A DNA stretch of 64,000 nucleotides from Desulfobacterales bacterium (lineage in GTDB: Bacteria; Desulfobacterota; Desulfobacteria; Desulfobacterales; UBA11574): positions 1 to 64,000 of the forward strand of contig JAQYVT010000007.1 of assembly GCA_030145345.1 (NCBI GenBank). Reading direction: 5' to 3'. The notes below the pieces were generated by a model. It had not been told where the DNA came from and did not search any database. It worked only from the letters and a program-made list of their open reading frames with translations. The translations under genes and the position numbers were made by a program. Below are positions 1-64,000 of this stretch, piece by piece (within the stretch, counting starts at the first letter, position 1; every line of letters starts with the position of its first letter).

Positions 1-297
1 CTCACCAAAGGATACAGCCTCGCACCCGCGGGACAGGTGGGTCCATTCACATACGGGAACGTGGTATTTGCCACCCTCTTCGGTTGGATATTCTGGGGGG
101 AATCTCTCGACGCCATGACATGGGTCGGTGCCGTCCTCATTTGTATCGCCGGCATTATCGCCACCCGCCGAACAAAAACACATGCACTCCTGGGCACCAC
201 AGCCAGAGAAATAAATTCAGCTGAAGCATCCAGCCGGAAAAACCGTTCCGTCAAGTCGAGTTCGTCCTGGTACGGCGAATTCACGGCAAAAAAGTAA
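1..297 (+). CDS. EamA/DMT-family transporter, C-terminal fragment (5' end outside window)
   Basis: Frame is open from base 1 (LTKGYSLAPAGQVGPFTYGNVVFATLFGWIFWGE...); TM-rich EamA-like C-terminus with a basic tail. Confidence 0.7.
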   Translation, partial: LTKGYSLAPAGQVGPFTYGNVVFATLFGWIFWGESLDAMTWVGAVLICIAGIIATRRTKTHALLGTTAREINSAEASSRKNRSVKSSSSWYGEFTAKK

Positions 298-377
298 CAT
301 TTACTTTGAACAAATAATGATTAATTTTACCTTATAGTTAATATCCGTCATCAACCAATTATGCGGAGGAAAAAATT

Positions 378-890
378 ATGTATAACGAAGTTGTAATGGA
401 CCATTTCAGGAATCCTCGAAATGTAGGGGTTATCGAAAATGCCGACGGGGTTGGTGAGGTTGGGAATCCGTTGTGCGGGGATATTATGACCATCTATTTG
501 AAAGTAAACGATGACCAGATAGAGGATATCAAATTTCAAACCTTTGGATGTGGATCGGCGATTGCGGTTTCCAGTATGCTAACGGAAATCGCCATGGGAA
601 AACCCATTGACGCGGCCAAAAAGATAACCAACAAAGATGTCGCCAATGCCTTAGAGGGCTTGCCAAAAAATAAGCTGCACTGTTCCAATCTAGGCGCTGA
701 TGCACTGCAATTGGCCATTAAAGATTATGAAAATCGAAAAGCAGGAAAACCCCGGGTAGAACTCAAACGCAAAGAGGAACATGAACATGCCCATAAAGAC
801 CAGTGTTACTGCCCTTACTGCGATGTGGAACTCGATAAAGGAACTGAATTCTGTGAAGCGTGCCAACACAGTCTCACCGAAGAACACTAG
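378..890 (+). CDS. NifU/IscU-like iron-sulfur cluster scaffold with C-terminal zinc-ribbon-like extension
   Basis: HFRNPRNVG, GNPLCGD, FGCGSAIAVSS and LHCSNL motifs (three conserved Cys); C-terminal CYCPYC...CEAC. Confidence 0.93.
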   Translation: MYNEVVMDHFRNPRNVGVIENADGVGEVGNPLCGDIMTIYLKVNDDQIEDIKFQTFGCGSAIAVSSMLTEIAMGKPIDAAKKITNKDVANALEGLPKNKLHCSNLGADALQLAIKDYENRKAGKPRVELKRKEEHEHAHKDQCYCPYCDVELDKGTEFCEACQHSLTEEH

Positions 891-1032
891 AACCTATCTC
901 AAAATAAAGATTTTGGTTCAAGATCAAGGCGGGGCCGAGTTTTAACCCGCAGGCATACTCAAGTATGTCGAGGACTTAAAACGAGGGCCAAACGCCGAGA
1001 TTGGGCCAAAAGATTATTTTGAGATAGGTTCT
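889..1032. repeat. 144-bp imperfect palindromic intergenic element (element A)
   Basis: Perfect 19-bp terminal inverted repeat AGAACCTATCTCAAAATAA / TTATTTTGAGATAGGTTCT; inner core AAGGC...GGCATACTCAAGTATG...AACGCCGAGATTGGGCC. Confidence 0.85.
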
Positions 1033-1060
1033 AATTCATATCTGAGAAAGGATCCTGACC

Positions 1061-2236
1061 ATGCACATCATCAATTTGGATCACATATCTTCCAATCCGC
1101 TTCTTCCAGAAGTAAAAGAAACAATGATCGCGGCCATTCAGGAGGATTACCATAATCCTTCGAGTCAGCACAAGCGGGGTGAAGCGGCCGCTGAAGTGTT
1201 GGAAAGGGCGCGTAAAACCGTTGCCGCCCTCATCAACGCATCAAATCCCAAAGAAGTGGTGTTTACCTCGAGCGGAACGGAATCCGTCAATCATGCCATC
1301 AAAGGGGTTGCCCTGGCCAACGCCAAAAAAGGTAAGCATATCGTCACTTCAAATGTCGAGCACAACGCCGTAATCCGCAGCATCCGACGATTGAAAGGGC
1401 TTGGATATTCCGTCACATCAATTGATGTGGACAAATACGGGCGTGTAAATCCGGCGGATGTGGCCGAGGCCATCACCGATGAGACCATACTGGTCACCAT
1501 CATGCACAGCAACAACGAAACCGGAACGATTCAACCTATTGAAGAAATAGCTAAAATTACTCGACAGAGAAAGGTCATCTTTCATACCGACGCCGTCGAT
1601 TCCGTAGGCATCGTCCCCATTGATGTCCAGAAAATGGGGGTCGATCTTTTGAGTTTTGCGTCAAACACCTTTTATGGCCCCACCGGTATCGGTGGACTTT
1701 ATGTTCGTCGGGGCATCATGGTTTGGCCGTTGCTCGACGGCGGTGTTCAGGAAAATAACAAGCGCGCCGGAACTGAGAATCTCATCGGCATCATCGGGAT
1801 GGCAAAGGCTGCTGAAATTGCCAAACGGGGGCTTCCTGAAAGGACGGCACATTTGGAAATGCTAAAATCCAAGCTGATCAGCGAGTTGCCCAAGCATATC
1901 GATGAGTACATCATCAATACTCCGCCTGAAAACAGCTTGCCGAACTTGTTGTCCGTATCCATTAAATATATCGAAGGCGAAAGCGTGATGCTGATGCTCG
2001 ACGATGATGACATCGCAGTATCGACACGCTCAGCTTGTGCTACCGGCTCCCTTAGAGCATCTCATGTCCTGATTTCCATCGGGCTTTCACATGCGGACGC
2101 CCAGGGAACGCTGATAATTACACTGGGCCTGGACAACACTCAAGACCATATCGATCGTTTTTTGAAATCGCTCCGAAATGTAGTGAAGACCTTACGCGAC
2201 ATATCGCCGTTATACCGAAAAATCTCACAAAGCTGA
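1061..2236 (+). CDS. NifS/IscS-like (class V aminotransferase fold) protein lacking the canonical PLP lysine
   Basis: TSSGTESVNHAI, VEHNAV, HSNNETGTIQPI, HTDAVDSVG, active-Cys loop STRSACATGSLRASHVL; PLP-Lys position reads SFASNTFYGPTGIGGLYVR. Confidence 0.9.
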   Translation: MHIINLDHISSNPLLPEVKETMIAAIQEDYHNPSSQHKRGEAAAEVLERARKTVAALINASNPKEVVFTSSGTESVNHAIKGVALANAKKGKHIVTSNVEHNAVIRSIRRLKGLGYSVTSIDVDKYGRVNPADVAEAITDETILVTIMHSNNETGTIQPIEEIAKITRQRKVIFHTDAVDSVGIVPIDVQKMGVDLLSFASNTFYGPTGIGGLYVRRGIMVWPLLDGGVQENNKRAGTENLIGIIGMAKAAEIAKRGLPERTAHLEMLKSKLISELPKHIDEYIINTPPENSLPNLLSVSIKYIEGESVMLMLDDDDIAVSTRSACATGSLRASHVLISIGLSHADAQGTLIITLGLDNTQDHIDRFLKSLRNVVKTLRDISPLYRKISQS

Positions 2237-2329
2237 TTTAACTGGATATGTAAAGGGGATCGAACCCAGCTTTGAGGCCGGTAGATGAAGGGGTTTTCGG
2301 ACCCGGTTATGATCTATTCTTGAGGGTTG

Positions 2330-2710
2330 CTATAATAATTTCAACGCATCCACCCGTTTCGCAAACTCGGTTGCCGAAATCTGTTTCCAGGGAGCAATGG
2401 GATCAAACCGAAGACGAGATTTTACATTCGGCAAAAAGAATTTCCCGGCTGTAATCTTGGGTGTTTTCATCAGGTATTTGAATTCCCCCCCTAAATCCAG
2501 AATCAAGTCCAGGTCATCGCTGTCTTCTAAAAGCGCTACCATCAGTGTATTTTGTATGAGACCGCTGCCTTTTAATCGCTTTTTACCGCCTCTCCCAGTG
2601 TAAACTTCGATGGACGTACTCTCGAGTAAAACAGCAGTATTGTCATTGGCAACTAAAAGGGCCTTCTCTACCAGATATGTCGCATTCTCAAAAGGGATCC
2701 AGTCGTTCAC
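2330..2710 (-). CDS. hypothetical protein (126 aa)
   Basis: Open frame with plausible composition between two well-supported genes; no family recognised. Confidence 0.6.
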   Translation of the reverse strand: MNDWIPFENATYLVEKALLVANDNTAVLLESTSIEVYTGRGGKKRLKGSGLIQNTLMVALLEDSDDLDLILDLGGEFKYLMKTPKITAGKFFLPNVKSRLRFDPIAPWKQISATEFAKRVDALKLL

Positions 2711-2850
2711 GGTTCTTTCCTTTAAATGTTAAGTTCAGAAATAATCCTTCATCACGCGTCCATTGAAGCATCTTTTTCTATTTGGAATGGCATATTTTTC
2801 ATTTTGATCTCATCTTTTACCGATGATAGAACCTTCATGTTAAGTAAGGT

Positions 2851-3831
2851 TCAGAATGTCTTTATGACCGCCTTTTGCCGCATGTCTTCAAGGTTCCGTT
2901 TGAGCACCTCCTCTTTTTTATCTCGCTCCAAGTATTGAGAAATTCTCTCTTTTGCGTTTTCGTAACTGACAACGGATTCCGGTTTCTTATCCACAACTTT
3001 AATCAGATGGTATCCGAAGGGTGTTTCCACCATCCCGCTGACTTCATTAGGTTTTAACTTAAACGCCGCATCTTCAAAGGGCTTTACCATCCGCCCACGT
3101 TCAAAATAACCGAGATCTCCGCCATTAACCTTGCTCGGGCCCTCTGAATACTCTTTGGCCAGCGCAGCAAAATCTCCCCCATCTTCGAGTTTCTTTTGAA
3201 TCTCTTTGATTTTTTTATTTGCTTGATCTTTCGCTGATTTGTCAGCCTGGGTATCGACTTTAATTAAAATATGACTGGCTTTTACCTGTTCGGACTGCTT
3301 GAACATGTCCGGGTTGTTTTTATAGAAATCCTCGACTTCCTTTTGGGAAACCTTTACATCTTGAACCAAATCCGTGTCTACGAATTGTTGAATGGCCATC
3401 CCCTTTCGTATTTGTGATTTTAGTTCAGCCTCAGAGGTTTTCATCTTTAGTAATGCGGCTTTGAATTCGTCTTCATTGGGAAATCTTTTCTTCAGGATAT
3501 CAACCTGCTCATTAACTTCTGCATCTTCAACCTTGATACCCTTGTTTTGACTTTCCTGGTAAAGCAACTCTCGGTTGATCAGAGTTTCAAGAACTCTATT
3601 TTTGATATCCGGCAACTGAGATTCACTCAATGACCTACCACTGCGGGCGAACTGATTGCGGATCCGGGCCATCTCTTCGTCAAAATCATCCTGTGTGATT
3701 GTAACCCCGTTAACCGTCGCCACTGACCCGTCTGGAATTTTCTTTTCTGCTGCAAATATGGGCATTGCAATGTATACCAGGCTCACAGTGGTCAACAGAA
3801 TAAAAAACCATCTAAACCATTTCTTCTGCAT
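2851..3831 (-). CDS. parvulin-type peptidylprolyl isomerase (PpiC/SurA/PrsA-like), exported
   Basis: Signal peptide, SurA N-terminal-like domain, rotamase motif ASHILIKVDT...GGDLGYFERGRMVKPFEDAAF...FGYHLIKV. Confidence 0.92.
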   Translation of the reverse strand: MQKKWFRWFFILLTTVSLVYIAMPIFAAEKKIPDGSVATVNGVTITQDDFDEEMARIRNQFARSGRSLSESQLPDIKNRVLETLINRELLYQESQNKGIKVEDAEVNEQVDILKKRFPNEDEFKAALLKMKTSEAELKSQIRKGMAIQQFVDTDLVQDVKVSQKEVEDFYKNNPDMFKQSEQVKASHILIKVDTQADKSAKDQANKKIKEIQKKLEDGGDFAALAKEYSEGPSKVNGGDLGYFERGRMVKPFEDAAFKLKPNEVSGMVETPFGYHLIKVVDKKPESVVSYENAKERISQYLERDKKEEVLKRNLEDMRQKAVIKTF

Positions 3832-4028
3832 CTAAATCTCCTTTGTCCAATTAAACAACATTTTTTTAGATCTTTGAAACAAGCCGTTTTCAAACGAACT
3901 CCGGTTATTACCAATGGGGATAACAGCCTCTCGACATTGATTTATTCCCGATATTCTATGCGTAAAGTCTTTTTTATAGTAACATCGAAGATCCCTGAAG
4001 TCCCGAAAGAAGGGACTTCCGCTTCGCT

Positions 4029-5090
4029 TCATTCCTCTGGGCTTTCAACTGCTCGTTGGGGAACCATTTCCGGCCCCAGCAGGATGGACAGCCAACGCGT
4101 CTCTTCTCTGGCGTCCAGTGCAATCTTGGCCGTCATTGTCAGGGGCACGGACAGCAGCATTCCCACCGGGCCCAATACCCATCCCCAAAATATAAGCGAT
4201 AGAAACACAACCAGTGTTGAAAGTCCCAGGCCCCGCCCCATAAAACGGGGTTCGATCACGCTGCCCATCACCATATTCACAACGACATATCCTGCCGCAG
4301 CGGTCAAGGCTTGTACAATCCCCAGCTGGAGAATTGCCAATAATACTGCCGGAATCGCCGCAATGATGGAGCCGATGTTGGGAACATAGTTAAGGAAAAA
4401 CGCCAGCAGACCCCAGAGCACCGGGAAGTCCACCCCGATTACGGCCAGCCATATGGCAATGACGATGGCGGTGGCGAGGCTTACCACGGTCTTAATCGCC
4501 ATATAATGCTTGACGTTATTGATGAACGTGTCGAAGTTTGTCAGGGCATCATCGGTATCACCCAATATGGTGCGCAGTTTTACGGGTAAGCTCGAGGCTT
4601 CGATGAGCATGAAAATTACGGTCATCAGAATTAAAACACCGTTGGTAAGTACTTTCCCAAGGCTGTTTAACCCGGTGGCGATAAGTTTCATGGCTGCCCC
4701 GGGATTCAGCAATCCCGTCCAGTCAACACCTGAAGTGTCAATACCAAATTTCCCTATCCAGGAAAGTATTACCGCAATGTATTGCCGAAGCTTTGCTTCG
4801 TATACCGGAAGCTCTTTGGTAAAGACCTTTACCGATGAGCCGACCAGGCCCGAGATTAACAATCCCATCAACACAACCGCAACGATGACGATCAACAGAG
4901 AAAACCACACCGGTAAACCTTTGCGATGAAGCCAGAACATGGGTGGGGCGCTGATGATGGCGATAAATGCAGCCAAAAGGAAGGGAACAACAATGGCGGT
5001 GGCGGCACGCATCCCGGCAATCACAACCACAAAGGCTGCAATGGCTACCATAATCTGAGACGCTGTTGCTTTTTGGGAATTTGCTTTCAT
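4029..5090 (-). CDS. AI-2E family transporter (PerM-like)
   Basis: Multi-TM protein with FFLNYVPNIGSIIAAIPAVLLA and PVGMLLSVPLT motifs. Confidence 0.9.
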   Translation of the reverse strand: MKANSQKATASQIMVAIAAFVVVIAGMRAATAIVVPFLLAAFIAIISAPPMFWLHRKGLPVWFSLLIVIVAVVLMGLLISGLVGSSVKVFTKELPVYEAKLRQYIAVILSWIGKFGIDTSGVDWTGLLNPGAAMKLIATGLNSLGKVLTNGVLILMTVIFMLIEASSLPVKLRTILGDTDDALTNFDTFINNVKHYMAIKTVVSLATAIVIAIWLAVIGVDFPVLWGLLAFFLNYVPNIGSIIAAIPAVLLAILQLGIVQALTAAAGYVVVNMVMGSVIEPRFMGRGLGLSTLVVFLSLIFWGWVLGPVGMLLSVPLTMTAKIALDAREETRWLSILLGPEMVPQRAVESPEE

Positions 5091-5130
5091 AAATATAGCC
5101 GGGTCCGAGACAGATACAAATAAATCCAGG

Positions 5131-5616
5131 CTAAACTTCGCTGATCTTTATCCGCTCTATTGTATCGCCCTGTCGAATTGAATCTACGATATCCTGGCTG
5201 CTCACCACCTTTCCAAAGACGGTGTGTTTCCCGTTCAAGTGAGGCTGGGGTGAGTGCGTGATGAAGAATTGACTTCCGTTGGTGTTGGGTCCGGCGTTCG
5301 CCATAGAAATTACGCCCCTTTCGTGTTTCAGTGGATTCTCCTCGACTTCATCTTCAAAACTATAGCCAGGACCACCGCCACCGGTTCCGGTCGGATCTCC
5401 CCCCTGAATCATGAAATTGCTGATGACCCGGTGAAACGACACGCCATCGTAAAATCCCTCTCTGGCCAAAAATACGAAGTTGTTGACCGTTTTGGGTGCA
5501 TGTTCGGAATGTAGTTCTAATTCGATAATGCCCTTGTTGGTCTCAATTTCCGCCATATAGGCTTTGCTTGTATCAATTTGCATCTCGGGCGGGCTATCCC
5601 ATCGCGGCTTATTCAT
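5131..5616 (-). CDS. cyclophilin-type peptidylprolyl isomerase
   Basis: [58 protein letters not shown]. Confidence 0.96.
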
Positions 5617-5891
5617 AAATAATTCCTCCTCAACATGGATTTTAATTTTAATTTTTTATCGATGGTACTTGACTTCTGCACGCGAATCAATACCCATCAT
5701 CATATAAATATTGTAACAGTTTAATCCTTTAAAACAAATGGATTTCAAAGGTGCTTGTCGAAATGTTTTTACACATCAAAAATTTTATTAAATATCATTA
5801 TATATTTATAATGTAAACCTTTTGAATTTGACATTGAGGTTTCGGTATTTTACGGTAGATTAGACCCGGTGTTCAAAAAGGAATTTCTAAG

Positions 5892-6395
5892 ATGAAGCGT
5901 CTGTTTAACATGATCCCGAAAAATGTGCAAGCAACCCTTCTGCTACGCTATTTCGGTTTTTTCAAAATTCCATTGTTGTTTTTTGTAAAACCTACGGTCA
6001 TCGAGATGTCTGACCATCGGGTGGTGGTGAGGATTCCGCTTCGCCGGAGGACGAGAAATCATCTGCGTTCCATGTACTTTGGGGCTCTGGCCATGGGAGC
6101 TGATTGTGCGGCAGGGCTGGTCGCCATGAGGCTGATACGAAGAAGTTCCCAGAATATATCCTTGATTTTTAAGAGTCTGGATGCAGAGTTTCTCAAACGC
6201 GCAGAGGGCGATGTATATTTTACCTGCGATCAAGTCCGGGAGATCTCAAAATTGGTTGCTGCTGCCATTCAGTCAACAGAGCGCGTCGAATATCCAGTTC
6301 ATGTGACTGCAAAGGTTCCTGACAAGTTTGGAGAAGATCCGATCGCCAGGTTTACTTTAGTTTTGTCTCTTAAGAAGAAGTCATACTCTCCATGA
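5892..6395 (+). CDS. DUF4442-like hot-dog fold protein (putative thioesterase)
   Basis: RRTRNHLRSMYFGALAMGADCAAG resembles DUF4442/PaaI-like motif. Confidence 0.75.
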   Translation: MKRLFNMIPKNVQATLLLRYFGFFKIPLLFFVKPTVIEMSDHRVVVRIPLRRRTRNHLRSMYFGALAMGADCAAGLVAMRLIRRSSQNISLIFKSLDAEFLKRAEGDVYFTCDQVREISKLVAAAIQSTERVEYPVHVTAKVPDKFGEDPIARFTLVLSLKKKSYSP

Positions 6396-7363
6396 GCATA
6401 ATAACAGAATTTACACAACAGTTCGATGTAAGATACCCGATCATCTGCGCCCCAATGTTTCTGGTAAGCTCGGTTAAAATGGTGGTCAGCGCAAGTGAGG
6501 CTGGGGGCGTGGGAACCTTTCCGGCACTAAATTATCGTCCCATTGAACGATATCGTCAAACCATTAAAGAGATCAAAGGTCTGACAACAAAACCCTTTGG
6601 CATCAACATTATCGTTCAAAAGTCCAACAAATATCAGTATAAACAGATTGAACATGCGCTCGAGGAGGAGGTCCCCTTGATCATAACCTCTTTGGGGAAT
6701 CCAAAGGAGGTCATTCGATTGTCCCATGAAGTGGGAACCCGGGTGTATTGTGATGTGGTCGGATTAGAGCATGCAAAAAAAGTCGCTGATCTGGGGGCTG
6801 ATGGGCTTATCGCTGTGGGATTTGGTGCTGGAGGTCATGCCGGGGGCATTTCGCCTTTGGCCCTTATTCCCAATTTAGTAAGAATGGTCAAATTGCCGAT
6901 CCTTGCCGCCGGCAGTATTGTAGATGGGGCTGGAATGGCGGCAGCGTTTGCCCTTGGCGCTTCTGCAGTCTATATGGGAACACGTTTTATTGCCTCGAAA
7001 GAAGCAGAAGTTGCAGAGAAATATAAAAATGCAATTGCGCGTGCAAAGAGTGAAGATATCGTCAATACGGACAGAGTCGATGGATTCCCCGGCAATTTTA
7101 TACGAACCAAAGAACTGGAGGCCGTTGGACTGAAAAAAGGGTTGATTGAAGAAATACTAACAAAAAATATAAAAATTAAACGATTTATTTCCCTTAGCCG
7201 AGCGGCACGTTCTCTGTTTGGGGATATGGATTCCAAGATTTCTTATAAAACCGTCTATTCCGCAGGCCATGGCGTTGGGCTCATCAACGAGGTATTCTCC
7301 ATTCAGGAGATCATGGAAAAAACCGTAAGGGAATACAAAGAGATCAAGGCAAAATTACCCTAG
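6392..7363 (+). CDS. nitronate monooxygenase / 2-nitropropane dioxygenase-like flavoprotein
   Basis: PIICAPMFLVSS, GFGAGGHAGG, PILAAGSIVDGAGMAAAFALGASAVYMGTRF. Confidence 0.9.
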   Translation: MSIITEFTQQFDVRYPIICAPMFLVSSVKMVVSASEAGGVGTFPALNYRPIERYRQTIKEIKGLTTKPFGINIIVQKSNKYQYKQIEHALEEEVPLIITSLGNPKEVIRLSHEVGTRVYCDVVGLEHAKKVADLGADGLIAVGFGAGGHAGGISPLALIPNLVRMVKLPILAAGSIVDGAGMAAAFALGASAVYMGTRFIASKEAEVAEKYKNAIARAKSEDIVNTDRVDGFPGNFIRTKELEAVGLKKGLIEEILTKNIKIKRFISLSRAARSLFGDMDSKISYKTVYSAGHGVGLINEVFSIQEIMEKTVREYKEIKAKLP

Positions 7364-7447
7364 CCCGAATATTTCAAAAAATACATGGGAAAACTATCGG
7401 ATGGCTTGGATACCTGAATGCTTTGACAATGGCGGATCAAACCCGTG

Positions 7448-8035
7448 TTAGATTTTGGGCATCGATTTTTCGGGATATTTTCCGGTAACGCCGTCATAAA
7501 ATTTTCTGATGGTCTTCATATCCGCTTCCATATCACCCGTGGGATATAGCATGGGACCAAATCCTCCAACCTTTCGTCGATAGTCCAGAAATCCCAGTAG
7601 AATCGGAACATTCGCGCCATTGGCGATATGATAAAACCCTGTCTTCCATTTCTTGACCCTTTTACGGGTTCCCGACGGCGCAATGGTAAGTATCAGTTTT
7701 TCATTTTCCTTGAATTGTTGAATCGACTGGGCAACAATATTGTATGATTTGGATCGATCGATGGGTATTCCCCCCAGCCATTTAAAAAACCTTTTAAATG
7801 GTGTGCGAAATATGGCCTCTTTTCCCATCCAGTATATTTCGGCCCTGAAAACAAATACCACGAATAACGTGTATGGGAGATCCCAGTTTGATGTATGTGG
7901 AGCCCCCACAAGAACGAATTTGGGAACAGCAGGCAGCCGACCTTCCGTACGCCACCCGGTGATTCTTAAAAAGAATATGGAAAACCAGCGTAAAATCGTC
8001 TTACACACGGGCGTATCGAAAATTGTATAATTCAA
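7448..8035 (-). CDS. lysophospholipid acyltransferase family protein (PlsC-like)
   Basis: HX4D motif APHTSNWD and GGIPIDRS; PSGTRKRVKKWKTGFYHIA. Confidence 0.85.
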   Translation of the reverse strand: MNYTIFDTPVCKTILRWFSIFFLRITGWRTEGRLPAVPKFVLVGAPHTSNWDLPYTLFVVFVFRAEIYWMGKEAIFRTPFKRFFKWLGGIPIDRSKSYNIVAQSIQQFKENEKLILTIAPSGTRKRVKKWKTGFYHIANGANVPILLGFLDYRRKVGGFGPMLYPTGDMEADMKTIRKFYDGVTGKYPEKSMPKI

Positions 8036-8226
8036 ACCTTATTCCTTGTAACTGCGCTTAAAATGAAGCTCCCCCCCAAGCGGACGGGGTATTGAAAACC
8101 ATTATCAAATATCCCTTGGGTTCCGTTGATGGAGGATCTTCACTTTGCTCCCAAAAGACGTGTGCAAGGCGCCCGTCGGAAGTAGAGTCAAAGTCCTGAG
8201 CCGATCCACCGAGGGAAATGCATTGG

Positions 8227-9576
8227 CTATTGCACCTCAACCGGCCATATTTTTTTAAACGTGGTTTGAGGGAAAAAGCAATAGGGACATTCCTCGGGCG
8301 GATCTTGTCCATAATGGATGTGGCCGCACATACGGCAGCGCCACGCAGGTATAATTTTTCCTCCGGTGTCTGGTTCCAGAGGATCTTTATCTCTAAATAT
8401 CGGCAGATCTTCGAGGGACGGCATCACCGGTTGATAGGTGTACATGGCATGACCGGAAACAATCATCCGCTGAATTTCACTGGTCCCTTCATATATTCTT
8501 AAAAGGCGAATGTCTCGAAGTAGTTTCTCCAGAGGAAACATTTTGGTATAGCCGTACCCCCCGAGTATCTGAAGGGCTTCATTGACAACTTCCAATGCCG
8601 TTTCGGTTGCGTAAAACTTTGCGATGGATGCGTTTATTGTCGGATCCAGCCCCTTGTCCGATTCCCATGCGGCCTTCCATACCAATAAACGCGCAGTTTC
8701 AACCTTCTGGTACATTTCAGCAATTTTAAACTGAACGGCCTGAAAATCCCCGATCTTGGACCCAAACGCCCTGCGTTTTTTGGCGTAATCGATGGCATAC
8801 TCCATAGCGCTCCGAGCACCTCCGACGCCAAAGGCTCCCACAACCGGACGTGTTCTGGAAAAGGTTTTCATGGCGAGTAAAAAGCCTTCTCCGGGCGGAG
8901 CAAGAACATTTTCTTTGGGGACTCTGACATTTTTAAAATTAAGACCTACGGTATTTGAACAGCGCTGGCCGAGTTTGGGAATTGCCTTGCCTGTCGATAC
9001 ACCTTTCCAGGACTTTTCCACCAGAAAGGCGCATATCCCTTCATGACCGGATTTCGGATCTACCGTAGCAAATACGGAAATATAATCGGCGACACCACCA
9101 TTGGTAATCCAGTATTTGGTCCCGCTTAATATGTAGTCATCACCATCTCTTGTGGCTTCACACCGGATACCGGCAACGTCTGATCCCATGACGGGTTCGG
9201 ATGTGGCAAAACAGATCAGTTTGAATTCTTTTAATAGCTTTGGGAGATATTTCTCTTTGAGCACTTCATTGGTACAAAGGATAAGCGGTTCCATGCCGAG
9301 GGAATTATCGAAAAGCGAGGTGGCAAGACCCGGACAGGCCGCTGCAATTTCCTCGGTCATGATGGCGCCTTCAAGGATCCCGTACTCATTTCCACCATAC
9401 TTCTTGGGTATGTCATTGTTCATCAGGCCTTCATCATATGCCTTTCTTAACACAGACAGCGGAATTTCATCTTTTTCATCGTAGTACCATGCAACGGGCA
9501 ACACCTCTTTTAACGCAAATTCACGTGTTTTTCGTTGAATTTCAAGCTGCTTCGGGGACAAATCAAAATTTAGCAT
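8227..9576 (-). CDS. acyl-CoA dehydrogenase with C-terminal rubredoxin-like domain
   Basis: ACAD signatures (CFATSEPVMGSDVAG, ILGGYGYTKMFPLEKLLRDIRLLRIYEGTSEIQR) followed by WRCRMCGHIHYGQDPPEECPYC. Confidence 0.95.
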   Translation of the reverse strand: MLNFDLSPKQLEIQRKTREFALKEVLPVAWYYDEKDEIPLSVLRKAYDEGLMNNDIPKKYGGNEYGILEGAIMTEEIAAACPGLATSLFDNSLGMEPLILCTNEVLKEKYLPKLLKEFKLICFATSEPVMGSDVAGIRCEATRDGDDYILSGTKYWITNGGVADYISVFATVDPKSGHEGICAFLVEKSWKGVSTGKAIPKLGQRCSNTVGLNFKNVRVPKENVLAPPGEGFLLAMKTFSRTRPVVGAFGVGGARSAMEYAIDYAKKRRAFGSKIGDFQAVQFKIAEMYQKVETARLLVWKAAWESDKGLDPTINASIAKFYATETALEVVNEALQILGGYGYTKMFPLEKLLRDIRLLRIYEGTSEIQRMIVSGHAMYTYQPVMPSLEDLPIFRDKDPLEPDTGGKIIPAWRCRMCGHIHYGQDPPEECPYCFFPQTTFKKIWPVEVQ

Positions 9577-9690
9577 AGGGGCCTCCTCATTACGGGCAAT
9601 GCGTATTTTTCTGCCATGGGTCCAGCATTAAATTAACCCTAACGTTGCACGAACAACGGGGCGGGTATTTTTAGAACAAAACATTATTAT

Positions 9691-9882
9691 TGATGGTTTC
9701 GTAAAAAGTCCGTTTTGCTCGCTCAGTGACCATTTGGGGGCCTTTCAAGCGGTGCTGCTAAATTTCAAGAACTCGTCGCAAGCGCCTCAAACAGCTTGAA
9801 ATTTTTAACGCATCACCGCTTGAAACGCTGGATCCCCAAATGATCAGATATCGCTCACAAAAGACTTTTTACGAGTTCATCA
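9691..9882. repeat. ~192-bp TIR element, TGATGAACTCGTAAAAAGTC family (copy 1)
   Basis: Terminal inverted repeats TGATGGTTTCGTAAAAAGTC / GACTTTTTACGAGTTCATCA; near-identical inverse copy at 32036-32246. Confidence 0.9.
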
Positions 9883-11040
9883 TTATTGGGTCGTAGAAGT
9901 TTTAGAATTCATCAGTTCCATTATTTCCCCGGTATGCTTATCAGCATCATTTTCGCCGAGTTTAACAAGATGGGTCAAGTAGTTCGGATCAAACATGACC
10001 ATGCTCAGCCAATCTGGACTTGATGTCTCCTGGGTGCCGAGCCCCCGGAATAGATACCGAAACATGTAGGGCAATTCCGGCTCAAATCCACCCGCCAATT
10101 CCCCCAGATCCTCTGAAGGACGCATTGCAAAAAGATAGACCACATGTCGGTCATCATGCTGTTCTTCCGGGATCTGTTCGAGCAACTGATTGGTACGCTT
10201 GAGCGTTCGAACATCTTGATCCAGAGCGTCTAAGAAAATAGAATTCATTAAAGTGCCCGCTATTTGGGCCGGTGGCGGATATCCCATACATACGGGTGTG
10301 TTCGCGTCTTCTATGGATCTTAGGTGACGTGTCGATATTGCAAGAATCCGTTTTGCACCGAGATATATGGCCGGCGAAAGCGGCGCTGATTGCCGGATAC
10401 CGCCGTCACCGTACCATGCATTTCCAACTCTAACAGCTGGAAAAAGTAGCGGCAGCGAAGCTGAAGACACAATGTGATCGATGGTAATATCGGTGGCTTC
10501 ACTTCGTCGCCAAGGTCGTTCCCACATTCTAATTTCCTTGCCCATAACCCATGTCACGGCCTGGCCGGTGGCATAGTTGGTTCCGGTGATTGCAAACGCT
10601 TTAAGTTTCCCATGGTGTAAATTTCTACGAATGCCGGCAATCACATTTCCTTGAGGTAAAAGTGTCCTTTGCAGCAGTTCTCGAAGGGGTGTCGAATCCA
10701 ACAGGCTTCTCGCAGATGATTCTTTAGAAATCCCACCGGAGATTAGACGGACCCCCCACCTGAAAACATTTCGGATAAGTTCCCAAGTGTCCACACAAAA
10801 AACCTGATCAACGGAAAGCTTAAGCCATAGTTGTGACAATTCTTCCACAGCCTCAGCAAAGGTGCCCGTATGATTTGCCAGAAAGGCCGCGTTAATCGCC
10901 CCAGCGGAAACTCCGGTGATAATGGGGATATTAAGATCAGGAAAATTCCGGGCAAGGCATCTCAAAAAGCCGACTTGATAGGCGGCTCTCGCTCCGCCGC
11001 CACTTAGAACGAGTGCTAAACCATTGCCATCACCGGCCAT
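9883..11040 (-). CDS. patatin-like phospholipase family protein
   Basis: LVLSGGGARAAYQVGFL, GVSAGAINAAF (GxSxG), DGGIRQSAPLSPAI. Confidence 0.95.
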   Translation of the reverse strand: MAGDGNGLALVLSGGGARAAYQVGFLRCLARNFPDLNIPIITGVSAGAINAAFLANHTGTFAEAVEELSQLWLKLSVDQVFCVDTWELIRNVFRWGVRLISGGISKESSARSLLDSTPLRELLQRTLLPQGNVIAGIRRNLHHGKLKAFAITGTNYATGQAVTWVMGKEIRMWERPWRRSEATDITIDHIVSSASLPLLFPAVRVGNAWYGDGGIRQSAPLSPAIYLGAKRILAISTRHLRSIEDANTPVCMGYPPPAQIAGTLMNSIFLDALDQDVRTLKRTNQLLEQIPEEQHDDRHVVYLFAMRPSEDLGELAGGFEPELPYMFRYLFRGLGTQETSSPDWLSMVMFDPNYLTHLVKLGENDADKHTGEIMELMNSKTSTTQ

Positions 11041-11143
11041 AACATGCGCCCCTGTAAAATAAACGGTATGAATGGATTTTTAAATTTTGACCTTGATATC
11101 TCTTTATGCTATTTAAAACCGTTTATGCTGGTATGTCAATTTT

Positions 11144-11190
11144 GTTTTTGACACCAGTATAGTTCTTTAAAACAAACTGGTGTCAAAAAC
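11144..11190. other. perfect 15-bp inverted repeat in divergent intergenic region
   Basis: GTTTTTGACACCAGT-17nt-ACTGGTGTCAAAAAC. Confidence 0.8.
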
Positions 11191-11335
11191 GCTTCATGTG
11201 TGAATAAATTGTATGATGGAACCTGTTTGAAATCCTTGCCGGACCGAAAGCACTGTGGTCAGACAGCCCCCCGTCTATCAGGGCGAATCGCCTTACTTTT
11301 TTCAAAAGGTCACAAAGAAAAGCAACTCCTAAAAT

Positions 11336-13036
11336 ATGATGAAACAAAAAAATAATATTTCTATGAACCGGCTTTTAACAATTATTCTGCTGATCGTTTT
11401 CCCAATACTTCTTCAGCATGAAGGTTTAGCGGGGGTTACGGATTCACACAGTATCAGAGACCATCTTAAAAAGAGAATTGAATTAAAAAAAACCCAAAAC
11501 AAATTTAGTTGCCGGGGAGAATTAATCTGTGGGGCTTCACTCATTCCGAAATTTTACCAACAGCGAGGATTTTCGCCTGCATGGATTGGAAAAGAAGGAA
11601 TTCTTCCCCAGGCAAGATCCCTGGTTGCAGAGATTGATGGCGCTGATCACGAAGGCTTAAGGCCCGACGACTATCACCGGGCCAATATCGTATCCCTCGT
11701 GACAAAGATCGATGAAAAACAAGCTGTAGGAGAAACGGTCGATGCCCCAATATGGGTAGATCTCGATTTACTCCTGACCGATGCTTTTATGCTTTATAGT
11801 TCACATCTGTTCGCCGGTCGTGTAAACCCGGAAACCATCCATACCGATTGGGTGGTGGTAAATCCAAGCGCGGACTTGACGGATGTTCTCGGGTCCGCAC
11901 TCAATTCGAATCAAATATCAAAAGCCTTAAGAGATCTAGAGCCAATTCATTCCGCATATTTTGAGCTCAAACAATCTTTGGCGCAATACCGAGATATGGC
12001 AAAAAAAGATGACCGGCTTCCCCTGTCGCCCGGAACCAATTTGCGCAAAGGCGATAGAGGCATTTCTGTCCAACGTCTTCGTGAACGGCTCGTTATTCTT
12101 GGCGATCTCGAAGATACCGAAAAAGACCCGGTGGGTTTTTTCGATGACGCCACCGAACGGGCCGTTCTTGGGTTCCAAAAAAGGCATGGATTGAAATCGG
12201 ACGGTATGGTCGGACCCCACACGCTGGAAATTCTGAACATCCCGATTCAACAACGGGTTCGTCAGATAGAACTCAACATGGAACGCTGTCGTTGGATCCC
12301 CCGTGATCTTGGGGATCGATACATTCTTGTGAATATTGCCGATTTTAAATTATCGGTGATTGAAAACCTTCACCGCATGCTGGAAATGCGGGTTGTTGTG
12401 GGAAGACCTTATCGCCGAACGCCGGTTTTCAGTGCAAAAATGACCTACATGGTGATCAATCCATACTGGAACATCCCAACGAGTCTTGTTTTTAAAGATC
12501 TTCTTCCAAAAATTCAAAAAAACGACACCTATTTGGCTCAACAAGGAATTAAAGTTTTTAAAGGCTGGAGCAAAGGCGCACCGGAAATAGATCCGGAAAC
12601 GGTCGACTGGAAGAAAATTGAGCATCAAAACTTCCCTTACAAACTCCGCCAGGATCCAGGGCCACGCAATGCCCTCGGCCGAATAAAATTTATTTTCCCC
12701 AATAGGTTCGCTGTATATCTTCACGATACGCCCGACCGTTCACACTTCAATGAAACACATCGGGATTTTAGCTCCGGATGTATTCGAACGGAAAAACCGG
12801 TCGATCTGGCCCGCTATCTTGTGCGAGACGAGCATCAATGGTCGGAGGAAAATTTATTGGCAGCCATCGAGGCTCGGGAAACAAAGGTCATTGAACTTCG
12901 AAGCCCCATCACCGTCCACTTACAATACTGGACGGCATGGGTGGACGAAAACGGCAGGTTAAACTTTCGCAAGGATATTTATGACCGGGACAGACTGCTT
13001 GATCAAGCCTTGAGAGAACGGATGCCGGGTGTATAA
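11336..13036 (+). CDS. YcbB/LdtD-type L,D-transpeptidase with peptidoglycan-binding domain
   Basis: PG-binding domain LRKGDRGISVQRLRERL...GMVGPHTLEILN; catalytic HDTPDRSHFNETHRDFSSGCIRTEKP. Confidence 0.93.
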   Translation: MMKQKNNISMNRLLTIILLIVFPILLQHEGLAGVTDSHSIRDHLKKRIELKKTQNKFSCRGELICGASLIPKFYQQRGFSPAWIGKEGILPQARSLVAEIDGADHEGLRPDDYHRANIVSLVTKIDEKQAVGETVDAPIWVDLDLLLTDAFMLYSSHLFAGRVNPETIHTDWVVVNPSADLTDVLGSALNSNQISKALRDLEPIHSAYFELKQSLAQYRDMAKKDDRLPLSPGTNLRKGDRGISVQRLRERLVILGDLEDTEKDPVGFFDDATERAVLGFQKRHGLKSDGMVGPHTLEILNIPIQQRVRQIELNMERCRWIPRDLGDRYILVNIADFKLSVIENLHRMLEMRVVVGRPYRRTPVFSAKMTYMVINPYWNIPTSLVFKDLLPKIQKNDTYLAQQGIKVFKGWSKGAPEIDPETVDWKKIEHQNFPYKLRQDPGPRNALGRIKFIFPNRFAVYLHDTPDRSHFNETHRDFSSGCIRTEKPVDLARYLVRDEHQWSEENLLAAIEARETKVIELRSPITVHLQYWTAWVDENGRLNFRKDIYDRDRLLDQALRERMPGV

Positions 13037-13071
13037 TCCGTTCCTATCTTCAGCGCCTCCTGTTGCTGGAT

Positions 13072-13258
13072 AGAAGCCATTTCAAAACCTTCCGATGAGT
13101 GATTTTTGAGTCTTTTGCCCAAAAGCGCTTTCCGATGCAAGGCATAAAATTTGGTGCTGTTTGAGGGCGTTAGCCCGAGTTATACAAATTTAGCACAGCG
13201 AGCTTGGCGCTCGACAAAAGGCTCAAACCAACCAATGAGAAGTTTTGAAACAGGTTCT
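13072..13258. repeat. ~187-bp imperfect palindromic element (element E; ends related to element A)
   Basis: Ends AGAAGCCATTTCAAAACCTTC / GAAGTTTTGAAACAGGTTCT. Confidence 0.6.
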
Positions 13259-13272
13259 AATCATTTTAAATC

Positions 13273-13845
13273 TCACCAGAACCTCACATCTCCGGTATCC
13301 ACGTGTACAAAATCGGACTCGGGATAATACCCCACGCCACCGGCATGCATCCTTTTACAGATATTATTTAACCTTTTCGTATCAAATTCGGGAATCCGGA
13401 TGTCGGCCGCTTTTCCTTGCAGATGCAGACTATTCTTTGCAACGGCTTTGGATTTTCTGCGGAGCATGGTGTTTGTTTCAGATGAACGGTATCCGGAAAT
13501 AATATGGAATCGAGCACCATCGCCGATGGTATTAGAAATGGCATGGAGAAGATCGAGCAGATCTCTATGGATGGACATAATTTTTCCTGAATAATGATCA
13601 CGGAGAATATAATCGATTTTTTTTAAGGCCTTGGGATGATACCGGCCTTGGGAGTAATAACAGACATCAAGCCTTTCATCGGTATGGGTATTATAGAAGG
13701 ACAGCCTCCGTTCCGGAATCAATATGCCATTAATTGAAGCCATTGCAGACATGGGGAATAGAGCACTCACAGCCGCTTGCGCGCCCATTTTTAGAAAATT
13801 GCGACGATCACAATACATTTTTTCAAATTCACTTCTTTTTATCAA
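13273..13845 (-). CDS. DUF882/YcbK-like M15-family murein endopeptidase, Tat signal
   Basis: RRNFLKMGAQAAVSALF twin-arginine signal; ISGYRSSETN, SLHLQGKAADIRI, FVHVDTGDVRFW. Confidence 0.93.
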   Translation of the reverse strand: MIKRSEFEKMYCDRRNFLKMGAQAAVSALFPMSAMASINGILIPERRLSFYNTHTDERLDVCYYSQGRYHPKALKKIDYILRDHYSGKIMSIHRDLLDLLHAISNTIGDGARFHIISGYRSSETNTMLRRKSKAVAKNSLHLQGKAADIRIPEFDTKRLNNICKRMHAGGVGYYPESDFVHVDTGDVRFW

Positions 13846-14314
13846 ATGCTGCTACAGCGAACCCGAACCGATCGAAAAAGCGACTCAATTTTAAAATGAA
13901 CCAACGGGAGTGTAATCGCATCTTTATACTTAAACATCTACATATTATGGATGACATGGATTGTCGCCATGTGATTATCAAAAGAATGGAGGCTTAGTCA
14001 AACTATAAATTCCATATCAGATGGAGACCAAACATGTTGGTCTCGCAACCCATCAATATGATTCTTGATTTCTTAGGGAAACCTTGAAACTCTCGATCTT
14101 TTTCTTCTCCCAAAGGCACACGTATTGGCTTTTCTGGACGGCGATGACCCGCCGGATGGCACCATGGCATAAGTACAACTTATGTGTTGAAATATTATTT
14201 AACTTGTGCTAAAAAGTTTGTGTTCGTGTTTTCCATATTTTTATTCAGGAACCGTATTCCTTCAACCTTTGTCTCCATTTAATCGTCGACTTCTTAAACT
14301 TTTAGGAGGTCTCC

Positions 14315-14716
14315 ATGAAAAACATTGAGACGAATTCCGACCTGCTGAGTGAACCTATTTTGCAACAATCCTCTGAAGACGCATATCAAAATGGAATATT
14401 CGAATCATCTGAAAGGCTGGGCAGTGTTAAACGACAAAGCGCCAAGAATTCAGGCGCCTGCGTATCTTGGGTCGTGGAAAGTGTAGTCTTTCCGGATGGA
14501 ACGGAATTTCGTGGCAAATATAAAGGTTATTTCTATTATGGCACGGTCAGAAATGGAACTTTGACCCTTGACGAAAAAGAATTCATATCGCCGTGCCAGG
14601 CAGCTTTAACCATAACTCGGACCCCCATTGATGGTTGGTTGTTCTGGGATTGCAAATTACCCGAACAGGGGTCATGGATGAATATTTCTGAATTTAAAAA
14701 GCTAAGTCGCTGTTAA
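14315..14716 (+). CDS. small protein with RAMA-like domain
   Basis: FPDGTEFRGKYKGYFYYGTVRNGTLTLDEKEFISPCQAALTITRTPIDGWLFWDC resembles RAMA 'G-el-a-y-G...SPS-AA...GW-fW' pattern; AGGAGG SD upstream. Confidence 0.6.
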   Translation: MKNIETNSDLLSEPILQQSSEDAYQNGIFESSERLGSVKRQSAKNSGACVSWVVESVVFPDGTEFRGKYKGYFYYGTVRNGTLTLDEKEFISPCQAALTITRTPIDGWLFWDCKLPEQGSWMNISEFKKLSRC

Positions 14717-14791
14717 GTGGTCTTATAATTAGGATGGCGGCTTTTATTCACTCCCCTTTCCCCTGGAGGAGAGGCATCTACGGAAGCCCTT

Positions 14792-15763
14792 CTAAAGGAC
14801 ATTTAGCATATCCGTTATCATGAGATATTCAGAATCGGTACCATCATAATCATACGTTGCTTCTTCTCCGATTATTGGAACCAATTTAACCCTTCCACCG
14901 AAAAACTCAGACGTAATATTTTCAACCTCTTTTATACTTAAGTTTTTCCTCAAAAAATATTTTGAATACACATTTGGATATCCCAATCTACGTGTAATTC
15001 GGAATAGCTTTAATTGTACGTTTGGATTAAGGCATTTGCGAAGACCATATGCAGCGTTCACCGTATTAATATTAAAAAAATTGGGATTCGCAGACATCAA
15101 GGAGGAAAGCCGAAACCCCTGCCTGCCGTAACCATCTTTCTTATGGGGAAGCTGGTGCTCCGTGTCATTCACAAGCTTAAGGGGATGTCTGCCGAGTCTG
15201 TCTCTATCTTCTTCAATACATACTGCTGGAAATACGATCGCTGCCGGTTCCTGGTATTTTTGGATGCTATTCAGGAAATCCTCAATAAACTTTTTTGTCG
15301 TCAAGGGGGAATCCGACGCAACAAATAAGGCATGTTTCCGATCCTTGAAAGCGGCGCTGGCTGCATAACCCTTAATTAAATTTCCTGCGATTGAATTCTG
15401 TTTGACCTTGCTTGGTTTAATATTGAAATCTTCAATGATGTTAGAAGGAATCTTTGAGTTCTGGTTCACAACGCAGCACGGCTTCTCGAATGTATTGATT
15501 AAATTGCCCAGCCGCTGCTCAAGAAGCATCTGATGGCCGACAATAATGATGTCATCGATTAAATCACTGGCAAAAAGGTTCTCGAGTGTATATTGTATCA
15601 AAGGTTTGCATTCTTCTTTGCCATCCTTAACCGTTTTAAACTCCCTCAACGGTTTATAGCCCGACTCTATGAACCTTTCGCCATAATTTTCCGCAACGAT
15701 TCTGCTGTACTTTTTTACTTCTCGCTTGTTGTTATATCCTGCCATTAAAATTGCGCTAACCAT
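14792..15763 (-). CDS. MobA-like nucleotidyltransferase family protein
   Basis: MVSAILMAGYN...YKPL, DDIIIVGH, HALFVASDSPLTT, NP-transferase-like layout. Confidence 0.75.
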   Translation of the reverse strand: MVSAILMAGYNNKREVKKYSRIVAENYGERFIESGYKPLREFKTVKDGKEECKPLIQYTLENLFASDLIDDIIIVGHQMLLEQRLGNLINTFEKPCCVVNQNSKIPSNIIEDFNIKPSKVKQNSIAGNLIKGYAASAAFKDRKHALFVASDSPLTTKKFIEDFLNSIQKYQEPAAIVFPAVCIEEDRDRLGRHPLKLVNDTEHQLPHKKDGYGRQGFRLSSLMSANPNFFNINTVNAAYGLRKCLNPNVQLKLFRITRRLGYPNVYSKYFLRKNLSIKEVENITSEFFGGRVKLVPIIGEEATYDYDGTDSEYLMITDMLNVL

Positions 15764-15923
15764 TTCATCACGCTGTTAAATAACCTATAAATTAATATTC
15801 TTGATACGTTTCTATCCAGAAATATTTATGCCCTAAATGGATGCAACTAAAATTAAGAAAATCTATAACAAATTATAACATTTTGCGTTAACGGGGTAAA
15901 TGGATGAATGCGTGGATAAAGAA

Positions 15924-16421
15924 TTAAAGAAATTTATACATGGCAAAGTACAGATCTTTCTGGGTCGGGTTTCCGGTTCTTACGAACCCATGTTTTCTAT
16001 AGAATGCCTCCGAGCTTGGGAATTTGGTTACCTGAACTTCAATTTCCTGAAGACCGGCCGTCCTGAATCGCTCTTCACAGTGCTGATAGATGAGGGCTCC
16101 GTAGCCTTTCCTGCCATATTTCCTGGAAACTTGTATGGTCCTGATAAAGAGTCTGGTCCATTTCTTCATGACCAACGCGCAACCGATTAAATTCCCTTCA
16201 TCAGAAAACAGCAAAACGAGGAACCCCTTTGCGGCCTGTTGCTGAATCTTTTCGGGAGTAGCGAAAGCACACAAAATCTCAAGTTCAGCCTCGCTGTATT
16301 CCCCTTGATTCACAGCCTTGGTATTCTCTTTAATTAATGTTGCGACCAGGTCTGCATCAGAGTCGTTCAGCGATTCTGTCTCTCCGTTCAAATTGTCTAC
16401 GATACGTACCTTCATAGGCAT
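15924..16421 (-). CDS. GNAT-family N-acetyltransferase (start probably the internal MPMKVRIVD)
   Basis: IRTIQVSRKYGRKGYGALIYQHCEERFRTAGLQEIEVQVTKFPSSEAFYRKHGFVRTG. Confidence 0.85.
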   Translation of the reverse strand: MPMKVRIVDNLNGETESLNDSDADLVATLIKENTKAVNQGEYSEAELEILCAFATPEKIQQQAAKGFLVLLFSDEGNLIGCALVMKKWTRLFIRTIQVSRKYGRKGYGALIYQHCEERFRTAGLQEIEVQVTKFPSSEAFYRKHGFVRTGNPTQKDLYFAMYKFL

Positions 16422-16725
16422 AAAAAGTGACAATGATATTCTGGGTGTGGCAAGTAAAAAGCAGATACCCAAAATCAAGCAAATTGTCAATAATCAAATA
16501 AAACTTCTTACAATTTCAAGAGGTTTGGATATATAATATCTGTTTGACCGAGACAGGCTTTTTTGGAAAGGAGAAATCGATAGGACCATCTGGATCGGTG
16601 CGCTCGTGGTCAACAGCGGGATTGATAAAATCCTATAATGTGGTAAACCTTTGGGGGAGCAGATCAGAATCGATAATCGGCCATGAGATATCCGGCTGGA
16701 GAATTCTAAATAGAGGAGATTAATC

Positions 16726-17868
16726 ATTTTTTTACTCGTTTTTTTAAGCATTTATAGTGGCATACATCTCTATGGTTTTCTGAAGATAAAGCGGGCGCTG
16801 ATATACAGCCCCCGGGTAACCGACATTTTGGCTATCTTTATGGCCTTGATGGTCTTTGCGCCGGTCATGGTTCGAATTTTGGAAAAACATGGCTTTGAGT
16901 TCGTCGCACGACTACTGGCCTATTTGGGTTATACGTGGATGGGTCTGTTATTTCTCTTTGTCTCTTCTGCACTGGTACTGGATATATTTCGTTTACTTCT
17001 TTATATCTGCGGCCTGATACTTCAATCTGATTTCTCTGCGATATCGCCTTCACCTCGCTTTTCTTTGATCATCTCCTTAACACTCTCCGTCATCATAACC
17101 GGTTACGGTGCTTTTGAAGCCGTACGGATACGCGTGGAACACGTGACCATCGAAACCCATAAAATCCCTAAAAAAATAGGAAGGTTGAAGATTGTCCAGA
17201 TTTCCGATGTGCATCTCGGAATCATGGTGGGGGAGAAAAGATTAAAAAGGATTCTCAATCGGGTTAACTCTGCAAACCCTGACATTTTGGTATCCACGGG
17301 GGATCTTCTTGACGGACAGACTGACAACCTTTCATACCTTGCTGAGATGCTCAGTGAAGTTTCCACAACGTATGGAAAATTTGCGGTCACGGGCAACCAC
17401 GAATTTTACGCTGGGGTCACCCGAGCCCTGGACTTTATTAAGAACGCAGGATTTACGATTCTTCAGGGAGAGGGCTTGACCGTTTCAGGATTGCTAAATA
17501 TTGCCGGTGTGGATGATATTGCTGGTCGTCGCTACGACCTTGATACTAAAGTCTCAGAAAAGGCATTATTGGCAGAGCTTCCCCGTGAAAAGTTTACGCT
17601 ATTACTGAAACACAGACCCCTGGTAGATAAAGATGCATTGGGTTTTTTCGATCTTCAGCTTTCCGGACACATCCATAAGGGACAGATCTTTCCGTTCAAC
17701 CTGATAACCATGCTGTTTTATCCGGTGGTTTCAGGCTTACACAAAATTGAAACCAACGCCTGGCTCTATGTAAGCAGAGGTTCCGGAACATGGGGCCCGC
17801 CGATTCGATTTATGTCTCCGCCCGAGGTCACGATGATCGAACTTGTTTATGGCGGAATCGGGGATTGA
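16726..17868 (+). CDS. membrane-anchored metallophosphoesterase (YkuE/YaeI-like); exact start uncertain
   Basis: QISDVHLG, STGDLLDG, AVTGNHEFYAG, LSGHIHKGQ. ORF track starts at TTG 16828, but the same frame is open back to 16714 and encodes IFLLVFLSIYSGIHLYGFLKIKRAL. Confidence 0.88.
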   Translation: MFLLVFLSIYSGIHLYGFLKIKRALIYSPRVTDILAIFMALMVFAPVMVRILEKHGFEFVARLLAYLGYTWMGLLFLFVSSALVLDIFRLLLYICGLILQSDFSAISPSPRFSLIISLTLSVIITGYGAFEAVRIRVEHVTIETHKIPKKIGRLKIVQISDVHLGIMVGEKRLKRILNRVNSANPDILVSTGDLLDGQTDNLSYLAEMLSEVSTTYGKFAVTGNHEFYAGVTRALDFIKNAGFTILQGEGLTVSGLLNIAGVDDIAGRRYDLDTKVSEKALLAELPREKFTLLLKHRPLVDKDALGFFDLQLSGHIHKGQIFPFNLITMLFYPVVSGLHKIETNAWLYVSRGSGTWGPPIRFMSPPEVTMIELVYGGIGD

Positions 17869-17922
17869 AATGGCCTCCAATCTTTTTGAAACGAAAACCA
17901 TTGTCACACCTAATTGCAATGA

Positions 17923-18081
17923 CTATATTTTTCGCCATTTCGACGTCATCATTTCCCCCATATCGACATCGACGATATCCGGCAATTCGTTCTCCTGACA
18001 CGCAACAAATAAGCAGGCGATAAAAAATCCCAGACAAAAAATAGCCGCTGTCACTGCAATGATCAGTAGTATTTTAAACAT
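17923..18081 (-). CDS. small single-TM protein (52 aa)
   Basis: MFKILLIIAVTAAIFCLGFFIACLFVACQENELPDIVDVDMGEMMTSKWRKI; not in the supplied ORF track. Confidence 0.5.
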   Translation of the reverse strand: MFKILLIIAVTAAIFCLGFFIACLFVACQENELPDIVDVDMGEMMTSKWRKI

Positions 18082-18117
18082 CGTCTCTCACCCCTTCAAT
18101 CTTTTCAGCAGTGATAA

Positions 18118-18186
18118 TTGACGGCTTCGTAAAAAGTCTTTTGTGAGCGACAGCGAGCAAAATCAGACTTTTTACGAGTTCATCAA
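18118..18186. repeat. 69-bp internally deleted copy of the TGATGAACTCGTAAAAAGTC element (copy 3)
   Basis: TTGACGGCTTCGTAAAAAGTCTTTTGTGAGCGA...CAGCGAGCAAAATCAGACTTTTTACGAGTTCATCAA: both element ends joined. Confidence 0.85.
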
Positions 18187-18236
18187 TAATCGCTGTATAA
18201 CTAGTGCCCATCCACAATTGTAAAAAGGCACAGTGC

Positions 18237-18378
18237 GTTTCCAATTCATAAATGAGCAATTTTTGTTCGGATCAAGGCCGCACAAGGGTTTTCGGTGAGG
18301 CATACTCCCTGTATGCCGCAGCCGGAAACCCGCGGAGAACGCGGATCCGGGCAAAAAGGGCCATTTATGGATGGAAAC
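18237..18378. repeat. 142-bp imperfect palindromic element (element B)
   Basis: GTTTCCAATTCATAAATG.../...CATTTATGGATGGAAAC ends; core GGATCAAGGCC...GAGGCATACTCCCTGTATGCCGCAG...AACGCGGATCCGGGC. Confidence 0.8.
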
Positions 18379-18623
18379 TAATTATAAATACGAAGCCTGT
18401 GGTATTCCGGGTGTTTAAGAGCTTATAGATGCAAAAATCATGCAAAAAATGGGGCGTTTGACCACTTCTATATATTTCAATGGGTTAGATAGGATTGAAG
18501 GCGGGCACCCTACGCGATTGTGGAAAAAACTTCACAGTTTTCATTACGGGTTTTACATAAGGACAGCATCTCATCCCGTTCAGCCTTTTGCATAGCCCTT
18601 TCGCGAGCTTCTTCTTTTGAAGG

Positions 18624-20375
18624 TTATAGCGAATCGATATAAAAATCTCCGAATCTGTCCGTGCTGATATACGTGCGGTTCTTACTTCGCTTAATAAAAT
18701 AGATCCCTTGCGATCCAGGCTTGATGGAAGCGGCAACCTTTTTTGAAGTGATTTTATATCTCCCATAGGTATCCGTAGAGATATAAAGTCCATTCTCATC
18801 CTTCTCAATAAAATACGTCCCTCCAGGATATTGACATTTTCCATTTTTCTGTTCAAGTCTCAGGGAATTACATGCTCCCAAATCAAAAGCTCTCCAGAAA
18901 TCGACACACGAACGATCAAACTGACCTATTTTCTTAAAGGCAATCCCCCGATTGTTATACGCTGTTGCATATTCCGGATCGAAGCGGATGGCTTGGTTAA
19001 AATCCTCTATTGCGCGTTGATGCCGGCCCAAATCAGAGTAGACAACCCCCCGGTTGCTGTAAGCTCCGGCATACTTCGGATCTAGCCGGATGGCCTGATT
19101 ATAATCCTCGATGGCGCGTTGATGCTGGCCTAACTCCCTGTAAACAATCCCCCGGTTGTTATAAGTTCCGGCATACTTCGGATCCATACGTATCGCCATG
19201 TTGTAATCCTCAACAGCGCGTTGATACACACCGATTTTCCGATAGGCAATCCCTCGGTTGTTGTAAGCAGTGGCATGTTCGGGATCGAGGCGGATGGCTT
19301 GGGTATAATCGTCTATGGCGCGTTGATGCTGGCCTAATTCTCTGTAGGCGATCCCCCGGGAAATGTAAACATCGGCATCTCTCGGATTAAGTTCTATGCT
19401 CTGGGTATAATCCTGTATGGCGTGTGGATATCGGTTCAACAAATAATAGGCATACCCCCGGTGGTTGTAAGCCAGGGCATGATTTAGATCAAGACGGATG
19501 GCGATGTCATAGTCCTCGATGGCGCGTTGATGCCGGCCCAGCGAACTGTAAGCATTGCCCCGATGGTAATAGGCCTCGACCATTTTTGAATCGATACGTA
19601 TTGCCTGACTGTAATTCTTTACGGCTTCTTGGTATTTACCCAAAGAATCATATGAAACGCCTCGGCCGACATATGCATCCAAAGATTTCGGATCAATGTG
19701 AATAGCCCGGTCATAATCCTCTATGGCACGTTGATGCTGGCCGAGTTTTTTAAAATAAAGCCCCCGATGGTAGTAAGCATAACCAGACCTCCGGTTAAGA
19801 TGTATGGCCCGATTAAAGTCATCTAAGGCCTGACGCTGTTGACCTGAATCACGATATGCAATTCCCCGGACGCAGTAAAAATCAGCATCTTTAGAATTTA
19901 TTTTCAAAGCCTGGTTAAAATCTTTTATGGCGTGTCGATATTGACCCAAGTTATTGTAAACAATCCCTCGATTATAGTACGCATACGTATCGTTAGGGTT
20001 CATACGAATGACTTGGTCAAAATCCTCTATGGCATGTTGATGCTGGCCCAATTTCTTATACGCAATCCCACGATTATAGTACACCTTGGTAAAATTCGGA
20101 TCGATTCCTATCGCCGTATTATAATCCTCAACAGCGCGTTGATACCGACCTATTTTATTATAGGCAATCCCTCGGACATAGTAAATTTTTGCATTATTCG
20201 GCTCAAGACCTATGGCCTGGTTAAAATCTTTTATGGCCAGCTTGTACTTGCCTGACTTCATGTATACAACGCCATGACTGAAATAAAGTTTTTTTGATGC
20301 AGCCACAGCTTTAGTGCCATAGACGGTCGTAGCAATCAGAGCTGAACCCAGAAAAAATAAGATATATTTTTTCAT
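18624..20375 (-). CDS. exported tetratricopeptide-repeat protein (many near-identical TPRs)
   Basis: Signal peptide then consecutive 34-aa units of type YNNRGIAYRELGQHQRAIEDYNQAIRLDPKYA. Confidence 0.95.
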   Translation of the reverse strand: MKKYILFFLGSALIATTVYGTKAVAASKKLYFSHGVVYMKSGKYKLAIKDFNQAIGLEPNNAKIYYVRGIAYNKIGRYQRAVEDYNTAIGIDPNFTKVYYNRGIAYKKLGQHQHAIEDFDQVIRMNPNDTYAYYNRGIVYNNLGQYRHAIKDFNQALKINSKDADFYCVRGIAYRDSGQQRQALDDFNRAIHLNRRSGYAYYHRGLYFKKLGQHQRAIEDYDRAIHIDPKSLDAYVGRGVSYDSLGKYQEAVKNYSQAIRIDSKMVEAYYHRGNAYSSLGRHQRAIEDYDIAIRLDLNHALAYNHRGYAYYLLNRYPHAIQDYTQSIELNPRDADVYISRGIAYRELGQHQRAIDDYTQAIRLDPEHATAYNNRGIAYRKIGVYQRAVEDYNMAIRMDPKYAGTYNNRGIVYRELGQHQRAIEDYNQAIRLDPKYAGAYSNRGVVYSDLGRHQRAIEDFNQAIRFDPEYATAYNNRGIAFKKIGQFDRSCVDFWRAFDLGACNSLRLEQKNGKCQYPGGTYFIEKDENGLYISTDTYGRYKITSKKVAASIKPGSQGIYFIKRSKNRTYISTDRFGDFYIDSL

Positions 20376-20877
20376 ATTTTTTATCCTTTATGGTATTTCT
20401 AAAACACAAAAACCCCACCTGTATAGAAAAATTGGGGTCTAAGGATCGAGAGCATCCTTTCCGTCAGATATTGTACAATTTGGGTTTAGTGTTCTTTGCC
20501 AAAAGTTTTCGGATCAACTGGGCTGGCGTCTCCAAAAGATCGATGCGTTTGATCTCTCCTCCCATGCTCCAGATGCCAGGGTTCAAGTGAAGCGCCCTGC
20601 AGCCCCCCAAGGCGGGATTTACGCTTCGCTTCAACAAGCTTGCGGGGAATGCCCTTGCCCTGTTGACCGGAGTGCTCTCCGCAAGCCCCGCCTTTTGGGC
20701 GGAAGCTTCAATCCCCGAAATTCAACTGGCCGAACGGTTGCAGTTCAAGTCTTCGCTTTTACTGAAAACGCAGATGTCCTCGATAAAAACGCCAAAAACC
20801 CGGCGTTGAAAGTGAAGCGCAAAACGTCACCCAAGGCCATGCCGTCTCTAGCCCGTCCGGATGCCCCTTTTTGGATA

Positions 20878-21423
20878 CTAACGCACCGGCTTCTGCCACT
20901 CTTTGGCAAAGATCTCTGCGATTCGGCCGATCTGACCGGCGTCTATCTTCAGGGCCTTGGCCACCTCTGCGTATAACGTTTTACGGTCTCTGTTTTCAGC
21001 ATCCACGAGGCCGTTCAGGTCTCTTTTCTCCTTGAGGTTCAACCGGCTGGTATCTGCTACGGAAAGATAGCCGTTGCCCCCTTCATTCAGGGCGCCTTTC
21101 TGGTAGTAAGCCTTTAACCCTTGGAAACGGGCTTTCATTTTTTCCTTCAAGGCGCGAATGGTCGGATTGGAAACGGTGGTCACGTCCTCCGCCCATGCAC
21201 TGGCAGCACCTAAGGCAAACCTGATTTGTATAGATAACCCTTTATGGTTTTTGGATTGGTTATCCTTTTTAGATGGCTCTTGGCCCCTGATATCATTCAC
21301 AATATCCCCGGCAACAGATTCAACTTTTTCGGCCGGGAAATAGATATTTATGGTTACGCAGGCACCGAGCATCGCCACCATGACCGCTGCCGTTGTCCAC
21401 AATAACTTTTGAAATTTTTTCAT
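20878..21423 (-). CDS. YdbL-family (DUF1318) protein with N-terminal lipoprotein segment
   Basis: Lipobox MLGACVTINIYFPAEKVES; C-terminal DUF1318-like LKAYYQKGALNEGGNGYLSV...LVDAENRDRKTLYAEVAKAL. Confidence 0.85.
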   Translation of the reverse strand: MKKFQKLLWTTAAVMVAMLGACVTINIYFPAEKVESVAGDIVNDIRGQEPSKKDNQSKNHKGLSIQIRFALGAASAWAEDVTTVSNPTIRALKEKMKARFQGLKAYYQKGALNEGGNGYLSVADTSRLNLKEKRDLNGLVDAENRDRKTLYAEVAKALKIDAGQIGRIAEIFAKEWQKPVR

Positions 21424-21438
21424 ATGAACCTCCTCTCG

Positions 21439-24400
21439 TCATCTGACAACAGGCCCCCCTTTGTGGGTGATCCGTTGGATCCTTTTAACCATGTCCTTAA
21501 AACTAACCCGATTATCTGGATTTTGATTTACAACATTTACCCCTGAAAAGCTACCCCTTTTTACGAGATACTCTGTGCCACCTTCACGGATGGTACCGTT
21601 GATGGCGAATACATCGTTTTCAAGATAGGCCCGTATGCCGATCTTTTCATAGGGAAATTTTTTGAAAAAGGATGCGAAGGCACCCGCCAACCCCATAAAA
21701 GGGCTCTGCCCCCCCCCAATCTGCGCGATATTTTCTACGGCTTTAACGCTGATCTTTTGTGGAACCCCCTTTTTTTTGAGGGTTTCCAGTAAAAGATCGA
21801 ATCTTTGGGGTTGGCCAAAGGCGATCTCAAAATCACGGATGTGGCCATTCAAGACCCCCTCAATCTTTCCGAATGAAGTGCCGGTGGTCATTTCTGACAA
21901 GAGAAGATCATCCCATTGTGCATTCAGCTTTAAAACCGGTGCAGATGTAAAAATCCCTGGGATATCAAGGTCGGATATAAGAATCTTGCCGCCGAATGCT
22001 TCGGCCCTGATCTCTCCCTGACTGGTAACCGCGTGGTTTTCGTATCGGATGGGGTCGAGCCTACCGGTTAAGGTTCCCTCCAAAGGACGTGCCCAGATCC
22101 TGGATAGGATCGGTTGCAGTTTTATACGGTCGAATACCAGAAAGGTATGGACGGAAAGATCCGAGCCAAAGAGGTGATTAACCTGAACAGGCCCCAGGCG
22201 AAGATCTCCGCCGGGCACTCGAATCACGGTGGGAGATTCCACGGATATCCGGTTTGGGCCCGTATTCAGAGGGATACTTAACGGCTGTTCAGGTAGCAGG
22301 GGAACCCTAACGGATTGGACCTCGAGTTTACCTTCGAGGGTTTCAACCGGCGTTTTGACGAATCGGGATCGGTACCAGACAGGAAGATCGAAATCAATAC
22401 CCTTTAGCGAGATATCTCTCTCTCCCAGTGAAAGGTTTCCCCCATGCCACCCGAGACGGCCTCTAACTTCCCACGCATTCTGACATCCTTTCACGTTGAA
22501 TTGAGCTGAAACGGTTCCTCCGGTCTCAAGGTTTTCCAGAAAGCGTTTCTCCGTCTTGTAGGGCTCCTTCAAAAGGTGATGGAAAATCGGTTTCAAGGGC
22601 ACTTGCGGGATGGTTACGGTAAAATCGGTATCCCCCTTGGATGGACCTTGGTTGAGGTATCCATGAATTTCAATGGGAAGGATTCCCTTCAGGTCAAACC
22701 TGAGTTCGGAAAGCTTCAGCAATCTTTTTTGAATATTGTAGGACCCATGGTATGAGGTGACAATGGGGGTTTTTTTCAGGTTCAGATAATAACGATCATA
22801 AAGGGCTTCACCCCCTTTGGTTTCTAAAGCACCGGTAAAGTTCATCTTGAAGCGCTTTAAATCGACATCACCTTCGATACCTGTAATAAGCGAAATATTT
22901 TCTCCCATTAGGCTGCCATCTTTGTTTTGAAAGACCAGATCCTCGAGAGACAGCTTTGCCTTCACCCGCCACGGCCCAGCCGCCGCTCCCGTGACCTTGA
23001 TCTGGATGGAATCCCGAGCCGTAAGGTCCCAATCGGCCGGAAGCAGGCGGTGGGCGGCGGCTGCACGAAAAAGAGCGGTCTCTGCACCTTGAAACGTCAG
23101 GTTAATCCGACCTTCATGCAAATCAGCCGTGAGCAAAATATTTTTCAAATCGGCAGCGTTGAATCGGACCTCCGGGAGTACAACAGATCTTTTTTCTGTA
23201 TCGATTCTACATTCCGGTATTTGGACACGAATATCTTTGATCAGAAGATCTCGGGTTCCGGTGTGGATCTTTGCCCGAGGGATTTGGACGGCCACATCCT
23301 TGACATCGATCCGGGGATACCGGCCTGAGAGAGAAACGTGGGTCTTAAATTGTTCCAGGGTCAGCCCTTTGGCTGAAAGAATGTTTTGATCCCAGTCCAA
23401 CTCGGCTGAGATGGCGACAGCAGGCAAGGGCCCCTTGACCTTTATTACGCCAGAGACCACGCCCTTTAACTGTGTCTCTTTATCGACGAAGGCATAGGGG
23501 TTTTTCGTTAACCGGGATTCAAGGTCACATTCCCAAAGCCATTTCTCGTGCGCCTTGACCCCTGCAAAGTGGCCTTTAAGACGGACAATGCCTTCGATCC
23601 TAACGGGCTTTAAGGCCTCTTTGACTTCCGATGGGAAAAATGAATGGCTCTTTTCAAACCAAAGCGAAGCCTCTCTCAACTGAAGCCCCACCGCACCTTT
23701 TTCACCGAGTTCTGCCTGGAGAGCCCCTTCCAATTTTAGGATGTCGGCAAAAGCCAGATGAACCTGGACAATGTCCAATTGGTATGTGGGCAAATGAAAG
23801 ATACCCTCTGCCTTGAGATTGATGTCCATTGGCGGCAAGGGCTTATTCGTCTTTTCCATAAGGGATACACCGCCGATATGGAGTTCCAGAGGAACAAAGG
23901 CGATTTCTCCTTGGTTCATATCATAGGTGAGTCCGGTTTCCATCCTTATGGATTCAGCGGCGGCCACCGAGACGGGCAATGATCCCATCTTTTCCAAACC
24001 TGGCCGCAAAGCGATACCAATACAACTGACTTGAAGATTCTCGACAGTAAGCTTTTTTGTGGCATGGGTATACGTAAATTTTGACACCACGTCCATCCTC
24101 TGTATCCCCAGTTCAGAACCTTGGAGGGTCATGTCATGGGACTGAATCGCACCATTTAACTTGAGATCAAAAATATCGAACATTTTATCGGTATGGATGT
24201 TTACGCTCGGCGCCCTAAAATGAATATTGCGGGAAGGCCTTTTGATCTCCAAAGCAAAAGACAAGAAAAGGGGTTGACCGGCGCCGACTTTGGCATGAAT
24301 TCCATGGGCTTGGAGAGCCTGATCGCCCATAGCTGCGGAGATGCGTCCGTCGCGTATTTCCCCTGATTGAAATTTGATGTCTCTGAATATAAAAAAACCG

Positions 24401-24858
24401 ACTAGTCCCCGAACCATTCTGGCCGGAAAAGAAAGGCCCTCTTTTCCGGATGCAATGGCAGGCAATTCGAACCGTTCCAAAGAAAGGTCAAGATAAACAC
24501 CGTTCAACCGAATATTTTTTATAATGAGGGATCTGTGACCCAATGGACCCATAACGGCCATATCCGCCCTGGCAAAACGGACATCCATTGAAAAGGGTTG
24601 CTCTCCGCCCGGCGGTTTGAGATGAATCCCCTTTACCTCTAAGACCATGGGTTGAAAGGAGTAGGAGAGGTTTTCTATGGTGCACGATGACCCTGTGGAT
24701 GCAGATAAAGACCGCTCTATCATGGGCTTTATAAGCTCAGGATGAAAGTAGAGGTAAAGCGCCACGCCCGAAAAAAAAACTACAATAAAACAGAAAACGA
24801 TGGCTAAAACCAACAAAAATTTTTTAATACGAGCCATAGACGCCAACTTCATACGCAC
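21439..24858 (-). CDS. YdbH/AsmA-like intermembrane protein
   Basis: N-terminal TM anchor, AsmA-like beta-rich body, C-terminal SGVNVVNQNPDNRVSFKDMVKRIQRI; directly upstream of YdbL-family gene. Confidence 0.85.
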   Translation of the reverse strand: MRMKLASMARIKKFLLVLAIVFCFIVVFFSGVALYLYFHPELIKPMIERSLSASTGSSCTIENLSYSFQPMVLEVKGIHLKPPGGEQPFSMDVRFARADMAVMGPLGHRSLIIKNIRLNGVYLDLSLERFELPAIASGKEGLSFPARMVRGLVGFFIFRDIKFQSGEIRDGRISAAMGDQALQAHGIHAKVGAGQPLFLSFALEIKRPSRNIHFRAPSVNIHTDKMFDIFDLKLNGAIQSHDMTLQGSELGIQRMDVVSKFTYTHATKKLTVENLQVSCIGIALRPGLEKMGSLPVSVAAAESIRMETGLTYDMNQGEIAFVPLELHIGGVSLMEKTNKPLPPMDINLKAEGIFHLPTYQLDIVQVHLAFADILKLEGALQAELGEKGAVGLQLREASLWFEKSHSFFPSEVKEALKPVRIEGIVRLKGHFAGVKAHEKWLWECDLESRLTKNPYAFVDKETQLKGVVSGVIKVKGPLPAVAISAELDWDQNILSAKGLTLEQFKTHVSLSGRYPRIDVKDVAVQIPRAKIHTGTRDLLIKDIRVQIPECRIDTEKRSVVLPEVRFNAADLKNILLTADLHEGRINLTFQGAETALFRAAAAHRLLPADWDLTARDSIQIKVTGAAAGPWRVKAKLSLEDLVFQNKDGSLMGENISLITGIEGDVDLKRFKMNFTGALETKGGEALYDRYYLNLKKTPIVTSYHGSYNIQKRLLKLSELRFDLKGILPIEIHGYLNQGPSKGDTDFTVTIPQVPLKPIFHHLLKEPYKTEKRFLENLETGGTVSAQFNVKGCQNAWEVRGRLGWHGGNLSLGERDISLKGIDFDLPVWYRSRFVKTPVETLEGKLEVQSVRVPLLPEQPLSIPLNTGPNRISVESPTVIRVPGGDLRLGPVQVNHLFGSDLSVHTFLVFDRIKLQPILSRIWARPLEGTLTGRLDPIRYENHAVTSQGEIRAEAFGGKILISDLDIPGIFTSAPVLKLNAQWDDLLLSEMTTGTSFGKIEGVLNGHIRDFEIAFGQPQRFDLLLETLKKKGVPQKISVKAVENIAQIGGGQSPFMGLAGAFASFFKKFPYEKIGIRAYLENDVFAINGTIREGGTEYLVKRGSFSGVNVVNQNPDNRVSFKDMVKRIQRITHKGGPVVR

Positions 24859-25112
24859 GCAGTATTCTGTCTGTTTGGAACGCTTGAACCATCGACCCAG
24901 TGACGCTTTTGATATGAATTAAGATTCATAAAAATGAGACGGGGGGTGCTGTCCCAAAAGGCGCAATGAATTGAAGGGTTCTATCCGAAATCAGCCCCGG
25001 AAAAAGCTGTTCTGGAACATCGCAGGGGATAATACAACATTCCTGCCTGTTTGGCGCTTTCAGGAATTACTTAAGATTTTAAATCGGTCAGGATGTAAAA
25101 TAAATACCAAAC

Positions 25113-26162
25113 CTATTCCATTGGGCTACAAATCGTCGCTCCCGGTTGAATACTCTTTTCTGTGCGAGTTATGAGAACTGTGGATGTAGTCTGTTCGGTG
25201 TGGAGGACAAGTAGCGTACCGTAAATGACCGGCGACAGGAGGATATTCTCTTTTGTCTCCAGCCCGTTTTTGTCCCTTTCCTGATAATAGATGCTGTACG
25301 ACTGCCCGGGCGTTACACCGTCTTCGCTCCCCTTGTCGATGAATGCTATGGTTTCATCGCCGATGTAACTTACATACTCTTCAGCTGAAATGATTTTACC
25401 GTTGAGTCCTTTTCTACTTTCAGTCAGCGCGATCCTTGGCGACCGTTTTTTATACGGCATCAAAAGATCGTTGACGGCAATGCTTCGGTAAGATTGAACA
25501 ATCTTGCCCAACGCAAAACCGGGTTCTTTTTTTGTGATTTCAACAACCCCAGTCAGGTAGTGCTGGGTTCCTATGGGCGTTTTTGTTTTTTCGTCGACAA
25601 CCGGCTTAAAGATTCTATACACTGTATATTTACGGCCCGCTATAAGCGGATCGTTACTCTTTTGCCGAACATAAACCAGATCCCCGACACTGATCAATCC
25701 TTTATCATCCTTCACCTTGGAAATGATACCCTGGGGAGTGACCGGTTGTTTTCGGATGAATCCAATGCTGTTAATGGGAGAATAATAATACGTCTTCTTT
25801 ACCGTTTCATTTTTGATGGGCCGATCCGTCCCCACGTTTTTTGAGACGAAAGTATCGATGCCTTTTCCATGATAGATTCGAATACGCTCACCCGGATAAA
25901 TCAAATGTGGATTGTAGATCTGACGGTTCTCGCTCCACAATTCGGGCCACAGCCATGGTGAATCTGAAAATCGGGCAGAAAGATCCCACAGCGTATCTCC
26001 CTTTTGAACAGTATAGTAAAAACCTGCTTCATGTTCCACAGTATCCTTGCTTTCCTGTGCAAAAAGATGAACCGGAAAAACGATCAGTGCCGCCAAAATA
26101 CACAAACACGTCATTATCTTGAATTTGCCGTTGAAATACATTAGACGCTCCGATCTTTTCAT
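25113..26162 (-). CDS. LysM domain-containing exported protein
   Basis: FYYTVQKGDTLWDLSARFSDSPWLWPELWSENRQIYNPHLIYPGERIRI. Confidence 0.93.
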   Translation of the reverse strand: MKRSERLMYFNGKFKIMTCLCILAALIVFPVHLFAQESKDTVEHEAGFYYTVQKGDTLWDLSARFSDSPWLWPELWSENRQIYNPHLIYPGERIRIYHGKGIDTFVSKNVGTDRPIKNETVKKTYYYSPINSIGFIRKQPVTPQGIISKVKDDKGLISVGDLVYVRQKSNDPLIAGRKYTVYRIFKPVVDEKTKTPIGTQHYLTGVVEITKKEPGFALGKIVQSYRSIAVNDLLMPYKKRSPRIALTESRKGLNGKIISAEEYVSYIGDETIAFIDKGSEDGVTPGQSYSIYYQERDKNGLETKENILLSPVIYGTLLVLHTEQTTSTVLITRTEKSIQPGATICSPME

Positions 26163-26502
26163 CGTTGTTTAACCAACCATTTCAGCGTGTCCTGATTTCT
26201 CACGGGTCTGATTCGTTCATTTACTCCACGTCAGGAATGAAGCTGTCGTGTGTTGGCGCGAATTTCTGATATTGAAGCAAATGGGTGATTGAAGCTCCCT
26301 GCAGCCCCACAAGGCTGATTTTCATGAGAGATCTTGGGTAATTTCATAACCTGGCTGTCGGTAATTTGTCAAGCTGTATCAAGTTGGCTTTTTGAAAATC
26401 GGAAACTATGGCAACTGATCCATGGGACCGTACTCATGAGGGGCGAAAAATCGGGGTTAAAAACCGGTTTTTTGAATGCAACAATTTTTACAAGGGTATT
26501 GC

Positions 26503-26538
26503 AAAAAAAAGCCCCCATGCGGATAAAGCATGAGGGCT
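26503..26538 (-). terminator. rho-independent terminator downstream of groEL
   Basis: Minus strand AGCCCTCATGC-TTTATCC-GCATGGGGGCTTTTTTTT. Confidence 0.85.
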
Positions 26539-26565
26539 CATAAATCAGTGACTAAATGGGATGGG

Positions 26566-28221
<1,656 letters not shown>

Positions 28222-28242
28222 CTATCCTCCGTTTTTTTAAAA

Positions 28243-28530
28243 TTATTCGATTACGCAGAGCACTTCTTGTTCGCTCATGATCAGGTATTCTTCGCCTTTA
28301 ATCTTTATCTCTTGCCCACCATATTTCCCGAACAGAATCCGGTCACCTGTTTTGACTTCAAGCGGGACACGTTTTCCGTCGTTATTCAGCGCACCCTTTC
28401 CAACTGCAATAATTTTTCCTTCCGCCGGTTTTTCCTTGGCAGAATCCGGGATAATGATTCCTCCCTTGGTCGTTGTCTCTTCCTCAACACGCTTTACCAA
28501 AATTCGATCATTTAACGGTCTGAGTTTCAT
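28243..28530 (-). CDS. groES: co-chaperonin GroES
   Basis: [38 protein letters not shown]...[21 protein letters not shown]. Confidence 0.99.
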
Positions 28531-28636
28531 TTTTCAAATTCTCCTTTTTCCTGTTTTTTTCTTAACTTGTTTTTTCTTAAAATGTGTCAATATAATCTCT
28601 CCCAATGAAATTTTAACAGAAATTATATTAAAGTGC

Positions 28637-28921
28637 TTACTCGGCGGGTTTGCTTGGCTTTTCGGTTTTTTTGCTTGAATTATCTGACGTTTTGTTTGCT
28701 TCGCGCATCACCTTGTGGGAAGGTTTAGCAGAGCTTTGGGATTTGTTTGCATAGTCCGTTATATACCACCCTGTTCCTTTAAGATGGAAACTGCTGTGAG
28801 AAATAAGCTTATGGAGTTTTCCCGAACAGTGTTTACATCGGTCCAGCGGTTTATCGGAAAACTTCTGTAGAACCTCATCTATTCTGCCGCATTTTGAACA
28901 TTCATATTCATAGATGGGCAT
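28637..28921 (-). CDS. FmdB-family zinc ribbon protein
   Basis: MPIYEYECSKCGRIDEVLQKFSDKPLDRCKHC, FHLKGTGWYITDY. Confidence 0.93.
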   Translation of the reverse strand: MPIYEYECSKCGRIDEVLQKFSDKPLDRCKHCSGKLHKLISHSSFHLKGTGWYITDYANKSQSSAKPSHKVMREANKTSDNSSKKTEKPSKPAE

Positions 28922-29060
28922 ATTTTAAAACCTCCTGCTGAAAGACTAAATATGGATTATTTCGCAAAAAGCAGAATTTTATTTTTTTGCAAATTCATAA
29001 ATCTGAACTAATATATGCAATGTTTCTGTATTGTCAAGGTATGTCCGGCATTTTTTTGCG

Positions 29061-29603
29061 TTATAATTTTTTCAAATCATCAATGGGCATGCGCCATTTT
29101 TCATAAAATATCAGCACATTCTCCATACCGGGGACATTAACCTTTAAAAGTATTCCATGGGTTATCTCATGAACATGGGCCTCTTCGGCCATCATTTCTT
29201 CAGGTGAGGCCTCAAAATATTGTTGGAATTTAGTGAACCTAAGGATATGAATCAATTCGTGGGTTACGATGTAGAGGACAAACGGGAAAAGTTTGAGATT
29301 CGGCCATTCTTTCAGTGCCGAAAGAATGGCGTGATCCTGAATACATATTTTATAAAAATCATACGCTGAAGAACCCAGAAACGAATCTTTCCGCTTACCT
29401 TTATAACGAATGATCTGGGCAAAAGGGCCGTGAACGATCTCTTCGGGACAAAGATCTACCATCGTTTTGATATCGTATGCGCAAGCGGCGGCCCATTGAT
29501 TGGCAGACATTTTATAGAAGTTACTTACAAGCTCCTCTGCCATTGCCACACAATTGTTTACAATTTTGATCTGCTCGGCATTGAATTTTTTCAGATTCCC
29601 CAT
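29061..29603 (-). CDS. uncharacterised protein with HExxH motif (putative metalloprotease)
   Basis: YIVTHELIHILRFTKFQQYFEASPEEMMAEEAHVHEITHGIL. Confidence 0.75.
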   Translation of the reverse strand: MGNLKKFNAEQIKIVNNCVAMAEELVSNFYKMSANQWAAACAYDIKTMVDLCPEEIVHGPFAQIIRYKGKRKDSFLGSSAYDFYKICIQDHAILSALKEWPNLKLFPFVLYIVTHELIHILRFTKFQQYFEASPEEMMAEEAHVHEITHGILLKVNVPGMENVLIFYEKWRMPIDDLKKL

Positions 29604-29702
29604 GAACTCCGCTTTTAATTAAAAAAAATGTAGACATCGTGTAATTTATGATGTATTTATCATTTTTTATTCTAAGAGAAAATAAAGATTGGAGGTGATC
29701 TG

Positions 29703-29801
29703 TTGGGTAGTGTTGTAAAAAAACGAAGAAAAAAAATGAGAAAACATAAACATAGAAAGCTCTTGGCGCGAACACGGCATCAAAGAAGAAAGGGCAAATA
29801 A
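29703..29801 (+). CDS. bS22 / AURKAIP1-COX24 (mS38)-type small basic ribosomal protein, 32 aa
   Basis: TTG start after GGAGGTGATC SD; MGSVVKKRRKKMRKHKHRKLLARTRHQRRKGK. Absent from supplied ORF track. Confidence 0.9.
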   Translation: MGSVVKKRRKKMRKHKHRKLLARTRHQRRKGK

Positions 29802-29831
29802 ATTTTTTCCCACAGGCCTTTTATGGATATG

Positions 29832-29886
29832 AAAAAAAGCACCCGTTGATAGACTCAGATGTTCTCAACGATTCCGGTGCTTTTTT
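29832..29886. terminator. bidirectional rho-independent terminator
   Basis: AAAAAAGCACC-CGTTGA...TCAACG-ATTCC-GGTGCTTTTTT between convergent bS22-like gene and hflC. Confidence 0.85.
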
Positions 29887-29895
29887 CTTTTGATG

Positions 29896-30837
29896 TTATT
29901 GTTTTCCGGAATAACCTTTCAAATACTTGAAGAATTCCGAGTCCGTTGAAAGCAAAAGCGAACTGTCTTTACCGAGGGCATCGTCGTATATTTCAAGTGT
30001 CTTGACAAATGAATAGAAATCCGGGTCGATACCGAAAGCTTCGGCATATAACCGTGTTGACTCGGCGTCGGCCTTGCCCTTTAATATCTGCGCCTTTCTG
30101 TAAGCTTCGGAAGTGATTCGCTTCAAATCTCTTTCCTTTTCACCCAGAATCTTCTTGGCTTCACCTTTACCCTCTGATCTGAATTTTTCCGCAATCTGCT
30201 TCCGCTCTGCAATCATACGGCCGTATACGGAATTTCTAACCTGTTCCACATAATTAATCCGTTTGATTTTAACATCCACCAGTTCAATGCCGAACTTGGC
30301 CAATTTTGGCTGGGCCTGTTCCAGTATCTTCTTGGTAATGGTTTCCCTGCCGATTTCGATCTTAAAGGACGGCCTTTCTTTTATATCTTCAAGCCCGATC
30401 TCATATGTATCCACCTCCCGGTTGGTCTTGCGAACCGTCTCGACAAGTCTGTTTTCAGTAATAAGATTTCGTACGGCCGGATCGATGATATCGTCCAGTC
30501 TTCCCTGGGCGCTTGTGGTGTTGTTGACCGTCTGAAAAAATTTAATCGGGTCAACGATTCGCCATCTGGCAAAAGTGTCCACCCAGATATACGTTTTATC
30601 CAGTGTTGGAATCTGGCCGGGATCACCATCCCATTCCAGAAGATTTTTAGGGAAATAAGTGGCATTCTGAATAAAGGGAATTTTAAAGTAGAGGCCGGAT
30701 TCCGTCTTCGGCTTTCCGACCACCTTTCCGAATTGAGTGACCACCACCTGCTCTGTTTCATCCACCACATATGCGGCGGTAAAAACAAAAAGAACTGCAA
30801 GAACCGCAATACCGAGAAAGACAAATTTAGATTTCAT
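29896..30837 (-). CDS. hflC: protease modulator HflC
   Basis: Stomatin/prohibitin fold, VVTQFGKVVGKPKTESGLYFKIPF; adjacent to HflK. Confidence 0.95.
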   Translation of the reverse strand: MKSKFVFLGIAVLAVLFVFTAAYVVDETEQVVVTQFGKVVGKPKTESGLYFKIPFIQNATYFPKNLLEWDGDPGQIPTLDKTYIWVDTFARWRIVDPIKFFQTVNNTTSAQGRLDDIIDPAVRNLITENRLVETVRKTNREVDTYEIGLEDIKERPSFKIEIGRETITKKILEQAQPKLAKFGIELVDVKIKRINYVEQVRNSVYGRMIAERKQIAEKFRSEGKGEAKKILGEKERDLKRITSEAYRKAQILKGKADAESTRLYAEAFGIDPDFYSFVKTLEIYDDALGKDSSLLLSTDSEFFKYLKGYSGKQ

Positions 30838-31871
30838 TATTTTTCACCCTTTTGTTTCCCAAGATTAAGTAAGGGGAGGAAATTTTTCTGATCCGCATCG
30901 ATGATATACTTATCTCCGAGTTTAGGGAGAAGACCTTTCAGAGTTTCAAGATAGAGTCGTCTTCGGGTCACATCCTTGGCTTTTGCATACTCTGCATAAA
31001 GCGCTTTAAATCTGGAAGCATCACCCTTGGCCCGGTTGATCCTGTCCAGTGCATACCCTTCGGCGGCCTTAATGGTTCTTTCAGCTTCACCCCGGGATGT
31101 TGGAATGGCTTTGTTATAATCTTCTTTGGCCTGATAGATCATTTTTTCTTTTTCCTGAATTGCCTGATTCACTTCGTTGAATGACGGTTGAACCGGATCG
31201 GGAACATTGGTCTTCTTCATTTCGATGGTCACAATATTGATTCCGGATTCAGCGTTATCCATCTCCGCCTGCAAAACGTTTCTGGCTTCGACGGCAATCT
31301 CTTCCCGCTTGCTGATCACCTCATTGATGCTTCTATCGCCCACGACCAGCCGCATGGCCGCCTCGGACATATCAATGAGCAGCCTTCGAATGTCATGAAC
31401 CTTAAACAGATAATTGTAAGGGTCTTTTATCCGGTACTGAACAATCCACGGAACCACGGCCACATTTAGATCTCCGGTCAGCATGAGGGCAACCGCAGTA
31501 TTCTCACCGCCGGAATAAGAGCTTGTCCGCGAATCTTGCCGGGCAGAACGGAAACCGAATTCTTCCTTATAGACCCGTCGGACCTTGACTTTTGTCACCT
31601 TTTCAATTCCGGACGGCAACTTGAAATTAAGGCCAGGTTGACTGGTTCGGACATATTTCCCGAATCGCTGGACAACGCCGACCTCATCCACAGCAACCGT
31701 GTAGAATGTCGAAGAGCCAAAAAATAAAAGGAGGAAAATAAGAATTAAAAGGGGACCGCCCGGCAGTTTTAACCTTTTAAATTTTTCGACCAGCTCATCC
31801 ATCTTGGGAGGGACCATGCCTCCTTCTTTATGTTCTTGCCTCTTCTTTAGTTTTTCCCAATCCCAGTTCAT
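30837..31871 (-). CDS. hflK: protease modulator HflK
   Basis: TVAVDEVGVVQRFGKYVRTSQPGLNFKLP...VVPWIVQYRIKDP. Confidence 0.95.
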   Translation of the reverse strand: MNWDWEKLKKRQEHKEGGMVPPKMDELVEKFKRLKLPGGPLLILIFLLLFFGSSTFYTVAVDEVGVVQRFGKYVRTSQPGLNFKLPSGIEKVTKVKVRRVYKEEFGFRSARQDSRTSSYSGGENTAVALMLTGDLNVAVVPWIVQYRIKDPYNYLFKVHDIRRLLIDMSEAAMRLVVGDRSINEVISKREEIAVEARNVLQAEMDNAESGINIVTIEMKKTNVPDPVQPSFNEVNQAIQEKEKMIYQAKEDYNKAIPTSRGEAERTIKAAEGYALDRINRAKGDASRFKALYAEYAKAKDVTRRRLYLETLKGLLPKLGDKYIIDADQKNFLPLLNLGKQKGEK

Positions 31872-32035
31872 AGATATAATTCCTGTCTATTTGGTTTTCA
31901 AAATACTTATTTTTTTATCCGACCTAATAATATAAGTTACCATGGCTTTCAAGTCAAGGGAAAAGCAAAATTTGCAGGCTAAACATCGCACGGTCATATT
32001 CGACAACCCCTTAATTTTCTTATTAAAGCAACATT

Positions 32036-32246
32036 AATGAACTCGTAAAAGTCTTTTGTGAGCGATATCTGATCATTTGGAGATCCAGTGTTTCAAGCGG
32101 TGATGCGTTAAAAATTTCAATCTGTTTGAGGCGCTTGCGACGAGTTCTTGAAATTTATCCGCCTCTGGCGTGATTTAGCAGCACCGATTGAAACGCCCCC
32201 CAAATGGTCACTCAGCGAGCAAAACGGACTTTTTACGAAACCATCA
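32036..32246. repeat. ~211-bp TIR element, TGATGAACTCGTAAAAAGTC family (copy 2, opposite orientation to copy 1)
   Basis: AATGAACTCGTAAAAGTC...GACTTTTTACGAAACCATCA; aligns throughout to reverse complement of 9691-9882 plus a ~19-bp insertion. Confidence 0.9.
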
Positions 32247-32356
32247 ACATTGAATCAACAAACTAAAAGGCGCCGGGCGTGAGTAAAACCGACTTTTTGT
32301 GAACCGCCTCAATTGTTTCTTGACAACCCAATGGATCACTTTGTACTTCCCTTATT

Positions 32357-32671
32357 ATGGGAAAAAGGAAAAACACCCCGAGAGTTGGACACATCGGAGA
32401 TATTATCAACCATGTTTTGAAAACCTGTCGCCGTGATGGTGACGGAGATCTGGCTCAGGTTTGGAGCCTGTGGGACACCGCGGTGGGAGATGTCATCGCA
32501 AAAAATGCGAGACCGGAAGCCTTTAAGGGAAAACTTTTACTGGTCCATGTCAACAGTTCGGCGTGGATGCATCAGCTCCAATTTTTGAAAAAGGATATGA
32601 TCGATAAGATCAACGCCGCATTGGGAAAAGAGCTGGTTCAAGACATAAAATTCAAGATCGGACCGGTATAA
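32357..32671 (+). CDS. DUF721 (DciA-like) protein
   Basis: LAQVWSLWDTAVGDVIAKNARPEAFKGKLLLVHVNSSAWMHQLQFLKKDMIDKIN. Confidence 0.88.
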   Translation: MGKRKNTPRVGHIGDIINHVLKTCRRDGDGDLAQVWSLWDTAVGDVIAKNARPEAFKGKLLLVHVNSSAWMHQLQFLKKDMIDKINAALGKELVQDIKFKIGPV

Positions 32672-32674
32672 AAA

Positions 32675-33397
32675 ATGAAATCTTTGACCGCTGATTCCTT
32701 CTTTAACGGCCGTATCCAGGTTAAGCAGCACCGCTCCGGATACCGTTTTTCCATAGATGCGGTTCTACTGGCCTCGCATGCCAGACCGGGTCCGGAGGAT
32801 ACGGTCCTCGATTTAGGAACCGGTTGTGGTATTATTCCGATGATACTGGCCTATCGCAATCCTGGAATTGACGTATACGGGATTGAAGTGCAAACGGATC
32901 TTGCCGATATTGCCGCCCTCAATATCACAGAAAATGGTTTGGACGATCAAATTACCGTTCTGTGTATGGATATGAAAGCACTGAACCTCGAAATAACTTC
33001 CGGGCCTGTGGATCTGGTTGTGAGCAATCCTCCTTTCAGGAAAGCGGAATCCGGAAGGATTAATCCGAATCGGCAACGGGCCGTTGCCCGACATGAAATT
33101 AAGGCCACACTGTATGACGTGGTTGAAACGGGTCGTCGTATGTTACGAACTGGAGGACGATTTGTAATGGTTTACCTGGCGGAGCGCATGACCGACATTC
33201 TCACACAAATGCGGACTGCCGGAATAGAACCGAAGTCTATACGCACGATACATTCAGGAATAGAAACAGCGGCAAAGCTGGTTCTGGCGGAGGGGAAAAA
33301 GGGGGGGCGTGCAGGAATCAAGATCGGCCCACCGCTGATCATTTACCGAAAAAACGGCGCATATACAGATGAGGTCGAGAAAATGTTTATGCCTTAA
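32675..33397 (+). CDS. tRNA1(Val) (adenine(37)-N6)-methyltransferase-like
   Basis: QHRSGYRFSIDAVLLASHA, LDLGTGCGIIPMIL, VVSNPPF. Confidence 0.92.
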   Translation: MKSLTADSFFNGRIQVKQHRSGYRFSIDAVLLASHARPGPEDTVLDLGTGCGIIPMILAYRNPGIDVYGIEVQTDLADIAALNITENGLDDQITVLCMDMKALNLEITSGPVDLVVSNPPFRKAESGRINPNRQRAVARHEIKATLYDVVETGRRMLRTGGRFVMVYLAERMTDILTQMRTAGIEPKSIRTIHSGIETAAKLVLAEGKKGGRAGIKIGPPLIIYRKNGAYTDEVEKMFMP

Positions 33398-33419
33398 AAC
33401 AGTCATCACTGCAATAGTT

Positions 33420-33475
33420 TCAGGGGTTCAGGGTTGAATCTAATGTGGAATCTTTCATCAACCTTGAACCCCTGA
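33420..33475. terminator. long hairpin between convergent genes, putative bidirectional terminator
   Basis: TCAGGGGTTCAGGGTTGA...TCAACCTTGAACCCCTGA, 18-bp stem with one mismatch. Confidence 0.55.
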
Positions 33476-33498
33476 CCCTTGAACGGTTACAAGCAGCC

Positions 33499-34830
33499 TT
33501 ATCGATCGAGTCTGTTCATCACCTGGCCGGTAATGGTCTTGGGGAAAAAATAGGTCGCTTTTCGAGGCATAATCTGGCCGGATTCGGCAATATCGCGTAC
33601 CTGCTGAATTTTTGTTGGATTAAGGATAAACGCCATGTCATGTCTTCCGGCGGCGACGGCATCAATTGCCTCTTCAGCTACACTCGAGTAGGCGATCAGT
33701 TTCTCATTATCGAGCCGGGCTCGATCAAAACCCAAAATCTCCATAAAAATAAGCTCCGTCAGCACCGTTACATCAATATCCCTGATCACCTCCGGCAATT
33801 CATCGCCAAAAATTTGCTCCATAATACCCGGTTTAAGGGTCAACAGGTATAGCTCCGGACAATCTTTCATGAAAACACCGATACAATTTTTCGAAGTATT
33901 CGATTTAAGAATTGAAATAAATTGTGTCAGACCCTCTTTGTGACCATCGTCTTTGTAAGGAATTGTTTTAATGTCAAAATAATCCTTTGCCTTATGGATA
34001 AACGATGCCCTTGTTTCAGCAGGAACTTGATCGAGCATCCGATGCGCGGGAAGAATAATAAGCCCCGGATCTGCCATGCTGCAAAGGTACATCATGACGT
34101 AATTGGTTGGATGACCGCCATTGAAATCAGGATTGCCGGCTGACAGCCAATTCCTGTAGTTCAGGGCAGTTTCGTAACGATGATGTCCGTCTGCAATAAA
34201 TATCACTTTGTCTTTAAGGGTTTCGGAAACATGCCGATGTACAGAACTATCGGTGATTCGCCACAGCCGGTGTTTCTGCCCGATGTTATCGGAAAAAACA
34301 TGATCCGGCGTTCTTTCAAGGGATATATCTTTTAATCGATGGAGAATACGGTTTTCATCATCGGAATACAAAGAAAATATCGTACTGAAATTGGCATGAC
34401 ATGCTTTCATCAGCTCGAGCCTTTCCGATTTTATATTGGAAAAGGTCTTTTCGTGGGGTAGCACAATGCCCTTTTCAAACGGCTCAAGGCGGATCAGGGC
34501 GATCAAACCGTAACGTGTCACCCACTTATTTTCAAAGAAAAATTCCATCGATGTCAGATAAAACGCCGGTTCTTTGTCCATCTCGATGATACCTTCCGAA
34601 AGCCAATTGTTAAAGCAATCTGCCGATCTGGTATAGCGATTGTTTGTGGGTGTATCGGTTTCGAATGTTTTGCCCAGTGTCAGCCGGATGATGTTCTGGG
34701 GGTGATTTTCATGGAACTCATTCTGTTCCTGCTTTGAGATAACGTCAAAGGGAGGGGCAACAACATCTGCCAAATTATTTATCTTATCGGTATTATATAG
34801 GATTCCCCTGAAAGGGATGACTTCAGCCAT
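33499..34830 (-). CDS. DUF1015 family protein
   Basis: MAEVIPFRGILYNTDKINNLADVVAPPFDVIS...FIADGHHRYETAL. Confidence 0.93.
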   Translation of the reverse strand: MAEVIPFRGILYNTDKINNLADVVAPPFDVISKQEQNEFHENHPQNIIRLTLGKTFETDTPTNNRYTRSADCFNNWLSEGIIEMDKEPAFYLTSMEFFFENKWVTRYGLIALIRLEPFEKGIVLPHEKTFSNIKSERLELMKACHANFSTIFSLYSDDENRILHRLKDISLERTPDHVFSDNIGQKHRLWRITDSSVHRHVSETLKDKVIFIADGHHRYETALNYRNWLSAGNPDFNGGHPTNYVMMYLCSMADPGLIILPAHRMLDQVPAETRASFIHKAKDYFDIKTIPYKDDGHKEGLTQFISILKSNTSKNCIGVFMKDCPELYLLTLKPGIMEQIFGDELPEVIRDIDVTVLTELIFMEILGFDRARLDNEKLIAYSSVAEEAIDAVAAGRHDMAFILNPTKIQQVRDIAESGQIMPRKATYFFPKTITGQVMNRLDR

Positions 34831-35140
34831 GTTTAAAAATTCCTTTTTTACAGGTAAGTTATGGGTAATATTTCTCAACAAAACGAACTGATACTATAAA
34901 GAAACATCTTGTTCAAGGGATAAAATTGACAGTTCGATAAAAAGGACATTTTCAACTTTTTTTTACGATCGTGTCTGCAGTTGGACATTACACTGTAATT
35001 TTTATTTTTTACGATGCCCCCCAATTTAACGGGCGTCTAAAAAGCCTGTTGTTATTTCTTTCCACATAAAATAAGATCGTTGACAGGGCATATCAAAAAA
35101 GTATATTGAACCAACCGGTATTTCAGCGGATGAGAATGAT

Positions 35141-35233
35141 GGAGAGGTGGCCGAGCGGCTGAAGGCCCCGCTCTCGAAAAGCGGTATCCTGTCAAAAACG
35201 GGATCGTGGGTTCGAATCCCACCCTCTCCGCCA
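35141..35233 (+). tRNA. tRNA-Ser(CGA), CCA encoded
   Basis: Acceptor GGAGAGG/CCTCTCC; anticodon arm CCGCT-CTCGAAA-AGCGG; long variable arm; GTTCGAATC T-loop. Confidence 0.96.
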
Positions 35234-35276
35234 TAAAATAGCATATAGAAAACTGATACTTGCCCCCAATATTTTC

Positions 35277-35370
35277 GGAGAGATGTCCGAGTTGGCCGAA
35301 GGAGCACGACTGGAAATCGTGTGTGCTGTCAAAAGCGGCACCGAGGGTTCGAATCCCTCTCTCTCCGCCA
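35277..35370 (+). tRNA. tRNA-Ser(GGA), CCA encoded
   Basis: Acceptor GGAGAGA/TCTCTCC; anticodon arm CACGA-CTGGAAA-TCGTG; long variable arm; GTTCGAATC. Confidence 0.96.
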
Positions 35371-35403
35371 TTTAAATATCAGATTCAGCATCAAGGTTCG
35401 CAT

Positions 35404-35546
35404 CGAGACCTTTGAAAAATGTTCAATTGTGCTCAAAACCAAGGACGGTGAAAATTTTAACCACAAGAATACATTTGTATTTTGAGGATTAAAATTTGAG
35501 CCTGACGCTGGAATTGGGCGAAGGGGGGCGTTTTTCAAAGGTCTCG
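35404..35546. repeat. 143-bp imperfect palindromic element (element C)
   Basis: CGAGACCTTTGAAAAA / TTTTTCAAAGGTCTCG ends; core CCAAGGACGG...AAGAATACATTTGTATTTTGAGG...GACGCTGGAATTGGGC. Confidence 0.85.
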
Positions 35547-35570
35547 TATTCAGGTTAGGAAAAACGCTTT

Positions 35571-37241
35571 ATGTCCTATCTCGTACTTGCACGTAAATAT
35601 CGCCCTCAAACCTTTGATGAGGTTGTCAAGCAGGACCACATTACACGGACGTTGAAAAACGCTATTTCAGCCGGCCGTGTGGCCCATGCAATCCTGTTTT
35701 CAGGGCCGAGAGGGACCGGAAAAACAACGGTTGGTCGTATATTGGCCAAGGCCATGAATTGTAAAGACGGTCCTGCGCCCGTTCCTTGTAACCAATGCAG
35801 TTCCTGCAACGAGATCACCGCAGGGAATGCCGCAGATGTCTTCGAGATTGACGGCGCCTCAAACAACAGCGTTGATCAGATCAGGGAACTTCGTGGAAAC
35901 GTCAAGTACATGCCTGCCCACAGCCTCTACAAAATATATATTATTGATGAAGTTCACATGCTCAGCATCGCCGCCTTTAATGCGCTTTTAAAAACTCTGG
36001 AAGAACCGCCGTCCCATGTTATGTTTATTTTTGCCACTACAGAGCCTCGCAAGATTCCCATAACCATTCTTTCCAGATGCCAGCGGCATGATTTCAGGCG
36101 CATAGATGTTGAATCGATTTCCGAACATATGGAAAAGATCTGCAAGAAAGAAGGTGTTGAGATAGATCCTAAAAGCTTAGGGTTAATTGCTCGGGAAGCA
36201 AACGGAAGTATGAGAGACGGTCTGAGTCTTTTGGATCAAGTCATATCATGCACCCAAGGAACGATTTCACATGACCATGTACTCGACATATTAGGGGTCG
36301 TCGATAGAGAAATTATTTTTAAAATTTCAGGCGCTGTTTTCCGGGAAGATATTGCGGAGATTCTAGACATTCTGGACGCGGTTTACAGCGCGGGCCATGA
36401 TATGAAAAAACTGTATGCAGACCTGATTGAACATTTCAGGAATCTGTTGATCGTCAAGATGGGGGAAAAAAACCGTAAATTGGTAGATATTCCGGCCCAT
36501 GAAATAGACTTAATCCTGGATCAGGTAAAGAAGGTCCCAACAATTTTTTTGAACCAGATTTTTGATCTGCTGTTTAAAGAAGAGATTACCCTCGCGCATT
36601 CATCGCATCCAAGGCTCGCCATAGAAACGGTTTTTATTCGAATATTTCAGACAAAACCGGCGCTACCCATTGATGTTCTTATCGCAAAGCTCGATAATCT
36701 CAGTAAAGATATTTATGAAACCAAAACCGACTTTGCGGTCCCTGAAAACAGGTCTACGCCCCAAGATGAGAGGAAAGATTCACAATCAACATTAAACAAG
36801 GTAACAGGAACGGCAGAATCCCTTGAGACTTTTGCTTCGGCACCGGAAACACCGGTTGATCAAGATGAGGATATTAAGGGCACATGGAAAAGACTTTTAT
36901 CGATCATTTCAGAAAAGCATCCGTCTCTCGCAGCCAATCTGAAGAACTCCATGATAAAAAAACTGGCCGACAATCGCATTGAAATCGAAGTCAACGGAAG
37001 CCATTTTAATATAAATATGATCCTGCGAAATAAAAATGAAGCGATTATCAAAAAAGTATGCAGCGATTTTTTCGGCAAAAAGATGGATGTCGTTATTGTG
37101 CCCAAAAAAATAAAAGACCCGAAACATCAGGAAAAGAAAAGCCAGGCGGGCCGTTTGAAACAGGAGGCTTTAAGCCACCCTCTGGTTACGGATGCTTTAG
37201 AGATTTTCAACGGCAACGTTGTTGATGTCAAAATTTTATAG
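35571..37241 (+). CDS. dnaX: DNA polymerase III subunit gamma/tau
   Basis: [34 protein letters not shown]...CNQCSSC zinc site, [22 protein letters not shown]. Confidence 0.98.
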
Positions 37242-37252
37242 GAGGTATTTCA

Positions 37253-37564
37253 ATGAAAGGCATGGGAAAGATGATGAAGCAAGCCCAGCAGCTTCAATCT
37301 AAAATGGTGAAATTACAAGAAGAATTGGCTGAAAAAACGGTTGAAACGACTTCAGGCGGCGGAATGGTAAAGGTTGTCGCCAACGGCAGGCAACAAGTGG
37401 TATCCATTCAGATCGAAAAGGAAGTTGTTGACCCGGATGATTTGGAAATGCTTCAGGATTTGATACTGGCAGCAATTAATGACGCCTTAATAAAATCCCA
37501 GGAAATGGTCTCCGGAGAGATGAGCAAACTTACCGGAGGGTTGAATATACCGGGGCTAATGTAG
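37253..37564 (+). CDS. YbaB/EbfC family nucleoid-associated protein
   Basis: [43 protein letters not shown]; between dnaX and recR. Confidence 0.97.
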
Positions 37565-37590
37565 ACACTTCAGGTTTGAAAGTAATCGCT

Positions 37591-38190
37591 ATGAGTTATT
37601 ATCCAGAATCTATTCGAAAATTGATAAAAAACCTCTCCAAGCTTCCGGGAATCGGAGAAAAAACCGCCGATCGACTTGCGATGCATATACTCCGGGCGCC
37701 GCGTAGAGACGCGGATCGTCTTGCCCACAGCATCATGGAAGTCAAAGAAAAAATAAGATTATGCGCCATGTGCTTTTCACTCAGTGACGCTGAAATTTGC
37801 AATATTTGCAGGGACAGGAATAGAAATTTCTCCATTTTATGTGTGGTGGAGCAGCCGGCCGATATGGTGGCGATTGAAAAATCGGGGGCTTTTACGGGAC
37901 TGTACCACATCCTGGAAGGCGTGCTCTCTCCAATGGACGGTGTGGGACCGGATAACATCAGGATTAAAGAACTTATCTCAAGAATCGCTCAAGGAAAGAT
38001 CCAAGAGGTCGTTCTTGCCACAAGTACAAATATCGAGGGCGAGTCCACCGCCGCTTACATTTCAGAACGTTTGGGGAATCATCCGGTTAAAGTGACGCGA
38101 ATTGCATCCGGCGTCCCCATGGGCGGTGACCTGAAATATGTCGACCAAGTTACCTTAAAAACGGCCATGAAGAGCCGGCATCCGATATAA
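37591..38190 (+). CDS. recR: recombination mediator protein RecR
   Basis: IRKLIKNLSKLPGIGEKTADRLA, CAMCFSLSDAEICNIC, TOPRIM-like ILCVVEQPADM. Confidence 0.98.
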   Translation: MSYYPESIRKLIKNLSKLPGIGEKTADRLAMHILRAPRRDADRLAHSIMEVKEKIRLCAMCFSLSDAEICNICRDRNRNFSILCVVEQPADMVAIEKSGAFTGLYHILEGVLSPMDGVGPDNIRIKELISRIAQGKIQEVVLATSTNIEGESTAAYISERLGNHPVKVTRIASGVPMGGDLKYVDQVTLKTAMKSRHPI

Positions 38191-38194
38191 CGAT

Positions 38195-38584
38195 ATGAAA
38201 ACCACGGACATTTTCAAATGTCAGCAATGCGGCGATTGCTGCAAAGGATTCGGGGGAACCTTTGTCACCGAAAAAGAGATTGAAAAGATTGCCGCCAGCG
38301 TCAATACAGATCCCAAGACGTTTGTTGAGAAATACTGTCAGGTTTCGGGCGGGAAGCCGCTTCTGGCCCAGGGCAGGGATAGGTACTGCATATTCTGGAA
38401 CGGACTGTGCACCATTCATCCGGTTAAACCCCGGATGTGCAAAAATTGGCCGTTTCTGAAAAGCATACTGGTTGATATAAACAACTGGCAAATCATGGCT
38501 TCGCTATGTCCGGGCATTCGCACGGATGTGCCTGACAGCACCATCAAAGCGTATGTCACCCAAGAACTTTCAAAAAACTCATGA
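38195..38584 (+). CDS. YkgJ-family cysteine cluster protein
   Basis: FKCQQCGDCCKGFGG...RYCIFWNGLCTIHPVKPRMCKNWPF. Confidence 0.93.
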   Translation: MKTTDIFKCQQCGDCCKGFGGTFVTEKEIEKIAASVNTDPKTFVEKYCQVSGGKPLLAQGRDRYCIFWNGLCTIHPVKPRMCKNWPFLKSILVDINNWQIMASLCPGIRTDVPDSTIKAYVTQELSKNS

Positions 38585-38860
38585 GGACTTCCAGCGCTTT
38601 ACATCCAAAAGTTTGTAAATATTATTCCCCTCCCTGTCAGAGAGAATCTTGCGGAGAATATTTTGTTCTTCGAGATCTTCCAGGCCTTCAAGCAACAACG
38701 CTTCGGCACCGTTCCACATGCTGGAAAGATTCTTCGTAGAGATTGCCGTGTCATTGTCCGAGAGGTTGCAACATATCAGATATACTGAAACCGTCTCCAC
38801 AGAAAGGCCGACATCGAAAATTTTCTGGTTCATGGCCGGCGTCTGATTTTGCGAATCCAT
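38579..38860 (-). CDS. hypothetical protein (93 aa)
   Basis: Conserved-looking helical protein overlapping the end of the YkgJ-like gene by a few bases. Confidence 0.6.
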   Translation of the reverse strand: MDSQNQTPAMNQKIFDVGLSVETVSVYLICCNLSDNDTAISTKNLSSMWNGAEALLLEGLEDLEEQNILRKILSDREGNNIYKLLDVKRWKSS

Positions 38861-38907
38861 ATAAGCGCCTCGATTTTGGTCATGGAGGTTAACGTAAATA
38901 AGTAAAT

Positions 38908-39158
38908 CCTAAGTTGAGCGTTTCAAATTGCACCAGAGAAATATAAATTTAATAATTTTGTTTAAATTGCTTTAAGGCATTAAACCATATAACCGGTTAG
39001 GTAGATATGAATGCAAACGAGAATGTCAAAATTTGAAACCCTTCGGGCTTGCCGATTTTACCGAATCTGCTGTCTTGCAGAACGCTTGCGGTAGCACACT
39101 ACAGCTGCGCGCCCTGCGCCTTGCACCTTCGGCAAACTCGACAATCGCTCAATTTAGG
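38908..39158. repeat. ~251-bp element with CCTAA(G/A)TTGAGCG terminal inverted repeats (element G)
   Basis: CCTAAGTTGAGCG at left, CGCTCAATTTAGG at right; minus-strand inner segment CAAGGCGCAGGGCG...GTAGTGTGCTAC...GCAGATTCGG. Confidence 0.65.
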
Positions 39159-39201
39159 TAAATATAATCGCATCGAATAAAAAATCAACAAAAAGGATGA
39201 T

Positions 39202-39987
39202 ATGATAGGAATATTCGATTCAGGAATCGGCGGTCTTACCGTTGTCAGGTCTCTAATGGAGAAGCTCCCCGGTTATGACATGATCTATTTTGGCGATACC
39301 GCCCGTACGCCTTATGGAACCAAGAGTCCTGAAACCGTGGTCAGATACGCGCTGGAAAACACCGACTTTCTCCTTAAACAAGGCGCAAAACTCATCGTAA
39401 TGGCCTGCAATACCGCCTCGAGTGTGGCGGCCGGCCGTGTTGCTGAAGATTACGACATTCCGATATTTGAGGTCGTTACACCGGCAACGGAAAACGCGGT
39501 AAAAATTTCCAATAGACTGACCATCGGGGTTATCGGAACCCGCGCCACCGTCAAGAGCGGTATCTATGAACAAAAAATTATGGCGTTAAAGCCGGATGCA
39601 AAAGTCTATTCAGCGGCCTGCCCGTTGCTGGTTCCCTTGGTGGAAGAGGGGTGGATGAAGAAACCCGAAACAGGGATGATCATAAAAAAATATCTGCAGC
39701 CATTAAAAGTCCGGCAGATCGACACGCTGATTTTAGGATGCACCCATTATCCCCTTTTAAAAGACAACATCCAAAGAAAAATTGGAAAAAGGGTCCATAT
39801 CATAGACTCTTCAATCGCCATTGCCGAAAACGTAAAATTCTTTTTGGATACCCATCCTGAAGTTGACAGACAGCTGAGCAAAAACAACGCGTTCAGACTC
39901 TTTGTATCCGATATCACCGAACAGTTTGAGAAGACAGCCCGGGCCACGCTAAAAAGAAATGTACTCCTGGAGCATGTAGAATTATAA
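39202..39987 (+). CDS. murI: glutamate racemase
   Basis: IGIFDSGIGGLTVVRSL, YFGDTARTPYG, VMACNTASS, LILGCTHYPLL. Confidence 0.98.
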   Translation: MIGIFDSGIGGLTVVRSLMEKLPGYDMIYFGDTARTPYGTKSPETVVRYALENTDFLLKQGAKLIVMACNTASSVAAGRVAEDYDIPIFEVVTPATENAVKISNRLTIGVIGTRATVKSGIYEQKIMALKPDAKVYSAACPLLVPLVEEGWMKKPETGMIIKKYLQPLKVRQIDTLILGCTHYPLLKDNIQRKIGKRVHIIDSSIAIAENVKFFLDTHPEVDRQLSKNNAFRLFVSDITEQFEKTARATLKRNVLLEHVEL

Positions 39988-40033
39988 ACGAACGCCCCTG
40001 CCCTAAAGGGCGGGATTTTTCGGTTCGGATCGA

Positions 40034-42859
40034 CTAAAATCTAAATCCTATGGTAAAATGAAATCTCCCGGCGCTTTCATTCTCTTCTCGATTCAGTTTG
40101 TGCCCGTAATACGCCCCCACAGGACCGATTTGTGTAATATAATGCAACCCAACCCCCACTGAAGAGCGAAACTCATCCGAGCCGGCTTCGACAACAGCGT
40201 TTCTGACGCTGCCGATATCGTAAAAAAAAGAAAACTCAAAATCAGATCCTAAATCAATCCTTGTCTCAAAATTACCCAGGATCGCAGTTAACCCGCCAAC
40301 GCCCTTGCCGGCCGGGTCAAATCGAAGTAGATTTTCGTCAAATCCCCGAACAGTGGACGTCCCGCCCAGGAAAAAAAGCTGGTCCGGCGTAACAAGTCTA
40401 TCATCCCCAAAAGGCGTAATATCCCCCACTCGTCCCCGCAGAGCAAATGTCAGCTTTTCTATGGGTGTATAATATTTCCGGACTTCGAAACGATATCTAA
40501 AAAAATCATCCAGAGAATTATTGATGCCCTTAGAAAAATCCAGAAGTAAAGAAGAAAACACACCCTTCTTGGGACGGATATAGGAATCCATTGAATTATA
40601 AACAAGAGAGGGACTTATGGTTAGAATTTCTCTGGGCTCAAATCGATCTTCTTCATCCATCAAGGTGGGTTCCCAATCGCGCGGGTAGTCCTTCTTATAC
40701 GAATAAACAAAAGAAAGGTCGGCGTTAAATTTCTGAAAAAATCTGCGGTTGAATGATAATGAAACGCCCCTTTCTCTAGTTCCGAAATTTGTGTTGAACT
40801 CTTCCCTTTTTTCACCAAAAATAGTTAGTGCCGACTTGATTCGGGTTCCCAGAAACTTGGGCTCAACCATGCCCAAATCACCCCGGTACCCTATCTGGCT
40901 GATTTCCGTACTGGCCCAAATCCCCTTGTTTAATCCAAAAAGGTTGTGATCACCGGCCAGGATGTTTCCATAAAACTTTCTTTCTGTATCGTACCCTACG
41001 CCGGATTGAACATAGTAAGGTTTTTTCTCTTCCAATTCTAAAAGCAGATTCACTCTATCTTCCTTTTCCTTTAACCCGTAAGTGTTAAAACGAACCGAGT
41101 CGAATGCTCCGATATCGCGAATATTGCGCTGGGATTTCAAAAATTTTTTCAGGGAAAACGGCTCTCCCGGATCGAGTTCAAGTTCGTTGTCTATCACCCG
41201 TTTTTGGGTCAGAAAATTACCGGTACAAGCAACTTGGCCCATTCTAACAAGGGGTCCTTCATCCACCTCATAGGTTACGGCAGCTTCGGTATTGTCCTCG
41301 CTGATGACGGCGGTCCCCTTTATCTTGACATGGGGGTACCCCTTCTCGGAAATCAGAGAAGACAGCGTGTTTTCATCACTGCGAATCATATAGTTTCGGA
41401 AAACCGATCCTTTTTTCAAAGTGATGGCCTCCAGCGCCTGAGATTCTGATAGCACGGTCAGCCCATGGATTGCTAAAGACCTCACGTGTGTCTGAACCCC
41501 TTCTTCGATCCCGATTGTGATGTCTACATTCTTTTTTCTGTCGATAATGTCTTTAGGCGATTTTACTTCATCCTTCACGACCGTAACCTTATATCCCTGT
41601 TTGAGGTAAAGAGATGTAATGGCACGTTTATCCGCTTCCAAGGTTTCCTGAACAAATGCGCCGTTTGCGAAAATCCCCGGAGTTCGGATCAGCATCTGTT
41701 TTTTGATCTTTTTTGAATCAAACGCAAAATTTCCTTTAAAATCGACGGAATTTACAACGTATTGTGGCCCCTCTTCAATCAACAGGCGAAGGTTACGCAC
41801 CGGTGGGCCGGCTTCTTGTTTTCTATCGGAGGCCATTTCTATCCGGCAGTCCATATATCCTGAATCAAGGTAACGTTTCTTTATTTTACGGATGCTTTTC
41901 CGCAGACCCAAATCCTTCCTATTGCCTTCCTTAAACAGGATTAAATCTTTTCTCAGCGTAAAATCCCAAAACGCTTTGTTGCCTTGAAATTGAATGTCAT
42001 ATCTGGGACCTTCATCGATGCGTATGAAAAGCGCAACATTTTGAGTCTTGGCATCTTTCTTGACAATGGGGTCCACAACAACATCCGGATACCCTTTTTT
42101 CCGATAAAAACGGATGAGATTTTGAATGTCTTTGTCAAATTCTTTTTCCTTAAAACGCCTCAGGAAATCGGGTATCACCCACGATTTAAAAGTTTTGATC
42201 CGCAATTTAAGACGCGTATTTGAAAAAGCCCGGTTCCCTTTGATTTCAAAACGCCGGATGTGAAAAAAATCACCTTTGTCGATATGGACGTAAACCACAA
42301 AATTTCCGTCAGCAGAATCTTCTGCCGCCCTTAAGTCGACAACCGGCGCAAGGTAACCCTCTTTCTTGAAAAGCCGGACAAGGGCGGCCTCTTTGTCGGA
42401 AAATTTTTCCAGATCATATATATCTCCTGGATGGAGCTGCAGGGCGTTGAGAATTTCTCGCTCCAACAGAGGGAAGCCACCGCTGATTTTAATATCTTTA
42501 ACTCGGGGATAAGGGGTTACTTGAAAACGAAGGATCAGTCGTTCTTCTCCCTGCTCTGATTCGGAAACATGGATTGCTTTAAATATATTTGACGATTTCA
42601 AAGCTTCAAGGGAATCTTGGAACCGTTTCGTCGAAAAAGGCGCTCCTTCCTCGATAAAAATTAGATTCTTTGTCAAATCCGCCCATGGAGTCACATCCCC
42701 TTTTATCCCCTGAACATCGATAATAATTTTGGAGACCATCGGTCCGGGTTCATCGGTTCTCTCCTTCTGGAAAGATGCAGCGTTTCCGGCAAAACACACC
42801 AGTAGAATCCACATCCATGCAGTTATCTTTATCCGGTCTTTCTGCGTCTGTTGGGTCAT
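40034..42859 (-). CDS. Omp85-family outer membrane assembly protein (BamA/TamA-like) with about seven POTRA-like units
   Basis: Repeated 'xIDEGPxY...FxGNxAF' POTRA boundaries; C-terminal barrel with LFFLGGTSTVRGFDE and GAYYGHKLNREENESAGRFHFTIGFRF. Confidence 0.93.
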   Translation of the reverse strand: MTQQTQKDRIKITAWMWILLVCFAGNAASFQKERTDEPGPMVSKIIIDVQGIKGDVTPWADLTKNLIFIEEGAPFSTKRFQDSLEALKSSNIFKAIHVSESEQGEERLILRFQVTPYPRVKDIKISGGFPLLEREILNALQLHPGDIYDLEKFSDKEAALVRLFKKEGYLAPVVDLRAAEDSADGNFVVYVHIDKGDFFHIRRFEIKGNRAFSNTRLKLRIKTFKSWVIPDFLRRFKEKEFDKDIQNLIRFYRKKGYPDVVVDPIVKKDAKTQNVALFIRIDEGPRYDIQFQGNKAFWDFTLRKDLILFKEGNRKDLGLRKSIRKIKKRYLDSGYMDCRIEMASDRKQEAGPPVRNLRLLIEEGPQYVVNSVDFKGNFAFDSKKIKKQMLIRTPGIFANGAFVQETLEADKRAITSLYLKQGYKVTVVKDEVKSPKDIIDRKKNVDITIGIEEGVQTHVRSLAIHGLTVLSESQALEAITLKKGSVFRNYMIRSDENTLSSLISEKGYPHVKIKGTAVISEDNTEAAVTYEVDEGPLVRMGQVACTGNFLTQKRVIDNELELDPGEPFSLKKFLKSQRNIRDIGAFDSVRFNTYGLKEKEDRVNLLLELEEKKPYYVQSGVGYDTERKFYGNILAGDHNLFGLNKGIWASTEISQIGYRGDLGMVEPKFLGTRIKSALTIFGEKREEFNTNFGTRERGVSLSFNRRFFQKFNADLSFVYSYKKDYPRDWEPTLMDEEDRFEPREILTISPSLVYNSMDSYIRPKKGVFSSLLLDFSKGINNSLDDFFRYRFEVRKYYTPIEKLTFALRGRVGDITPFGDDRLVTPDQLFFLGGTSTVRGFDENLLRFDPAGKGVGGLTAILGNFETRIDLGSDFEFSFFYDIGSVRNAVVEAGSDEFRSSVGVGLHYITQIGPVGAYYGHKLNREENESAGRFHFTIGFRF

Positions 42860-42874
42860 ATGAATGGATCTTTT

Positions 42875-45800
42875 TTATCGAAATTCAAGTCTGAATTGAA
42901 GCCCGCCGCCAAAATTCCCCTCGGTATCCTGAAAGGCGTTCACTAACAGTTTTTCTAGAAATTTATATTCGGTGATTACTTGTTGGATGACCTTCGCATT
43001 TTTAGTCTGCATGCCGTATTTGACCGTTACTCTTCGGGAGAGCTCCTTGCCCACAGTTACCTTCACTTCATCTGATGCATCGGCCGCTTCTGCTTCACGA
43101 TATTCCAGTTCGACCACATCCAGACCGGTGTTATCCTTGATCTGTTTTTGAGCTGTTTCAGCAAGAATATCGCCGAGCATCTGTCTTGGAGACAGAGATG
43201 AACCGCCTTCTCCTGCAATCAGTTCCCGTGTTGTTTTTCCGGTTATCAACAAAGAAAGAATGTCCTCTTCGGTTTCCGAGGGATCTGAAGAAAAATTAAG
43301 CTTAAGATTGTCCGGTGTGCCGGAGACCGTCAAAAATACGGTCCATTCCCGGACCATCACTTCACTTAGTACATCGATGGTGGGCTCAATTTTATACGGG
43401 TTAATAAAATCAAAAACACCTCTTTTGACATTAAATTCTTTTTTTTGGAAATAGACGGTTCCGGATTCTACTTCGGCCCTCCCGCTGATCAGGGGACGAT
43501 TCACCGACCCGTATATGCGGAGATCCGGCTTGACGGCCAATACGGCCATATTATTATCTACGACAAACGGCTCCCTGTATCCGGCTGTAATATCGAGGGC
43601 CATGTTCTTCAAAAAGGGCCAAGGAATCTCCGATACTGCCGGTGCCTCTTCCCGGGATGTTTTACCGAGGCTTTCCATCAGATTCAGTTGTATATCTTTA
43701 TAATACATCCCCTCAACGATCTGAACATTTCCCGAGACAAGGGATTTTGCAGGCGTGCCTTCTAAATTCAATTCAGCATTCAAGCGGGTCTCTAAGGTTT
43801 CGGGAATCCTAATCGGAAGATCATCTAAGATCAATTTAATACCGTACTTTGATGGCTGATACCCTTTAAGGTCTATGGTACCGGCCAGTCTAAATTTCCC
43901 CTTGTCCAGCATTCCATGGATATTGTCCAGAACGATGGATTTGGACGTTACGTGGACGCTCCCGTTCAGGTCGTGGAGGCTCTGTAAAAGACCGGGAACC
44001 GTCATCCCGATATTTTTAAAGTCCAGATGACCGAAAATGTTTGTCTGTGACAGCTTTCCATTTATTTCAAGGGAAAGAAGTGCCACACCGGTGGCATGGG
44101 GCAGACTGTCCGTAAACAGCGTTAGTATTTCCAAAGGAATGTTGCCATGGGCCCTTAAATCCAGGTCGCCATTGAGTTTGGCGCTGCCTTTAATTTCCAC
44201 AAAACCTTTCTCTATCAGGTTCAGGCGGACAACCGGAATGGAAATTTCACCAACGTTTAAAAAAGCCTTGAAATCGCGGGCGCTGAGCAATTTTGATTTT
44301 TCCCTGAAAAGCTCCAGTCGAGAAATATCTGCGGACCCTATGATCTGATCCGGCAGTGCTGTGTTACCCCTGATCTCGATTTTTCCAGTGACAAAACCAT
44401 TTAGATTTTTCCCGCCGGCGATTTTTAAATATGGGGCCAAATTGGTTTTATCAAACCCGGCGGATGCTGAAAAAGTGTGATTCTGAAAATGATAATTCGC
44501 ACTCAAAGAAAAGCCCTGTCCCCCTGAAATATGGGCTGTCCGATCTTTAATTTGAACCTGAAACTGACCGTCTTCCAGATGTTGGCTGTTGAAGCGCAAA
44601 TCATATAGGGCCACGTTCCCCTGGAGCCGAGGATTTTCAAAATTGCCTTTTCCATCGAAATTAAAAGAAATTTTGCCGTTATCAAAATCCCCCAACTCAA
44701 GCCGTGCGATATTCTTAAGGGAAATACCCCCGGAGGCAAGTCGTAGATGATAATCTTTATCCAAAGAAATCCAGCCGTCGATCATGATTTTCTCACCGGG
44801 AGCGATCACCAGTACAACAGGATCGAAATTGATTCTATCACCGTCAAGATTTGATGTCAGCTGGATGCCGTCGACTTCCTGTTTGTAGACGTGGATATTT
44901 TCCCCTTTAAGATTCAATCGCCCTCGTGGATGTGCCGTATCCCCTTTAACATGGGCATCCAGAACGAATTTTCCCTTCATCCCCTCGAAAAAATCTTCCA
45001 CAAACAGTGCATCTCCTTTGAATGCAATGTCCAAAGAAGGGGATTTAAAAATATTACGTGTTATGGGATCAAGTATCCGAACGGTGCCGAAAATATCGAG
45101 TTTGGAATTGTGGTTACGAATTTTTCCGTAACCCAAGGACAGCATGCCGTGGGAAAATAATATTTTTGCATCCGCATCCCCGATCTTCACATCCTCAAAT
45201 TTCAAATCTTTCCCCGACAATCGGACATCCACCAGCGGCGCTTTGACCGTTCCACCAACGTCGCCGTTAATATTCATTTTCCCCAGGAATGCTTTCATCC
45301 CCAGTGGTGACATTAGGTCTGTCAGGTCAGGGGCTTTAAGGATAAAACTCGCGGCAACCTCATGGGAAGAAAGGTCATACCCGCCGTTAGCCTTAAGGTG
45401 AGTTCTGCCTGTCCGGGCTTCGAACTGCTCAATCGTAACACGCCCCTTATTCATGCTGGCTTGTGCCGTCACGTGTACGTCAGCGGATGATGATACCTCT
45501 CGGGCAGACAATCCCTTTGCAAAAAGTTCCAGGGCGGTTTCGGCCTTCAGCGTCTTTGGATCAATCCCCGTTCCTTCAAGCTTAATGATCGAGTTTATGA
45601 CCCCTTTCAACCTTGATCCTTTTAAGGACACATTGTCGAGATTGGTATCTTTGTGTCGGACAGACAGTTTATAGGATATGGCATCGATTTCAGGATGGGG
45701 CGATATAAATCCGTTGGCAAAGGCCTTTCTAAAGTCCACATCGCCTTCTATGTCAAATGTACCCGCAGGTGTATACAGGTTCAATTCATTAATGGTGAAG

Positions 45801-46789
45801 TATCTGTCTTCGAGACGGCAGTTTAAGTACATTCGGTCGATCCTTCTCCCGGCAATTTTTCCGCCTCCATAATCCAGCATAAAATTTATGTCAGGGTTGT
45901 TCAATGGTCCATGAATGGTCGAATCTGTCTGGACTGATCCCGTTAGATCAGGGGTAAAGGGAACAAAATCTTTAATTTTAGAAAGAGAAACTTCACTCTT
46001 TATATCAAGATCCAAAAGTGGACTCTCGGCAAACAGATGATTAATATTTCCGAAAACCTTTAGATAAGAGCCGCCCATATTCGCGTCTATAATTAGAGCG
46101 CCGATCCGATCTTTTTCCAAGTTTCCCATCAATGACAATTGACCGATGGTTCCTTGAATGCCGCTGATGTTGATATGCCCGCCGTCAATCTCACAGACAA
46201 AGCGACCCTTTTGTTTTAAAAGGTTTCCATCCATAACGGTCAGATGAACCTTATTAAGCACCACCCGGTGCTTCTGTTTCTCGGCAACCGCTTCTTCGTT
46301 CCGGTATTGAAGAAAACCGTTCCGAACTTGAAGCTCCCGGATCACAACATTAAACGGAAGGCCTGAATGCGTCGTATTGGATTGATCCTTTTCAGGGGCG
46401 TAAAGCGCCTGCATGAGATTGAGGGCCCCAAATCGATCTGCCGCCAGATATATTTGGGGGGTTTCCAGCAATAAATCCTTAACGCGCAATTCCCTCTTTA
46501 GAAGCCGAATCCAGGAAACACGCAGTAAAAAACGGTTCAATTCAACCAATTTATCGTTATTCGGCGCGCTAAGCAGTACATGGTGCAATTTAACTTCACC
46601 CCTTAAAATTGACAGACGGCTTTTAGACCATGTTATTCTACCGGGAATGGCCTGATTGACCGCTGTCTGAATCTGTTGCTGAGCCCTCTCTGTGTTGAGG
46701 TAGAGTTGTACACCCATTAATAACAGCAATAAAACGGCCATGACTGCGCCGACACCGATAAAACTCCATTTAATAAATTTCATAATCAC
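42875..46789 (-). CDS. TamB-like translocation/assembly module protein
   Basis: 1304-aa AsmA/TamB-type protein; C-terminal GRAEVESGTVYFQKKEFNVKRGVFDFINPYKIEPTIDV and GLQFRLEFR end. Confidence 0.92.
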   Translation of the reverse strand: MIMKFIKWSFIGVGAVMAVLLLLLMGVQLYLNTERAQQQIQTAVNQAIPGRITWSKSRLSILRGEVKLHHVLLSAPNNDKLVELNRFLLRVSWIRLLKRELRVKDLLLETPQIYLAADRFGALNLMQALYAPEKDQSNTTHSGLPFNVVIRELQVRNGFLQYRNEEAVAEKQKHRVVLNKVHLTVMDGNLLKQKGRFVCEIDGGHINISGIQGTIGQLSLMGNLEKDRIGALIIDANMGGSYLKVFGNINHLFAESPLLDLDIKSEVSLSKIKDFVPFTPDLTGSVQTDSTIHGPLNNPDINFMLDYGGGKIAGRRIDRMYLNCRLEDRYFTINELNLYTPAGTFDIEGDVDFRKAFANGFISPHPEIDAISYKLSVRHKDTNLDNVSLKGSRLKGVINSIIKLEGTGIDPKTLKAETALELFAKGLSAREVSSSADVHVTAQASMNKGRVTIEQFEARTGRTHLKANGGYDLSSHEVAASFILKAPDLTDLMSPLGMKAFLGKMNINGDVGGTVKAPLVDVRLSGKDLKFEDVKIGDADAKILFSHGMLSLGYGKIRNHNSKLDIFGTVRILDPITRNIFKSPSLDIAFKGDALFVEDFFEGMKGKFVLDAHVKGDTAHPRGRLNLKGENIHVYKQEVDGIQLTSNLDGDRINFDPVVLVIAPGEKIMIDGWISLDKDYHLRLASGGISLKNIARLELGDFDNGKISFNFDGKGNFENPRLQGNVALYDLRFNSQHLEDGQFQVQIKDRTAHISGGQGFSLSANYHFQNHTFSASAGFDKTNLAPYLKIAGGKNLNGFVTGKIEIRGNTALPDQIIGSADISRLELFREKSKLLSARDFKAFLNVGEISIPVVRLNLIEKGFVEIKGSAKLNGDLDLRAHGNIPLEILTLFTDSLPHATGVALLSLEINGKLSQTNIFGHLDFKNIGMTVPGLLQSLHDLNGSVHVTSKSIVLDNIHGMLDKGKFRLAGTIDLKGYQPSKYGIKLILDDLPIRIPETLETRLNAELNLEGTPAKSLVSGNVQIVEGMYYKDIQLNLMESLGKTSREEAPAVSEIPWPFLKNMALDITAGYREPFVVDNNMAVLAVKPDLRIYGSVNRPLISGRAEVESGTVYFQKKEFNVKRGVFDFINPYKIEPTIDVLSEVMVREWTVFLTVSGTPDNLKLNFSSDPSETEEDILSLLITGKTTRELIAGEGGSSLSPRQMLGDILAETAQKQIKDNTGLDVVELEYREAEAADASDEVKVTVGKELSRRVTVKYGMQTKNAKVIQQVITEYKFLEKLLVNAFQDTEGNFGGGLQFRLEFR

Positions 46790-47234
46790 GGTTCACTGCT
46801 CACAAACAATGCCAAACCATATTTCGGTTTTGCCCTTTGAAACAAAGCGGTTTAAAACGAACTTCCAGATGGATTGAAGCAATAATATCATCAAAAAACG
46901 AATAAATTTATCGTGCCATTAACGTTGCAAATTCTGTTTTCGCTCGTCTAAGCTAACACATTACATTGGCTGATGCCAGTATCGAGAGAATACCGGCTGT
47001 GATATTGTGATGACAATAAAAATTTTTTCTTGGTTCGGCCCGAATACTCAATTTTCAGGCCGAATTTATAATGGTTGGAACCCCGACCGCTGGGTGAAGA
47101 TCCCCTCTCTGCGGGGCGGCGGAGCGCTTCATTATCATATTGAAAAATGTTTTTATTGACTTTAAGTGATAGAATTGATGAACTTCTCCCTATGATGACA
47201 CGGGAAAGAAGGCTGTAAGGAATTTTATTTAAAG

Positions 47235-47783
47235 GTGAAACTTATGAACACTGTTAAAAAAATGGCTTTGATCTTTATGGCTGGCTATCTGCTGATAGTG
47301 GGAACCGGCTGTGCGCCGACGCTGGTTGCCAGCAGCACGCCGCAAATCCAGGCCGCTGAAAATTCTTACTACAACGTCCAATTTGAACCTTTGAAAGATG
47401 GTTACAATTTTTTTGCTGGGTTTCGTCTTGAGGTTACCAACAAGACTCGTAAAGATCTAAAAATCGATTGGAACAAAACCCGTTATCTTTATAACGGCCG
47501 CGATGGGGGCGTTTTTGTGTTTAGGGGCATTCGGCCCGAAGATATAAAAAATTCAACAATACCCCCCGATATCATTCCCGGCGGGCAGTCTTTTTCAAAA
47601 AGGATCTCGCCATACAGGCTATTGGCTCGGGCGCCACTGGCCCGGAACGATAAGAACGCCGGTAAAATTAGTTCCGGCCCCATTCCAAACGGTGAAAACG
47701 GCATGGTGTTATTTGTCAGGCAAAACGGGAATACGATCCAAGAGACATTGACGGTCGAAATAACAGAAACGGCGGTTCGATAA
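47235..47783 (+). CDS. hypothetical lipoprotein
   Basis: Signal/lipobox YLLIVGTGCAPTL; beta-rich domain. Confidence 0.7.
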   Translation: MKLMNTVKKMALIFMAGYLLIVGTGCAPTLVASSTPQIQAAENSYYNVQFEPLKDGYNFFAGFRLEVTNKTRKDLKIDWNKTRYLYNGRDGGVFVFRGIRPEDIKNSTIPPDIIPGGQSFSKRISPYRLLARAPLARNDKNAGKISSGPIPNGENGMVLFVRQNGNTIQETLTVEITETAVR

Positions 47784-47806
47784 TTAATAGAAACCGTTTC
47801 AAATTT

Positions 47807-48835
47807 TCAGTCGATCCTTAAAACCTTTGCCCCTCGAATCTTCCGTTCTTTCAGTTCCAGCAGTGCCGTGTTCGCTTCTTCCAGACAATATTCCTGAACT
47901 TCCGGTATGATGGGGATTCCAGCTGCCAGTTCCAAAAATCCGATGACATCCATCCGAGCCACATTGGCAACGCTCTTTATCTCCTTCTCCAACCAGAGAT
48001 GTTCAGGATAATTCAGCTTCAACAGATAGTCTTTGTCTCTATCTTCTTTGCGAATGGCATTGATGACCAGTCTTCCGCCGGCCGTTAAATTTTTCAACGC
48101 GCCGACAACCGGTTTCCATGCCGGTGTTGTGTCAATAATGCAATCGAGTTTTTCCGGTGATTCTTCTTCGGTGTCCCCCGACCAGACAGCCCCGAGCTCT
48201 CTGGCGAAATCCCTTTCATTTTCACTTCTGGCAAAGACAAAAATTTTGGTTTCAGGATATTTGTGTTGGGTCATTTTCAGTACAAGGTGGGCCGATGCCC
48301 CAAAACCGGTGAGTCCCAGATTCTGTCCATTCCGAATGTGGGTCAGCATCAGGGACCGAAAGCCTATGGCGCCGGCGCATAAAAGGGGCGCGGCTTGAAA
48401 ATCTGAAAAAACGTCTGGAATTTTAAAGGCAAAGTCTTGTGAAACCGTCATATACTGGGCATATCCGCCGTTGGCATCCCGGCCGGTGGCCCTGAACCCG
48501 TCACACAAATTTTCATCACCTTGGATACAATACCTACATTTTCCGCAGGCTGAATAAATCCATGCGATTCCCACCCTTTCTCCGGTTTTGAATCGATTTG
48601 CGTTCAGCCCTGTCTGTTTGACCGTTCCCACAACTTGGTGTCCCGGCACAACCGGCAGTTGAGGGGGGGGGGTCCTCCCCTCAATTTCATCCAGTTCGGT
48701 GTGGCAAACGCCACATGCCGAAACTTTGACCAGTATTTCTTTTTCGTTGGGGACAGGGTCCGGCAAGACCGTCGGTTTCAGGGGGGTCCTATTCGCCTCG
48801 AGATTGCAAATCTCATTTAACACCATTGCTTTCAT
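47807..48835 (-). CDS. zinc-dependent alcohol dehydrogenase
   Basis: CGVCHTELDEIEG, VPGHQVVG, CGKCRYCIQGDENLC. Confidence 0.95.
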   Translation of the reverse strand: MKAMVLNEICNLEANRTPLKPTVLPDPVPNEKEILVKVSACGVCHTELDEIEGRTPPPQLPVVPGHQVVGTVKQTGLNANRFKTGERVGIAWIYSACGKCRYCIQGDENLCDGFRATGRDANGGYAQYMTVSQDFAFKIPDVFSDFQAAPLLCAGAIGFRSLMLTHIRNGQNLGLTGFGASAHLVLKMTQHKYPETKIFVFARSENERDFARELGAVWSGDTEEESPEKLDCIIDTTPAWKPVVGALKNLTAGGRLVINAIRKEDRDKDYLLKLNYPEHLWLEKEIKSVANVARMDVIGFLELAAGIPIIPEVQEYCLEEANTALLELKERKIRGAKVLRID

Positions 48836-48950
48836 TTCAGCAGCATCACATCCCGTGAAATCCTGGCTCAGAGGACCAGGCTTTGGTTATCCCCAGAGGA
48901 GATTTGCTTTATTAGCGGGAACAGGAAGTTAAGAAGGTCAGAAAATCAGA

Positions 48951-48978
48951 AGGTTGGAGGCTCTAGGTTGGAGGCTCT
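48951..48978. repeat. 2 x 14-bp tandem duplication AGGTTGGAGGCTCT
   Basis: AGGTTGGAGGCTCTAGGTTGGAGGCTCTAGG. Confidence 0.9.
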
Positions 48979-49141
48979 AGGACATGCCAACCTTCTTACC
49001 TACCCACCTTTTTACCCGCCGTCTTTCTGGCGGGCTCACCTTCTATCTCTTCACTTTCTTATTCTTCAAAATATTTGCGTTTATTGGTGTTTATCCGAGG
49101 TTTCCCTTATCCTTTTTTCTCTTTCCTATTTAAGAATCATG

Positions 49142-51220
49142 TCAGGTCGAAATTTTTGAAAAATCGGCCATAGTTTCAAATAGATCTGCGATGTGCTTGA
49201 GCAAGGCCAGTCGGTTGTTACGTATTTTCTTATTTTTGGCCATAACCAAAACGCCGTCAAAAAAAGCATCCACCGCATCCCGAAGAGACGCGATTTCATG
49301 CAGCGCCTGTCCAAATTCTCCCTTGTCGAGATTGTCCGAAACTCTGTTTTTTACGTCTTCATAGGCTGAAAAGAGTTGGGATTCAGAGTCATGTTCAAAC
49401 AGACTTTCATTGACAGGTTTTGCCTTAAACGCCTTGGCCTTTTTTATGATATTGACGACGCGCTTGAAAGCAACCGCCAGCGGTTCGAAATCCGGCGCGG
49501 TTTTTAGATCTTGAAGCGCTTTGGCCCGGTTCCATAGATCCGGCACGTTATCCCCTGAAACACTCACAACAGAAGCGATGACATCTTTCGAAAATCCATC
49601 TTCTGCCAGTAGATGCGTCATTCGGTTCAGAAGAAAGGTATTTATTTTGTCCGCAATCTCTCGAATTTTCTTGGCACCTTTTATGTTGTACAGTTTGAGG
49701 CTCTTTTCAATCACAGCCCTGAGTGAAAATGAAAAGTCCTTGTCCAGCATGATCTGAATAATGCCGATGCCCTGACGCCGAAGGGCATATGGATCGGAAG
49801 CGCCGGTGGGAACAAGTCCCACTGAAAAGAACCCGCAAATGTTGTCGATCTTATCCGCAATACCCAGAACCGCACCTGCCGTTGTTTTGGGAAGCTCTCC
49901 TCCGGAGAAGATCGGTCGATAATGTTCCTCGATGGCAGCCGCCACATTGGCAGGTTCCTTTGCAACCGAAGCGTAAACTCTACCCATAATCCCTTGCAGC
50001 TTGGGGAATTCCCCCACCACTTGACAGACAAGATCCGCTTTGCACAACCAGGCTGCCCGTGTGGCCTCCTTTTTGAGATTCGAATCCTTTTCAACTTTAT
50101 CAGCAAGAAATCCTGCCATCTTTTGAACACGCTTGATCTTTTCATGCATGGACCCCAGTTTGGCCTGGAAAAGAACGCCCTTGAGCTTTTCAACTCTATT
50201 GTCGGTGGATTCCTCCAGATCAGCTTCATAAAAGAATTTAGCATCTGCGAGACGGGCTCTGAGCACCCATTCATGGCCGGTTGCCACCAGTTTCATGTTC
50301 TTTGTTCGGGTATTGTTCACCGCGACAAAACAGGGCATGAGATTTCCCTTTTTGTCTACGACTGCAAAATATTTCTGGTGTTCCCGCATGGCGGTAATCA
50401 GTACCTCACGGGGGACTTCCAGGAAGTCTCCATCAAACTTTCCCACCGTAGCCAACGGATATTCGACCAGGTTCTTCACAATCTCCACGAGACCGTCATC
50501 GGGCAGTATCTTTCCACCGACACTCTTGGCAGCCTTATTTATTTCTTTCTCAACACTTTTTTTACGCCCTTGAAGATCGACGATGACTTTTTTGGAACGG
50601 AGGATCTTAACATAGTCGTTGGCACTGGGAATTTTAACCTTCCCGGGGTTCATAAAATAATGCCCGCAAGTATATCTTCCGCTTTGGGTGTCTCCGAGGG
50701 TAAATGGTATGATTTTGTCTCCCAAAAGTGCCACGATGGAATGTATGGGTCTGGCAAACTCAATATCAAGCTCGGCCCATTTCATGGTCTTGGGAAATGG
50801 TGTTGCCAAAATCACTTTCGGCAGGATATTTTTTAACAGGGTTCGAGTCGGAAGGCCGCGTTCGGTTACTTTTGCACACAAGTAACGGCCTTTGGCCGTA
50901 TCCTCTACGGTTAAAGCATTTACGGAAACCCCGACTTTTTCGGCAAATTTCTTTGCGGCGACAGTGGGTTGGCCTTTCTGGTCAAATCCGACCTTTTCAG
51001 GAGGTCCCAAAACATCCGATGTCATGGACTTCTGTTTGTCTGCAACCTTTCGTATTTCCAGTGCAAGACGTCGAGGGGTTGCAAAAATTTTGGCGTTCCC
51101 GTGCGCAATACGGGCATCGACCATTTTTTTCAGCAGCGTTGACGACAATACTGTTAGTGCAGGTTCGATGTAACCTGCCGGAATCTCTTCTGTCCCTATT
51201 TCAAGCAATAAAGTTTCCAT
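49142..51220 (-). CDS. glyS: glycine--tRNA ligase beta subunit
   Basis: METLLLEIGTEEIPAGYIEPAL; SD AGGTGG before this ATG; adjacent to glyQ. Confidence 0.98.
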   Translation of the reverse strand: METLLLEIGTEEIPAGYIEPALTVLSSTLLKKMVDARIAHGNAKIFATPRRLALEIRKVADKQKSMTSDVLGPPEKVGFDQKGQPTVAAKKFAEKVGVSVNALTVEDTAKGRYLCAKVTERGLPTRTLLKNILPKVILATPFPKTMKWAELDIEFARPIHSIVALLGDKIIPFTLGDTQSGRYTCGHYFMNPGKVKIPSANDYVKILRSKKVIVDLQGRKKSVEKEINKAAKSVGGKILPDDGLVEIVKNLVEYPLATVGKFDGDFLEVPREVLITAMREHQKYFAVVDKKGNLMPCFVAVNNTRTKNMKLVATGHEWVLRARLADAKFFYEADLEESTDNRVEKLKGVLFQAKLGSMHEKIKRVQKMAGFLADKVEKDSNLKKEATRAAWLCKADLVCQVVGEFPKLQGIMGRVYASVAKEPANVAAAIEEHYRPIFSGGELPKTTAGAVLGIADKIDNICGFFSVGLVPTGASDPYALRRQGIGIIQIMLDKDFSFSLRAVIEKSLKLYNIKGAKKIREIADKINTFLLNRMTHLLAEDGFSKDVIASVVSVSGDNVPDLWNRAKALQDLKTAPDFEPLAVAFKRVVNIIKKAKAFKAKPVNESLFEHDSESQLFSAYEDVKNRVSDNLDKGEFGQALHEIASLRDAVDAFFDGVLVMAKNKKIRNNRLALLKHIADLFETMADFSKIST

Positions 51221-51335
51221 ATCCACCTCTGTTTTCATTTTATCTGATGCAGAATTCAAACTAAATTTTCATGCGTCGTGCATCATGGACCTTGAATAGC
51301 ATGTCATTGATCATTTTATAATGGGACGGCCCATA

Positions 51336-52211
51336 TCATTTATCTTTTTTCAATAGGGGATAACCCATCTTCTCTCTTTGCTTTAGATATCCTTCTGCAC
51401 AAGCCCTGGCAAGGTTTCTTATGCGTCCGATATAACTCGTCCTTTCCATAACGCTGATGGCACCGCGAGCGTCCAGGAGGTTGAAGGTGTGTGAGCATTT
51501 GAGGCAGTATTCATAGGCCGGCAGAATCAATGATTCTTTGATTAATTTGCCGGATTCAGCTTCGTATTTATCAAAAAAATCGAGCAGCATAGCAACATCA
51601 GCCTTTTCAAAATTGTAGGTTGACTGTTCCACTTCCTGCTGATGATGCACATGCCCATAGGTCACATCATCGTTCCATTTTAAATTATACACGTTGTCGA
51701 CACCTTGCAGATACATGGCAATACGCTCCAGTCCATACGTGAGTTCGACAGATATGGGAAAAAGTTCGACACTGCCTGCAAGTTGAAAATAGGTAAATTG
51801 CGTAATTTCCATTCCGTCCAGCCAAACCTCCCATCCGAGGCCCGATGCACCGAGTGTCGGGGATTCCCAGTCATCCTCGACAAACCGTATGTCATGTTCA
51901 AGGGGATCGATTCCCAGCACCTTCAAGCTCTGCAGATACTGCTGCTGTACATCATACGGCGAAGGTTTCAAAATTACCTGATACTGGTAGTAATGCTGCA
52001 ACCGGTTTGGGTTTTCACCGTAGCGACCGTCGGTGGGGCGTCTGGAAGGCTGAACGTAAGCAACATTCCAGGGCTCAGGGCCGAGGGCTTTCAGGAGAGT
52101 GGTCGGATGAAATGTTCCGGCACCGACTTCAATGTCATAAGGTTGAGCCACCACACATCCTTTTTTTGCCCAGAATTTCTCTAGCGACATGATTACATCC
52201 TGAAAATTCAT
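51336..52211 (-). CDS. glyQ: glycine--tRNA ligase alpha subunit
   Basis: [38 protein letters not shown]. Confidence 0.99.
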
Positions 52212-52374
52212 TTTTATTTCCTCTCTTCCATTAAAGAATAATAATTAACCATCGATCTAGTTTTATGATACATCGCGCCAAAAGTATTCAGGTGATCGGG
52301 TTTTTCGTCGAGTCACTGTCTGAGTGTTTTCTCTCAATGGGGATAAATATCAATGTGCCGTAAAATCAGCAAAT

Positions 52375-53424
52375 CTATAAGAGCCCTTCTGAATCGATCG
52401 TTGCATCAAGCAGGCAAGCGCCTTTTCTTGTTTTAAGAATACTTTCCCATGTACCTTTTAATTTGTCAACATGCTCAACCGGACCCAGCGCCCATATACA
52501 TCCGCCGCCGCCGGCCCCTGTAAATCTTGCACCACAGCCGTTTTCCAAGGCGGATTCAACAAGTGCCGTGCCGATCTCATCCAGCACCTCAGGTGTCATC
52601 TGCTGCCTGAGGGCGGTCTCCTGGTTCATCAATTTACATGCATCTTTGACATTTCGCTCCATCAGAGCCCGGGCGAATTTTTGGGTACATACTACAATTT
52701 CCGTCCAAAGTCCACGATACTTTCCGGATAGAAACTGCTGGACCCATTTTCGATTCACATTCTTCGATTCATGGGGAACACCGCAGTAGCCCAGCAAGAG
52801 GTGTTGTTCAATTCCTCGTAGGTGTTGCTTCCTGATAATGGTTTTTTTCCTGAAAAACGGATCTTGATGGTTCACCGGCCAGTACCATATGTTGGCGCCG
52901 CCATAGGCAGCGGCCAACTGATCCTGAAGGCCGCAGGGCACCCCCGCTACACTCGCTTCAAGTTTCTGCGCAAGTAAAGCGATGTTCTTTCTGGACAAAG
53001 GACCATGCCCCATCTCCCCCAAAACCTTTGAAAATGCTGCAATAAGCGCCACCGCGGCCGCGGAAGATCCCCCCAAGCCACTGCGGGGCGGCGATGATGA
53101 GTCGATATGGATATGAACACCTGAAGCTCTGAAATAGACCCCGATGGCAAACATAAGTCCAAGTGGATGATCAAAGGGCGCTTGGTCAAGGGGATATTGG
53201 GCACTTCTAAACCCCTTTGAAGAAATTTTTATTTGACCGGTATCATAGGGTAGAAGTTTTACACGTGTCCTTAAGTCCATGGCAATGTTAACGGTACACG
53301 GAGAAAGATGGCGAAGGGGATAATAAAAGGTGCTGAGATCCAGGGTGCCGCCCATGTCGATTCTGCACGGTGCCGAGGCCTCAACAGGAGATTTTAATAA
53401 TACCTTTCTCATGGATTCGATCAT
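52375..53424 (-). CDS. GHMP-family sugar kinase (HddA-like)
   Basis: SAPCRIDMGGTLDLS, PPRSGLGGSSAAAVAL, GARFTGAGGGGCIWAL. Confidence 0.9.
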   Translation of the reverse strand: MIESMRKVLLKSPVEASAPCRIDMGGTLDLSTFYYPLRHLSPCTVNIAMDLRTRVKLLPYDTGQIKISSKGFRSAQYPLDQAPFDHPLGLMFAIGVYFRASGVHIHIDSSSPPRSGLGGSSAAAVALIAAFSKVLGEMGHGPLSRKNIALLAQKLEASVAGVPCGLQDQLAAAYGGANIWYWPVNHQDPFFRKKTIIRKQHLRGIEQHLLLGYCGVPHESKNVNRKWVQQFLSGKYRGLWTEIVVCTQKFARALMERNVKDACKLMNQETALRQQMTPEVLDEIGTALVESALENGCGARFTGAGGGGCIWALGPVEHVDKLKGTWESILKTRKGACLLDATIDSEGLL

Positions 53425-53467
53425 ATATTAAAACCGGCACGCCTTCGACTTTGCATCCGGCATCCTA

Positions 53468-54232
53468 TCATTGTCTAATCTGCCGCAAAAATTTTAAACT
53501 CCGGGGTTCTTTTCCCAAATGATACGGTACAAACGCCTCTAAAAACTCCAGTCCTTCCTTCAAAGCCCGAGAAGTAAATCTGATCCGTGCCGCCGTGCTT
53601 AAATCCCCTTTTTCGATCCACAAAAGCTGTTTAATGGTCCCTTTTGAAAAAAGAATTTTCCCCGAAATTCCGGAAACACATCGGTCACATGCGATACCTC
53701 CCTTTACAAGGTTAAAGTACACTCTGGAATTCTGCATTTTCTCCATTTCAATCCTGCATACACTGCATTGCCTTAAATTAGGAACAAGGCCGGCGATGGT
53801 CATAAACCGCATCTGGAACAGGATGGAGAGTGCCGCTTCGGATGTCCGGTCGATATCGATTTCTCTAAGAACGTATTGAAGCAGTTGGTATAGCCGGGCT
53901 TGCTGTTGGCCGGGTTCCATCCATTCGTTGACCAGTTCAGCCCAATAACTGGCATAGGCGGTCTTTATGATGCTGGATCTAATATTGGAAAAAGGATGCG
54001 CCAAGGTTGCTTCCTGTAAAATCGGAAGTCCCTTTTTCCGCCCCGTACCGCATACAATGTTTAATACCGAAAATAATTCCAGGACACCTGCAAATCGTTT
54101 CGTGCTTTTTTTTGCGGATTTTGCAATAATCGAAATTTTGCCTTTGGTTAACGAAAAAAATGTAATGATGAGATCATAATCACCAAAATCGATCCGTCGC
54201 AGAACGATAGCAGGCGTGGAAAAACTTGACAT
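53468..54232 (-). CDS. recO: DNA repair protein RecO
   Basis: STPAIVLRRIDFGDYDLIITFFSLTKGKISIIAKSAKKSTKRFAGVLELF; CSVC...CDRC. Confidence 0.95.
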   Translation of the reverse strand: MSSFSTPAIVLRRIDFGDYDLIITFFSLTKGKISIIAKSAKKSTKRFAGVLELFSVLNIVCGTGRKKGLPILQEATLAHPFSNIRSSIIKTAYASYWAELVNEWMEPGQQQARLYQLLQYVLREIDIDRTSEAALSILFQMRFMTIAGLVPNLRQCSVCRIEMEKMQNSRVYFNLVKGGIACDRCVSGISGKILFSKGTIKQLLWIEKGDLSTAARIRFTSRALKEGLEFLEAFVPYHLGKEPRSLKFLRQIRQ

Positions 54233-54236
54233 CTAT

Positions 54237-55592
54237 TCATAGTCCCAGGAGGATTGTGGCGATCTGGAAATAAAAATAAACACTGACGATATCGATGGCT
54301 GTTGTCACGAATGGACCGGTGGCTACAGCAGGATCGACATTTATCCTTGCAAATCCCATGGGCACTATGGATCCGACCAGCGCTGCAATGGCCATGGAAG
54401 ATGTCACGGCAAGGCCCACGGACACGGCGGCCATCGCCGTGCTATATCGAAGCTGTGCCACCGTGCCGATCATAACGCCATACACTGCACCCAGGATAAA
54501 CCCGACGATGAGTTCTTTAAAAACTACCGGCCAGGTATCTCTGATATTAAGGCGCCCTGTGGCAAGACCCCGTACCACAATGGTGGAAGTCTGGGTGCCG
54601 ATATTTCCACCCATACCCATAATGACGGGAATAAAGGCGGCAAGATAGGCAAGCTTTTTTAGACTCCCTTCAAAATGACCGATAATAAAGAATGCAATGA
54701 TGCCGCCAATAAAGCTTGCTGACAGCCATGGCAAGCGAATCCTTGTGCTTCTGATAACAGACTGTGTCTCGATAAACTCGTCGCCGCTGACACCGGCCAT
54801 TTTCAAAATATCTTCCGTAGCCTCTTCCCTGATGATATCGATAACATCATCCACCGTAACAATACCCACCAATTGGTTGGTGTCATCCACCACCGGTACC
54901 GCGAGGATGTCGTAACGGGCGACGATTTTGGCCACTTCTTCCTGATCCATATCCGTTTTAACCGCAAAAACGTCCGTTGTCATGAAATCCTTGAGCGGTG
55001 TGTTTGGCGGAACCACCACCAGCTGTCTTAAGGAACTGACACCGATCAATTTCCCGTTTGAATCCACAACATAAAGATAAAACGGCATCTCCACATCCAG
55101 ATGCTCTTCTTGAAGCGATTCGATGGCCGCCCTGGCGGTGGTATCCTCCCGTAGGGCGATGAAGTCAGGAACCATTATACCGCCTGCGGTGTCATCACCG
55201 TAATGAAGAAGGCCTTCCACCTCTTCGGAACCTTCTTTTTTCATCATTTCAAGTATGGCGTCAGACTTTTCCACAGGCAGTTGCCCCAACAGGTCAGCGA
55301 CGTCATCCTTTGGCATGAGATCAAGAATCTCCACCATTTCATCCAGGTTCATTCCTTCAATAAGATTCAGAAAAGCATCCTCATCGAGATTGCTGAAAAT
55401 TTCACCTTTTATCTCTATTTCATCGATCAGGTCAAAGAGTCTTCGCTGATTGGGAATTGACAAAGAATGAAACACCAAAGACAGGTCTGCAGCGTGTGTT
55501 TTTTTCACAATTTTGCGCAGGCGGGTTGTCGCATCCCGTCTCAGAAGCCTTTTTACGCTTTCAACCAGTATTTTGTCAGGATCATTTTTCAT
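54237..55592 (-). CDS. mgtE: magnesium transporter MgtE
   Basis: MgtE-N, two CBS domains, IPVIMGMGGNIGTQTSTIVVRGLATG. Confidence 0.98.
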   Translation of the reverse strand: MKNDPDKILVESVKRLLRRDATTRLRKIVKKTHAADLSLVFHSLSIPNQRRLFDLIDEIEIKGEIFSNLDEDAFLNLIEGMNLDEMVEILDLMPKDDVADLLGQLPVEKSDAILEMMKKEGSEEVEGLLHYGDDTAGGIMVPDFIALREDTTARAAIESLQEEHLDVEMPFYLYVVDSNGKLIGVSSLRQLVVVPPNTPLKDFMTTDVFAVKTDMDQEEVAKIVARYDILAVPVVDDTNQLVGIVTVDDVIDIIREEATEDILKMAGVSGDEFIETQSVIRSTRIRLPWLSASFIGGIIAFFIIGHFEGSLKKLAYLAAFIPVIMGMGGNIGTQTSTIVVRGLATGRLNIRDTWPVVFKELIVGFILGAVYGVMIGTVAQLRYSTAMAAVSVGLAVTSSMAIAALVGSIVPMGFARINVDPAVATGPFVTTAIDIVSVYFYFQIATILLGL

Positions 55593-55629
55593 ATTTCACA
55601 ACGTGGGAAATGTCCTCCACCGTAGTGGA

Positions 55630-56634
55630 CTATTGGATGATTTTAATTGTGGACTGTTTGCGCAAACCCTCAATCCACTCCTGATATTTCTTATCAGCAT
55701 TTTCCCCAAACAGTATTCTTTCAATCTCGGGTGATACGTCCTCTAAAGGCTTTCCAGGCGTCTCCAAAATCTCCTGAAGAAAAAAAATCTGATATCCCTG
55801 ATCGGTCTCGAGTACGGGTGTAAACTCTCCGGACTTCATTCCTTGGATGGTTTTTTGAAGCTGTGGCGATAGGGAATCGAGCTCGAAAAGACCCAAATCT
55901 CCCCCTTCAGCAGCCGTTGATGAGTCTGAATAATTCCTCGCCATGGTTTCAAAAGATTGCCCGGCTTTCAATTCTTTTAAGATCTCATCTATTTTCGCCC
56001 GAATCTCAAGTTCTTTGTTCTCATCGGCAAACGTAGGGATTCTTATCAGGATATTGCGAAGGTGGTATTTTTGTTTCCCACCATACGTATCCAGATGCTT
56101 TTCATAATAGGCCGCAATGTCTTCCTCGGTAATCACGATCTTCGATTTTACTTCAAGGTTGATGAGCCGTGTCCTGAGTATCTCTTCCTTGATCTTATTT
56201 CGATAGGCCTCCATGGTAAAGCCGTCTTTGGCCAATGCAAGTCTGAGATCTTCTTCGGTAAAGTAATTTTTTTCTTTAATTCGCTCGATGGTTTGATCAA
56301 TTTGTTCTTCGCTGATTTTAATATTTGAGCGTTTGATCAGCTGATCTTCGATTTTCTTGTCAATAAGCTGACTGAGCACACCCTCACGTACTTTGAAGAG
56401 CATCCTCCGTTCTTTTTCCTCGGGATATCCAAGGGCATTGATTTTATCTTCATAGGGCTTAATCGATCCATTGAGTTCATAAAGCGTAATGATATCATCA
56501 TTGACCACAGCAACAATTCGATCAACGATTTCAGAACCGTGTGATTGTATAACAAGGGGTGAACCCACCATACAAAAAAATACAGCACAAATCATTAAAT
56601 TGCGTATCACTAATGTTAAACGTCTGAACTTCAT
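55630..56634 (-). CDS. SurA-like periplasmic chaperone / peptidylprolyl isomerase
   Basis: IVDRIVAVVNDDIITLYEL; rotamase YHLRNILIRI...GGDLGLFELDSLSPQLQKTIQGMKSGEFTPVLETDQGYQIFFLQE. Confidence 0.95.
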   Translation of the reverse strand: MKFRRLTLVIRNLMICAVFFCMVGSPLVIQSHGSEIVDRIVAVVNDDIITLYELNGSIKPYEDKINALGYPEEKERRMLFKVREGVLSQLIDKKIEDQLIKRSNIKISEEQIDQTIERIKEKNYFTEEDLRLALAKDGFTMEAYRNKIKEEILRTRLINLEVKSKIVITEEDIAAYYEKHLDTYGGKQKYHLRNILIRIPTFADENKELEIRAKIDEILKELKAGQSFETMARNYSDSSTAAEGGDLGLFELDSLSPQLQKTIQGMKSGEFTPVLETDQGYQIFFLQEILETPGKPLEDVSPEIERILFGENADKKYQEWIEGLRKQSTIKIIQ

Positions 56635-56650
56635 TCCAAAAAACCGTGCA

Positions 56651-57349
56651 TTATTTTACAAGCCCGTCGATTTTTCCCCACAATTCTTTGTTTATTTCAA
56701 CGGGGTATATTTTTTTAAGTTTTTCGATCCACGATGAATATGCTTTTTCCATCTTTTTTCGGCGTAAATTCTTTAGGATGATTTCATCGATTTCTTTAGC
56801 CCCCGCTTCTATCTCAGAGGTGATACCATCGTCTTTTGAACGTTCTTTTTCATATTTCGCCAAATCATCGGGTGTTATTTCGATCTGATCCCCCAACTCT
56901 TGGGCAATCACCTTCTCCATAAGCAAACGGGTCTCTAATCTCTTTTCCCAAGTATGGTACGGCACGGCATACTCAAGCAACATTTGCTGGAACACGGTGT
57001 CAGGATAATCTCCTTTTATATTTTCAGCAACCTGTTCGACTTCCATTTTCGTAATCTCGATGCCGAGTTCTTCAGCCCTCTCAAGAACGAGCATTTCCTC
57101 GATCATCTGTTGAACAAGTCGCAATCGAGCTTCTTTGAGGGTTCCGGGCTGCCGCATACTATGGTAAGAATAAGCGGCTTTTGCAATTTCAAATGCCGTG
57201 TTGAAATTGGAAACGGTAATTCCCCGGCCGCCCACCTTGATAAAATATTCTTCACTTCGCTGTTGTTCGGAATTCGAACACCCTGAAAACCAACAAACAA
57301 TCAATAAAAAGCTGATTGGAACAATCAGCTGGATAGAACGTCTTATCAT
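56651..57349 (-). CDS. SurA-like lipoprotein without recognisable PPIase domain
   Basis: Lipobox LLIVCWFSGCSNSEQ; SurA-N like IEEMLVLERAEELGIEITKMEVEQ; no parvulin signature. Confidence 0.8.
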   Translation of the reverse strand: MIRRSIQLIVPISFLLIVCWFSGCSNSEQQRSEEYFIKVGGRGITVSNFNTAFEIAKAAYSYHSMRQPGTLKEARLRLVQQMIEEMLVLERAEELGIEITKMEVEQVAENIKGDYPDTVFQQMLLEYAVPYHTWEKRLETRLLMEKVIAQELGDQIEITPDDLAKYEKERSKDDGITSEIEAGAKEIDEIILKNLRRKKMEKAYSSWIEKLKKIYPVEINKELWGKIDGLVK

Positions 57350-57407
57350 CGGGATTCGGCGGTTTTCGGTGTCATTGAGATTAACTCGCAAATTGCCTAA
57401 AATTTTT

Positions 57408-60400
57408 TTAATTATTAACACGTTGCATAATCTCTTTCAAGATGTTTTTGACCTGGGTCAGAAGCCCGGTTGCATTCGCTTTTTCCAGGTTGGCTTTAAG
57501 CACCTGTTCCCGAGCAAATTCAAATCGATGGTTTTCAGAATCGAACATTTTGAATATGCCGGAAGGATTTCTCTGGTGTGCCTCAGAAAAATGGAGTGAA
57601 AGCTGTTGCCCGATCAGATCAAGGCGCTTGACCCCCGCCTTTATGGCCAATACCCTGAGCATGATTTTTAAAAGAAGGTTTGAAACCTCCACAGGTAATT
57701 TACCAAAACGATCCAACAGTTCAACTTTAAAATCCGCGATCTCGTTGAGCTCTGTTATTTTTACCAAGCGGCGGTATGCTGAAAGACGCTGATCAATATC
57801 TGGGATATAGGGCTCAGGTATTAAAGCGGGCATACTAACGTTAATTTCCGGTTCCAGGCTGTCTTGAACTGCTTCTCCTTTCAGTTCAGCCATTGAATTC
57901 TCCATCAGTTTAAGAAACATGTCATAGCCGACGGCAGCAATATGACCGGACTGTGAAGCCCCCAGAATTGTTCCACCGCCCCTGATCTTCAGGTCACTCA
58001 TGGCGATCTGAAAACCTGAGCCGAGGTCACTGTGTTCCATCAAAACCTTCAGACGTTTCTGAGCGTTTTTGCCGAGTATGCTTTCATCCGGTATAAAAAG
58101 ATATGCATAGGCCTGTTCATCGAACCGCCCGACACGGCCGCGCAATTGGTAAATCTGGGAAAGTCCGAATTTATCGGCGCGATTGATTAATATGGTGTTG
58201 GCGGAAGGGATATCGAGTCCTGACTCTATTATGGTGGTACACACCAGCAAATCGATCTCTTTGTTCATAAAACGGAGCATGACATCCTCCAACGCCTCTT
58301 CATCCAGACGGCCGTGGGCGACATCGAGTCTAACATCGGGGACCAGAGCTTTCAGATGCTTTGCCATTGCCCATATACTATGAATATTGTTATGAACAAA
58401 AAAGATCTGACCTTTTCTGTTTAACTCTTTTTGAATGGCTTCGGAAATAACGGCATCATCAAATTCAGAAATGTATGTGATAATAGACTTGCGATGCTCC
58501 GGCGGTGTTGCAATGACACTTATATCGCGGATTCCCATCAGGGACATATGCAGCGTCCTGGGAATCGGGGTCGCAGTTAATGCAAGCACATCCACTGTGC
58601 TTTTCATTCTTTTTAGTTTTTCCTTATGTTTGACGCCAAAACGCTGTTCTTCATCCAGTATTAAAAGACCCAGTTCTTTAAAAACCACATCCTTCTGTAT
58701 CAGCCGGTGAGTTCCGATGACAATATCTATTCTTGCAGTTTTAAGATCATCGATAATTTTACGCTGGCGACTTAAAGAGCGAAATCGGCTTAAACATTTT
58801 ACATTAATCGGGTACCGTTTGAATCGCTCGGAAAATGTAGCGAAATGTTGTTCAGCCAGCACAGTGGTTGGAACCAGTACACCCACCTGTTTGCCGTCAT
58901 TGACGGCCATGAGCGAAGCGCGAAGGGCAACCTCTGTTTTACCGTAACCCACATCGCCACAGACCAGCCGGTCCATTGGGATGGGTGTCTTCATATCATT
59001 GAGTACATCTTCGATGGCATTGAGTTGGTCCGGTGTCTCCTCGTAAGGAAAGCCGGCTTCAAAATCCTGAAAATCGCTATCAACCTCCCCGAAAGCATAT
59101 CCCTTCCCGACCTTGCGTTTGGCATAAAGTTTTAAAAGCTCTCCGGCAATCTTCTCCGCCGATCTTTTGACTCTGGCTTTAACCCGTTCCCATGATTTGC
59201 CGCCCATCTTGTCCAAAACCGGTTCGATTCCATCCACTCCCATGTATTTTTGAACCATGTTCATACGATCGACAGGCAGATATAGTTTGTCATTATCCTT
59301 ATAGAGAATGAGAAGATAGTCATTGCTCGAACCGTTATGCTTCAGTTTTGCGAGACCTTCATACCGCCCGATCCCGTGATCGATGTGAACCACAAGATCC
59401 TCTTTTTTCAAATCTTCAAACGCAAGAAGTTCCGTTCGAACCCTTGGGGCTGTTTTTATTTTTCGGCGTCGTTTCGATCCGAATATTTCATCCTCTGTAA
59501 TGATCGCCAAAGATTCAGCCGGCCAGACAAATCCGCAAGAAATCTGCCCGAGGCAGACGAACACCTGACCTTTGCTTTGTTGGATATCAGGCAAACCGTC
59601 AACACGAGTGAGATGGATACCGTAAGGGACTAAAAGCGACTTCAGCCGCTCGGCCTGTGCCCGTTTATTACAAACCAAAAGGGTGACAAAACCCGCCTGC
59701 TTCTGCGCATTGATCCAATTTGCCAGCGGTGAAAAAAGGTTTTTCTCCCGGCGACGTGTAAGTTCCATAGAGGTCGGAATATCGTCTTTAACGGAAAAGT
59801 CAAACCGTCTGAGGGGCTGTTCGGTGGTGAGTGACCCTTTGGATACTGCAAGCTTTTTAAACGTCAGCGTTTTTTTATGCAAAAAGATTTCTTTAACCTT
59901 TGACCATGTTAGATAAAGACTTTCGGGTTCGACACAGAGTCTTGCTTCCTTGCGTGCAGCGACAAAACTTTTGGATGCCTGCGCCAGCGTTTGATCTGCA
60001 ACCTTTTCGAGTTCGGCCGGCTCAAACAGAATAAAAAGCGTTTTGTCGGGCATATAGTCAAAAAAAGTATCCAGCTCGGGATAGATCAGCGAAATCATGC
60101 TTTCAACTCCGGGGAACACCCCCTCCTTTTTAATGCGATCGATCAAGCTTCTGACTTTGGTTACCGGAATATCCAGCTTCGATGCCTGCGCCCTCATCCG
60201 GCTTATAATCTGATCCGTACTGGCCTTCTTTACAACCGCTTCCCGGGCCGGCAGGATAACGGCTTCTGGAATTCTTTTAATGGTTCGCTGGGATGCGGCT
60301 GAAAAAAACCTTAAGGACTCTACGGTTTCCCCAAACAGTTCGATCCGAATCGGGTCTGAATAAAGCGGGGAAAAAATGTCCAGAATACCGCCCCTGATGC

Positions 60401-60926
60401 AGAAGTCTCCGGGTTCCTCAACAATCGCTGATCGAATATAGCCGCCGGACAATAGCTTTTTAACCAAGGCGTCGCGATCGATATCCTCGCCAACCATGAC
60501 AAGTTCTGCATAATCACACAGCTGCTGTCTGGGTATGATTTTCTGCAGAATAGCAGATACGGTGGTAACCACCATCTGCGGCACATCACCGACGATCAGA
60601 TGATACAGTGACCTAATCCGCTTTGCTGCTGTTTCATTGTGATAAGACAGGTACTTAAATGGTAAAATATTATATGCCGGAAAATAAATCGTGGGCGGCC
60701 GGAGCTTTTCTGAAAAAAAACGCAGATCTTCCAAATAGGTTTCCGCTTCCTTTTCTGAAGGCGCTATAACGACAACAGGCGTCGGGTGCTGTGTGTATAA
60801 CCGGGATACCAGATAGGCTTTTTCAGATCCGGATACCCCTGTGCATTCAATACTGCGGTCCCTGTCTGGAATTATATCAGATATGCATCCACATGATATT
60901 TTTTCTTGATTTTGATCCATAAACAA
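57408..60926 (-). CDS. mfd: transcription-repair coupling factor
   Basis: CarD-like RID [77 protein letters not shown]. Confidence 0.98.
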   Translation of the reverse strand: [1172 protein letters not shown]

Positions 60927-60934
60927 AGTAGTTC

Positions 60935-61045
60935 CCTAATTGAGCGAAAGTTTAGGATGCCCCAGATCCAAGGCATCAAGGACGAAGCCGTCGTCTACTG
61001 CGAGCCCTTGATAACGATGGAGATGGGGTATCATCAGCTTTCCCG
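60935..61045. repeat. degraded palindromic element (element D) with CCTAATTGAGCG left end
   Basis: GATGCCCCAGATCCAAGGCATCAAGG ... CCCTTGATAACGATGGAGATGGGGTATC. Confidence 0.6.
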
Positions 61046-61204
61046 AAGGGTAAACAAAATGGGATGGTATTAAAAGATTTATATCTCATTCATAGAAGCG
61101 GTGTGAAAACACATTTTTATCTGCAGAATATATAAAAAATTAAACACTTGTAATATTTTTCCCAATTTGTTTACGATCAATTATGGTAGTTGTCTTTTTA
61201 TTAT

Positions 61205-61280
61205 GCCGGCGTAGCTCAGTTGGTAGAGCAGCTGATTCGTAATCAGCAGGTAGGCGGTTCGACTCCGCCCGTCGGCTCCA
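61205..61280 (+). tRNA. tRNA-Thr(CGT), CCA encoded
   Basis: GCCGGCG acceptor pairing CGTCGGC; anticodon arm GCTGA-TTCGTAA-TCAGC; GGTTCGACTCC. Confidence 0.96.
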
Positions 61281-61518
61281 TCTTATTCTTAGGGGTTTTG
61301 GCTGGTTGACGGCCAAGTGCTTTATTTTTTGTGCCCCAAAAATAAGATGCATTTTCGAACCGCTATAGCCCAATTCGGATCATTGTGCAACCGGCGTTTA
61401 TGCCCCCTGCAATTCGCACGTTAACCTGCAGAAAAAATATATCCTCACGCATTCAGGTGATCTGATTTTTTTTGCGATCCCAAGGGTACGCCTGTAACCA
61501 AAATAAAAAGGAGTTGTC

Positions 61519-63036
61519 GTGAGTTATAAAATAGGATTTGTTGGAACCGACGCAAGAACCCTTTTAAGTGCCTTGATCACTTCAACGGCAACCAGTGAAA
61601 ACCATCCGGAGGATTTTCAAGGCGTCGTTGTTCGGGGAATGCCGTCCATGCCCCCGTTCGCAAAGACAATGCAATGGCCGATAAAATTTTTACCCACAAC
61701 AGACAATTCAAAAAGAGCATATGCCGCTGCAATAATTGAGGCCCTTAAAGACGGCTCCATCGACGGTGTTGTTCCAATGCCCGAAGATTTATTGCTCGAG
61801 GGTTTGGTTGATGAATTGGAGGAAGCCGGTTTTCTCGATTCTATTTTAGGATTTACCCGCAAAAGTTCATTTATTGAAGGCGACAAAATCGCGTGTAAAC
61901 GTCTTTGTCGTGAATATGGGATCCCTGTTGCCGACCAATGGCATGAAGTCGATGCCAGAGACTATGCACAGGTTTCCAAAACGTGTCTGGCTCTGATCGA
62001 CCAGTATGGCGGCGCGGTGCTGAAGTATCCGTATAGTGCCGGCGGGAAAGGTTCCCGGATTATTTTGAACGCATGGGAAATCAAAGAGGTCTATGACACG
62101 TTAATCAACGATTATGGGAAAATTTATAAACGATTTCCGGGGAAAAAATCCCCATGGCCGCTCCTTATCGAGTCGAGGATGTCCGGCGTCGAAATTTCAT
62201 TTAATATTTTAATCGATAAAAACGAAAATTTTCAAATCCTTCCCACCTCCATGGATTATCCGGAGCGCTTCCCCGGACCTGCCAGTAAGAACAATCCGAT
62301 TACCGGTGGAATGGGCAGCATTTCACCCCATCCCATGGAAACATCCGCTCTGCTGGAAATGGCGGCCCAAGATATTGTTAAGCCGCTGATAAAAGCCTTG
62401 AAAGACCAAAATATGTTACGTCCCTGCCTGGTATACCCCGGCTGCTTTTTATCGTTTGACGGCAATATGGCCCCAACGAGAATTCGCGTCTGTGAGATCA
62501 ATATTCGGCCCCCAGAGCCTGAATGGCAGCCGGTTGTCCGCAGAATAAGAAACCTGGGCCCCTTAATCAAGGCCACGCTTCAAGGAAACTTGGATACCGT
62601 CACCCCCGAAATAAGGTCTGACCAGATATCCATCTGCACGGCTCTGGTTACGGGATCCGGCGGCCCCCAAGGCCAGAAGGGGTATCCGTGGTCCTGCACC
62701 AAGGGGGAACCCGTCCATATCGATTTTGCCTACCTGAACAAAAAAAAGATCCAGGTGATTCCATCTGCCATGACGTATTCAGACGAAGAAGGCGTTTTCA
62801 AATCCGATGGCAGTCGTGTCGCCTATTGCAATCTCAATGCCACCGTCAAACCCGGAGAAAGCAGAGCAAAAGCAGCTGAACGGCTTCGAAAGAAAGTATT
62901 GACGGCCTTTGAAAATGGTAAAATACGGGTTATCCCCCGGGAAAATCCTGAAGGGAACCGACTGGATTTACGGTACGATATCGGCAACCACTTTGACATG
63001 GCAGAAGAATTGCTGCCAACAAAAATCACTGTGTAA
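61519..63036 (+). CDS. divergent phosphoribosylamine--glycine ligase (PurD)-like ATP-grasp protein
   Basis: YPYSAGGKGSRI, NPITGGMGSISPHP, CEINIRPPEPEWQPV, GYPW, C-terminal DLRYDIG. Confidence 0.8.
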   Translation: MSYKIGFVGTDARTLLSALITSTATSENHPEDFQGVVVRGMPSMPPFAKTMQWPIKFLPTTDNSKRAYAAAIIEALKDGSIDGVVPMPEDLLLEGLVDELEEAGFLDSILGFTRKSSFIEGDKIACKRLCREYGIPVADQWHEVDARDYAQVSKTCLALIDQYGGAVLKYPYSAGGKGSRIILNAWEIKEVYDTLINDYGKIYKRFPGKKSPWPLLIESRMSGVEISFNILIDKNENFQILPTSMDYPERFPGPASKNNPITGGMGSISPHPMETSALLEMAAQDIVKPLIKALKDQNMLRPCLVYPGCFLSFDGNMAPTRIRVCEINIRPPEPEWQPVVRRIRNLGPLIKATLQGNLDTVTPEIRSDQISICTALVTGSGGPQGQKGYPWSCTKGEPVHIDFAYLNKKKIQVIPSAMTYSDEEGVFKSDGSRVAYCNLNATVKPGESRAKAAERLRKKVLTAFENGKIRVIPRENPEGNRLDLRYDIGNHFDMAEELLPTKITV

Positions 63037-63180
63037 AGTCGATGTTGGATTTACCATGGCAAATCTCAAAAAATGCTTGTATTTTAGTTCGTTGAATAAT
63101 ATTTTCACTTCAATCGTCTTGACAGACATATCCGTTTGACATACCGATAAGAAATAGATCGATGATGAGGAGGCAGATGA

Positions 63181-63312
63181 ATGAACGATCCAGACGACAT
63201 AGAGTTCAAATGCGAGATCAATAAAATCATGAAAAATGTCCATAACATAATAAAAAAAATTGAAACCCTCGATCCGGCCAAGGACGATAATTCAAAGCAA
63301 AGTAAGGATTAA
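63181..63312 (+). CDS. small hypothetical protein (43 aa)
   Basis: MNDPDDIEFKCEINKIMKNVHNIIKKIETLDPAKDDNSKQSKD; GAGGAGG SD upstream; absent from supplied track. Confidence 0.55.
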   Translation: MNDPDDIEFKCEINKIMKNVHNIIKKIETLDPAKDDNSKQSKD

Positions 63313-63368
63313 CTTTCGTAAATATTAAGGTATTGAATAAATAAAAAAAATGATTTTAAGGAGGCGCC

Positions 63369-63650
63369 ATGGCATTAACTAAAAATGATATTGTCACAAG
63401 TGTACACGATCTGGGTTTTACCAAGAAAAAATCTGTGGAAATCATCGAATCTTTACTGGAAACTATTAAAAGTTCGCTGGAGAAGAATGAAGATGTCCTG
63501 ATTTCGGGATTTGGAAAATTTTGTGTGAAGCAAAAAAAACAACGGAGAGGCCGCAACCCTGCCACCGGCGACGACTTGATGTTGAAAGAACGTAAAGTGG
63601 TTACGTTCAAATGTTCAGGAAAATTGAGGGACAAGATCAACGGACAATAG
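63369..63650 (+). CDS. integration host factor alpha / HU-family DNA-binding protein
   Basis: LTKNDIVTSVHDLGFTKKKSVEIIESLLETIKSSL...GFGKFCVKQKKQRRGRNPATGDDLMLKERKVVTFKCSGKLR. Confidence 0.96.
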   Translation: MALTKNDIVTSVHDLGFTKKKSVEIIESLLETIKSSLEKNEDVLISGFGKFCVKQKKQRRGRNPATGDDLMLKERKVVTFKCSGKLRDKINGQ

Positions 63651-63683
63651 GCGCCGGATTTAACTGAATCCCTGAAGACCCTT

Positions 63684-64000
63684 TTAACTGCCCATTGTAC
63701 TGAGCCATAAAAATTGATAGGAATTCAACGTTAATGCATCTGTACGGAAAATCTCGCCGGTAATGACGTCTCTCATCCGCACAGGAGTTCCGGCGCTCGA
63801 TAACGAAACTGTGACCCGTTTGGACGAAATATTGGTGACGGCATACAGTTTTTGACCCTCAGCATACCTTGCGATGACAAACACTTGAGGATCGATTCCC
63901 AGTATCTCAAAATCGGCGTTCGGGTGAAAAGCAGGCTGCTTCCTCCTGGTTTTGATCATTTTAATATACCGATAAAATATCTGAGAGCGGAAGGTTTCAG
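63684..64000 (-). CDS. C-terminal part of an alpha-amylase-family sugar phosphorylase-like enzyme (runs off window)
   Basis: Frame open through the window end (ETFRSQIFYRYIKMIKTRRKQPAFHPNADFEILGIDPQVFVIARY...), typical GH13 C-terminal beta domain. Confidence 0.75.
   Translation of the reverse strand, partial: ETFRSQIFYRYIKMIKTRRKQPAFHPNADFEILGIDPQVFVIARYAEGQKLYAVTNISSKRVTVSLSSAGTPVRMRDVITGEIFRTDALTLNSYQFLWLSTMGS

Follow-up and report, generated by a model that had tools for sequence, protein, structure and literature searches.

The sulfur of the ISC, NIF, SUF and MIS machineries is assumed to be supplied by cysteine desulfurases. The closest known system to the one described here is the IscS2-IscU pair of Archaeoglobus fulgidus (PDB 4eb5, 4eb7 and 4hvk; D199K mutant, 4r5f). 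A. fulgidus IscS (AfIscS) has no desulfurase activity, and its loop cysteine ligates the [2Fe-2S] cluster that IscU carries (PMC7585200). IscS1 of M. acetivorans is also without the lysine (PMC7585200), and this protein, which has no known activity, forms inclusion bodies. In Escherichia coli without iscS, H2S restores Fe-S biogenesis, and IscU is required (PMC13015791). Two other small systems have been described. The minimal ISC system (MIS; PMC12192291) is a two-gene unit of a desulfurase-fold protein and a scaffold, known as MisS/MisU in Helicobacter pylori (PMC10653786). The SMS system (SufBC/SmsCB) of Methanocaldococcus jannaschii is proposed to assemble Fe-S clusters from sulfide with no desulfurase (PMC12192291). 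Here, we analyzed a nifU-nifS pair in a window of 64,000 nucleotides from a Desulfobacterales bacterium (contig JAQYVT010000007.1). A literature search, which did not reach Garcia et al. 2022 (MIS/SMS), found no paper on lysine-less bacterial members.

The nifU-nifS pair of the window

An earlier note on this DNA had described a NifS/IscS-like protein that lost its PLP-binding lysine and kept its catalytic cysteine loop in an intact 391-amino-acid frame, next to a NifU/IscU scaffold. As shown in Table 1, the frame is intact, and nifU lies directly upstream. The protein has a class-V aminotransferase fold (TM 0.91 to 0.95 against IscS/Nfs1 structures), and its score for the NifS equivalog TIGR03402 is below the cut-off of 530.75. 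Residue equivalents were taken from an alignment of the protein with IscS of E. coli (L121) and IscS2 of A. fulgidus (4eb5). Residues 199 to 209 read FASNTFYGPTG, against FSGHKIYGPKG in E. coli IscS. Schiff-base K206 is T203, H205 is N202, S203 is A200, G204 is S201, and K211 is T208. The alignment bears out the noted replacement of the lysine by Thr and of the His by Asn, and the DAVD motif places an Asp at the Gln183 site. Among the active-site changes, those listed in the note stood. It had missed the loss of Arg354, the R323 in front of the loop cysteine and the change of H350 to Gln. We take Arg354 of IscS to be the equivalent of SufS R379, which holds the cysteine carboxylate. Kept in the window protein are T73, E74, E100, H101, N152, D177, R235 and the loop cysteine C326.

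Table 1. Features of the nifU-nifS locus (positions in the window; residues of the window protein, with E. coli IscS equivalents)
Feature	Position	Strand	Evidence
NifU/IscU-type scaffold, 170 aa	378..890	+	TIGR03419, 195 bits, over cut-off; best PDB match AfIscU 4eb5_C
C-terminal zinc-ribbon-like CxCPYC...CxxC extension of NifU, residues 143-162	804..863	+	
140-bp imperfect palindrome, dispersed repeat between nifU and nifS	896..1035	.	nine other copies, 93-96%
Lysine-less NifS-like protein, 391 aa	1061..2236	+	PF00266, 243 bits; TIGR03402, 434.6 bits; AlphaFold2 model
D180 for Gln183 (PLP O3' contact)	1598..1600	+	Q in 52/52 canonical, 0/123 lysine-less
A200-S201-N202-T203 for S203-G204-H205-K206, Schiff-base lysine lost	1658..1669	+	alignment
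R323 before loop Ser-Ala-Cys (E. coli Gly325)	2027..2029	+	R/K in 63/63 of window clade; G in 31/31 canonical
C326, loop cysteine (E. coli C328), kept	2036..2038	+	175/175 sequences
I352 for Arg354 (presumed cysteine-carboxylate anchor)	2114..2116	+	R in 52/52 canonical; V/L/I/T/M in 123/123 lysine-less

Structure modelling, which the note had proposed, gave an IscS-like AlphaFold2 model (pLDDT 91.5, pTM 0.89), with the Cys loop (residues 325 to 331) as its low-confidence part. The best fold matches were human Nfs1, E. coli IscS and A. fulgidus IscS, and among these A. fulgidus IscS2 had the highest identity, 42 to 44%. The model and its fold matches support the position of T203 at the lysine site, which was assigned by alignment. 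The note had allowed for another lysine at the Schiff-base position, and none was found conserved around the pocket. K81 was set aside as a replacement, since it is conserved yet common in canonical proteins too. A sequencing error at the motif, also considered in the note, and a pseudogene are both excluded: three other assemblies at 94 to 97% identity (L040, L041 and L042) carry the identical motif, the close relatives lack the lysine as well (63/63), and dN/dS is 0.11 to 0.15 for nifS (0.08 to 0.10 for nifU). The lysine-less genes are under purifying selection. Canonical NifS proteins (TIGR03402), such as L001 of the same genome, have the fold, the structural residues and the loop cysteine in common with the lysine-less NifS, whereas the PLP and substrate residues are absent from the latter, which scores below the family cut-off. 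Judged by the defining residues that we tested, the window protein is not a cysteine desulfurase, and the routine label "cysteine desulfurase NifS" is probably wrong for the lysine-less genes.

The NifU of the window keeps three cluster-ligand Cys motifs (GNPLCGD, FGCG and HCSN) and has LPKNKLHCSNLGADAL in place of LPPVKIHCSxLAEEA. LPPVK is the IscU motif recognized by HscA. Across the family, the partner NifUs have HCSNLG where canonical ones have HCS(V/I/L)LAEE, and LPPVK is never present. The three scaffold motifs are kept in 133 to 134 of the 134 HCSNLG-type NifUs. The zinc-ribbon-like tail, which the note had overlooked while identifying the pair correctly, occurs in 118 of these 134; canonical NifU/IscU proteins are without it, save two rows adjoining lysine-less genes. 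nifU stands immediately upstream of the lysine-less nifS in 57 of 60 loci, and a search of the 60 loci for further conserved neighbors found none besides nifU. In the Endomicrobia locus L110 (171-5536), a Rrf2-type regulator, a permease and a quinolinate synthase-like gene are followed by a lysine-less nifS, a zinc-ribbon nifU and a canonical nifS, with one NifU common to both kinds of NifS. The 140-bp repeat between the two genes of the window is not part of the nifU-nifS system: its other copies in the host genome lie on contigs C29, C39, C50, C67, C17, C161, C71, C104 and C96, and L040 has no repeat at this spot, with a gap of only about 30 bp.

Residue signature, distribution and origin of the family

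The note's finding of lysine loss held, and its scale is larger than the note had supposed: the window protein does not stand alone but belongs to a large conserved family. In one alignment of 175 NifS/IscS sequences, some of them near identical, Q183, H205, K206 and R354 (E. coli numbering, as throughout this paragraph) are all lost in 123 and all kept in 52. No intermediate with only some of the four was found among the 175. No other columns of the protein tell the two groups apart as well as these four, and every sequence has the loop cysteine C328. The lysine position holds Q, T, P, S, A, D or I in the lysine-less proteins, mostly Q/T/P/S/A in bacteria, a variety that an unconstrained site would be expected to show. 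Other PLP-pocket residues are largely kept: D180 and H104 in 123/123, T76 in 111/123 and N155 in 106/123. It is possible that a retained but inert cofactor accounts for them; crystals of A. fulgidus IscS are reported to contain PMP. L285 and L286 (TGHSLLGPQG) seem to have lost the lysine as well, but they belong to another desulfurase-like family in which the loss is probably an artifact of the alignment, and they were set aside.

A scan of the genome contigs and the phylum returned 63 close relatives of the window protein, all 63 lysine-less. In an evenly drawn sample of the phylum, the lysine-less motif was read in at least 50 of 198 genomes, a lower bound since only the stronger matches were fetched. 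Related lysine-less groups also occur in Saccharicenans (L099, L100 and L108) and Endomicrobia (L110). A second lysine-less subgroup (L024, L025, L030, L031, L033 and L279, the last in genome G017) has the motifs SG[AVI]SLGAPKG and NTGSACASK and a NifU with HCSNLGA that is without a zinc ribbon; several of its members are in the window's own family.

To trace the origin of the lysine-less state, we removed the trait columns and built trees. The free quick tree needed two changes of the lysine state and did not resolve a single origin; AfIscS2, L110 and E. coli sit on long branches. When all lysine-less NifS proteins, AfIscS2 included, were held in one clade, the log likelihood rose by 10 (p-AU 0.72). 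Because the held-together tree has the higher likelihood, one ancient origin is favored by the sequences, though the long branches keep this short of proof. The NifU tree unites the partners of all lysine-less groups with AfIscU and another solved IscU, 7c8m (SH-aLRT 93); most inner branches are weak.

AfIscS2 has the same losses (K206D, H205N, Q183A and R354L) and keeps the loop cysteine. It is also paired with an IscU, with the motif LPKQKMHCSNL, and the NifU of the window family is likewise of the HCSNL type. Unlike AfIscS2, with Asp at the lysine site, the window family is bacterial, has mostly Q/T/P/S/A there and carries Arg or Lys before the loop SAC. Its NifU also differs from AfIscU in having a zinc ribbon. 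Cluster ligation has been shown for the A. fulgidus pair, whereas for the window family it is a prediction. The note had proposed a bacterial equivalent of A. fulgidus IscS, and the best PDB match of NifU, the identity to AfIscS2, the common losses and the single clade that the tree did not reject all agree with that proposal. The two pairs probably share ancestry. On our best reading, the window pair would work like the A. fulgidus pair, and the arrangement would be a widespread one among bacteria.

Other systems resemble the pair in part. M. acetivorans IscS1 is, according to the published report (PMC7585200), a lysine-less IscS beside an IscU, as here. MIS is likewise a two-gene unit of desulfurase fold and scaffold with no carriers or chaperones alongside, just as only nifU is conserved beside the lysine-less nifS in the 60 loci. 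MIS is, however, described with a cysteine desulfurase, and the lysine-less NifS is without the residues for desulfurase work. SMS resembles the pair in its proposed cluster assembly from sulfide with no desulfurase. Its scaffold is unrelated, and the SufB/D core is absent from the host and from G251, a genome described below.

Sulfide-producing hosts and genomes with the lysine-less protein alone

The host carries dsrA (617 bits), in line with the sulfide-rich, probably sulfate-reducing host that the note had supposed. dsrA was found in 51 of 60 relatives. We rejected it as a discriminating correlate, as it does not separate carriers of the lysine-less gene from non-carriers; its frequency supports a sulfide-rich host all the same. 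The note had also suggested searching for a second, canonical desulfurase. One was found, the NifS L001 (TIGR03402, 636.5 bits), which has its own long NifU and 42% identity to the lysine-less protein. The lysine-less pair is therefore an additional, second system in this host. A normal desulfurase accompanies the lysine-less protein in most carriers. The SufB/D core (PF01458) gave no match in the host (G000), G251, G065 or G030. The host also has three divergent NifU-like genes (L265, L266 and L267; G000:C37:36797-44181; 38 to 89 bits to PF01592), which are not associated with the nifUS pair, and similar weak NifU-like genes occur in G251 and G065.

The note had not recognized that some genomes carry no other desulfurase. 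The lysine-less protein stands alone in six draft genomes, which can miss genes, from at least five families (G251, G287, G264, G065, G030 and G017). In G251 (99% complete, 50 contigs), which has dsrA, it is the only NifS/IscS/SufS-type protein, and the single true NifU is its partner; the other full-length class-V match resembles the host's SerC in score and span. At E 1e-15, no further desulfurase-type match was found in G287 (99% complete, 6% contamination) or in its congener G264 (97% complete), whose gene is truncated by a contig end. In G017 (96% complete) the gene is truncated too, and the one protein of this type there is lysine-less and belongs to another subgroup. G065 (85%) and G030 (79%) appear to be lysine-less-only too. 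In the same order, G257, G313, G338 and G364 (96 to 99% complete) and G029 (94%) gave zero NifS/IscS/SufS-type matches; G029 has the SufB/D core. These five genomes are possibly further sulfide-fed lineages.

Candidate roles of the lysine-less NifS

We consider it fairly probable that the lysine-less protein, derived from NifS, is no desulfurase but a partner of NifU in assembling or holding Fe-S clusters, with sulfide as the source. According to this model, the NifU-NifS pair would be a minimal Fe-S assembly unit whose NifS subunit has given up cysteine as a sulfur donor. The subunit would dock on NifU with its IscS fold and mobile loop cysteine kept, so that Cys326 would ligate or cap the cluster on NifU. 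Ferrous iron and free sulfide, the latter made by the host's sulfate reduction, would supply the clusters that are built or held. The computation shows the joint loss of the residues, the invariant loop cysteine, the co-varying NifU, the purifying selection, the dsrA-bearing hosts and the genomes in which no other desulfurase was found; from these we infer that the protein would lack desulfurase activity, ligate a cluster through Cys326 and use sulfide. The published cluster ligation by AfIscS and the H2S rescue through IscU make a sulfide route with capping by C326 plausible. Since the residues are lost and the lysine-less gene is the sole desulfurase-type gene in a few near-complete genomes, cluster building from free sulfide may occur there. 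Counting against this reading are the kept D180, H104, N155 and T76 (E. coli numbering), for which a pure scaffold partner has no evident use, the canonical desulfurase of most carriers and the low confidence of the Cys loop in the model.

The main rival is a persulfide relay, in which the canonical NifS, a rhodanese or a Dsr-type carrier would load C326 with sulfane sulfur for transfer to NifU, making the protein a sulfurtransferase on a desulfurase fold. Such a relay is possible because most carriers, including the host, hold a canonical desulfurase, and the invariant loop cysteine and the single run of genes in L110 speak for it. It fits most genomes but not the six lysine-less-only ones, in which no NifS/IscS/SufS-type donor was found, and linkage of the two kinds of nifS was seen only in L110. 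We regard it as unlikely. The kept pyridine-ring Asp180, His104 and Asn155 (E. coli numbering) and most phosphate contacts, like the PMP reported in A. fulgidus IscS crystals, would suit an enzyme that still binds PLP or PMP non-covalently, with slow or different chemistry on another substrate. The Schiff-base lysine, Gln183, His205 and the carboxylate Arg are, however, gone in all members, and the lysine position drifts freely with no replacement lysine, and we hold this option very improbable. We hold it very improbable that the protein is a pseudo-enzyme subunit that heterodimerizes with, or regulates, canonical NifS: the two co-occur in most genomes and have the same fold, but the lysine-less protein comes with a separate NifU in a separate operon and stands alone in the six genomes named above. 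Decay or sequencing error, with the odd motif and nothing further in its favor, has a negligible chance given intact frames, the low dN/dS and 123 sequences from independent assemblies in the same state.

A broader proposal can be made, which we advance tentatively and with clearly less confidence than the reading of a sulfide-fed partner. Some sulfate reducers would make all of their Fe-S clusters by NifU and its lysine-less NifS partner, with neither SUF nor a desulfurase, from sulfide directly, and the arrangement would have a single ancient origin common to archaea and several bacterial phyla. The K206/H205/Q183/R354 signature sorted all 175 sequences and is easy to apply. With a large bacterial family that has kept its partner and lost its cysteine-handling residues, and with some near-complete genomes in which no other desulfurase was found, the old question of sulfide-fed Fe-S biogenesis becomes directly testable in bacteria.
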